37,514 nucleotides of DNA, taken from positions 1-37,514 of IMG/VR virus record IMGVR_UViG_3300042430_001700; one strand, written 5' to 3'. This stretch comes from a virus. Within the stretch, counting starts at the first letter, position 1; each line of letters starts with the position of its first letter. The position numbers and the translations under genes were made by a program. Under the pieces are notes generated by a model. The model had not been told where the DNA came from. It worked only from the letters and a program-made list of their open reading frames with translations, and searched no databases. This document shows, piece by piece, positions 1 through 37,514 of the stretch.

Positions 1-64
1 GTAAACAAAGTGCAATAAGACAAACTACTAATAGGCTTGTTTTTAAAATTACTTTTTGAAGCAT
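1..64 (-). CDS. N-terminal fragment of a hydrophobic, probably membrane or exported protein
   Basis: An open frame starts at the ATG whose complement is at 62-64 and runs off the left edge, so only 21 codons are visible. The residues begin MLQKVILK and continue into an uninterrupted hydrophobic run (LLVVCLIALC), the pattern of a signal peptide or single membrane segment with a basic N-terminus. A holin, spanin or lipoprotein would fit, but nothing distinguishes them. A second open frame begins at an ATG at 69-71 (MKNASK), but its polar sequence is less convincing. It lies downstream of the other minus-strand genes and may end their operon. Confidence 0.4.
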   Translation of the reverse strand, partial: MLQKVILKTSLLVVCLIALCL

Positions 65-143
65 TTTTCATATATTTTCTCGCTTCTACTTTAGCTGTCT
101 GTTAGGATAAGCTATCATATAACGTTTCGTGGCTTTGCGATGT

Positions 144-162
144 TTGGGGAAAGCCTTCCCAA
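144..162. other. hairpin between the left-edge gene and the next gene
   Basis: The segment reads TTGGGGAA, four bases, then TTCCCAA, giving a seven-pair stem with one bulged G. On the plus strand it is followed by a T-rich stretch, but no plus-strand gene ends here. On the minus strand, where the genes run, no U-tract follows. It may be an RNA processing site or a weak terminator. It sits in the 100-nt gap after the stop at 167. Confidence 0.25.
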
Positions 163-166
163 TTTT

Positions 167-643
167 TTAATTTTTACTTCTTAAATAAATTTCTAATCTT
201 GAAATTGCGTTCCATGCTGATGCTATCAAATGCTCTTTTTCATCTTCTTCTCCACCAATTTCTAAAGCGTGGCGAAACATTGCATTTGAATACTCAAAAT
301 CTCCGTTAGGTACTCTTGAGAAATTTTCCCAATCATTTTCTTTCTCGTATTTCTTGTGTCCATATAAGGCTCTTAAAGATAAAGCCTCTAAAGCATTTTT
401 ATTTACTTTGCAATAAGTAAAGATAGGGGCTTTTTCTACATTTTGAGTTTCTTTTACTCCGACTTTGTACTCTATTGTGTCATTTCTTTTCCCAAACGAA
501 CCTAGTGGAGCTTCAGGGTTGCCGTCACAATCTATGATTATAAAGTCATCCCAAGATTCGGAAGCCGTTTTTTCATAATTAGTTCTAGTGTGACCTTCTA
601 ATGTTTCTGGTTCAAGGTGAACGCTAATATCTGCTTCTTCCAT
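167..643 (-). CDS. DUF5664-type dATP/dGTP pyrophosphohydrolase-like protein
   Basis: This 158-residue protein is probably a cytoplasmic nucleotide pyrophosphohydrolase of the phage family formerly called DUF5664, which is related to MazG folds and includes MazZ. The family signature is readable in the second half: ALYGHKKYEKENDWENF (about 92-108), then a helix with FRHAL (about 123-127), then an acidic metal-binding stretch GGEEDEKEHLIASAWNA. The family ends in the same way, with a helix reading roughly HxxxxAWNALxxLE. The first 75 residues are acidic and not recognised. In some phages MazZ makes dGMP for 2-aminoadenine DNA, but no PurZ-like gene is in this window, so a role in trimming the dNTP pool is only an inference. 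It has its own Bacteroidetes-type promoter just upstream (708-738). Confidence 0.6.
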   Translation of the reverse strand: MEEADISVHLEPETLEGHTRTNYEKTASESWDDFIIIDCDGNPEAPLGSFGKRNDTIEYKVGVKETQNVEKAPIFTYCKVNKNALEALSLRALYGHKKYEKENDWENFSRVPNGDFEYSNAMFRHALEIGGEEDEKEHLIASAWNAISRLEIYLRSKN

Positions 644-707
644 CTTATGCTGTTATTTATAATCCGTCTACTTTTATTTTTACTTCTTTTGTTAATTTTA
701 ACTTCTG

Positions 708-738
708 CAAATATAAACTAAAATTATTTACTGTGCAA
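708..738 (-). promoter_or_regulatory. Bacteroidetes-type promoter for the DUF5664-like gene
   Basis: Read on the minus strand, a -33 TTG (736-738) is followed after exactly 20 nt by a -7 box TATATTTG (708-715), matching the TAnnTTTG consensus of the Bacteroidetes primary sigma factor. The gene starting at 643 lies about 65 nt downstream. A second TAnnTTTG box, TAAATTTG, overlaps the -33 element at 736-743 but has no matching TTG. Confidence 0.6.
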
Positions 739-740
739 AT

Positions 741-1175
741 TTATTCTGAATTATTTTTTAATTGGTGACTCCACACCTTTAATGTTACCCATTTGTTAAG
801 ACAGTTGCTATCCTCTAATCCTCCTCCACAAATTATTGCTTTACATTCTTCAAGGTTAAGTTCAGATTTTGAGGAACAGAATTTTAGAATTGTCTTTTTA
901 ATCTTTTTCCCGCCATTAATTAAAGTTTTAACCTCCTTACTCGAACTCTCATAATTTCGCCAAGCTGATTCTTTTGTTACAGCTTTTTTACCACGTCCAC
1001 GAGTAGAAGTAAGATTCTTTTTTCCGTAGTAGTAAAAAGGTGTTCCTATTATCTCTATTAAGTATGTGAAACCTATGGCATTTTCTGGTATAGTAAAATC
1101 TTTTTTACCTTGATAAGCCCACTCTGCTTTTTGAGATTTATCTCTTAATGTTGTTTTTTTAGTTTTTGGCGGCAT
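741..1175 (-). CDS. GIY-YIG family endonuclease-like protein
   Basis: This 144-residue protein carries the two strands that define the GIY-YIG nuclease fold: GFTYLI (residues 35-40) and YYYGKK (48-53), separated by the usual short loop. Downstream are the family's conserved basic and acidic positions: an Arg in AWRNY (about 73), a helix SSSKEVK, and a Glu in NLEE (about 109-110), followed by an Asn near 127. Many phages carry such proteins either as free-standing homing nucleases or as DNA-processing enzymes, and the sequence does not say which. The N-terminus (MPPKTKK) is basic and its coding DNA is duplicated at 1900-1927. The start overlaps the end of the upstream gene by 17 bases, which implies translational coupling. 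Confidence 0.6.
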   Translation of the reverse strand: MPPKTKKTTLRDKSQKAEWAYQGKKDFTIPENAIGFTYLIEIIGTPFYYYGKKNLTSTRGRGKKAVTKESAWRNYESSSKEVKTLINGGKKIKKTILKFCSSKSELNLEECKAIICGGGLEDSNCLNKWVTLKVWSHQLKNNSE

Positions 1176-1176
1176 A
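1149..1176 (-). repeat. 28-bp direct repeat, copy 1 (start of the GIY-YIG gene)
   Basis: These 28 bases, which encode the first nine residues of the GIY-YIG protein, are identical to 1900-1927. Only the flanking bases differ. Confidence 0.85.
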
Positions 1177-1365
1177 TAACTCTTCTATATCTTTGTCTAT
1201 CTCTAATATCCATTTCATATAATCTTCGGGCTTATTAAAGCTTATCTCATTGTTATTTTTTTCTCTTATGTAGTCCCAATGGTAGTTTACTTTTAATAAT
1301 TGTATCTTACCCATTAACAACCCTAATTTTTTATTATCTACTATTTTAAAATTGTACATTTCCAT
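1159..1365 (-). CDS. small protein of unknown function
   Basis: An ATG-started 68-residue protein, not recognised. It is mixed in charge, with a basic N-terminal half (NKKLGLLMGKIQLLK) and an acidic C-terminal helix (EIDKDIEELYAAKN), and has no cysteines or membrane segment. Its last codons overlap the start of the GIY-YIG gene by 17 bases. It belongs to the run of closely packed small minus-strand genes below the recA-like gene. Confidence 0.6.
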   Translation of the reverse strand: MEMYNFKIVDNKKLGLLMGKIQLLKVNYHWDYIREKNNNEISFNKPEDYMKWILEIDKDIEELYAAKN

Positions 1366-1395
1366 ATTCTTTGTTTTGATTTTTAATCCTTCTTA

Positions 1396-1470
1396 TTAAT
1401 TTTTAGTGGTGTAATAACTATTAATCAATTTCTTCAAAAATTCTTCTCCTTTATTTGTATTTATCCACAT
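1396..1470 (-). CDS. candidate 24-residue small protein
   Basis: A short ATG-started frame (beginning MWINTNKGEEFLKKL) fills the gap between two genes, ends in tandem stop codons and lies 19 bases from the stop of the gene before it. The composition (Lys/Glu helix) is like that of neighbouring proteins. The length is too short to exclude chance. Confidence 0.3.
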   Translation of the reverse strand: MWINTNKGEEFLKKLINSYYTTKN

Positions 1471-1489
1471 AGTTATATTTTATGTATTA

Positions 1490-1762
1490 TTATTTATTCT
1501 CTATATGTTTTAATAAATCCTCTATTGTACTTATTTTTTCATACCATCCGTAAGGGTTTAATTCTGAGTGTGGTAGTATATTCCCTCCGTGTAAATAGTG
1601 GTCTAATTGATAGTCAAAGTATAATAGTCTTATTCCGTATGGGTCTAATATCTCACAATGTAATTCTTCAAAATTTGTGTCTTGTCCTGCTATATGTGGA
1701 TTTACTTTTAAACATAACTCTTTTTCAGAAAGTTCTATAAATATATCATTCAAATTTAACAT
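1490..1762 (-). CDS. small acidic protein of unknown function
   Basis: A 90-residue acidic protein, not recognised. It begins with a hydrophobic-acidic helix (MLNLNDIFIELSEKEL), has an aromatic, glycine-containing middle (YFDYQLDHYLHGG) and ends in a Lys/Glu helix. The ATG is preceded by an A-rich stretch, the usual start context of this genome. A 71-residue plus-strand frame in the same DNA is a shadow. Confidence 0.65.
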   Translation of the reverse strand: MLNLNDIFIELSEKELCLKVNPHIAGQDTNFEELHCEILDPYGIRLLYFDYQLDHYLHGGNILPHSELNPYGWYEKISTIEDLLKHIENK

Positions 1763-1783
1763 AATTCTTTTTCTGATTTATCT

Positions 1784-1894
1784 TTATTTTTTATAATTAT
1801 CTAACCACTCTATTGACTTATCACACCCCTCTTTTGCAAATCTTTCTATGTATGTAGAAGCTTTTTCCAAAAGATTTTTCTCTTCTGCTGTCAT
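1784..1894 (-). CDS. small protein of 36 residues
   Basis: An ATG-started frame beginning MTAEEKNLLEKAS, a charged amphipathic helix, ending in WLDNYKK. Its start overlaps (ATGA) the stop of a truncated reading frame that begins with a copy of the GIY-YIG gene start. This suggests the gene gained that upstream start region by duplication. The close fit between flanking genes and the normal codon use support it as real. Confidence 0.5.
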   Translation of the reverse strand: MTAEEKNLLEKASTYIERFAKEGCDKSIEWLDNYKK

Positions 1895-1926
1895 GTTACT
1901 GTTGTTTTTTTAGTTTTTGGCGGCAT
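1891..1926 (-). pseudogene. 11-codon relic of the GIY-YIG gene start
   Basis: The frame begins MPPKTKKTT, exactly as the GIY-YIG protein at 741-1175, then reaches a stop after two more codons. The stop TGA overlaps the ATG of the next small gene. It is either the remnant of a decayed second copy or a captured ribosome-entry region. Confidence 0.5.
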
Positions 1927-1927
1927 A
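1900..1927 (-). repeat. 28-bp direct repeat, copy 2
   Basis: Identical over 28 bases to 1149-1176. The copies lie 751 bases apart, in the same orientation, and each covers a start codon. Confidence 0.85.
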
Positions 1928-1932
1928 ATTAT

Positions 1933-2109
1933 TTACCCATTTTCATTAATTAATTTATCCATCTCCGTAGACACTTCTTCTATTGTTTTAATATCATTAA
2001 AAGGTGCTACACATTTAAAAGGATAGACTTTTTTGTATAATCTTATAAATTGTTCTTTATAAAAAGTTTCAAAACTTTTCTTTTCCGTCCAACCATATTT
2101 ATTTTCCAT
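1933..2109 (-). CDS. small protein of 58 residues
   Basis: An ATG-started frame beginning MENKYGWTEKKSFETFYK and ending ...MDKLINENG. It is a charged, probably helical protein with one cysteine and is not recognised. It starts 12 bases after the recA-like stop, so it belongs to the same transcript, and its end abuts the relic frame at 1926. Confidence 0.6.
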   Translation of the reverse strand: MENKYGWTEKKSFETFYKEQFIRLYKKVYPFKCVAPFNDIKTIEEVSTEMDKLINENG

Positions 2110-2121
2110 ATCTCTTCTGTA

Positions 2122-3144
2122 TTAATCTGTTGTGTCTTTTTCTTTTGTTTTTTCGGCGATTTCTAACTTTAAATCATCTAATAATTCTGGGTTATCAAAC
2201 AACATAGGAACTAAATTATCAATACCTTGTACTAAAGTTGTTCCTTTATACTTAACCCAACTTCCTGCCATTTCTAAAATACCTAACCTCTTAGCTGAAG
2301 ATGCAACATCTGATTCAATAGTATATCCTAAACCATAAGTAAATTCTAATTCTACACTTCTGAAAGGTTTTCCTACTTTATTTTTAACAACTTTTATCTT
2401 AACCATTCTTCCTGAAATGGTTTCATATAATTCCATTTCATCAGCTTTACCTTCTTTTTTCTTCATTGCAGGGTACATTTCAATACTTAAACTTGAATTG
2501 TGGTGTAAACTTTTTCCACCTGGAACTACTGTATCAGGACTGTATTTGTTAGCTTTATTCATATTCTCTCTGACTTGAGAAAGTACAATTAGTGTTGTAT
2601 TATGTTGGTCAGCTAAACTGATTAAAATTGGTAATTGTTCAGACAAAACACGAGCACGGTTACTCATCGTAAATTCACCTGCTTCTTTTTGCATACGCTC
2701 ATTTGATGACGAATTATTGATACTGTCAATAATAACAACCCCGTATTTTGGTATCTCTTTTCTTATAATATCACACATTAATTCTGTTGTTTCGGGCATA
2801 CAGTGGTTAAATCTTTTTGCTGACCCACCAACTAAATCTCTTATGTAGTCGGTAGTAGTAGTGTGTTCTGTATCAACATATAGTATATTCTTATCTAAAG
2901 ACTCTGCTATAATTTGTGAAATTTGGATAGCTAAACTAGACTTACCTGAGCTCTCTTGTCCAGAGATTAGTATTAACCTTCCAACTGGAAAACCTCCGTC
3001 AGTAACAAACTGCAAAGATGGTCTTTTAGTGTCTATTTTTTGAGTAAATCTTGGGTTATCTTCTAAATTTACAATACCTCCGTTTTTATATAAACTTTCT
3101 ATTTTTGAAAAATTTGTATCCTCTGTTTGTGTTTTTTTTGCCAT
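2122..3144 (-). CDS. RecA/UvsX-like strand-exchange recombinase
   Basis: This 340-residue protein should coat single-stranded DNA and catalyse ATP-dependent strand exchange in phage recombination and recombination-dependent replication. The core motifs are all present: Walker A GQESSGKSS (62-70), the catalytic acidic stretch DTEHT (91-95), Walker B VVIID (136-140), a glutamine strand end TLIVLSQVRE (184-193), and the DNA-binding loop L2 region PGGKSLHHNSS (208-218). It is about the size of bacterial RecA without its long C-terminal extension. The N-terminal region is short, as in phage UvsX-type proteins. The gene sits directly after a possible mediator (3154-3567) and a NinG-like nuclease, which together make a recombination block. 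Confidence 0.9.
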   Translation of the reverse strand: MAKKTQTEDTNFSKIESLYKNGGIVNLEDNPRFTQKIDTKRPSLQFVTDGGFPVGRLILISGQESSGKSSLAIQISQIIAESLDKNILYVDTEHTTTTDYIRDLVGGSAKRFNHCMPETTELMCDIIRKEIPKYGVVIIDSINNSSSNERMQKEAGEFTMSNRARVLSEQLPILISLADQHNTTLIVLSQVRENMNKANKYSPDTVVPGGKSLHHNSSLSIEMYPAMKKKEGKADEMELYETISGRMVKIKVVKNKVGKPFRSVELEFTYGLGYTIESDVASSAKRLGILEMAGSWVKYKGTTLVQGIDNLVPMLFDNPELLDDLKLEIAEKTKEKDTTD

Positions 3145-3153
3145 TTTATTTTT

Positions 3154-3567
3154 TTATTTACTTAATTGTGAAATTCTACTTGATAATGAGTTTAATATTT
3201 GTTGAACGGCTACGTTAACAATTCTTATTTTTTCTTTTTGTCGCAAAGCTTCAACTGTTATATCATCTATATCTTTTGCATCTATTCTTGCCAATCTCTC
3301 TGAATCTGCAACGTTGTGATTCTTACCCGTTCTTTCATCTAACTGATTTCTATAATACTCTTCTTGTGCTGAATAAAAACGCTTTCTTTCGTAATCTTTT
3401 GCATCGTAGTTTGCTATACATCTTGCTGAAAAATCGGCGAAATAAAAAAAAGATAAAGCAATATCCTCTCTCAATGTCTGCAACCCTTTAGTATCAAGTG
3501 TATTCCTTTCTTGGTTAAACTTATCAATTAACCTAACCAATTCCGAATAGTGTTTTGTATCACTCAT
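3154..3567 (-). CDS. helical protein next to recA; possible UvsY-type recombination mediator
   Basis: A 137-residue, almost entirely helical protein, rich in Arg, Lys, Glu and Asp, with no catalytic motif. The layout is a helical N-terminal half, a central Tyr/Arg segment (EEYYRNQLDERTGKN), then helices ending in ILNSLSSRISQL. This resembles phage UvsY recombination mediators, which load the recombinase on SSB-coated DNA; T4 UvsY is also 137 residues. It lies 9 bases upstream of the recA-like gene and overlaps the NinG-like gene by 8 bases. The assignment rests on position, size and pattern; overall identity is not evident by eye. Confidence 0.4.
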   Translation of the reverse strand: MSDTKHYSELVRLIDKFNQERNTLDTKGLQTLREDIALSFFYFADFSARCIANYDAKDYERKRFYSAQEEYYRNQLDERTGKNHNVADSERLARIDAKDIDDITVEALRQKEKIRIVNVAVQQILNSLSSRISQLSK

Positions 3568-4006
3568 TACTCCTAAATTTGTTTATTATTTCTATATAAT
3601 CTTCTTTGTAAAATATTTTCATTTGTTTTGACCGTTCTGTTAGTTTGTCAAACCCTTCTTGCCCGTATTTTTCAATCAAAAATTCTTGATAGTCTTTGTG
3701 ATGTAATGACTTATAACCTTCTACTTTAACTTGTGCGTCAAAAGTATTAGAAACAGAAGAAATTAAATGGCAGTTTATTAAATCATAGCGAGTGTTCATA
3801 ATGCCCCTATCATAATAGTGAGCCACGTGCATATTAGATAAACCATAGTTTTTATTTTTTAGTGGACAAAAATAATATATGCCGTTTTTATGTACAGATA
3901 ATAAATACTGTCTTAACCAATAATCTGCAACTTTTTTTAAATCAGAATTAGATAAACTTTCTAAATCTTCTGTGTTGTAGTCTAGTTTTTTATAGTTGTA
4001 CTTCAA
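3560..4006 (-). CDS. NinG/Rap-like recombination nuclease
   Basis: A 148-residue protein whose centre matches the NinG/Rap family, Holliday-junction or branched-DNA nucleases such as lambda NinG. After a short N-terminal helical region, the stretch MHVAHYYDRGIMNTRYDLIN (59-78) mirrors the family's AGHY-x-R...TRYDxxN motif and is followed by a Cys. The C-terminal helix around FLIEKYGQEGFDKL also matches. The usual zinc ligands are partly missing: the CxxCN that normally follows the motif is replaced by CHLISSVSN. The gene overlaps both neighbours, placing it firmly in the recombination operon. Confidence 0.55.
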   Translation of the reverse strand: MKYNYKKLDYNTEDLESLSNSDLKKVADYWLRQYLLSVHKNGIYYFCPLKNKNYGLSNMHVAHYYDRGIMNTRYDLINCHLISSVSNTFDAQVKVEGYKSLHHKDYQEFLIEKYGQEGFDKLTERSKQMKIFYKEDYIEIINKFRSNE

Positions 4007-4703
4007 ATCCTAAATATTTAATTTCTCCCAATCGTCTAATTTCTAAAGCTTCTTCTAAACTACCACACAAGCCAAGTGTATGTGTAGTATTATTTATTGA
4101 TATTCTTACTCTATACTTACCTGTCTTTTTTATAAAACTTACACCTGTATTTTTTGAATTTCTTTTGTTCCCACTTTGTGTGTAAATATCAGCCCATCTA
4201 CAATTTTCTGGAGAATAATCACCATTGGCATCTATTCTATCTAAAGTGTAACCTTCTGGTCTTTCTCCCATATTTTCAACAAAATTAAAAAACCCATCTA
4301 CACCTAACCATCTATCGCAAATCTTTATTCCTCTTCCACCGTATCTTGGGTAATCTTTATCTGTTTCTGTTAAACATCTTCCTTTCATTCCGTGATATAA
4401 ACTATATAGAGGATGTTCTGTTTGTCCCTCTCTTCTTTCTTGTACTGTATTTACATCACCATTATCCATAAACCTTCTATAATGTAACTCGCACAAACCT
4501 CTTCTATACGGTTTAGGTCTTTCACAATTTTCAACAGAACAGCATTCTGGTTTTATTTTTTCTGCCTCAATAATGTCTCTATTTTCTTTTACAAACTTTT
4601 TATAGTGTGTATTACAAAAACCTCTTGGATAAAACCTTTTACCATTTCTATGAAGTTTACCTTGGTTTTTACAACCCTCTACCTTACAACAACCATAACT
4701 CAT
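3990..4703 (-). CDS. HNH homing endonuclease with zinc fingers and AP2 domain
   Basis: A 237-residue selfish-type nuclease with several modules in order. Two cysteine-rich fingers (5-33 and 54-77) end in FCNTHYKKF and LCELHYRRF. A linker with the segment YGGRGI (121-126) leads to an HNH core reading YTLDRIDANGDYSPENCRW (152-170). The C-terminus is an AP2-like DNA-binding domain starting at GVSF (187), with GKYRVRI and EEALEIRRLGE. This is the usual design of free-standing homing endonucleases in phages. It starts 30 bases after the small gene upstream and overlaps the NinG-like gene by 17 bases, so it seems to have inserted without breaking that gene. Confidence 0.85.
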   Translation of the reverse strand: MSYGCCKVEGCKNQGKLHRNGKRFYPRGFCNTHYKKFVKENRDIIEAEKIKPECCSVENCERPKPYRRGLCELHYRRFMDNGDVNTVQERREGQTEHPLYSLYHGMKGRCLTETDKDYPRYGGRGIKICDRWLGVDGFFNFVENMGERPEGYTLDRIDANGDYSPENCRWADIYTQSGNKRNSKNTGVSFIKKTGKYRVRISINNTTHTLGLCGSLEEALEIRRLGEIKYLGFEVQL

Positions 4704-4733
4704 TTTCTAATCCTTTTTTGCTGTATTTTTTTA

Positions 4734-4913
4734 TCACTGTCTATTAATAATTTTTAAATCTTGTTCTGCAAATTTAAAAGCGTTTTTATCTCCATTGTCA
4801 TAATTAATCTGAGCAAGGTAAAGTATTCTACTTTCAAGTAGTTTTTTATCTAATAATTTATGTCGTTCTTTTAATTCGTTAAACTTTTGTTCTAACTTTT
4901 CTAATCCTATCAT
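4734..4913 (-). CDS. small coiled-coil protein of unknown function
   Basis: A 59-residue helical protein starting MIGLEKLEQKF, with regular leucines and charged residues (ELKERHKLLDKKLLE) that suggest a short coiled coil. A longer frame begins 36 bases upstream at a GTG, but the ATG at 4913 is preferred because it is preceded by an A-rich stretch typical of this genome. It is the first gene after the tRNA pair. Confidence 0.55.
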   Translation of the reverse strand: MIGLEKLEQKFNELKERHKLLDKKLLESRILYLAQINYDNGDKNAFKFAEQDLKIINRQ

Positions 4914-5020
4914 ATTTCTACTATTTTTAAAATAAACCAGCTTTAACACCCACGGTTTTACACAAAACGATGGTTGGTCTTGAGATACTATCTAAAAGAC
5001 GTGAAACCATTAAATTTTAG

Positions 5021-5091
5021 AGTCAGTTAAGAGAATCGAACTCTTGATTTCGGTTTTGCAGACCGATGTCTTACCACTTGACTAAACTGAC
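5021..5091 (-). tRNA. tRNA-Cys (anticodon GCA)
   Basis: Complete cloverleaf on the minus strand. The acceptor stem GTCAGTT pairs perfectly with AACTGAC. The D stem is GTC/GAC. The anticodon stem TCGGT/ACCGA encloses loop CTGCAAA, giving anticodon GCA. The T arm is AAGAG-TTCGATT-CTCTT. No CCA is encoded. Confidence 0.9.
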
Positions 5092-5108
5092 TTATTATTA
5101 AAATGTAG

Positions 5109-5182
5109 TGGTCTTTGCAGGACTCGAACCTGCGACCTTCTCGTTATGAGCGAGCTTCTCTAACCAACTGAGATAAAAGACC
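5109..5182 (-). tRNA. tRNA-Met type (anticodon CAT)
   Basis: Complete cloverleaf on the minus strand. The acceptor stem is GGTCTTT/AAAGACC and the D stem TCTC/GAGA. The anticodon arm GCTCG-CTCATAA-CGAGA has one G-A mismatch at its base. The T arm is GCAGG-TTCGAGT-CCTGC, with discriminator A. The D arm and acceptor do not look like an initiator. A CAT anticodon can also read isoleucine AUA if lysidine-modified, and this cannot be decided here. It lies 17 bases from tRNA-Cys, and the two probably share a transcript. Confidence 0.88.
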
Positions 5183-5811
5183 TTAAACAATCTACTTTTT
5201 TACAGAAAATTGATTAGTATAAACTGACATTATTTACTATAAAGGTGTGTTGTTACACCAAATCTACTAATGTAATAAGCTTTTGATGTTATCTCCATCA
5301 TATTACGGTTCACTATTTATCTATACACCGAACCTTTCTTTTTTTACCAAAGGGGGCTTTTTGTGTATAGTAGGGTAGAACTCTTTAAAAGATGACTACT
5401 TCCAAGTCCACTTCCCTTTATTCATAGTATTTATGTAACTATCTATTTCTCGATTTGTTATAATACATTTCTGCAACATCTCTACTACTCGATAATATAC
5501 AAAGGTTTTAATGTTTAACCTATTTATACAAATAAAAATGTACTACTTTATACGACCGTTAGGAATGGAATTGACCACCACTTTTTTTATTTTGCATATT
5601 TTATTTAAAAACACAGCCATTGAGATTGGGATAAATTTAGATAACTAAGTTCTCCCTCCATCCGCAGGGCTCACATTAAATATTTACCATACTCAACAAA
5701 ACTTAACACCTCTCAATAGTGTTGTAATAATGTAACTAATATTTACCTTTAATATCTGCGTACCTCAGAATTATTACTTATTTATCTTTCTCTGTGTTTT
5801 TATTTCTTGTA
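5183..5811 (-). other. gene-free stretch upstream of the tRNA pair, probably transcribed leader RNA
   Basis: No convincing gene is visible on either strand in about 630 bases. On the minus strand there are only frames of 18-28 codons, for example one starting MLQKCIITNREIDSYI with its ATG near 5499 and one starting MAVFLNKICKIKK. Several local hairpins can be read: GGTGT/ACACC near 5244-5259, GGTTC/GAACC near 5307-5334, AACAC/GTGTT near 5705-5723, and CCCT/AGGG around 5650-5670. A weak promoter-like box lies at 5812-5819, reading toward the tRNAs. The stretch may hold a structured RNA, decayed genes or an origin. Confidence 0.4.
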
Positions 5812-5819
5812 CAAAGATA
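5812..5819 (-). promoter_or_regulatory. possible -7 promoter box reading toward the tRNA genes
   Basis: Read on the minus strand this is TATCTTTG, matching TAnnTTTG. The -33 position 20 nt upstream is TTT, not TTG, so the promoter is incomplete. It lies just after the helicase stop and before the gene-free stretch. Confidence 0.35.
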
Positions 5820-5872
5820 TATTATTTTACTGTTATATTAAAATATTTTAAGATAAAATTAACAATTAGTTT

Positions 5873-7366
5873 TTACCAAATATTTTTTAAATCTTCTTGT
5901 TTAGGTGTGTGTTTTTCTAAAAATTCTCTATTACTTAATTTTTCTTGCGTCAAGTTAGGTTTAACTTCACTAATAGGTATCTCTAAATCTAATATTTTAT
6001 ATATTTCATTTTTTAGTTTTAACCCTTTCTCACCGAACCAATTAAATTCTTTGTTATTTATAAGCCAAACTAAGTAGCCTTTATCTTTTTTAAATACTGA
6101 TTCTAATGTTTGGTTATTATACTTACCAAAGTGAAACTTAATATCAGTTTTAGTTTTTGGTGTTTCTAATTTAGCTTGTAAAGATTTTCTTGTTGGTAAA
6201 ATCTTACTACCAAGCGGAAAATTTGTTAAAACTTTTTCTCCATTAAACATTGCCCAACCATTAGTATAACCTTGTTCCTCAAATGTAAAATCCTCTATTC
6301 TACCAAATCTATCTACATTACCTACTAAATCAATTACTTGTGAGCTTTCTTTACCATCTTTTATTCTTATTGCCCGACCCAAAATTTGGTAATATAGAGC
6401 AACACTATTTGTTGGTGTTGCCATTATTATAGCCTCTAAATTTGGATTGTCGTAACCTATTTGTAGCATTTGGCAGTTTATAAGTACATTGAATTTCTCT
6501 TGCCTAAAATCGCTTAAAATACGGTCTCTATCGTCACTCTTCATATCTCCATAAACAACTTCACTACCTTTTATCTTTTGCTGTAATTCTATTGCTTCTT
6601 TAACCGACGGGCAAAAAATTAAAATAGATTTAACTTTATCTTTCTCTAACTCAAAAACTGTGTCCGTAATAACTTTATCTAAATTATTTTCAATGTAGTT
6701 TTTAGTAATAGATTCCGTTGTAAATTCTGTACCTATTGAATTTAAAGTAAGGTTAGATAAATCCATACTAACTTGCTTATATTCCAACGGTGTCCAATAA
6801 CCTCTGGATGTCATTTCTTGAATTTGAACTACATGAGCAATACTATTAAATATATTAGTGTATTCTTTATTCTGCATTTTAAGCATACTTCCTTTTAAAG
6901 AGTTACTTAAAACTACAGGTGTTGCGGTTAAACCTAAAACATTTTTTACATTAGCAGTTTTTAAAAATTTATCTACTTGTGAACCTCTTTTAGAATTTCT
7001 ATGACATTCGTCCAATATGACGTATTTCAAGCCCTTTTTACGCAATGTTTCTGCGTCTTTAATAACTGAACCTATTGTGGCAAATATAACTCTTTTATCA
7101 AGCTCTTTTCTACCTAATGATGCACTATAAATTGAAGCTTCTAGTCCATAAGAAGTGTAATGTTTATAATTTTGTGTAAGTAATTCCTTTGATGGCTGTA
7201 AAACTAAAACTAATCCGTTCAGTTCTTTTGCTATTGCTGAAATTATTAGAGCCTTCCCTGCTGCGGTAGGGGCTACTATTATGGATTTACAAGGTTTATT
7301 AGAAGTTAATACTTCCACTCCTTTTTGTACACAAGTTTCTTGGTAGTCTCTTAGTTTATATTGCAT
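5873..7366 (-). CDS. superfamily 2 DNA helicase with ExoX-like C-terminal domain
   Basis: A 497-residue two-lobed helicase, probably for replication or repair fork remodelling (UvsW/SSL2 type). Motifs in order: the Q-like RDYQ (6-9), motif I APTAAGKA (32-39), motif II DECH (119-122), motif III TATP (147-150), a second lobe starting KSILIFCPS (246-254), and motif VI QILGRAIR (327-334). After the helicase core, FGKYNNQTLESV...GYLVWL (413-435) matches the small domain found at the C-terminus of ExoX-like exonucleases. Motif I is odd: the Thr or Ser after GK is Ala (codon GCT at 7250-7252), which should impair magnesium-ATP binding unless compensated. The next gene upstream ends 1 base away. Confidence 0.85.
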   Translation of the reverse strand: MQYKLRDYQETCVQKGVEVLTSNKPCKSIIVAPTAAGKALIISAIAKELNGLVLVLQPSKELLTQNYKHYTSYGLEASIYSASLGRKELDKRVIFATIGSVIKDAETLRKKGLKYVILDECHRNSKRGSQVDKFLKTANVKNVLGLTATPVVLSNSLKGSMLKMQNKEYTNIFNSIAHVVQIQEMTSRGYWTPLEYKQVSMDLSNLTLNSIGTEFTTESITKNYIENNLDKVITDTVFELEKDKVKSILIFCPSVKEAIELQQKIKGSEVVYGDMKSDDRDRILSDFRQEKFNVLINCQMLQIGYDNPNLEAIIMATPTNSVALYYQILGRAIRIKDGKESSQVIDLVGNVDRFGRIEDFTFEEQGYTNGWAMFNGEKVLTNFPLGSKILPTRKSLQAKLETPKTKTDIKFHFGKYNNQTLESVFKKDKGYLVWLINNKEFNWFGEKGLKLKNEIYKILDLEIPISEVKPNLTQEKLSNREFLEKHTPKQEDLKNIW

Positions 7367-7367
7367 T

Positions 7368-7628
7368 TTAAACTGTAAAACTTTGTAAATAAATTACTTC
7401 AACTTGTTCTTTTTTATACGCTTTTTTATGCTTTTCTAAATCTACATGTAATCTATAAAAATATTTTACAACTTCATCTTTTTCATCTATTTTATTAGCT
7501 TTTACTAAAACTTCTGTTTTATTATCTGCTGTGTTGTACTTAACACCTATCATGTCTGGAAGTGTGTAAATAATATTTCTTACGTCACCTTCTATTTTTA
7601 CGTGGTACATTGGTCTGTTAATGTTCAT
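7368..7628 (-). CDS. small protein of unknown function
   Basis: An ATG-started 86-residue protein, predicted mostly beta strand with charged turns (HVKIEGDVRNIIYTLP, TEVLVKANKI). It ends a single base before the helicase start, so the pair is almost certainly cotranslated. No family is recognised; a helicase accessory role is only suggested by position. Confidence 0.65.
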   Translation of the reverse strand: MNINRPMYHVKIEGDVRNIIYTLPDMIGVKYNTADNKTEVLVKANKIDEKDEVVKYFYRLHVDLEKHKKAYKKEQVEVIYLQSFTV

Positions 7629-7647
7629 ATCTTTTAAGTTTAATATG

Positions 7648-7989
7648 TTAATTATAGTCTATAAAGTCATCTGCAACAACTCCATAAAAGTCAGCAGTAT
7701 TTTCTTTATATTCCGTTAATTCCTCAAATACTTCAAGTAATGTTTCTTGTTCAATTGTATCTTTTACATAATTATAGTCGATAATTATATCCCGCATTTT
7801 TTCGTTACTTAATAAGTGAACATTTTCTGTATCATATTCACCAGCATAGCTTGGATAACCGTTTTTAACCTTCATATTAACAAGTTCTACAATTGCATGA
7901 ACTTTAGAATATGCTATAACAAAATAACTATCATTATTTAACACTTCTATTCTGTACATTTTTTGGTCAAACTGATGTGTATTTTTCAT
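7648..7989 (-). CDS. acidic protein of unknown function
   Basis: A 113-residue acidic protein starting MKNTHQFDQKMYRIEVL, with a mixed alpha/beta look and a very acidic C-terminus (FEELTEYKENTADFYG...). An extension to a GTG 42 bases upstream would overlap the primase gene; the ATG is preferred. It lies between the primase and helicase genes in the same operon and is not recognised. Confidence 0.6.
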   Translation of the reverse strand: MKNTHQFDQKMYRIEVLNNDSYFVIAYSKVHAIVELVNMKVKNGYPSYAGEYDTENVHLLSNEKMRDIIIDYNYVKDTIEQETLLEVFEELTEYKENTADFYGVVADDFIDYN

Positions 7990-8017
7990 ATTTTTTAATT
8001 TTAAAATGCAAAGTTGC

Positions 8018-9217
8018 TTATTTATTTTCACTTATACAAATTTTTATATCTTTTTTTCTTGTTAACACTGTTTTATATGATAGTCCAATTTTAATAGATA
8101 GCGCTTTTATTGTGAATTTACCATCTTTTTGTGTATTCCACTCTCCTGCTACCTTTAAAATTTTATCTGTATTCTTTTTACCCTCTTTTTTATTGTGTTC
8201 ACCCGATGCGATAGAACTCCTCTCTCTACCCGTTAATGTGTATATTGGGTTAAATGGGTATTTTTGTTCTTTATTCGCAAAAAGTGGTACATCAGCAGTT
8301 AACAATCTATTGCAAATACTTTGTAATTCCTCTGCATCCATGGGTTCAAAACATATATTGTTGTTAATGTGTTTAGCAAGTCCAAAAAATCTTTCTTTTT
8401 TTACTAATGGATTTAACGCTTTGATTGTTGATAGTATTCTAAAAACTGTATTATTTCTACTACCTAATGGTATTGTCTTAGGTATATATACACTTGTATA
8501 TTTTATAGGGTTTTCAGACATATCTAAAAATAAAACATCGTCTTTAAATAGTATGTTTTCTTTCATTTCATCAAGGTTGGACATCCTTAATTCCCCCTCG
8601 TAAAAGTGGTAATCGGTGTCCAACCTTTCTAAAAGCTTTTTATTTTCTCTTGTTACCACTTTTTTATCTTCTTTATTATCTACAAAAGAAGTATTAAATC
8701 TTGTAAAATTAGGGTTGTAGTAAGTGTCGTAATCATATCCAATAACATTTAATCTATCTCTTGATACAGCGGCTTTATCAGCTTTAATATCCAATACTTC
8801 ACAAATACTGTTAATTATACTTCTCATAGTTTTTAAATTAGTATTTAATTCACTATAATTATCTAATGCCACAATAATACCACTACCTATTCCTGATAGA
8901 GATTTCCAAGATGCGACAACAAAACTAAATTCAGAAAAATCAATATCTATTTTATAATCTACGTCAATATAGATAAAACCAGTAGATTTTTCTATCGTAT
9001 CTGTTTTTACATATTTATTGTGCTTATAATTTGGCACAAAGCAAGGAAGAGATTTTTTTATATCCTTGTACCGCTTTGATTCCTTGTCAAAAGTTCTAGC
9101 GTTATCTACAATTCTTTTGTGGACAATAGAAGGATTTTTTAAGTGGTGTATTAACTCTTCTAAAGATATGTTATCTACAACATTTCTGTTTTTAACATTT
9201 GTAATAATATTGAACAT
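8018..9217 (-). CDS. BT4734/VirE-N-like primase of the archaeo-eukaryotic primase superfamily
   Basis: A 399-residue protein that probably primes phage DNA replication. The N-terminal catalytic domain shows the family motifs: FIYIDVDYK (81-89) with the metal-binding DVD, SLSGIGSGIIV (106-116), and SRDRLNVIGYD (152-162), matching the R-bearing motif of BT4734-type (VirE N-terminal) primases. A helical region, GSRNNTVFRILSTIKALN and on to about 315, resembles the PriCT domain that follows such primases. The last 50 residues contain a helix-turn-helix-like stretch (FTIKALSIKIGLSYKTVLTRK). No helicase is fused to it, but an SF2 helicase is encoded downstream. A leader with an attenuator-like structure precedes the gene. 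A 208-residue plus-strand frame over it is a shadow. Confidence 0.8.
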   Translation of the reverse strand: MFNIITNVKNRNVVDNISLEELIHHLKNPSIVHKRIVDNARTFDKESKRYKDIKKSLPCFVPNYKHNKYVKTDTIEKSTGFIYIDVDYKIDIDFSEFSFVVASWKSLSGIGSGIIVALDNYSELNTNLKTMRSIINSICEVLDIKADKAAVSRDRLNVIGYDYDTYYNPNFTRFNTSFVDNKEDKKVVTRENKKLLERLDTDYHFYEGELRMSNLDEMKENILFKDDVLFLDMSENPIKYTSVYIPKTIPLGSRNNTVFRILSTIKALNPLVKKERFFGLAKHINNNICFEPMDAEELQSICNRLLTADVPLFANKEQKYPFNPIYTLTGRERSSIASGEHNKKEGKKNTDKILKVAGEWNTQKDGKFTIKALSIKIGLSYKTVLTRKKDIKICISENK

Positions 9218-9254
9218 AATTATTTAGTTTTATAAAATGCGAAACGCCATTAAA

Positions 9255-9289
9255 CAGAAAAAGACCTAGTATTGTAGAAGATAGGTCTT
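9255..9289 (-). terminator. intrinsic terminator in the leader of the primase operon
   Basis: On the minus strand AAGACCTA (9289-9282) pairs perfectly with TAGGTCTT (9268-9261) around a 13-nt loop, and five U residues complete the terminator (CUUUUUCUG). It lies 44 bases before the primase ATG, so termination here would silence the primase-helicase operon. The loop holds TCTTCTAC, which is complementary over eight bases to an upstream leader segment at 9345-9352. Confidence 0.7.
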
Positions 9290-9358
9290 AATTTCCGTAA
9301 AATGACGTTCACGTCTTTTATGTATTTTTTTAGTTTTATTATGGTCTTCTACTTCCAC
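9266..9358 (-). CDS. candidate 30-residue leader peptide
   Basis: A GTG-started frame (MEVEDHNKTKKIHKRRER... ending YLLQY) runs through the leader. Its stop codon, TAG at 9266-9268, is the first three bases of the 3' arm of the terminator, so a translating ribosome would melt that hairpin. The peptide is very basic. The start is non-ATG and the length is short, so it may be chance. Its position over both the proposed antiterminator and the terminator is what argues for it. Confidence 0.3.
   Translation of the reverse strand: MEVEDHNKTKKIHKRRERHFTEIKTYLLQY
9299..9319. other. small hairpin within the primase leader
   Basis: AAAA-T-GACG, loop TTCA, CGTC-TTTT: an eight-pair stem with one bulge, A/T-rich at its base and thus terminator-like in both orientations. 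It lies between the proposed antiterminator strand and the main terminator. Confidence 0.4.
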
Positions 9359-9403
9359 TTTTTAAACTCCGATAAATTTATTTTTTAACGTGCAGTACTA
9401 ATG

Positions 9404-9411
9404 CAAAGGTA
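9404..9411 (-). promoter_or_regulatory. possible -7 box for the primase leader transcript
   Basis: Minus-strand TACCTTTG matches TAnnTTTG and lies between the end of the split tRNA and the leader ORF. No TTG is present at the -33 distance, so activity would need confirmation or an activator. Confidence 0.35.
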
Positions 9412-9435
9412 TTGCTCGGCACTTTTTTAATTTGG

Positions 9436-9895
9436 GATTGAGACAGGATTCGAACCTGTAAATTCTAAATTAAACCTCTTCTTCTTTTGTATTCATAATG
9501 TTTTTTACAAAGAGACTTACCATGTTGGAAGTTTTCACAACCATCTTCAATACATATTATAGGAGGGTTTTTACCTCTTCTCCCATAAGGATTTCCTGGT
9601 GGGGGTAAATTATTTGGCACAACATCTCCTTCCTTTCTATGATGAGATAAATGACAAGACCTACATAAAACAGTAAGGTTTTCAACATCATTGTAATTTT
9701 CATCATTTGGTTTCATTTTAATTACATGGTGAACACAAAGGTTTTCTTTAGAGCCACAATTAGTACATTTGTTGTCGTATTTTGATAATACAAAATTTCC
9801 TATGTCTTTTTTCAATCTGTGAAAAAATTTCATAAATACTATTTTTTTATAAATATACTAAATTATGTCGGAACTACCAATTCCGCCACTCAACC
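9436..9895 (-). pseudogene. tRNA gene (Leu-like 5' half) interrupted by an HNH nuclease gene
   Basis: The 5' part (9895 downward) has the acceptor strand GGTTGAG and a D arm containing GGCGGAATTGGTAG, typical of tRNA-Leu. The 3' part (9436 to about 9465) has a complete T arm, ACAGG-TTCGAAT-CCTGT, and the acceptor strand CTCAATC. The two acceptor strands, about 450 bases apart, pair over all seven positions (one G-U). The insertion between them is almost entirely the HNH gene at 9465-9833. No anticodon stem can be rebuilt from the visible halves, and the D stem looks decayed, so the tRNA is probably inactive unless an unrecognised intron is spliced out. Confidence 0.6.
9465..9833 (-). CDS. HNH endonuclease inside a tRNA gene
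   Basis: A 122-residue nuclease. The HNH core has the McrA-type zinc layout: CTNC (23-26), CVHH with the catalytic His (33-36), N52, then CRSCH (57-61). After a proline/glycine linker there is a second finger (C94, C99, C109, H112) ending LCKKHYEYKRRR. It closely resembles the fingers of the larger homing endonuclease at 3990-4703 (LCELHYRRF). The stop codon lies within the 3' half of the split tRNA, so the gene fits tightly into that locus. It is probably a homing-type element that targets the tRNA gene. Confidence 0.85.
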   Translation of the reverse strand: MKFFHRLKKDIGNFVLSKYDNKCTNCGSKENLCVHHVIKMKPNDENYNDVENLTVLCRSCHLSHHRKEGDVVPNNLPPPGNPYGRRGKNPPIICIEDGCENFQHGKSLCKKHYEYKRRRGLI

Positions 9896-9902
9896 ATTTT
9901 AA

Positions 9903-10027
9903 GACCGTTCAGATTTTAACCCTATTTTTCAGGTTGACCAGATTTTAACCCTGTCTTATTATATTTAAAAGACCGTTCAGATTAAAAATTCTGTCTTTCG
10001 ACCTATCAAATTCTTTATCCTGTCTTT
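9903..10027. repeat. four degenerate direct repeats, GACC...CTGTCTT
   Basis: Four units start with GACC at 9903, 9936, 9971 and 10000. The last three end in CTGTCTT and the first ends in CCTATTTT. Units 1 and 2 share the 14-mer CAGATTTTAACCCT. Units 1 and 3 share the 15-mer AAGACCGTTCAGATT. Unit spacing is 33, 35 and 29. The third can fold as AAAGAC/GTCTTT. The layout resembles iterons or operator sites near the junction of the two divergent arms. Confidence 0.6.
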
Positions 10028-10036
10028 TGATAATAA

Positions 10037-10115
10037 AATACACCTCACTTGATTCTCGGCAAACAAATTCAGAGGTGTATTCTCAAAGAAATCATCAGTG
10101 AGTTTTTACAGCCGA
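10037..10115. other. three crossing complementary segments (pseudoknot-like or switching RNA element)
   Basis: AATACACCTC (10037-10046) is perfectly complementary to 10072-10081. CTCACT plus TGAT (10044-10053) is complementary to ATCA plus AGTGAG (10091-10102). TCGGC (10056-10060) is complementary to GCCGA (10111-10115). The three 5' words come first and their partners follow in the same order, so every pairing crosses the others. On the minus strand the ten-pair stem is followed by TTATTAT and may end transcription of the gene at 10133-10390. Confidence 0.55.
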
Positions 10116-10132
10116 AATTAAATAATTAATTT

Positions 10133-10390
10133 TTATACATATAAAACATCTTTAGGTAGTTCTTGTGATGGTTTAAATTTAATCATAGTAGCTAAAAACA
10201 TCTCAACGTACTTAGCCTGCTTTCTAATAGATATATCTTCCATAGAGAAGTTATACTCTTCAAACATTTTAAAAACTAAATTATCCCAAAAAACAGAATT
10301 TTCAACCAAATAGTTTCTGTTAATAACAACTTTAGATATGTTATCAAATAAGACTTCCTCGTACTCTGTTATACCTAATTTGTCTTGCAT
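10133..10390 (-). CDS. small protein of unknown function at the arm junction
   Basis: An 85-residue protein starting MQDKLGITEYEEVLFDN, helical, with no recognised motif. A TTG start 42 bases upstream would place translation before the likely transcription start, since the -7 promoter box lies at 10410-10417; the ATG is therefore chosen. Being first behind the divergent promoter, it may be an early gene or regulator, but nothing in the sequence shows DNA binding. Confidence 0.55.
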   Translation of the reverse strand: MQDKLGITEYEEVLFDNISKVVINRNYLVENSVFWDNLVFKMFEEYNFSMEDISIRKQAKYVEMFLATMIKFKPSQELPKDVLYV

Positions 10391-10409
10391 TTTTTGGTTT
10401 TTTACTCTG

Positions 10410-10440
10410 CAAATATAGAAAGTATATTTCAAATATCCAA
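10410..10440 (-). promoter_or_regulatory. divergent promoter, minus-strand side
   Basis: On the minus strand TTG (10438-10440), a 20-nt spacer, then TATATTTG (10410-10417), matching the Bacteroidetes consensus. It drives the gene that starts at 10390. Confidence 0.65.
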
Positions 10441-10488
10441 ATTAATAATTTTTAAAATAATATATATGTTAAAGTTTTGTTAAAGTTC

Positions 10489-10519
10489 TTGTATATATAA
10501 AATATAAAACTTATATTTG
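10489..10519 (+). promoter_or_regulatory. divergent promoter, plus-strand side, for the late/structural arm
   Basis: TTG (10489-10491), a 20-nt spacer, then TATATTTG (10512-10519). The first ATG of the right arm is at 10523, only three bases after the box, so the mRNA should be leaderless or nearly so. The two divergent promoters are separated by about 50 bases of A/T-rich DNA (10441-10488) that could hold shared operators. Confidence 0.7.
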
Positions 10520-10522
10520 CAC

Positions 10523-10840
10523 ATGGACTATATAAACTATAAAACCAATTTTAAAAAAATAAGTCGCCACTTAAATTTTTACAATTATAAAATAGTAAAA
10601 GAGACACAAAATGTAGTGATATACGACTTAGAATGCTCTCATCTAATAATACCAAAAAAACCAACATCTACTTTTTTATTCTTCATGCTTTTTTGTCAAG
10701 ACGAAAAGGTAATAGAGTATTATGAAACAAGCGTAGATATGTCCAGAGTAGTATCAATAGATTCTATAAGAGTAATAAAAGAGCACATAACAAAAGCAAG
10801 AACAGGATATTTTTTAAAAGATGAAGAAACCAGTATTTAA
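10523..10840 (+). CDS. first gene of the right arm, unknown function
   Basis: A 105-residue protein starting MDYINYKTNFKKISRH, with a hydrophobic beta-like middle (TSTFLFFMLFC) and an acidic-basic C-terminal helix. It is not recognised. A TTG start two codons upstream lies inside the -7 box and is rejected. Its stop overlaps the start of the GroES-like gene by 20 bases. Confidence 0.65.
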   Translation: MDYINYKTNFKKISRHLNFYNYKIVKETQNVVIYDLECSHLIIPKKPTSTFLFFMLFCQDEKVIEYYETSVDMSRVVSIDSIRVIKEHITKARTGYFLKDEETSI

Positions 10841-11066
10841 AAGAAAAGAGATTATTGTAGCAATGCCAGAAAGCCAAGGCTTATCTATGGCTACAAACTT
10901 ATGTGAAGGTGAAATATTATATTGCGGTAGCAAGGTAGAAGATTATAAGGTTGGTGATAAAATAGTATTTCAAAGAAACATAGGCATGGAAGTTAATTTT
11001 TTTCAGCAAAGATTATGGAGAATTGAAAACGAAATGCAAGTTTTATGCGGATTATCTGAAGAATAA
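10821..11066 (+). CDS. GroES-like co-chaperonin candidate (gp31 type)
   Basis: An 81-residue protein with the pattern of the GroES beta barrel: a segment GEILYCGSKVEDYKVGDKIVF (about 28-48) matches the GroES GxVxxxG...VKVGDKVLF strand pair, and the following RNIGMEVNFFQQRLWRIENEMQVLCGL matches the KYAGTEVxxxxxxYLxxxExDILAVI region. The mobile loop would be the stretch after MPESQG. Phages such as T4 and some Bacteroidetes phages encode their own co-chaperonin to help host GroEL fold the capsid protein, and here the capsid gene is in the same arm. The N-terminal strand is short (81 residues against about 95 for GroES), so this is a moderate call. Confidence 0.5.
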   Translation: MKKPVFKRKEIIVAMPESQGLSMATNLCEGEILYCGSKVEDYKVGDKIVFQRNIGMEVNFFQQRLWRIENEMQVLCGLSEE

Positions 11067-11068
11067 CT

Positions 11069-11608
11069 ATGGCAGGAACCTTAATAGATTATACGTATTC
11101 AAACGATATGGAGCTGATAGACATTGTTCTTAATCTATATGCCAGAACAGAGCTTAGAACAAATCTAGCATACAAAGAAAGAATGATTCTAAGAGAATAT
11201 ATTCTTAATGGGTATAACCCTAGAACAAAGAGGTCTTTGATAATGTCTTTATTTTTATGTAAAGAGAGTGATAACAAGGATAAAGCGGATAAACTAAAAG
11301 CTTTCAACTCTGTTTTCGGCACAAAATTAAAAAATTTAGAGGAGGTTGATATATACCTAAAAGAAAATGACGTAGAGGTCGGAAAAGAAAGATTTTTAAA
11401 AGAATACGATAAAGTCAGAAAAAAAAGAGCCGCCTCAAATCTAACAGCTTTAAATTACACTTTAAAAGCAAAAGGTTTTTTAAATAACCACCCAACAAAC
11501 CAAAGATTAAAAGTGGTAAACCCAGAACTTATTAAATTAAAAAACCAATTTTTAGACACATCTGATGAAAGGGTTTGCCTAATTGTCAATTTTAAGAAAA
11601 AAGAGTAG
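11069..11608 (+). CDS. helical basic protein of unknown function
   Basis: A 179-residue mostly helical protein. The N-terminal third is charged helices (YKERMILREYILNGYNPRTKRSL), and the last third is basic (YDKVRKKRAASNL...). Its length, charge and position a few genes before the large terminase would allow a small terminase subunit, but no helix-turn-helix is clear. It starts two bases after the previous stop, and its own stop overlaps the next start by one base. Confidence 0.65.
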   Translation: MAGTLIDYTYSNDMELIDIVLNLYARTELRTNLAYKERMILREYILNGYNPRTKRSLIMSLFLCKESDNKDKADKLKAFNSVFGTKLKNLEEVDIYLKENDVEVGKERFLKEYDKVRKKRAASNLTALNYTLKAKGFLNNHPTNQRLKVVNPELIKLKNQFLDTSDERVCLIVNFKKKE

Positions 11609-12009
11609 TGTACACAGATAAAATAGAGTTTCAAAAAGGGGCTATATTTTTTGACAAAGATTTAATAAGAAAATATTCCGATAGGAGAAAATCTTTAAAC
11701 GATAGAGACGTAAAAGATTTATTAAGAGTTGCTATTAATTACTTAAAAGAGCAAGTTGCAACTACAGACAAGTATAGTTTTGACATACCGCAAGTAGGAA
11801 TACTCCATTGTAAATATGATGAAGAGTTAAGTAAGATGCACATAAGAGCCCGAAATAATAGATTTTACGATATGTTTGCCGAGCAAGTATACAAACCTAT
11901 AAAGGGGACACCAATTAAGAAAAAGGATTCTGTAAAAAATCAATACTCAGGTAAAACAAGGGAGGAGATACAAGAATTTCAAAACACTATTGCGGATGAA
12001 GATAATTAG
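11608..12009 (+). CDS. protein of unknown function
   Basis: A 133-residue protein begun by a GTG that shares a base with the previous TAG stop (TAGTG), a common coupling arrangement. The first ATG in frame is too far inside to be the start. It combines helices (RDVKDLLRVAINYLKEQVATT) with a beta-like strand pair (FDIPQVGILHCKYDE) and a lysine-rich, disordered tail. That layout vaguely recalls HU/IHF-like proteins, but key motifs are not visible. Confidence 0.6.
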   Translation: MYTDKIEFQKGAIFFDKDLIRKYSDRRKSLNDRDVKDLLRVAINYLKEQVATTDKYSFDIPQVGILHCKYDEELSKMHIRARNNRFYDMFAEQVYKPIKGTPIKKKDSVKNQYSGKTREEIQEFQNTIADEDN

Positions 12010-12277
12010 AATAATATCTAGCAGATTTATAGACGACAGATTGGTAGGAGAAGCTGCCAAAAGATACGATAAATGCAGGAGATGCGAGTTTATGGTTAGT
12101 GATTATAGTAAAATGAGTTTTAAACAAAAAGTCTATTACAATCTTTCAAACTTATTAACTTTCATAACAAAATTCAAATTAAATGACGATAATAGTGCTT
12201 GCGGAATATGTGGATGCACAATCAAATATAAAGTCATAATTAAAGAAGAAAAATGCCCTAAAAACAAATGGAAATAA
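11996..12277 (+). CDS. small zinc-ribbon protein
   Basis: A 93-residue protein with spaced cysteine pairs: CRRC (about 27-30), CGICGC (about 71-76) and a final C in EEKCPKNKW. This is the pattern of small phage zinc-ribbon proteins that end in CPxxKW, often found close to structural genes; their role is not known. A TTG two codons upstream is rejected in favour of the ATG at 11996. It overlaps both neighbours by several bases. Confidence 0.6.
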   Translation: MKIIRIISSRFIDDRLVGEAAKRYDKCRRCEFMVSDYSKMSFKQKVYYNLSNLLTFITKFKLNDDNSACGICGCTIKYKVIIKEEKCPKNKWK

Positions 12278-12570
12278 AATCAACAAAAACAACAGTAGAA
12301 AAAAGTAACAGAGGTTACATATTGGACTTTGGAACTATTGAAAGAAATGAAAAAGCTTTAACAATAGTAACTGTATTAGACGCAGAAGTGATTAACCTTA
12401 TAGGTACTTGTGGATGTACATCGGTACAATCTGATGAAGAAAACCAATACACTATCAACTATAAAAACAATGACCATAAGCACAACATAGATAAAGTAGT
12501 AATTTTAGAGTACAAAGACGGAGATAAAAAAAATAAAATAGAACTAAATATAAAAGGAAATGTCAATTAA
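12268..12570 (+). CDS. DUF1573 domain protein
   Basis: A 100-residue protein covering one DUF1573 immunoglobulin-like domain: LDFGTIERNEKALTIVTVLD (19-38), the signature CGCTSV (49-54), and terminal beta strands (VVILEYKDGDKKNKIELNIKG). The family is common in Bacteroidetes, usually on secreted or structural proteins. Here there is no signal peptide, so an intracellular or virion role is more likely. It begins inside the end of the zinc-ribbon gene. Confidence 0.65.
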   Translation: MEIKSTKTTVEKSNRGYILDFGTIERNEKALTIVTVLDAEVINLIGTCGCTSVQSDEENQYTINYKNNDHKHNIDKVVILEYKDGDKKNKIELNIKGNVN

Positions 12571-12775
12571 TTATAAAGGAGTTTTTATTCAAAAATTGGA
12601 GGAAGTTATTGAAAAGAATTACGAATTAAGTCTTGGAGAAGTGTTATTCCAATTCCTACATAAGCCACAAATAGGGGGTAAGCATTACTTTTATGCTACG
12701 GATGAAGAAATACACTCATCGCTAGAAAGATTCTGTAAAAACGGAGTAGAACAAGATAACGAAATAGAAGAATAA
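12560..12775 (+). CDS. small acidic protein of unknown function
   Basis: A 71-residue acidic helical protein starting MSINYKGVFIQKLEE, with an acidic tail (QDNEIEE). Its ATG overlaps the end of the DUF1573 gene by 11 bases. It is not recognised. Confidence 0.6.
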   Translation: MSINYKGVFIQKLEEVIEKNYELSLGEVLFQFLHKPQIGGKHYFYATDEEIHSSLERFCKNGVEQDNEIEE

Positions 12776-12777
12776 AA

Positions 12778-13209
12778 ATGGAAGAAATCGCAAAAAATCA
12801 CTTAGAGGTAATTTACAAAGAATACAAAGATTATGAAAACTTTGCAAAAACACTAGCTCCAAATATAGTAAAAGGTAGAGAGGAATTAGCTAAAATTGTC
12901 ACTGAAAAAGGAATAGATTCCCCAGATGTTATAGATAAAATTGTAGAGTTTGAATTTAAACCAACTTTATACCAGACAGATTTACAAAGACTGCAACTAA
13001 GATTAGTATATGTAGTAGATGCCTATTCTCAAATTATAGAAATACCAAAAGACTTATTAGAGGAGATTAATAAATTGAGACCAAAATTTTTATATAAACC
13101 AGACGGCAACAATATTATAGAATTAGAGCCAGAAACTATAAAAAATGTAGAGGATAATTTTAAAACTTATGGTATGCCCCTACTTTACAAAATTCAAAAA
13201 TCTTCTTAA
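12778..13209 (+). CDS. helical protein just upstream of the large terminase
   Basis: A 143-residue charged, helical protein (EVIYKEYKDYENFAKTLAPN, LQRLQLRLVYVVDAYSQII). It lies two bases from the previous and the next gene. Its position next to the large terminase makes it a candidate for the small terminase subunit or another packaging partner, but it has no recognisable DNA-binding motif. Confidence 0.65.
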   Translation: MEEIAKNHLEVIYKEYKDYENFAKTLAPNIVKGREELAKIVTEKGIDSPDVIDKIVEFEFKPTLYQTDLQRLQLRLVYVVDAYSQIIEIPKDLLEEINKLRPKFLYKPDGNNIIELEPETIKNVEDNFKTYGMPLLYKIQKSS

Positions 13210-13211
13210 AT

Positions 13212-15845
13212 ATGGCAACTGAAAATGATTTTATAAAGTCTTTTATTAAAAAGAATAAAAATCAATTTTTAAAATATAAGAAATACTTGCAAGAGAATGA
13301 TTGGAGATATTTTCCAGAAAAAATAGATAAAAAACAATCGGACTCAAAAGTCGATGAATTCCAAGTCCAAAATGAATTAGTCTCTGCTATACTCAGCAGG
13401 TTAAAATACTTCGTTAAAAAAGCAGAATCAGATAACAATACAAAACCATTCAAAGATTTTGCAAAAGAAACTTTAAGTATAATTTCAATACATACAGAAA
13501 GGGCGGAGGACTATATATCTGCATCTAATTTATCTGACATAAAAGACCTCACTTTAAGGGCAAATGAAATACAGTTTCATAATACATTATTCAAATCCGT
13601 ATCCTCGATAGATGATACGGTTTCTGCGTTAAATATAAAAGAGGAATCAGCTGTTGTAGGTATAAATTTATTTTTAGATAAGCAAAAGGCTACTTTAGCT
13701 ATGCACAAAATCCTTTATGATATATATCCAGAAATAAAAAATAAAGTAGATGAACTTGGTATAGATTTCGATTCTCCACCCCCAAAAACTATACACTTAT
13801 TAAATAAAAACCCACCTCTTTGGAACAAAGACAAACATTATTGGGAACAGGATAAAGATACCTTACAATATTATGTAGACGAATATAAAAAAATAGAGGG
13901 TGGTATTATAATAGATGATTATTTTATAGACGGCTGGCTATATTTTCACTTCAATCACTTTGTAACAAACATACCAACTACTGTTGTAAGGAACGGAATA
14001 CCTGAAAATTTAGATGTAATAAAACCCCCTCCTCTCAGGGATAATGAAATCATCATCACAGAATACTTCAACAAGAGCAGAAGAGAAGGTTTGACAAGTC
14101 TTATTGCTGCTACAAGACGTGCCGCAAAAACTACAATGAACGCCTCAAGAATTGTTAGGGCACAACTTCTTTCAAAAAAGCAAATACTTTGCGCTGGAGG
14201 TTCCTCCGAAGATTTAGGTCACATTCATAACAATATGGATACTTGTCAATTGAATATGACACAAGCATTCAGATTGTATTTTCTATCACCAACAGAAGAT
14301 GGTAGAGGTAAAGTTTACGGAATAAAAACTAAAAGCAATAAGTCTATTGCTACATGCAATGTGTTCATTATAAACTTAGAAGGTGGTTCTAATAAGAAAA
14401 AACAAGAGTCTTTAGCTGGATTTACCCCAGATGAGTTTATATTGGATGAAGCAATGAAATTCCCCTTTAAAAAACAATTAGATGCCTTAGAACCAGCATT
14501 GTGGGGTAGTGGTATATTAAGGTGTTCGCAGATTATTACAGGAACAGGAGGTAACGACGAGCTTGCCTCAGATGCAATAAAAATGCTAAATAATCCAAAA
14601 GATAATAGAATTTGTCTAATGGATTGGGACATACTTGAAAGAGGTGTACCTAAAGAATTAATAACGTGGGAAAGAAAAGATTTTGGATTGTTCTTACCTA
14701 CACAAATGTCCGTAAAACACAAAAAAATAGAAGGTAATTTAGCAGATTACTTAGGTATAATTTCAGAAACGTTAAGTCAAATTCCATTACTTGTAACGGA
14801 TTGGGAAAATGCAAAAATAGCAGAGGATAAGGAAAGAGATTCTAAAATAGCAGACAGGCAAGCCTACGTTAGGCTCTTAGCGTACCACCCTTATGACCCA
14901 AGTGAAATCTTCTTATCAGGTAAGGAAAGCCCTTTTCCTATCGCCGAAACAAGAGCACACAGAGAATTTCTATTAGCTACAGGAAACTGGGACAGAAGAA
15001 GAGATTTATATAGAGATAGTAGTGGAATTATAAGAATAGACCTCTCCTCAAAAGATATTGTACAATACCCGCATTCTGGAGGAATTGTGGATGCACCAGC
15101 ATTAATATTTGAAGACCCGCCAAAAGAAAGACCAAGATACGGAACATACGTAGGAGCATTTGATGACTACGCATCAGAAGACAGCGAGACAGATTCTGTT
15201 GCTACATTCTATGTTATAAAAAATAAGATACTTGGAGACCCCTTCTCCGAGAAAATAGTGGCATCATTATCTTTTAGACCACAGAGACATCAAGAAGTTT
15301 ATGAAAAATGGCTTATGTTAATGGAGTTGTATTTTTTAGATGGGTGTGTATTTGGTGAAAATTTTAACTACAACATAAAAGACTTTTTAGATAGAAAGCA
15401 TTTATCGGATAAATACTTGGCACAAAGTTTAGATTTTACACAAAGTTTCAGTTTGCCTAATAACCTAAAAAGAAAAACAGGGTGGAGTCCAATGATTAAG
15501 AGACACCTTTTTAGTTTATTTGTAGACTACTGTAACGAAGAGTTTCAAGTTGAAAATGAAGAAGGAGATTTAATTACTTTAAAAGGTGTACAGAGAATTG
15601 ACGACATAGTTTTATTGGACGAAATTATGAAGTATAGTGAAAATGCCAACGTCGATAGAATAATATCTGCAATGGCTTGTGTTAGTTACATGCACTATCT
15701 GCAAAGTTCATACAGGTGGAAAACCAGAGATTATGAAAAAGAGAGAGACAGTGCTCCGCAAGTAAAAAAAGAAAGAAGGCAACTAAGTTTCTACAACACA
15801 ATAAGCAGAGTAAGCAGTTTTTATTCTATAAAAAACCGTCGTTAA
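13212..15845 (+). CDS. terL: terminase large subunit (packaging ATPase and nuclease)
   Basis: An 877-residue packaging motor protein. An unusually long N-terminal region (about 280 residues, helical) precedes the ATPase. The Walker A-like loop is ATRRAAKTT (about 299-307), an arginine-rich deviant form in which the usual glycine before Lys is Ala. Walker B with the catalytic Glu is FILDEAMK (about 408-415). A coupling motif TGTGG follows near 443. The C-terminal RNase H-like nuclease domain begins around GAFDDYASED (about 649), whose Asp residues fit the metal site. Typical TerL proteins have 450-750 residues, so this one is long. It precedes the portal gene in the usual order. Confidence 0.85.
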   Translation: MATENDFIKSFIKKNKNQFLKYKKYLQENDWRYFPEKIDKKQSDSKVDEFQVQNELVSAILSRLKYFVKKAESDNNTKPFKDFAKETLSIISIHTERAEDYISASNLSDIKDLTLRANEIQFHNTLFKSVSSIDDTVSALNIKEESAVVGINLFLDKQKATLAMHKILYDIYPEIKNKVDELGIDFDSPPPKTIHLLNKNPPLWNKDKHYWEQDKDTLQYYVDEYKKIEGGIIIDDYFIDGWLYFHFNHFVTNIPTTVVRNGIPENLDVIKPPPLRDNEIIITEYFNKSRREGLTSLIAATRRAAKTTMNASRIVRAQLLSKKQILCAGGSSEDLGHIHNNMDTCQLNMTQAFRLYFLSPTEDGRGKVYGIKTKSNKSIATCNVFIINLEGGSNKKKQESLAGFTPDEFILDEAMKFPFKKQLDALEPALWGSGILRCSQIITGTGGNDELASDAIKMLNNPKDNRICLMDWDILERGVPKELITWERKDFGLFLPTQMSVKHKKIEGNLADYLGIISETLSQIPLLVTDWENAKIAEDKERDSKIADRQAYVRLLAYHPYDPSEIFLSGKESPFPIAETRAHREFLLATGNWDRRRDLYRDSSGIIRIDLSSKDIVQYPHSGGIVDAPALIFEDPPKERPRYGTYVGAFDDYASEDSETDSVATFYVIKNKILGDPFSEKIVASLSFRPQRHQEVYEKWLMLMELYFLDGCVFGENFNYNIKDFLDRKHLSDKYLAQSLDFTQSFSLPNNLKRKTGWSPMIKRHLFSLFVDYCNEEFQVENEEGDLITLKGVQRIDDIVLLDEIMKYSENANVDRIISAMACVSYMHYLQSSYRWKTRDYEKERDSAPQVKKERRQLSFYNTISRVSSFYSIKNRR

Positions 15846-15865
15846 TAAAATGAAAAGTTATCAAT

Positions 15866-15896
15866 TTGTGCAAGGGATAACAAAGATTTACTTTTG
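15866..15896 (+). promoter_or_regulatory. promoter in front of the portal gene
   Basis: TTG (15866-15868), a 20-nt spacer, then TACTTTTG (15889-15896), matching TAnnTTTG. The portal ATG follows 17 bases after the box. Confidence 0.65.
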
Positions 15897-15913
15897 TAGA
15901 TTAAATTAAAAAA

Positions 15914-18736
15914 ATGAAGTCAGAATTAAATTTTTCAACCTTTAATGGCGCATTTGGAGGCGGTCATGGGTCTAACTTAATGCCTGTACAAGCTGTACCG
16001 AACTCTAAAAAAACAGAGGCTTGGAAAAGGGCTTGTGTTGATGCTTTAGAGAGAACTGGTATAGTACAATTACACCAGAACGCAAAGTTTAGGGATTATA
16101 GAGCAATGACAGAAGGCAGGTTTACCCAAATCGGCACAGGTTTTGGAGAAGGCGGTTTTCAAGAGCTTCCTTGGTTCGATAAAGAAATAAGAAGTTTAAG
16201 GTCAGATAAAGGAATACCGACTCACGTAAAACATTTCGATTTTATAGGGATAGTAGTCACTGCTATATCATCCGCTTACATGGAGCTTGATGATAAATAT
16301 AGGGTAGAATCTATTGATGAGTACTTTACTAACGAGTATATCAGAACAAAAACAGAATTGCTCCACAAGCACGCTGAACAACTATTCACAGAGGAGTTAA
16401 ATAAAATGCTTCTAATTAGAGGAGTTGACCCCAACAAGTCAGATTTCCAATCACAAGAAGAAGCAGATGCCTACCAGCAAGAAATACAAAAGCAAACTAA
16501 AGCTCTAACTCCACCAGAAATAGAGTCTTTTATGAGTAAAAACTTTAAAATTTTAGCAGTGGAGTGGGCACAAAATGTACTTTCTGCCGATAAAAAAAGA
16601 TTCTACTTAGAGGAAGAAGATAGAGAAAGTTTTATAGATTACTTACTAACAGGCAGATGGTTTAGACATTATAGAGTTGGTTATGATTCATACAACATAG
16701 AAAGGTGGCTACCAGAACAGACCTTTTTCTCAGAAGATGTAAACGCCAAGTTCCCACAAGACGGAGAGTTTGTAGGCAGGATTACAACAATGAGTGTTTC
16801 CGACCTCCTAAATAGATACGGACACTTGATGACAACTAAGGAGCAAGAAAAAATAGCTAATTATTGGAATCAAGGCACATCAATGTATCAGAGTGGTAGT
16901 TACTACAACAGACCAAGTAAAGGTGTTAGCCCAATGGACGCAGTGTTCCCAAAACACGAAATAGTACCATTTCATAACTATAAAGACCATTTAATAAACC
17001 TACAGTTAGAGGGAGCATTAGGAGAACCGTTAGGTGTAACGTTAGATAATAATGGAGTAGAATCTAGGAGATACTTACCAAGACAAGAAAATTCAATTGA
17101 TTTTGATAGTAGCGCATTCTCAAGTTATCTTAGAGATGACATTAATGTTAGAATGGATAGTGTAAGGGTTGCTGAGGGGTATTGGAGAAGCTATAAGAGG
17201 ATAGGTGTACTCATTCACGAGAATGAACTAGGTAGTATTTCTGTTGATATTGTAACAGATGATTTAGATACAGAGTTTTTAAAAGAAAACGAGATTAAAA
17301 AAGTTTCTGACAAAGGGCTTTCTGATTTACAAATTGCACTTAAAGAGGATAGACTAGACGAGTTTGTTAACACAATAACCTACGCCTATGCTCCAGAAAT
17401 TTGGAAATTTGTAAAGATTAAGTCAAATGCAACTACACTAAAAGACGATTTATACTTAGACGTAAGACCTTTAGATTTTCAAATAAAAGGAAGTTTATCG
17501 AATATCTACGATGTAAAGCTTCCTGTTTGCGGGCTGATAGACAACGGAATCGCTATAAAATTAGAACCTTATCAACAGTTACATAATATCTGCATGAATC
17601 AAATCACAGAGCTTTTAGAAAAAGAACTTGGTGTATTTTTTATGTTTGACATTACGGGGCTGCCGTCTGAATATAGAGATGAAAGTACATTAGAATCTCT
17701 ATACAGAATTAGAGAAGACATAAAAGATACTGGTTTATTAGGTGTTAATCTATCAAAACAAAATACAGAGGGTAATCAACCTAATTTGTTTTCAAGACAA
17801 GAGGTCGTATATGCCGCACAAGTACAATACAAATGGCAGTTAGCCAAAGATTATAAACAAGAGGCTTTGAACATTTTTGGATTAAGTCCTCAAATGCTGG
17901 GTCAAATGGTAACAGCAGAAACAGCAGAAGGTGTTAAACAAGGAGTTCAAGCTCATCATAATTTAATTAATCACTACTTCGATAAAATGAATGTATCCAA
18001 AGCTAAGGCGATGGAGGTACATTTAGCAGTTGCACAATATTGTGAAGTAGAGGGTAAAGATAAAACAATACTTTCAAGAAAGGGTGATGGTGAACTCGCA
18101 TTTATAGACATTTTAAAAGAAGACGGTGAATTATTCCCTTTAAGAAACTTAGGAGTACAACCAGTAGGAAACTCTAAAGACAGAAAAGCGATAGAAATGA
18201 TTAAATCTTTTGTGTTAAACGATAATACAATGCAAAGGGATATGGAAGACGTTATATCAATTGTAACAAACCCAGTATTGGTTGAAATCCAACAATTAGC
18301 CAAAGAAATTAGAATTAAAAACGATAATAGAGTAGCAGCTGAAAGACAATTCCAAGATGAACAAACAACTAAGCAAATAGAAGCTCAGACACAAACCTCT
18401 TATAAAGTTATGGCACATGAGAAGGAGTTGGCTAATATCAATGCCGAAGCCAAAATAGAATCTGCTTACATTCAATCACAAGCAAGAGCCGCTGATAAAC
18501 AATCTAATACAGAAGGTTATGATAGAGTAGACAAAGCCTATCAAAACACAATTCAAAATTCTTATAAAGAAGCTGAAATAGGATTAAAAACTCAAGACTT
18601 ACAAAGAAAGGAGAAGTCAGATATAGATTCTAATAAATTAGAATTAAAAAAACTAGCTAAAGAATCAGAAGAGTTGGCACTTAAAAGAAGAGCTTTAGAT
18701 GTACAATTACAAACATCAATAATAAACAAGAATTAA
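15914..18736 (+). CDS. portal protein
   Basis: A 940-residue protein placed directly after the large terminase and before the scaffold-like and capsid genes, the canonical position of the portal ring at the packaging vertex. It has mixed alpha/beta sequence with a central region containing QQLHNICMNQITELLEKEL and a long helix (FGLSPQMLGQMVTAETAEGV, about 654-673), resembling the portal stem/tunnel region. From about residue 800 onward it is almost wholly Gln/Lys/Glu/Ala coiled coil, as in the C-terminal barrel of large portals. At 940 residues it is larger than most portals but within the range of podovirus-like Bacteroidetes phages. The call rests mainly on position, size and fold pattern. 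Confidence 0.7.
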   Translation: MKSELNFSTFNGAFGGGHGSNLMPVQAVPNSKKTEAWKRACVDALERTGIVQLHQNAKFRDYRAMTEGRFTQIGTGFGEGGFQELPWFDKEIRSLRSDKGIPTHVKHFDFIGIVVTAISSAYMELDDKYRVESIDEYFTNEYIRTKTELLHKHAEQLFTEELNKMLLIRGVDPNKSDFQSQEEADAYQQEIQKQTKALTPPEIESFMSKNFKILAVEWAQNVLSADKKRFYLEEEDRESFIDYLLTGRWFRHYRVGYDSYNIERWLPEQTFFSEDVNAKFPQDGEFVGRITTMSVSDLLNRYGHLMTTKEQEKIANYWNQGTSMYQSGSYYNRPSKGVSPMDAVFPKHEIVPFHNYKDHLINLQLEGALGEPLGVTLDNNGVESRRYLPRQENSIDFDSSAFSSYLRDDINVRMDSVRVAEGYWRSYKRIGVLIHENELGSISVDIVTDDLDTEFLKENEIKKVSDKGLSDLQIALKEDRLDEFVNTITYAYAPEIWKFVKIKSNATTLKDDLYLDVRPLDFQIKGSLSNIYDVKLPVCGLIDNGIAIKLEPYQQLHNICMNQITELLEKELGVFFMFDITGLPSEYRDESTLESLYRIREDIKDTGLLGVNLSKQNTEGNQPNLFSRQEVVYAAQVQYKWQLAKDYKQEALNIFGLSPQMLGQMVTAETAEGVKQGVQAHHNLINHYFDKMNVSKAKAMEVHLAVAQYCEVEGKDKTILSRKGDGELAFIDILKEDGELFPLRNLGVQPVGNSKDRKAIEMIKSFVLNDNTMQRDMEDVISIVTNPVLVEIQQLAKEIRIKNDNRVAAERQFQDEQTTKQIEAQTQTSYKVMAHEKELANINAEAKIESAYIQSQARAADKQSNTEGYDRVDKAYQNTIQNSYKEAEIGLKTQDLQRKEKSDIDSNKLELKKLAKESEELALKRRALDVQLQTSIINKN

Positions 18737-18787
18737 AAATAATATATAAGTTTAAAAATTATCAATTAATTACAATTTTTACACTTT

Positions 18788-18817
18788 TTGTAAACTAAAA
18801 CAGTAATAATAAATTTG
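18788..18817 (+). promoter_or_regulatory. promoter in front of the scaffold-capsid genes
   Basis: TTG (18788-18790), a 19-nt spacer, then TAAATTTG (18810-18817). The ATG at 18828 is only 10 bases beyond the box, implying a very short 5' leader. It would boost scaffold and capsid expression. Confidence 0.7.
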
Positions 18818-18827
18818 CGCAGATAAA

Positions 18828-19898
18828 ATGGAAAAAAACCAACCAACAGTAGTAGAAGAAAAATCTTTAGATGCGTGGTTCGACTCAGTTGAAACATCAA
18901 TAGATAATCTTGAAGAAGTTAAAGAAGAGTTACCTTTAGACTCACTCTTTGATAAAGAGGAAATCCCTCAACAACCTTTACCAGAAATTAAACAAGTAAA
19001 AGAGGACGACAGTTTTACAAAACATGTAAAGTTTCTTATTGATAAAGGATATTGGGAAGATGTAGACATAGAAATTGAAGACCCAGAAACAGGGGAGAAA
19101 AAAGCAATCTCTATTTCAGATGTCCAAATGACACCAGAATTATTTGAGCAGATTGAAGAAAGTCAAAAAGAGTTAAAAGCTACTGAGTTAAAATCAAAGT
19201 ATGTTTCTGTTGAAGGCTTAGATGATGCCACAAAGAAAATGATTGAGCTTAAAAAGGCTGGAGGAGATTTAAGTGAATTAATTCAAATTGAATCTGAATA
19301 CGTCCACCCACTAAAAAACTTAAACTTAGAAGACGAAGAACATCAAGAATACTTAGTAAGACAAAAACTAATGTCACAAGGTCTTGATAACGATGTAATA
19401 GATTATAAGATTCACAAATTAAAAAAAGAGTTAGTCTTAGATACAGAAGCTAAAAAAGTTGCGGGAGAAGTAGAAGCTAACTTCAATAATATTGTAGAGC
19501 AAAAAAAACAAGAACAGTTAGAGCAAATTGAAATTGCAAAGGAAGAGCATAAGCAATTTACAAAATCTGTAAAAGAAGCTTATAAGAATTTAAACGTAAG
19601 TAACGAAGGTCTTTTAAAAGGACTTATAGAAAAAGCTTCAAAAATAGATGAGTATGGGTTATCAGAAGCAGATAAATTATATTTTGAATCTAAGAAAAAT
19701 CCAGAACTTTTTGCTAAAGTTAATTTTTTACTCAACGACGAAAAAGCTTTTAATGAACTATTGGGCGTTAAAATTAAAAATGAAGTGTCGAAGAATACTT
19801 TTAAACAGCTGATAACACTCAAACCAAAAACAGCCTCACAAAAAACAGAACAATCAAAGAAAGGTTCGGATAACGACCTTGACGAATTATTTCAATAA
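18828..19898 (+). CDS. acidic coiled-coil protein, probable scaffolding protein
   Basis: A 356-residue, strongly acidic, Glu/Lys-rich protein with little beta sequence: an acidic disordered N-terminus (WFDSVETSIDNLEEVKEELP), a region around EIEDPETGEKKAISI that looks like a small folded domain, a long central coiled coil (NNIVEQKKQEQLEQIEIAKEEH would be its core), and a charged tail ending DELFQ. Such proteins between portal and major capsid genes are usually scaffolds that guide procapsid assembly and then leave. No protease motif is seen. Confidence 0.65.
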   Translation: MEKNQPTVVEEKSLDAWFDSVETSIDNLEEVKEELPLDSLFDKEEIPQQPLPEIKQVKEDDSFTKHVKFLIDKGYWEDVDIEIEDPETGEKKAISISDVQMTPELFEQIEESQKELKATELKSKYVSVEGLDDATKKMIELKKAGGDLSELIQIESEYVHPLKNLNLEDEEHQEYLVRQKLMSQGLDNDVIDYKIHKLKKELVLDTEAKKVAGEVEANFNNIVEQKKQEQLEQIEIAKEEHKQFTKSVKEAYKNLNVSNEGLLKGLIEKASKIDEYGLSEADKLYFESKKNPELFAKVNFLLNDEKAFNELLGVKIKNEVSKNTFKQLITLKPKTASQKTEQSKKGSDNDLDELFQ

Positions 19899-19916
19899 CA
19901 AACAAAAAAGTAAAAT

Positions 19917-21599
19917 ATGAGTTTTTTCTCTAACGCCTCATTAACGAGGAATGGAAATACCATTGTAGATATTAAAGGAATCTCGGCAAACGACAGTATT
20001 GTTAATAGCCAAGGTTTCCAAGATGCGTCTACACTACACACATGGTACCAAGAAGACCCAATGAAGAACCACCTGAAATTACAGTCTTGGTTTGGGCAAC
20101 AAGAAATGACACACACACCGTTGTTTCAAGACATGTTAAAACACGATGCTGTATTAGAAGTTAACGGTTGGGAGGGTAAATTTACTTACGACTTACCAAT
20201 CGAAACAGATAGTTCAGTAAAAACAGTAGAAGATTTATCTTACCAACAATATGCTGGTATGGATGGAACAACTTTCAAAATCTCCTTAAATAGAGAATTT
20301 GCTCCAAACACACAATTAACTTGTGATGCTTTGAACGGAGATTCAATTGCGGTATCTGATTCAGAGCCTGTAGTTAATTTGGGTTATGGTTTTGAACACA
20401 CTGTAATCTTGTTGACAAAAGACCCAGACAAAACCTATCCGTCAGAATTACTTGCTAAAAACATTCAATATTTTGAAATCGGAAATGGTATAGCTGAGTG
20501 GGGCGAAAAGTTAGGACTTGTGCACATGCCTGGAGCAACAAATTACATGACTTGTGAGTTCCAACTAGGAAGTGGAATCGGTTATGAAACAATGTTCTCT
20601 GGTAAGGCTGACTCTGTTGATTTACGTCAAGGTATAACAGCTTCTATGGACTACATAAAAGAGATTGAGAAATTCTACAAAGAAGGAAAAGAGATTGTCC
20701 TTATGCGTGAAAAACAATCTAATGGTTCTCATAAATATACCGTAGGTTCAATCTTAGAAATGTTAACTATTCAGAAATTTGACAAACAAATGTCAACTAA
20801 TTTGATGTGGTCTAAGGCTGGAGAAATACAAACCCAAAAAGGAACTGTAAAATACAACGAAGGTTTATGGAGACAACTAAGACGTGGAGAAATCATCACT
20901 TATGGTAGACCAGGTGGAATTAAACGTTCTCACATTAAACAAGCTCGTGATTATGTATTCAAAGCAAACCCGTATAAAAACACAATTGAATCAAGAATTA
21001 AATTCAAATGTGGTACTGAGGCATTTAATAACGTAAGGCTTATCTTCAAAGATGAAGTAAACAGCCAGTTATCGAATATCGCACCTCTTATGGGATTAGA
21101 GAGAACCCTATCTAAAAACCCAGTTTCAGGAGATTTATATAACTTGAAATTAGAGCCTATCAGATTCACAAGTGTAAACTTGCCAGGAATAGGAATGGTA
21201 GAGATTGAAGAAGACATCTCTTTGAATAACATTGCCATGGTGGATAAAAACAGTAGAGGTATGCACCCAAGAGGTACAGACTACACTACCCACTCAATGT
21301 TTATCTGGGACGCTGCTGACCAAGCATACTCTAACAGCCAAGAAGTACCTAAAGGAACTAAACTTATTGGTAACAACAACGAGGCTAATATTTATCTTGT
21401 TACCCCAAAAGCTAATAAGGTTGTATGGGGACGTTCAAACGGTAGATATGATATGACAAGGTCTTCTGATGTAGTAGCTTCTGCTAAGACAATGCACTCA
21501 GAATTCTTTATATATGGCTTCGGTAGTATATGGTTAAAAGACCCTACTAAGTTTGTAACTATAGAATTGGAACCAGCCGCAAGGCGAGGTTATAATTAA
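19917..21599 (+). CDS. major capsid protein
   Basis: A 560-residue protein directly after the scaffold-like gene, with balanced alpha/beta composition and the many Gly/Pro turns of a shell protein. Features compatible with an HK97-type fold include an N-terminal arm rich in Asn/Thr, a long helix region (ASMDYIKEIEKFYKEGKEIVLMRE, about 242-265) and a C-terminal beta-rich part ending SIWLKDPTKFVTIELEPAARRG. The codon choice is more C/G-ended than in neighbouring genes, as expected of a highly expressed gene. The identification relies on gene order and general character. Confidence 0.75.
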   Translation: MSFFSNASLTRNGNTIVDIKGISANDSIVNSQGFQDASTLHTWYQEDPMKNHLKLQSWFGQQEMTHTPLFQDMLKHDAVLEVNGWEGKFTYDLPIETDSSVKTVEDLSYQQYAGMDGTTFKISLNREFAPNTQLTCDALNGDSIAVSDSEPVVNLGYGFEHTVILLTKDPDKTYPSELLAKNIQYFEIGNGIAEWGEKLGLVHMPGATNYMTCEFQLGSGIGYETMFSGKADSVDLRQGITASMDYIKEIEKFYKEGKEIVLMREKQSNGSHKYTVGSILEMLTIQKFDKQMSTNLMWSKAGEIQTQKGTVKYNEGLWRQLRRGEIITYGRPGGIKRSHIKQARDYVFKANPYKNTIESRIKFKCGTEAFNNVRLIFKDEVNSQLSNIAPLMGLERTLSKNPVSGDLYNLKLEPIRFTSVNLPGIGMVEIEEDISLNNIAMVDKNSRGMHPRGTDYTTHSMFIWDAADQAYSNSQEVPKGTKLIGNNNEANIYLVTPKANKVVWGRSNGRYDMTRSSDVVASAKTMHSEFFIYGFGSIWLKDPTKFVTIELEPAARRGYN

Positions 21600-21689
21600 G
21601 TATAAGTTTAAAACTTATTAATTTGCGTAATTAAAATATCTATTTTATATTTACAGTAATAAAATCAGAAAAGATTAAAATCCAGGATT

Positions 21690-21736
21690 CCAGGGGACTA
21701 ATTACCCCTGGTTGTCTGTCCTGAAAAATCAGACAA
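21690..21736 (+). other. paired hairpins in the leader after the capsid gene
   Basis: CCAGGGG (21690-21696) pairs with CCCCTGG (21705-21711), and the adjoining TTGTCTG (21712-21718) pairs with CAGACAA (21730-21736), with no base between the two stems. An outer ATTCC (21687-21691) could pair with GGAAT (21739-21743). No U-tract follows, so this is not a standard terminator. It lies in a 188-base gap between capsid and next gene; a processing or stabilising element is possible. A weak -7-like box (TTAATTTG, 21618-21625) lies upstream. Confidence 0.6.
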
Positions 21737-21787
21737 TAGGAATGCAAACTAAAACAGATTAAAATAAACCAAGAAAGAAGAAAAATA

Positions 21788-22747
21788 ATGGCAAAAAAGC
21801 AAAAACCAACAATTAAGATTGCCAACATGGATGTAGTGATAGGCAATATCTATGAAGTAGTGCCTAAGAAAGATTTTGATGCACCGAGCGGATTTAAAGA
21901 GCACGGAACAACAAAACTTTTAGCACCTAACATATCAGAACATAAAGCAATTCCTTTTGATGCTATTATGAATATTTGGGACAACGGATTTGACACAGAC
22001 AGCCCATCTAATTCAATAATCCCACCGTTAGAGAGAAAATCATTAGTAGACCAATATAATTCTGTTATTAAGAAACCTTATGAGGATAGATATAGGAAGG
22101 ATATGAATTCTACAAATAATGAGTTCTGGGACGAATATTCATACGAATTGTACACATACAAGACTTTTAATACAAGCAACGAGAAAGACTTATTAGATTT
22201 ATTTCAAGCTTTAATTCACGGAGCTATTTGTCAAGAAGGAGAAAAAGATGCAACACTACAACGTTCAGCAAACTATTGTATTAAGAACAGAGAAAAAGAA
22301 ATCTCTTTAAAAGAACAAAGAGCAGAAACTAAGTTTGAAGCAAGTGTAACTTTCTCAACATTACTTGCATTGGATACTAAAAAAGATGATTCACTATTCT
22401 CTATCTTAGAGTGGTTAGGTTTATCAAATGTTAGAAAATCTGACAAAGACGCTTTAAAAAGAACGGTTCTTAGAATGTTTGAAGACCCTAAATCAGGGTA
22501 CGATTTTTCCGAAAGATTTTTAGATGCGTATAGTATGACGCAGACAAAAATAGGAAAAGATAAAATGGATATTTTCTCAATGTTGCAAAAATTAAAAGCT
22601 GCAAATATGGTGGAAATTAAGCGTCAACAATATTATATCGGAGGCACTAGAATTGGAAACCACTTAAAAGAAGCTTCTGAAGTTGCGATGCAAAATCCAG
22701 ACATAAAAGAATTAATTATTAAAGCTTATGGTGAGCTTATAAAATAA
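21788..22747 (+). CDS. head-region protein of unknown function
   Basis: A 319-residue, mostly helical protein, not recognised by motif. It begins with a lysine-rich stretch and a short beta segment (IKIANMDVVIGNIYEVVPK), then long helices including KRTVLRMFEDPKSGYDF and a C-terminal helix-turn region (MVEIKRQQYYIGGTRIG). Its place between major capsid and connector suggests a head completion, cargo or internal virion protein. The ATG is preceded by a purine-rich stretch (GAAAGAAGAAAAATA), the genome's usual start context. Confidence 0.65.
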   Translation: MAKKQKPTIKIANMDVVIGNIYEVVPKKDFDAPSGFKEHGTTKLLAPNISEHKAIPFDAIMNIWDNGFDTDSPSNSIIPPLERKSLVDQYNSVIKKPYEDRYRKDMNSTNNEFWDEYSYELYTYKTFNTSNEKDLLDLFQALIHGAICQEGEKDATLQRSANYCIKNREKEISLKEQRAETKFEASVTFSTLLALDTKKDDSLFSILEWLGLSNVRKSDKDALKRTVLRMFEDPKSGYDFSERFLDAYSMTQTKIGKDKMDIFSMLQKLKAANMVEIKRQQYYIGGTRIGNHLKEASEVAMQNPDIKELIIKAYGELIK

Positions 22748-22753
22748 GAAAAA

Positions 22754-23416
22754 ATGCTAATAGAGCAAGCCTATTTAAGATTCAAACAAAAAGTTGAAAA
22801 AAACGTTACTAACGATTCCATTTCAACAAGTAGGGGTAATTTTGTTCTATTATATATTGAAGCTCAAAACAAATTTACAGAGCTTAATTTACAGCAAAGG
22901 GGGGTAGATGACATAAGATATATTCAACATCTTTTAATATTAGATAAAAAAATACCTTATGTCTCTAAAACCTACGACCACTACAACTTCCCACTACCTA
23001 GTGACTATTTAGATTTAGCTGACATCAGGGGCTTAGCCTCAAATTCAAAATGTTTTAATGTACAAATTGAACTTTTTGAAATACAAACAGAAAATCTAAA
23101 TTCTTTATTATCGGACGAATTCAATAAACCCTCGTTTAAATTCCGTGAATCTCGTTACACAGTTAACTCAAACACTGTATCTGTTTATGCAGACGATACC
23201 TTTACGATAGACAACATACTTCTAAACTACTATCGTTACCCCAACAAAATAAAATTAATTGATGATAATAATCCAGAGTCTACTTTTGACGAAAGTGTTA
23301 AAATAGAATGGGATGATAAATCCTTAGATAGGATAATATCTATGACCGCTGGAGAATTTGATATGAATGAAATGAATACAAGATTACAAGTACAAAACTT
23401 AAGAACACAAAAATAA
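22754..23416 (+). CDS. head-tail connector (adaptor/ring) protein
   Basis: A 220-residue protein with the shape of podovirus-type adaptors: an N-terminal helix pair (IEQAYLRFKQKVEKN, FVLLYIEAQNKF), then a beta-rich middle with the common adaptor pattern in which a proline-led strand gives PLPSDYLDLADI (about 75-86), and a C-terminal helix. These proteins form a ring beneath the portal and accept the tail. The gene is 6 bases downstream of the previous stop. The match is one of pattern and gene order. Confidence 0.5.
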   Translation: MLIEQAYLRFKQKVEKNVTNDSISTSRGNFVLLYIEAQNKFTELNLQQRGVDDIRYIQHLLILDKKIPYVSKTYDHYNFPLPSDYLDLADIRGLASNSKCFNVQIELFEIQTENLNSLLSDEFNKPSFKFRESRYTVNSNTVSVYADDTFTIDNILLNYYRYPNKIKLIDDNNPESTFDESVKIEWDDKSLDRIISMTAGEFDMNEMNTRLQVQNLRTQK

Positions 23417-23435
23417 TTAATTAAAAAAAGAAAAA

Positions 23436-25394
23436 ATGGGAATACATAGACCTTTTTCACGACCTATGTTCACACTACAAGGTAGTGTTTTAACAAGTGG
23501 TGGAGCTAAAAATTTAGCAAAAGGGCAGTTCACTATCGTACAAAGCGGTAAAGTAACGCCACAAGGAGCTGAAGTAGTAGAGGATTTTGCTGCTTTAGGA
23601 AATAAAGCGAAGTTAGAATTAAGAGTAGGAGTTAACAAAGTTGAAGGTATTAGAACAAACAATGTTCCTTCAACAATGGCTTCTGAAACTTTCTCTTTGA
23701 ACGATGTAGTAGATGTTAAAGCTACTTATCCAAAATACTTTGAGCAAAAATTTGACGATTTAATTGTTGGATATGACGGTATCAACGACAAATCTGCATT
23801 AGACTTATCAGAAGGAGAAACTACTGTATTAGACGTAACAGTTAGTGGAGACCATGTAGGTTTCATCACTGGTTACTGCGAATATACATTTAGAATTCAC
23901 TTTGGAAAAGAAGCAGGAGAAACTGACCAAGAAGTTATCCAAAGAGCAGCAGAAGTTTTGAAAAATCAAAAATTCCCTCAAGGAAATTCAATTACAGAGG
24001 TTATTGATATTAAAGTAGTAGATTCTGAAAACGAACCTTTAGCAGGAGAATCTTATACTTTCCGTTCATTAACTTTAACCGATACAGGAGATTCAAATGC
24101 GTTATCTTTAGTACAAGCACAATACCCTCAATATGTAATCAAGAGAACAGATAGAGTTGGGCTAATATCTGTATATGGATTTTTAGCAAAAACTGCCGAT
24201 ACTGTAGAAGATTTTGTGTCTACAAAAGCTCTCTTAGAGAAAGGTTGTCCAGATTGCCCAGAAGGATATGATGAAATCGCAGGAGGTTACGCATACTCTG
24301 TTACTTTAGAAGACGACGGAATCGACAAAAAAGCAGTTGTACAAGGTTTACCAGATTCAGTAGCCACATCAGCTGTAAAATTAGGGCAAGACACAGGAGT
24401 AGGCACATACAAAGTAGTTTTAGAAAATAAATTACCTAAAGAGGACTTGACTACATTTTTAGAAGCTAATCCAACAGCTCAGGTAACTTTACTAGGAGAA
24501 GTAGGAGCTGTTTGTAAAGACGATACAGAAGTTACTGTTGCTTGGGTAGCAGGACAAGTATGTAAAGCATCTACGGCAAAATATAGAATTCAGTTAGAAG
24601 ATGCGGATTGTACTGGTGAAACTTTAGTTAAACTACAAGAAGCTTATCCTGAATTGGTTATTGCAGTAGCACAAGGTGGAACTCCACTAGCTAATATCGT
24701 TGGAGGCTGTCAAAAAGTTTATGAAACCACTGTAGTTACAGACATTGTTTGTGATGAGTGTAGTGATATTTTCTTACAACCTTTTAAATCAAAAGCTCCA
24801 GCAGATTATGATTTCCACTCTTGGACTAAAGTTGAAGGAACACCAAACGAACTCTCAAAAATGGGTCTTAGATTAACAGGTAAGCCTTTCATTATGACTC
24901 CTACTGAGGCTACTAGAGATAGCATCCCTTTCTATGAAACATCTACTGAAATTAAAGTGGCTGGTGGATATATTGAAGAGGTAAACAGCTCATTTGATAA
25001 GCAATATATTGATTGTTCTGCACCATTCATTCCAATTGATTTATTCAAAGTTACAAGACTTTCAAGAAAACAAGATAGAGATGGTCTTGGGTATCACTTA
25101 TTGCAATGGGAAGATGCCTCAAGATACTATTTCACTGGAACTAGCCGACACCCTAATAACTTATTTGCTAAACAAGCGTTTGGTGAAGAGTCGTTATTAG
25201 ACTTTAAGAAACAATATGCAATTTATCATATCTATATCCACGATTCTAAGTACTCTCAAGGAGCTGGAAAAAGAAGCGACATGGGCACTGAGTATATGGT
25301 GGTTGCTGAATACGGAAGACATAAAGCTATTGAAGATTACATCAATAAATTAGCTGCTGCCTCTGGTAACTCTGCTGTAAGCGTAACAGCTTAA
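23436..25394 (+). CDS. large structural protein with cysteine-marked internal modules
   Basis: A 652-residue beta-rich protein starting MGIHRPFSRPMFTLQGSV. The middle (about 180-450) is built from similar blocks, each with a cysteine pair or Cys-rich turn (CPDC near 271, CKDD, CTGE, CDECSD near 440) separated by strands such as YRIQLEDADC and YSVTLEDDG and helices ending in AYPELVI or AQYPQYVI. The flanks (1-170 and 450-652) look like one interrupted domain: an N-terminal core followed by a C-terminal KQYAIYHIYIHDSKY...EDYINKLAA. It lies after the connector and before fibres and has its own downstream terminator. It could be a tail tube, sheath-like or head-fibre protein, and the sequence does not decide. 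Confidence 0.5.
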   Translation: MGIHRPFSRPMFTLQGSVLTSGGAKNLAKGQFTIVQSGKVTPQGAEVVEDFAALGNKAKLELRVGVNKVEGIRTNNVPSTMASETFSLNDVVDVKATYPKYFEQKFDDLIVGYDGINDKSALDLSEGETTVLDVTVSGDHVGFITGYCEYTFRIHFGKEAGETDQEVIQRAAEVLKNQKFPQGNSITEVIDIKVVDSENEPLAGESYTFRSLTLTDTGDSNALSLVQAQYPQYVIKRTDRVGLISVYGFLAKTADTVEDFVSTKALLEKGCPDCPEGYDEIAGGYAYSVTLEDDGIDKKAVVQGLPDSVATSAVKLGQDTGVGTYKVVLENKLPKEDLTTFLEANPTAQVTLLGEVGAVCKDDTEVTVAWVAGQVCKASTAKYRIQLEDADCTGETLVKLQEAYPELVIAVAQGGTPLANIVGGCQKVYETTVVTDIVCDECSDIFLQPFKSKAPADYDFHSWTKVEGTPNELSKMGLRLTGKPFIMTPTEATRDSIPFYETSTEIKVAGGYIEEVNSSFDKQYIDCSAPFIPIDLFKVTRLSRKQDRDGLGYHLLQWEDASRYYFTGTSRHPNNLFAKQAFGEESLLDFKKQYAIYHIYIHDSKYSQGAGKRSDMGTEYMVVAEYGRHKAIEDYINKLAAASGNSAVSVTA

Positions 25395-25416
25395 TCAGAG
25401 TTAAGTATAAATCTTT

Positions 25417-25448
25417 AAAAGGGAGGGGTAAAATACTCCTCCCTTTTT
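25417..25448 (+). terminator. intrinsic terminator after the structural gene
   Basis: AAAAGGGAGG (25417-25426) pairs with CCTCCCTTTT (25438-25447), with two more inner pairs around a TAAAATA loop, and ends in a U-tract. It lies 23 bases after the stop at 25394 and ends the head/connector transcript or reduces reading into the fibre genes. Confidence 0.85.
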
Positions 25449-25461
25449 AATATAAAAGTGC

Positions 25462-27564
25462 ATGAAATTATATAAATTTTCAGTTGTCGATGACTATTTG
25501 GTTATCGAATTTAATGGTAAGAAAGTAGATGTTTATCCAAGAGAGGATGTCTTTCTTGAAGCAGAGAGGCTTTTAAAATTTAATAAAGTACACATTAGAT
25601 ACCATTCTGATGAAATTGTAAAATTCACACAAGATTTCGAATACTGTTCCTTATCTGAAGATACACGAGTATCTGTTGAAGAATTTTTACAGTACTTTAC
25701 AGATAACAGAGTAGGATTGACTGGAGAAGTTCCAATCCCACCGATTGATTACACGGCTATTTTAACAGACATATTTCATGCAGTAGATGATTTAGAAGTT
25801 ACAGCTGAAAGTATAAATCTAAATGCGGAGCAAATAAATCTTAATACAGACGAGGTTGAGCAACTTTTAAAAGACATCAAACTTTTAATTGAAAGCGACA
25901 CCACAGGAGAGAGTTGTGCAACACCTTCTCACATTAAAGATTGCGATAGAGAAGAATTGTTATCCAAGTTGGATGAAATAGTTACGGCAATCAATACAAG
26001 TTCTGTTGACGAACAAGCTATTTTAAATACAATTAGCACTAAATTAGATGAGCTTGTTGTCATTAAAGACAAGCTTGTAGAAATTGCTACAAGTACCAAC
26101 ACAACGAATACTAAGCTTGATGAAGCGATAGCTAAATTACAAGCGCAAATTTTATTGCTTACCGATTTAAAGGCAGAAGCCCAAACGGCAAATGTCAATT
26201 TATTGGCAATCAAAACAAGCTTGGATACCATTAATACAAATATTCTTTTAATAAAAGATGATATTTCTGAAATCAAAACAGGTGTTGCTTCCATCGACAA
26301 TAAATTAACTGGTATTGCTACACAATTAGGAACTATTCATTCTGATTTAGTTGGAATAAATACGACTTTACAAACTGAATTTGACCAAACACAAGCTAAA
26401 CTTGATTTACTTATTCAGGCTGTCAATAACAAAGGCATTGATTGTGCCAATAAAGTATTTGTCAGCGATTGCGATAAACAGGAGTATTTAGATGCTTTGA
26501 CAGAGATTAAGAACGCAATTATAAACTCTTCTACCGATATGCTAGAGGTGTTTAATTCAATTGACAGCAAGCTGGATGATTTGTCTTTGATTAAGGCGGA
26601 ATTGATTAAAGCGAACACTACTTTGACAAGTATCAACACTGATACAACTTTAATAAATACCAATTTATCCACATTAATAGCAAAGCTTGAAGCGCAAATA
26701 GTTTTACTTACTGATTTGAAAGTTCAGGCAATTGAAGCTAATGCTAATTTGGTAGATATAAAAACTAAATTAGATACAATTAACGGCAACATTGTCGCCA
26801 TTAAAGACGATTTAAGCCTTATCAAGATAGATGTTTCATCAATAAAAACAAGTGTAGCCTCTATCGATACTAAGCTTACAAGTGTTGTAGATTCTTTAGA
26901 TTCAATTGAAACTAAATTAGACACTGTACATAATGATTTACTTGCTATTAATACAACACTTCAAACTGAATTTGACCAAACACAAGCTAAGTTAGACGAG
27001 TTAAAAACATCAGTTGAGTTTGCACAAGATACATTTCAATTAGAAGATTGCGATGGATTACCAATAGGACCGTCTCAAAACGTGTTGAAAGTAGTACAAT
27101 TAGCAAAACAAACAGCCACTATTTGTAATGTTGATGAGTTTGCAACTGCTATTAACACAGGCGCAGATTATTCTTCGATAATCAATAAGTTAGACGAAGT
27201 TGTTGTGGCTACCAATAAGGTAGATGAAAATACAAATGAAATAGAAAGCAAATTAGATATATTGGTAGGTCTTTCGACACCAATTCTAATTGAAAATAAA
27301 TCATACAAAATCACGGCAGGGCAGACAATTACGTTTGAAGCTGGAAAAGTTTTTGCTTATGGTGCTGGAGTATTCAACGGTTCAGCTAACTATACAGAAG
27401 GAGGCTCTTTAATTGGGGATTACACCCAAGGAGAAAGTTTTGGAAACGGAGATAAAAATAATTTGATTCCAAATATTAATCCAATAATTATAAACGCCTT
27501 AGCTAATGGCGACATCAGAATTAGTGTACTACAAGTTCCAAGTTATTCACCAATAATATCATAA
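25462..27564 (+). CDS. coiled-coil fibre protein 1
   Basis: A 700-residue protein whose first ~95 residues form a separate folded domain (MKLYKFSVVDDYLVIEF...), followed by about 450 residues of nearly continuous heptad-like repeats (SIDTKL, LDTIN, TTLTSI) containing two copies of a larger module. Each module begins with a Cys-containing cap (SHIKDCDREELL; VFVSDCDKQEYL) and ends in TTLQTEFDQTQAKLD. The C-terminal 100 residues are a beta-rich tip (YKITAGQTITFEAGKVFAYG). It is presumably a trimeric rod on the particle. It is closely related to the next gene, which follows 4 bases after its stop. Confidence 0.7.
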   Translation: MKLYKFSVVDDYLVIEFNGKKVDVYPREDVFLEAERLLKFNKVHIRYHSDEIVKFTQDFEYCSLSEDTRVSVEEFLQYFTDNRVGLTGEVPIPPIDYTAILTDIFHAVDDLEVTAESINLNAEQINLNTDEVEQLLKDIKLLIESDTTGESCATPSHIKDCDREELLSKLDEIVTAINTSSVDEQAILNTISTKLDELVVIKDKLVEIATSTNTTNTKLDEAIAKLQAQILLLTDLKAEAQTANVNLLAIKTSLDTINTNILLIKDDISEIKTGVASIDNKLTGIATQLGTIHSDLVGINTTLQTEFDQTQAKLDLLIQAVNNKGIDCANKVFVSDCDKQEYLDALTEIKNAIINSSTDMLEVFNSIDSKLDDLSLIKAELIKANTTLTSINTDTTLINTNLSTLIAKLEAQIVLLTDLKVQAIEANANLVDIKTKLDTINGNIVAIKDDLSLIKIDVSSIKTSVASIDTKLTSVVDSLDSIETKLDTVHNDLLAINTTLQTEFDQTQAKLDELKTSVEFAQDTFQLEDCDGLPIGPSQNVLKVVQLAKQTATICNVDEFATAINTGADYSSIINKLDEVVVATNKVDENTNEIESKLDILVGLSTPILIENKSYKITAGQTITFEAGKVFAYGAGVFNGSANYTEGGSLIGDYTQGESFGNGDKNNLIPNINPIIINALANGDIRISVLQVPSYSPIIS
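26371..26399 (+). repeat. direct repeat in coiled-coil fibre genes, copy 1
   Basis: The 29 bases are identical to 26962-26990, and the first 25 are identical to 28943-28967 in the next gene. They encode the module end QTEFDQTQA. Confidence 0.8.
26962..26990 (+). repeat. direct repeat in coiled-coil fibre genes, copy 2
   Basis: Identical to 26371-26399; 591 bases (197 codons) away, which gives the length of the large coiled-coil module. Confidence 0.8.
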
Positions 27565-27568
27565 CAAA

Positions 27569-29518
27569 ATGAGTTTTCAAAACCCAGTAAAAAAATATTC
27601 GTCATTAGAACAAGTCGATGGTTCAGGCATTCTTAAAGTAGTTGTTACAAACCCATCTACTTTAGATTACACATCTATTTTAGAATCAATAGATGATAAA
27701 TTAGACGATTTAGCATTAATAAAAGGGCAGTTAACTACAGCCAATTCTACATTAACATCAATTAATGGAGACACAACCGCCATAAAAGGAGATACGTCTA
27801 ACATTCTAACACAAGTCACAACGACAAACACAAAGTTAGAAGACGTAAAAACCAAACTAGATAGTCAAATTACGCTATTAGGAGATTTAAAAACAGAGTT
27901 GCAAAGTGCTAACACTAAGTTAGACACAGCTAATGCAACTTTAAACACTATTAGTACAGATATTACTTTAATTAAAGCTGATATTGCAACTATTAAATCA
28001 GACGTTGCAACTATCAAAGCTGATATTGCAACTATCAAAGCTGACACCGCTTCAATAAAAACAGCTGTTCAAAGTATTGATACTAAATTAGATACTGTAA
28101 ATTCTAACTTAGATTCAATAGAAACTAAATTAGACACTATCCATTCTGATTTGTCTGGAATCACAACTATCCTAGAGGATATTAAAGCTGAATTAGATAT
28201 TGAGTTAGTATATACTTCTGCAACTAAGGTAAACAACGGAGTAGCAAATTTCTATTCAAGAGAAAAAATCGAGTGGGACTCAGAAACTCAAACTGAAATT
28301 TCAAGAACTATTGAATTTTCAACAGATGGCTTTACTTGGACAGATGGAGAACCTTCTGGAGCACTTGTAATTGGTTGGATGGCTATTGACACAACTACCG
28401 ATTTGCTTGATAAATTAGATGATGTAATCGCTGCTATTAATGATACATCTGACGCAGAGCAGTTGTTATTAAACTCTATAGATACAAAATTAAACGACTT
28501 ATCTTTAATTAAGGCAGAGTTAGTAACAGCAAATGCAACATTAACCTCTATCGAGGGAGACACTTCTGCTATTCAAACTAACACGGGAGGTATTCTGACA
28601 CAAGTTACAACATCTAACACAAAATTAGAAGATGTTAAAACTAAATTAGATACGCAAATTACACTACTCGGAGATTTAAAAACCGAGCTAATTGATGCTA
28701 ATGTAAGTTTAGATACGGCTAATGCAACTCTTACCACTATTAGTAATGATGTTGCCACAGTAAAAACAGATATTGCTTTAATTAAAGTTGACATTGCTGC
28801 TATTAAAACGTCGGTTGCCGCAATAGAGGCAGATACAGAAGAAATTAAAGTTGCTGTACAATCTATCGACACTAAATTAACAACTGTTAATGAAAACTTA
28901 GATTCAATAGAAACTAAACTTGATACAATTAACACCACCTTACAAACTGAATTTGACCAAACACAAGTTGCTTTAGGAGAAGTAAAGGATGCTGTTCTTG
29001 CTACACAAGATACTTTTCAGATTGTTGATTGTGCTGGTACAAGTGTCGGAGAGCCTGAAACGGTACAGAAAACAATTGTATTGAACAAAGTTATTAGTTC
29101 AATTTGCAACACTACTGACATTTCGGACCCAATAGTTGCCGCAATAGAAGCGCAATCTTCCGCCTCGGCAGTTGGAAAAGTACATGATTTACTCCAAACT
29201 CCTGCAATGGCTGTTGGTGCTACTGTTACAATCACAGCAAATAAATTTACAACAGTTTCATTATTAGCCGTAAAAGGAGAATTTACAGTAGAAAACCAAT
29301 CAAATGATTTTTCAGCTGATATAACTTTGTCCAGCGGCTCAATCTTATCAGCTATCGAAATTTCGGAAGATGGAAACGGTACAGCTTCGGGTTCTACATC
29401 AGTACCTCAAGGATTTGACACTCGTTCTAATGCTAACGACCTTGACAAAGCTGGCAATAGTTACTTAATTACAGCCGTAAGAGCTGGTTCTGTTTTACAA
29501 TTAGATTTATATAAATAA
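27569..29518 (+). CDS. coiled-coil fibre protein 2, paralogue of fibre protein 1
   Basis: A 649-residue protein with the same architecture: a short N-terminal region, two coiled-coil modules with SIDTKLNDLSLIKAEL-type sequence, an interrupting beta-like segment between them (about 210-270, containing YSREKIEWDSETQTE), then the shared junction TTLQTEFDQTQ...DTFQIVDCAG and a different C-terminal beta tip (TVTITANKFTTVSLLAV...LQLDLYK). The tip is where receptor contact would differ between the two rods. Overlapping minus-strand frames in both genes arise from the repeats and are not genes. Confidence 0.7.
   Translation: MSFQNPVKKYSSLEQVDGSGILKVVVTNPSTLDYTSILESIDDKLDDLALIKGQLTTANSTLTSINGDTTAIKGDTSNILTQVTTTNTKLEDVKTKLDSQITLLGDLKTELQSANTKLDTANATLNTISTDITLIKADIATIKSDVATIKADIATIKADTASIKTAVQSIDTKLDTVNSNLDSIETKLDTIHSDLSGITTILEDIKAELDIELVYTSATKVNNGVANFYSREKIEWDSETQTEISRTIEFSTDGFTWTDGEPSGALVIGWMAIDTTTDLLDKLDDVIAAINDTSDAEQLLLNSIDTKLNDLSLIKAELVTANATLTSIEGDTSAIQTNTGGILTQVTTSNTKLEDVKTKLDTQITLLGDLKTELIDANVSLDTANATLTTISNDVATVKTDIALIKVDIAAIKTSVAAIEADTEEIKVAVQSIDTKLTTVNENLDSIETKLDTINTTLQTEFDQTQVALGEVKDAVLATQDTFQIVDCAGTSVGEPETVQKTIVLNKVISSICNTTDISDPIVAAIEAQSSASAVGKVHDLLQTPAMAVGATVTITANKFTTVSLLAVKGEFTVENQSNDFSADITLSSGSILSAIEISEDGNGTASGSTSVPQGFDTRSNANDLDKAGNSYLITAVRAGSVLQLDLYK
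28943..28967 (+). repeat. direct repeat in coiled-coil fibre genes, copy 3
   Basis: 25 bases identical to the start of copies 1 and 2, but located in the second fibre gene; it marks the homologous module end and a possible recombination point. Confidence 0.75.
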
Positions 29519-29519
29519 T

Positions 29520-29966
29520 ATGCAAATAATAACGCAAGGTTTTTTCAATGGACTTTGTTGCGAAGAATCAATAATTTATAATTTTGACGCTGACGCAAAT
29601 TGGCAATCAGTCGGAATTGTAAGTCAGATTACTTTCGATGTTATTAATTTGGTGACAACCTCTGATTTTGTTAAAAACGGAAATAATATCAAAGCAAATG
29701 TTATAAGTGTAGGAAACGCAGGAATATTAGACTTAAGCGGAAAAACTATTACAAATGTTAATAATTTAAGTATTTCTGCTTATTTTTATAATTTAGTTCT
29801 AAGTAACAACTTACTTACAACATCTTCTTACACAGCAATGGAGGCTTGGGCTAATAATCTACCTAATTCTAATGTATTTGTAGATTTCAGTAATAATATT
29901 GATTCCGTAAGCGGGACTAATTTAGAAGTAATATTAATAAGCAAAGGTTGGTCTGTACTAGCTTAA
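29520..29966 (+). CDS. small leucine-rich-like fibre-locus protein
   Basis: A 148-residue protein beginning one base after the previous stop. After an N-terminal segment with a CC pair (FFNGLCCEESI), it shows LRR-like lines: LDLSGKTITNVNNLSIS, YNLVLSNNLLTTSSY and VFVDFSNNIDSVSG, each with the LxLSxN spacing of a beta-strand turn. It may be a small receptor-binding tip or fibre accessory. There is no signal peptide. Confidence 0.6.
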   Translation: MQIITQGFFNGLCCEESIIYNFDADANWQSVGIVSQITFDVINLVTTSDFVKNGNNIKANVISVGNAGILDLSGKTITNVNNLSISAYFYNLVLSNNLLTTSSYTAMEAWANNLPNSNVFVDFSNNIDSVSGTNLEVILISKGWSVLA

Positions 29967-30001
29967 GCAAAAAACATAGGGAATTTTAAAAAATAAAATT
30001 T

Positions 30002-33000
30002 ATGTTAAAAACACAAAAAGGAAAAAGGGTGATACTTGATGTATCATCCTTACCTATAACAGGAGATAGTAAGTATCTATATCACAATACAACTGACGGA
30101 TATTTCTATTATTGGAATGATGTACAATCGAAATTTATCAAATTAGAAAACTTAAATGTAATTACTACTGTTCAGCCAACTCCAACAACTACTGGAAATA
30201 CCACAAATCTAAATAGCACATTCAAAGATGCTAACGGAGACACTTGGGTAGTAGATAGTAATGGTGATGCAATTAAAGCTGGTGCTGCACCAACTGCCGA
30301 TGTAGCATACTCTAAAATGCTATTTGTAGACCCCGTAAACGGTAATGATTTAACGGGTACAGGCTCGGATAACAAAATGTATAGAACTATCGCAAAGGCT
30401 TTAACCGTTGCAAATGGAAGCGGTTATAGAATTGTTTTAGGAGCTGGAACTTACACTGAAAACCCTACAATTTCTTTAGCTAATTTAGATATTGTAACCG
30501 TGGCTGGTTCGGATAGAGGAAACACTTCAATTCAAGGAACGGTAACGTTTACGCACACTTCAAGTTCAAGTGGGATTCAAGGTATTTCAATGAGTAATTT
30601 AGTGCATAGTGGAGCAGGTGCATTATATGTAACAGATTGCCAAATAAATACGTTGCTTAACAAAACCAGTGCTGCTTACATTGAAATAAATAATTCAACT
30701 ATCCAAACAACTTCAACTTCCACGTTAAGTGCAGGAAGTGGTTTGATAATGGATTCGTTAATTTCAAATTTAACTATTTCTGGGGCTTCAAGTGCTTATA
30801 CTCTGAAATCTAACATTATAGATGCAACAGGTTCTGTGAATTTTACAGGTGGTTCATTTTATAATATTCAAGATAATTCAGGAAACATAAATGTAACGGC
30901 TGGAACTAATTTAGAAACTGCTTTAATTGCACAAGGTTTATCAAGTACTTTAGCTAAACAATACGTTACTGATTTTAGTACAAAGTTAGGAATGTTAAAT
31001 CCTGATACGCAAAACTCTCCATCAACAATAGTATCTTTCAACAACACTACAAAAAGATTAGAGTTAAGTCCATTATCAAGTGTGGCAGGGGATAAGTATA
31101 AAACTACATCAACAACTTGTAATGATATAGTATCAACAGGTAATCTTACATTTACGGTAGAAACAGGATTAGCTTATACACCATTACAAGATATTATAAT
31201 ATATGCCGATGCTGCAAACCACATGCACGGAGAAGTAGTATCTTACAATAGTGTTACAGGGGTATTAGTGATGAATGTACATCAAAAAACTGGTTCAGGA
31301 AACTTCTGTAATTGGACTGTAAATTTGGACGCAATTAAGTTAGCCGAAGTGTCCGTGTATTTTAATTTAGCCGACCCTATTACAGCAGGACAAACAGGAA
31401 TTGAGGGGGATTTGTTTTACAAAACAAGCACAGGAGATAAAACAGGAACTATATTAGAAACTTGGGTTTATGACGGTACTACTTGGGTTAAAGTAGATTT
31501 TCAAATTCAAGATTACGCAACAGTTGTTTACGTTAATGCAGCAACACCAGCAACAGCAACAATTTTCGACTTAGAAAACCCACCAGTCACTAATGATGAC
31601 TCTCTAAAAAATTTAGACACAGCTATTTATATAGGAACAGATGGTTCTACTTGGAACAGTAACGGTACAACTTATTCAACTTACACACCACCTGCAAACA
31701 CTGAATGGTATTTAGCCAATACAACTACCGATGCTGGAGGAAATAAAACGGGTGCAATTTATAGAACAGGAAACACTGGTATAAATATTAACAACCCTTT
31801 AAATAAATTTGTTGTTAAAGGCAATAATGCTGCTGCTACTGCAAATGGTACAGCTCAATCGAACGCTACATTTAGAGTAGATGGAGATAGTAACCATACA
31901 CTTGATATGGGTACATTAGCAGTAACTCCTTTTGGAAGTTATGTACAATCTTATAACAAAGCCTCAATAGCAACTTTACCTTTAGTTTTAAATCCAACAG
32001 GGGGAAATATAGGAATTAATGTTGTCAATCCTGTAAGTAGCTTAGCCAATACCGCAAATTCAATTCAAGGAACTAATACAGTGGGGGCAATTTCAGGAGG
32101 ACTAAACTGGTCTGTAAATGGAACTGGTTTTGCAGCAGCTTTCTATTCACAACCTACTACAGGTAATGGATTACTTGTCAAAGTAAATGGAGCTACAAGT
32201 GCTAACAACTTATTTGAAGTCTCAACTGGAACACAGAGCAGTGTTCCAGCAGCACCAGTAATTAAGGCTCTAGGAGATGGAAACGTGGGTATTAATAACA
32301 CAAACCCAACAGTTCCAATTGACGTAATTAATAGAGGAACTGGGCAATATTTACCTGTGGCAAGATTTTTGGGACCAAGTAATACTATTTCTGGAAATAA
32401 CACTCAAATGGTTTTTGGAACTGCCCAAGGAGCAGGTAACTGTGCTGATTGGAGATTCTTTTATGCTGGAAATTCATCGAATAATAATAGAATTGATTTT
32501 GGAATGTCAGGGCGTGTAACTCCTATGATTTCTTATCTTTATAGTGGGTTTACAGGAATTAATAATACAACACCATTATCATTCTTAGACGTAGGAGGTT
32601 CATTTGGAGCTTTAGAAAGAGGTTCAAGCGTTAGTACAACAACATCTGGAGACCATACTGTTTGGATGGCAGTAGCTGGAACTACTTGTACACTTGAAGC
32701 ACCAACTGTTGTCAGAAGACGTATAATGTTCATTAAAAATACAAGTTCTGGGATAGTAACAGTAGCTGGACATATTGATGGAACGGCTTCAACTACTCGT
32801 ACATTGCTACCTAAAGAATCAATTATAATTCAATCGGATAGTTCCACGTGGCAAATTATTGCTAAATACGATTCTCCAACACCTCTAGCAGTTAGTACAC
32901 AACTTAATCAAGTAACCATTCCAACAAGTACTAATACTCTATTGACAACTTATACTAATGTATCTGATACAAGTAATGGTGCTTGGAATGCTGCTACAGG

Positions 33001-33304
33001 TGTTTTTACTTGTAACAAAGCGGGACTTTATAGATTTCAATTTAGAGCTATGTTTTCCATTAATACTTGGAATCAAGGAAATGAAGTTAACGCACAATTT
33101 TTGAAAAACGGAGTTAACGTAAATAACGCTTCTTGGTTCGCAGCTTCCACTTATAATCAATATGCCTTTTCTGGGGATAATGTACTAACACTTAACTTGG
33201 TAGTGGGAGACACAATTCAAGTAAGAATGTGGCACAATGGACCTGCTGGCAGACAAACTTATTTACCAGCATATCAGATTTATACAATTAACGAAATAAG
33301 ATAA
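30002..33304 (+). CDS. large tail fibre/spike with beta-helix region and C1q-like C-terminus
   Basis: An 1100-residue modular fibre. Residues 1-90 look like a virion-attachment region (YLYHNTTDGYFYYWND). From about 105 (LFVDPVNGNDLTGTG...YRTIAKAL) to about 330, DUF1565/pectate-lyase-like right-handed beta-helix turns are visible. An adaptor around 455-565 (YVNAATPATATIFDLENPPVT) is shared with the next gene. Residues 590-880 contain repeated lines such as TGININNP, NVGINNTNP and FTGINNTTP, the spacing of fibre-shaft repeats. The last ~135 residues (VFTCNKAGLYRFQFRAMFS...GDTIQVRMW) form a C1q/TNF-like trimeric head. It probably binds the host surface; no catalytic residues were identified. Confidence 0.75.
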   Translation: MLKTQKGKRVILDVSSLPITGDSKYLYHNTTDGYFYYWNDVQSKFIKLENLNVITTVQPTPTTTGNTTNLNSTFKDANGDTWVVDSNGDAIKAGAAPTADVAYSKMLFVDPVNGNDLTGTGSDNKMYRTIAKALTVANGSGYRIVLGAGTYTENPTISLANLDIVTVAGSDRGNTSIQGTVTFTHTSSSSGIQGISMSNLVHSGAGALYVTDCQINTLLNKTSAAYIEINNSTIQTTSTSTLSAGSGLIMDSLISNLTISGASSAYTLKSNIIDATGSVNFTGGSFYNIQDNSGNINVTAGTNLETALIAQGLSSTLAKQYVTDFSTKLGMLNPDTQNSPSTIVSFNNTTKRLELSPLSSVAGDKYKTTSTTCNDIVSTGNLTFTVETGLAYTPLQDIIIYADAANHMHGEVVSYNSVTGVLVMNVHQKTGSGNFCNWTVNLDAIKLAEVSVYFNLADPITAGQTGIEGDLFYKTSTGDKTGTILETWVYDGTTWVKVDFQIQDYATVVYVNAATPATATIFDLENPPVTNDDSLKNLDTAIYIGTDGSTWNSNGTTYSTYTPPANTEWYLANTTTDAGGNKTGAIYRTGNTGININNPLNKFVVKGNNAAATANGTAQSNATFRVDGDSNHTLDMGTLAVTPFGSYVQSYNKASIATLPLVLNPTGGNIGINVVNPVSSLANTANSIQGTNTVGAISGGLNWSVNGTGFAAAFYSQPTTGNGLLVKVNGATSANNLFEVSTGTQSSVPAAPVIKALGDGNVGINNTNPTVPIDVINRGTGQYLPVARFLGPSNTISGNNTQMVFGTAQGAGNCADWRFFYAGNSSNNNRIDFGMSGRVTPMISYLYSGFTGINNTTPLSFLDVGGSFGALERGSSVSTTTSGDHTVWMAVAGTTCTLEAPTVVRRRIMFIKNTSSGIVTVAGHIDGTASTTRTLLPKESIIIQSDSSTWQIIAKYDSPTPLAVSTQLNQVTIPTSTNTLLTTYTNVSDTSNGAWNAATGVFTCNKAGLYRFQFRAMFSINTWNQGNEVNAQFLKNGVNVNNASWFAASTYNQYAFSGDNVLTLNLVVGDTIQVRMWHNGPAGRQTYLPAYQIYTINEIR

Positions 33305-33315
33305 AAAATAAAAAA

Positions 33316-34308
33316 ATGGATACTACATTACAAGACCACCTTAATGCCTCTTGTTGCACAAGTGGTGCACGTCCAGATATATACTTACAAAGCTTGGAGT
33401 ATGATGAGGCTACAAATAGCATTATAGCAACGTTAACTGATTCAACAACTGTATCTGTCGAACTTCCAACTGATGTGTTAACATCTATTTCAGAATTTTC
33501 TGTAAGCGGAAACACCGTAACGTTAAAATACATTGACGAATTAGGCGATGAAAACATTAAAAGCATTACGCTTCCTATTGAACCAGACGTATTAACATCT
33601 ATTTCAGAATTTTCTGTAAGCGGAAACACCGTAACGTTAAAATACATTGACGAATTAGGCGATGAAAACATTAAAAGCATTACGCTTCCTATTCAGCCAC
33701 AAGTTGTAACAACTGTAAATAACACAGTAACAGGACATAAAATTGCGGACTACACTAACGAAGAAAACACGGTTGTTGCAATTAACGAAACAGTTACAGT
33801 ATTAGGACAACCTACTTATGATGGAACTAACTTATCAATTCCGTATACGGACGAAACAGGTACTTTAGTAACCAAAGTAGTTTCATTAGCTAATACTTCT
33901 GGGGTTTCTGTTTACTTTGATTCTACAGACCCAGCAACAGCAACTATATTTGACACCGAAAACCCACCAGTTACTAATAATGATACGCTGAAAGAAGTAA
34001 GTACAAATACTTACTATGGTTCAGATGGTTCAGTATGGAGTTGGAACGGAACAGCTTATGTAACAAAAACATATAGTTTTCCAGTATTTCAAAGAGATGT
34101 AGTAACAGCAACAGCTGCTCAGACTTCATTTACTTTAGCTAAAGTTCCAATAGGAGGAACAGAAAAAGTTTTTGTAACAAGAAATGGAGTTGATATATCA
34201 AGAGCTTTCACTTGGAGTGGTGCTATAGGAACATATAATTCAGTAGATAATCACAACGCAGTAATTGATGCAAGTGATTTATTACAATTTCATTACTCAG
34301 CTTATTAA
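33316..34308 (+). CDS. tail fibre protein with tandem beta repeat
   Basis: A 330-residue beta-rich fibre. Residues 54-91 and 92-129 are two 38-residue copies of the unit that begins VLTSISEFSVSGNTVTLKY. The adaptor SVYFDSTDPATATIFDTENPPVT...GSDGSVWSWNGTAY (about 196-255) is shared with the 1100-residue fibre. The C-terminal ~75 residues (VVTATAAQTSFTLAKVPIGG...VFVTRNGVDIS) resemble the phage fibre domain in which a pulse of YNSVDNHNAVIDASDLLQFHY closes a beta sandwich. There is a minus-strand frame over the repeat that is a shadow. Confidence 0.7.
   Translation: MDTTLQDHLNASCCTSGARPDIYLQSLEYDEATNSIIATLTDSTTVSVELPTDVLTSISEFSVSGNTVTLKYIDELGDENIKSITLPIEPDVLTSISEFSVSGNTVTLKYIDELGDENIKSITLPIQPQVVTTVNNTVTGHKIADYTNEENTVVAINETVTVLGQPTYDGTNLSIPYTDETGTLVTKVVSLANTSGVSVYFDSTDPATATIFDTENPPVTNNDTLKEVSTNTYYGSDGSVWSWNGTAYVTKTYSFPVFQRDVVTATAAQTSFTLAKVPIGGTEKVFVTRNGVDISRAFTWSGAIGTYNSVDNHNAVIDASDLLQFHYSAY
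33475..33702 (+). repeat. 114-bp in-frame tandem duplication
   Basis: Two units of 114 bases (33475-33588 and 33589-33702). Bases 33478-33579 and 33592-33693 are identical over 102 positions; only the edges differ. The frame is kept, giving two 38-residue beta units. Confidence 0.9.
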
Positions 34309-34310
34309 TT

Positions 34311-36074
34311 ATGCCAATATTTAAAATAACCGCAAGTCAAATAGGAAATGACGCAGGTCCTTTCATTATTAAAAATAACTTAAATCAAGTAATTGCAACT
34401 GGGGTAACTCGTTTGCAATTACTAAATGGTTATTCATTTAATATAGCCGCAGGTATAACAAGTATAACAGTAACAAGTACAGGAGCTTGTACTAACGATA
34501 TTTCAATAGACATACCAGCTGAAGGTTATTGGGAGATGGAAAAAGGTGGTGTAGAACAAGTTTCTGACCATTACGGAGCAATCCAAACTGCTTATGCAGC
34601 ACCAGTTGAAGCTTTTGTAGCTAATAATGTTGTAGGAGTTTACACAGGAACTACTAGCGGAACAGGTAATCTACTTATTAAAGGGGGTCCACAAACTATC
34701 GCAGGGACTTCTTATAATGGTGGCGGAACTTTCATAGCAACTAACACAAATACAAACACAACAACAACCGTTGAAAACGGAGCAATAGCACAATTAGGAT
34801 TTAATTTAGAAGCAACTAAAGGTTCTTTTGGAGGGACAACAACAGTAAATGCTGGAGGAACTATAAACGTAGTAGGTGCAGATGAGCCAAATGGTAGAGC
34901 TGTATTTAGTACATTAGTAAATAACGGTAATGTAAATATCACAGGAAATGATGTATGTGGACAAGGGTATTTCTCAACTACATCTTTAGATAATAAAAGT
35001 TTAGCTACAATTGATAAAGCAGTTTACAGACCTGCTGCTTACGCCGCTGGAGTAGGTACAATTTTAGTAAAAGACGGTGCAACTTTAGAAATTGCAAACA
35101 CAGGAATACCAAGCACACAAACTATCCAATTAAACGGTATAGGAAAATGTAACGAAATAGGAAGAACAGAAGGTGCAATGTTATACGGAGTTGCTGCTTA
35201 TACAATAGCTGCTAAAATTGAAGTATTAACACCGTCTACAATTAAACATTTAGCTGGTGGTCAAGTTACAATTAACGGACAACTTACGGGGAACAATAAA
35301 CTAACAATTGAAAATTATACTGGTAGTACGACTGCGGCTGGTCAAACAACTTTTGCAAACGGAACTGGTGGTACATTTGACAACACTATCGAAGTTAAAA
35401 ATACTACCTTATATAATACTGGTACAACAGCACTACAAAAAGCTGATATTGTATTAGTTGAAAACGGTAGAGTGCAACAAGATGGAGGAACTTTTAATAT
35501 AGGTTCTTTAGCAACCACTTCAACAACCGCAAGTATTTTAGCTAATAGTTCCGTTACCATGAATATCCGTGAAAATGGAAATACCACATACGACGGTGTT
35601 TTACAAAATAGTACTCCTGGAGCACCTTGGACACTAAATGTATACGGTCCAAATACAAACCAATTAAAACTAACAAACGCAGGTTCTGTAGTAAACTTAA
35701 ACTCTATTGATGGAGCAAAAATTATTGCACAAAGTGGTACTTATGAATTTTGGAACTCCACTAATGGTGGCACAATAAGTGCTGGAAATAGCACACTAAC
35801 TAAAATCAAAACACTGTATTTAAAAGCGGATTCATTTATGGATATTTACACTTCGGGCGCTGGAGTTGGTATGATTACATCTCAAAGTGTAGCTTACTTA
35901 ACAGCAGGTTGGAAAGTTAATTTAATGGAGGCAATGTCAGCTGGAGTTTTCACTATTTTAGCGCAACCAAATGTATTATCCCCGACTTTGCTTCCAACAG
36001 TTAACACAAATTTAAGCGGAAGAACTGCAACTTTTGCGTGGGTGGGAACTACATTAAAAATGACTTTAATCTAA
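34311..36074 (+). CDS. beta-solenoid fibre protein A
   Basis: A 587-residue protein rich in Gly, Thr, Asn and Val, with no catalytic motif. An N-terminal ~85-residue domain (IFKITASQIGNDAGPFII) leads to repeated lines of about 20-25 residues (TTTVNAGGTINVVG, VLVENGRVQQDGGTFNIGS, LTIENYTGSTTAAGQTTFAN) of the kind found in autotransporter-like and other beta-solenoid passengers. It is closely related to the next gene, sharing CGQGYFSTTSL... against CGQGMMIASTV.... A host-binding or decorating spike is likely. Confidence 0.65.
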   Translation: MPIFKITASQIGNDAGPFIIKNNLNQVIATGVTRLQLLNGYSFNIAAGITSITVTSTGACTNDISIDIPAEGYWEMEKGGVEQVSDHYGAIQTAYAAPVEAFVANNVVGVYTGTTSGTGNLLIKGGPQTIAGTSYNGGGTFIATNTNTNTTTTVENGAIAQLGFNLEATKGSFGGTTTVNAGGTINVVGADEPNGRAVFSTLVNNGNVNITGNDVCGQGYFSTTSLDNKSLATIDKAVYRPAAYAAGVGTILVKDGATLEIANTGIPSTQTIQLNGIGKCNEIGRTEGAMLYGVAAYTIAAKIEVLTPSTIKHLAGGQVTINGQLTGNNKLTIENYTGSTTAAGQTTFANGTGGTFDNTIEVKNTTLYNTGTTALQKADIVLVENGRVQQDGGTFNIGSLATTSTTASILANSSVTMNIRENGNTTYDGVLQNSTPGAPWTLNVYGPNTNQLKLTNAGSVVNLNSIDGAKIIAQSGTYEFWNSTNGGTISAGNSTLTKIKTLYLKADSFMDIYTSGAGVGMITSQSVAYLTAGWKVNLMEAMSAGVFTILAQPNVLSPTLLPTVNTNLSGRTATFAWVGTTLKMTLI

Positions 36075-36078
36075 AATC

Positions 36079-37514
36079 ATGAGCGCATTAATAACAACAA
36101 ATTTAGCAACCTATTCTGGAAAGTTTGGAGATACTTCAACAACAGATTTAGTAGATATTACAGGGACACTAAAAACATCTCCACAATTTTTAACAAACTT
36201 TGCAGTTGATTACACAGGTAATATAGGGGCTTTAAGTGTTTTAGATTGTACCTTACTGGCTTCAATAATTGGAAGTGCAATAGCACCAGGACCTTGGGAA
36301 GTTCAAGTAGGAACAACAGAAACTATTGGTAGTAACAATAGTACAAATACAAATAACTATGTTGCACCATTTTCTATTTTTGTCGCAGCGAATACTACTG
36401 GATATATGTCAGGGGTACTTTCTGGAACAAGTCCAGTTACAATACAAGGAGGTACACAATCAATAGGAGGAACCGCTTATTCAGGCGGAGGAATAATAGT
36501 TACTCACGGAAATAATACTATAACAGGAGTAACAACTGTACAAAGTGGTGCAAATTTACAAGTAGGTTTAGATGAAACTAATACCACTACTAAATTAGGA
36601 ACGCTTACTACACAAGCAGATTCAAACTCCACTATATTTGGAGCATATACAACAAATACTTTTGCAACACAAGGACTGAATAACGTAGGGACAGTTAATT
36701 TTATAGGACCAGGTATTTGTGGTCAAGGAATGATGATAGCCTCAACAGTTGTAAATAGTGGTGTAATTAACATCGACAAAGCTTCTTGGAGAAATCAGTC
36801 TACTTGGAGTGGAACAGGAACTGTAAATGTTAAAAACGGAGGTACTTTTGTACTTTCTAGTATTCCAATTGGTAGTACAACAAGGATTAATCTTAACGGA
36901 GACGGTTGGTGTAATGCAAGTGGTGTAAAAATAGGAGCTTTAAATTGTACGGCAACAGGTATTACTTACTCGGCAAGAGTAAATGTACAAAGTGCTTCGA
37001 CAATAAAGCTTAATACAAATATGAACGTAGATTTCTCAGGAATTTTAAGCGGTTCAGCACCTTTAAAAATTACTACTTTAGGTACACCTGTTAATGGTAT
37101 TATCCACTTGTTAAACACTGCAAACACATATTTCGGCACAATAACAGTTGATGGAACTACATTAAATGCAAGTTATGGTACAGCTCTACAATATGCAAAA
37201 ATAGTCTTAGCAAACGGAGGTCGTTTAGGTACTAATGCAAATTCAGGCGCAACTATAGCATCATTAGCAAGTAATAGCTCTGCATCTTATTGGCAAAGTG
37301 GTGACCCAGTAAATAACACAATTGCAAATAATGGTATTACAACTTATGCAGGACGTTTACTATGGATTGGTGGACAATATGCTGCTAACTACTTTTTAAA
37401 CGGACCAGCCACTAATGAATTAACAATGACAGGAACAGGTAATACTGGAAACATTTACCCAAGAACAGGAGCAAGATTAATCTTACAAGGAGCTACTTTT
37501 ACAGCACCAGGCGG
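36079..37514 (+). CDS. beta-solenoid fibre protein B, cut by the right edge
   Basis: An ATG four bases after the previous stop opens a frame without stops for 478 codons to the window end, so the C-terminus is missing. It begins MSALITTNLATYSGKFGDTS. From about residue 110 it parallels protein A: GTSPVTIQGGTQSIGGTAYSGGG against GTGNLLIKGGPQTIAGTSYNGGG; VNFIGPGICGQG against VNITGNDVCGQG; and INLNGDGWCNASG against IQLNGIGKCNEIG. The N-terminal ~100 residues differ. It is a tandem paralogue with diverged attachment region, continuing the fibre locus beyond the window. Confidence 0.7.
   Translation, partial: MSALITTNLATYSGKFGDTSTTDLVDITGTLKTSPQFLTNFAVDYTGNIGALSVLDCTLLASIIGSAIAPGPWEVQVGTTETIGSNNSTNTNNYVAPFSIFVAANTTGYMSGVLSGTSPVTIQGGTQSIGGTAYSGGGIIVTHGNNTITGVTTVQSGANLQVGLDETNTTTKLGTLTTQADSNSTIFGAYTTNTFATQGLNNVGTVNFIGPGICGQGMMIASTVVNSGVINIDKASWRNQSTWSGTGTVNVKNGGTFVLSSIPIGSTTRINLNGDGWCNASGVKIGALNCTATGITYSARVNVQSASTIKLNTNMNVDFSGILSGSAPLKITTLGTPVNGIIHLLNTANTYFGTITVDGTTLNASYGTALQYAKIVLANGGRLGTNANSGATIASLASNSSASYWQSGDPVNNTIANNGITTYAGRLLWIGGQYAANYFLNGPATNELTMTGTGNTGNIYPRTGARLILQGATFTAPG

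What the first reader, a model, noticed from the sequence alone, without database searches (positions are those of the whole stretch)
9255..9411. Attenuator-like leader controlling the primase-helicase operon
In order on the minus strand there are a TAnnTTTG box, a 30-codon GTG-started frame, and a strong terminator 44 nt before the primase start. The terminator loop (TCTTCTAC, 9281-9274) is perfectly complementary over 8 nt to an upstream leader segment (GTAGAAGA, 9352-9345), and that segment also continues as ACC, which could compete for the terminator's 3' arm. The stop codon of the leader frame lies in the terminator stem, so translation would open it. This looks like a translation- or RNA-controlled switch between replication gene expression and silence in a phage.
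Basis: partly seen in the sequence, partly recalled or inferred. Interest (0 to 1): 0.6.

Follow-up and report, generated by a model that had tools for sequence, protein, structure and literature searches.

The report
Phage leader RNA with kissing hairpins
Just before a replication gene this gut-type (crAss-like) phage carries a small RNA structure of two hairpins whose loops fit each other; relatives keep the fit while changing its letters, so it is real, it is absent from the RNA family library, and it is not the peptide-controlled switch first proposed.

Summary
The window is a fragment of a crAss-like phage. Its minus-strand leader (about 9376-9229) is a conserved RNA element: hairpin A (10-nt loop) and a long hairpin B (13-nt loop) whose loops are complementary over 8 nt. 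Taken alone the window's match is marginal (p about 0.03). I found 14 more elements in related viral contigs, mostly with a covariance model that knows nothing of the loop pairing. Every one keeps 7-9 bp (up to 11) of loop-loop complementarity with different letters (kissing helix 94% paired, 7 of 8 pairs changed on both sides, 0/500 shuffles). Thirteen of 13 loci fetched by the upstream gene carry it. The 30-codon frame and U-tract are not conserved, and hairpin B continues past the U-tract almost to the start codon. The element is gene-independent: primase, a winged-helix-like protein, a polymerase-like protein or a noncoding region may follow, and genomes recombine at it. Near-identical phages carry different, compensated loop pairs. 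No Rfam family matches. Most likely it is a 5'-leader RNA gate on replication-module expression; function is inferred.

The parts
9229..9376 (-). kissing-hairpin RNA element (whole conserved module)
   Evidence: models R1/R2 match 9229-9376 / 9229-9377; covariation
9332..9368 (-). hairpin A; 10-nt loop at 9354-9345
   Evidence: MFE; stem covaries, helices 1-2
9345..9352 (-). kissing strand K1, GTAGAAGA
   Evidence: covaries with K2, helix 3
9232..9321 (-). hairpin B, long hairpin with 13-nt loop; basal stem 9321-9316 / 9237-9232, then lower, middle and upper stems
   Evidence: MFE; helices 4-5 covary
9274..9281 (-). kissing strand K2, TCTTCTAC, first 8 nt of loop B (9281-9269)
9258..9262 (-). 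U5 tract after the upper stem of hairpin B; lies inside the longer stem and is not conserved in all members
9266..9358 (-).
9404..9411 (-). TACCTTTG box; no -33 TTG; doubtful promoter
8018..9217 (-). downstream gene: AEP-type primase-like protein (weak BT4734-like_N, PriCT_1)
   Evidence: PriCT_1 E 2e-4; relatives pass BT4734-like_N
10133..10390 (-). small gene that lies upstream of the element in the relatives
   Evidence: alignments A5 and A10; used to fetch 13 loci

Best explanation
A conserved structured RNA at the 5' start of the replication transcript of a group of crAss-like phages: a small hairpin A (10-nt loop) and a long hairpin B (13-14 nt loop) that pair loop to loop over 8-9 bp (shown by covariation). 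It most likely works as a cis-acting leader gate. Hairpin B buries the stretch up to the start codon of the next gene, and the loop-loop helix, which abuts the 5' arm of B directly, locks or sets that fold, so that expression of the replication module depends on whether the kissing pair is formed or displaced (inferred). The module is independent of the particular gene it precedes (shown), so the regulator is probably not that gene's protein (inferred). Whatever displaces the kiss is unknown.
For: Structure: unconstrained folds put K1 and K2 in the loops in most of the first five elements. Fifteen elements all have 7-9 bp (up to 11) cognate complementarity, while non-cognate loop pairs mostly have 4-6 (0/20,000 and 0/100,000 permutations). 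Pair counts on alignments made blind to the kiss: 86.7% of cells paired, 40 of 50 pairs with double changes, kissing helix 94.2% paired with 7/8 double changes, slid controls 41-53%. Context: 13/13 loci fetched by the upstream gene carry the element. Its 3' end lies a few to about 17 nt before the AUG of a replication-type gene in most members. Bacteroidota-type promoters lie 8-46 nt upstream in L007, L042, L008 and L020. Sense RNA folds better than its complement in 8 of 10. Gene independence: L086 and L188 share one loop allele but precede unrelated genes; 98%-identical primases in L107 and L020 have different elements.
Against: In L007, L181, L182, L042 and L008 the element is followed by another noncoding region, not an ORF, which fits a cis leader poorly unless it acts on transcription. 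No transcript data were available. The direction of regulation (on or off) is not determined. Alignments were fitted to the nested structure, which favours those helices (not the kissing helix).
Confidence: 0.5

Rival explanations
1. A stand-alone phage noncoding RNA that acts in trans or as a homodimer through intermolecular kissing (self-recognition, incompatibility or scaffold), and only happens to sit before replication genes.
For: Gene-independent; own promoter close by in four members; followed by a noncoding region in five contigs; loops diversify fast but always stay self-complementary, even between phages with 96-100% identical flanks (L007 vs L182).
Against: The 3' boundary falls next to start codons of replication genes in most members; hairpin B has no conserved terminator, so an independent 3' end is not evident.
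Confidence: 0.25
2. A replication-origin element: the structured strand or transcript serves as primer or as primase/initiator landing site.
For: Lies at the start of the replication module and next to the divergence point with the structural genes; genomes recombine exactly there.
Against: The same allele is kept in front of unrelated downstream genes (L086 vs L188); G-U pairs and better folding of the sense strand point to RNA (partly biased by construction).
Confidence: 0.1
3. Autogenous operator: the downstream replication protein binds the RNA knot and represses its own translation, as T4 gp32 does.
For: Position in the leader of a replication gene; known precedent (PMC3014915).
Against: Near-identical primases (98%) have different elements and one element allele precedes two unrelated proteins.
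Confidence: 0.08
4. Transcription attenuator with a 30-codon leader peptide.
For: The frame exists in the window; part of it is still readable in L087; U5-6 follows the upper stem in about half of the members.
Against: No conserved frame or start; U-tract not conserved; lower stem below the U-tract covaries.
Confidence: 0.03

Closest known systems
Pseudoknot-controlled rep leaders of I-complex/IncB/IncL-M plasmids (ColIb-P9 repZ; PMC10724649 and papers it cites)
   Same: Leader of a replication gene; a hairpin loop pairs with a second leader segment; loop sequence sets specificity through kissing.
   Different: Here the partner is upstream in a hairpin of its own, no conserved leader peptide is seen, no conserved antisense promoter was found, and the element precedes unrelated genes in phages.
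T4/T2/RB69 gene 32 autoregulatory pseudoknot (PMC3014915)
   Same: Phage replication gene with a pseudoknot in its 5' leader.
   Different: Compact H-type knot bound by the gene's own product; here long kissing hairpins that are not tied to one gene product.
GOLLD / ROOL ornate phage RNAs (PMC12286853)
   Same: Phage-encoded structured RNAs, often near tRNA genes, with covarying kissing loops.
   Different: Large multi-domain RNAs (many GOLLD members exceed 800 nt) that form cages; this is about 145 nt with two hairpins, and no Rfam match.

Membership tests
Leader-peptide transcription attenuator | Conserved short leader ORF overlapping the terminator region | tested here: not met
   frame absent or interrupted in nearly all of 13 aligned elements
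Leader-peptide transcription attenuator | Intrinsic terminator (stem followed directly by U-tract) conserved | tested here: not met
   U-tract missing in L007, L042, L182, L184; stem continues below it
Leader-peptide transcription attenuator | Termination depends on translation of the leader | not testable with these tools
   needs in vivo data
ColIb-P9-type pseudoknot rep leader | Loop of a leader hairpin pairs with another leader segment | tested here: met
   covarying loop-loop helix
ColIb-P9-type pseudoknot rep leader | Antisense RNA from the opposite strand against the hairpin loop | tested here: inconclusive
   no conserved antisense promoter of the TTG-TAnnTTTG type; other promoter types not covered
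ColIb-P9-type pseudoknot rep leader | Leader peptide whose translation opens the structure | tested here: not met
T4 gene 32-type autogenous operator | RNA co-evolves with, and is bound by, the downstream protein | tested here: not met
   RNA and downstream gene are exchanged independently; binding itself not testable here
Any Rfam 15 family (including GOLLD, ROOL) | Match at gathering score | tested here: not met
   window and related loci: only the two tRNAs in the window

The most novel reading that the evidence does not exclude
The two loops are a self-recognition code. Each phage lineage carries its own loop pair, new pairs arise by coupled changes, and kissing between RNAs of different phages (or failure of it) decides compatibility of replication modules in co-infected cells, an RNA-based phage counterpart of plasmid incompatibility. 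Near-identical phages (L007, L180, L182) already carry three different, each self-complementary, loop pairs.
Probability: 0.12. Interest if true: 0.85.

Novelty: new variant of a known kind. Interest (0 to 1): 0.62.

Why it matters
If true, crAss-like phages, an abundant phage group whose gene control is little studied, have an RNA element not in Rfam that sits at the entrance of their replication module. [quoted passage not shown] A covarying kissing-loop leader whose loops diversify fast, and which is independent of the gene behind it, would be a separate, directly testable case of RNA control (or RNA-based compatibility) in phage replication.

Tried and rejected
DNA and protein searches with the primase alone found no relatives; alignments of terminase, helicase, primase and the upstream gene were needed. 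Rfam, gathering and permissive: only chance hits. A loop-loop test on unconstrained folds alone was too strict: clear for window and L020, lost in others where loops form small local pairs. A generic motif scan over 5 Mb returned the elements among its best-folding hits but with much A/T-rich background. Model R2 in 149 Flavobacteriaceae-type genomes: no match, so not a common host RNA (that search uses strict filters). phi4:1, a relative by terminase, gave no match. Structures upstream of distant primase homologues in Sphingobacteria also show loop-loop complements but with a different order and shape; not claimed as the same element. Autogenous control by the primase was rejected because RNA and gene are exchanged independently.

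Full report
WHAT THE WINDOW IS. The record is a 37.5-kb linear fragment from IMG/VR. Its terminase (13212-15842) is closest to Cellulophaga phages phi17:2 and phi4:1 and to crAss-like phages. The finding lies on the minus strand between an HNH gene and a primase-like gene (8018-9217).

THE OBSERVATION. All letters are as reported. The leader folds much better than shuffles (z = -3.4). Two things were missed. The upstream complementary segment is itself the 10-nt loop of a hairpin (A, 9368-9332). The 'terminator' is only the upper third of a long hairpin (B, 9321-9232) whose stem resumes below the U-tract and ends about 15 nt before the primase ATG. On its own, an 8-nt complement to the loop within 100 nt has p = 0.033.

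RELATIVES. Searches with alignments of terminase, helicase and primase gave related viral contigs. Upstream of the divergent primases in L087, L107 and L020 (about 25-27% identity to the window's) and L043 (38%) lies the same two-hairpin layout with other loop letters: GTAGAAGA:TCTTCTAC (window), GTGGGAGA:TCTTCCAC (L087), GTTAGAGC:GCTCTAAC (L107), GCGAAGAT:ATCTTCGC (L020), GTAGGAGG:CCTCCTAC (L043). A covariance model of window, L087 and L107 with the nested hairpins only (R1) then found L007 (GTGATAAC:GTTATCAC) and L086 (GTGGAAAC:GTTTCCAC). A second model (R2) found L042 (ATGGAACC:GGTTCCAT) and, at weak scores but in the expected place, L043, L008 (GTGGAAATT:AATTTCCAC) and L006 (TTACAGC:GCTGTAA). 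L042 and L006 had already been seen by motif scan or by eye, so they are less independent.

A TEST WITHOUT THE RNA. The small gene upstream of the element was aligned (A10) and used to fetch loci. R2 found the element in all 13. Five carried elements not seen before: L180 CTAGGAATC:GATTCCTAG, L182 GTGATACT:AGTATCAC, L184 GTAGAAAG:CTTTCTAC, L186 GTAGCTGG:CCAGCTAC, L188 GTGGAAACC:GGTTTCCAC. That makes 15 elements, each with full loop complementarity (L086 and L188 share loop letters).

STATISTICS. Cognate loops pair over 7-9 nt (up to 11 when flanks are counted), non-cognate loops mostly over 4-6; 0 of 20,000 and 0 of 100,000 permutations reach the observed sum. On the R2 alignment A11, which knows nothing of the kiss, 86.7% of cells are paired (shuffled 64%, slid 41-53%). 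Forty of 50 pairs have changes on both sides. The kissing helix is 94.2% paired with 7 of 8 pairs doubly changed. The nested helices are favoured by the fitting; the kissing helix is not.

WHAT IT IS NOT. The 30-codon frame is not conserved. The U-tract is lost in several members while the lower stem is kept. Autogenous control by the primase is unlikely: primases 98% identical (L107, L020) carry different elements, and one loop allele precedes a winged-helix-like protein in L086 and a primase in L188. Downstream of other elements are a 389-aa protein with polymerase-A-like motifs read by eye (L184; no PHROG match) or a further noncoding region (L007, L181, L182, L042, L008). The name 'winged-helix-like' for the L086/L006/L180/L186 gene is a guess from its pattern; Pfam gave no match for the L086 and L006 proteins.

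A RECOMBINATION BOUNDARY WITH FAST LOOPS. L107 and L020 become 97.7% identical from inside the 3' arm of hairpin B onwards and are unlike before it. L007 and L180 are 95-100% identical over most of the stretch up to the element and unrelated after it. L007 and L182 are 96-100% identical on both sides, yet the element between is only 83-86% identical, with matched changes in both loops and in the upper stem.

HOW IT MIGHT WORK. Shown: structure, conservation, position, gene independence. Inferred: it is an RNA of the coding sense. Sense folds are more stable in 8 of 10, and TTG-TAnnTTTG promoters lie 8-46 nt upstream in four members. The 3' arm of hairpin B abuts the start codon in most members, so a cis gate on initiation, or on read-through, is the simplest role. 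K1 ends at stem A and K2 starts 0-1 nt after the 5' arm of B in most members, which would let the loop helix stack on B and lock it. The trigger is unknown. The main rival is a trans-acting or self-recognising RNA, favoured by the members without a following ORF and by the fast, coupled loop changes.

KNOWN RELATIVES. It works like pseudoknot-controlled plasmid rep leaders (PMC10724649) and sits like the T4 gene 32 knot (PMC3014915), but meets neither definition fully. GOLLD and ROOL share kissing loops and a phage setting (PMC12286853) but are far larger. No Rfam family matches. No paper in the searched library combined crAss, phage and kissing loop in a relevant way.

Noticed in passing
window 9895-9433, minus strand: A tRNA-Leu-like gene appears split by an HNH endonuclease ORF (9465-9833): 5' half GGTTGAGTGGCGGAATTGGTAG, 3' half ACAGGTTCGAATCCTGTCTCAATCCCA with matching acceptor stem. 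ARAGORN calls no tRNA here; L087 has an intact tRNA-Leu at the same place.
   Followed up: partly
L007 4803-4280, L042 and L008 (minus strand), also L181 and L182: A further conserved noncoding region of about 450 nt directly follows the kissing element where relatives have a replication gene; it starts with the hairpin AACATGGAGC...GCTCATGTT and has no Rfam match.
   Followed up: partly
L007 5090-4985, L042 5250-5165, L043 and L184 upstream of the element: Another conserved noncoding stretch between the upstream gene and the element (GTAGAT..GTGAGAGGGCGTA..ATCTACTG type), with its own TAnnTTTG-type promoter.
   Followed up: no
L103/L172, L104, L164, L167, about 20-130 nt before the primase homologue: Distant primase homologues in Mucilaginibacter genomes and phages have a long hairpin whose loop is complementary over 8-9 nt to a segment of a following hairpin (e.g. 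L104 ATCAAGTTT:AAACTTGAT); a possibly analogous design.
   Followed up: partly
window 10025-9900, minus strand: Repeated GGTTAAAATCTG..AACGGTCTT segments just before the split tRNA; function unknown.
   Followed up: no
L002 7130-6930, minus strand (phi17:2): Oversized tRNA-like genes with matching acceptor ends but enlarged middles, suggesting further interrupted tRNAs in this phage group.
   Followed up: no
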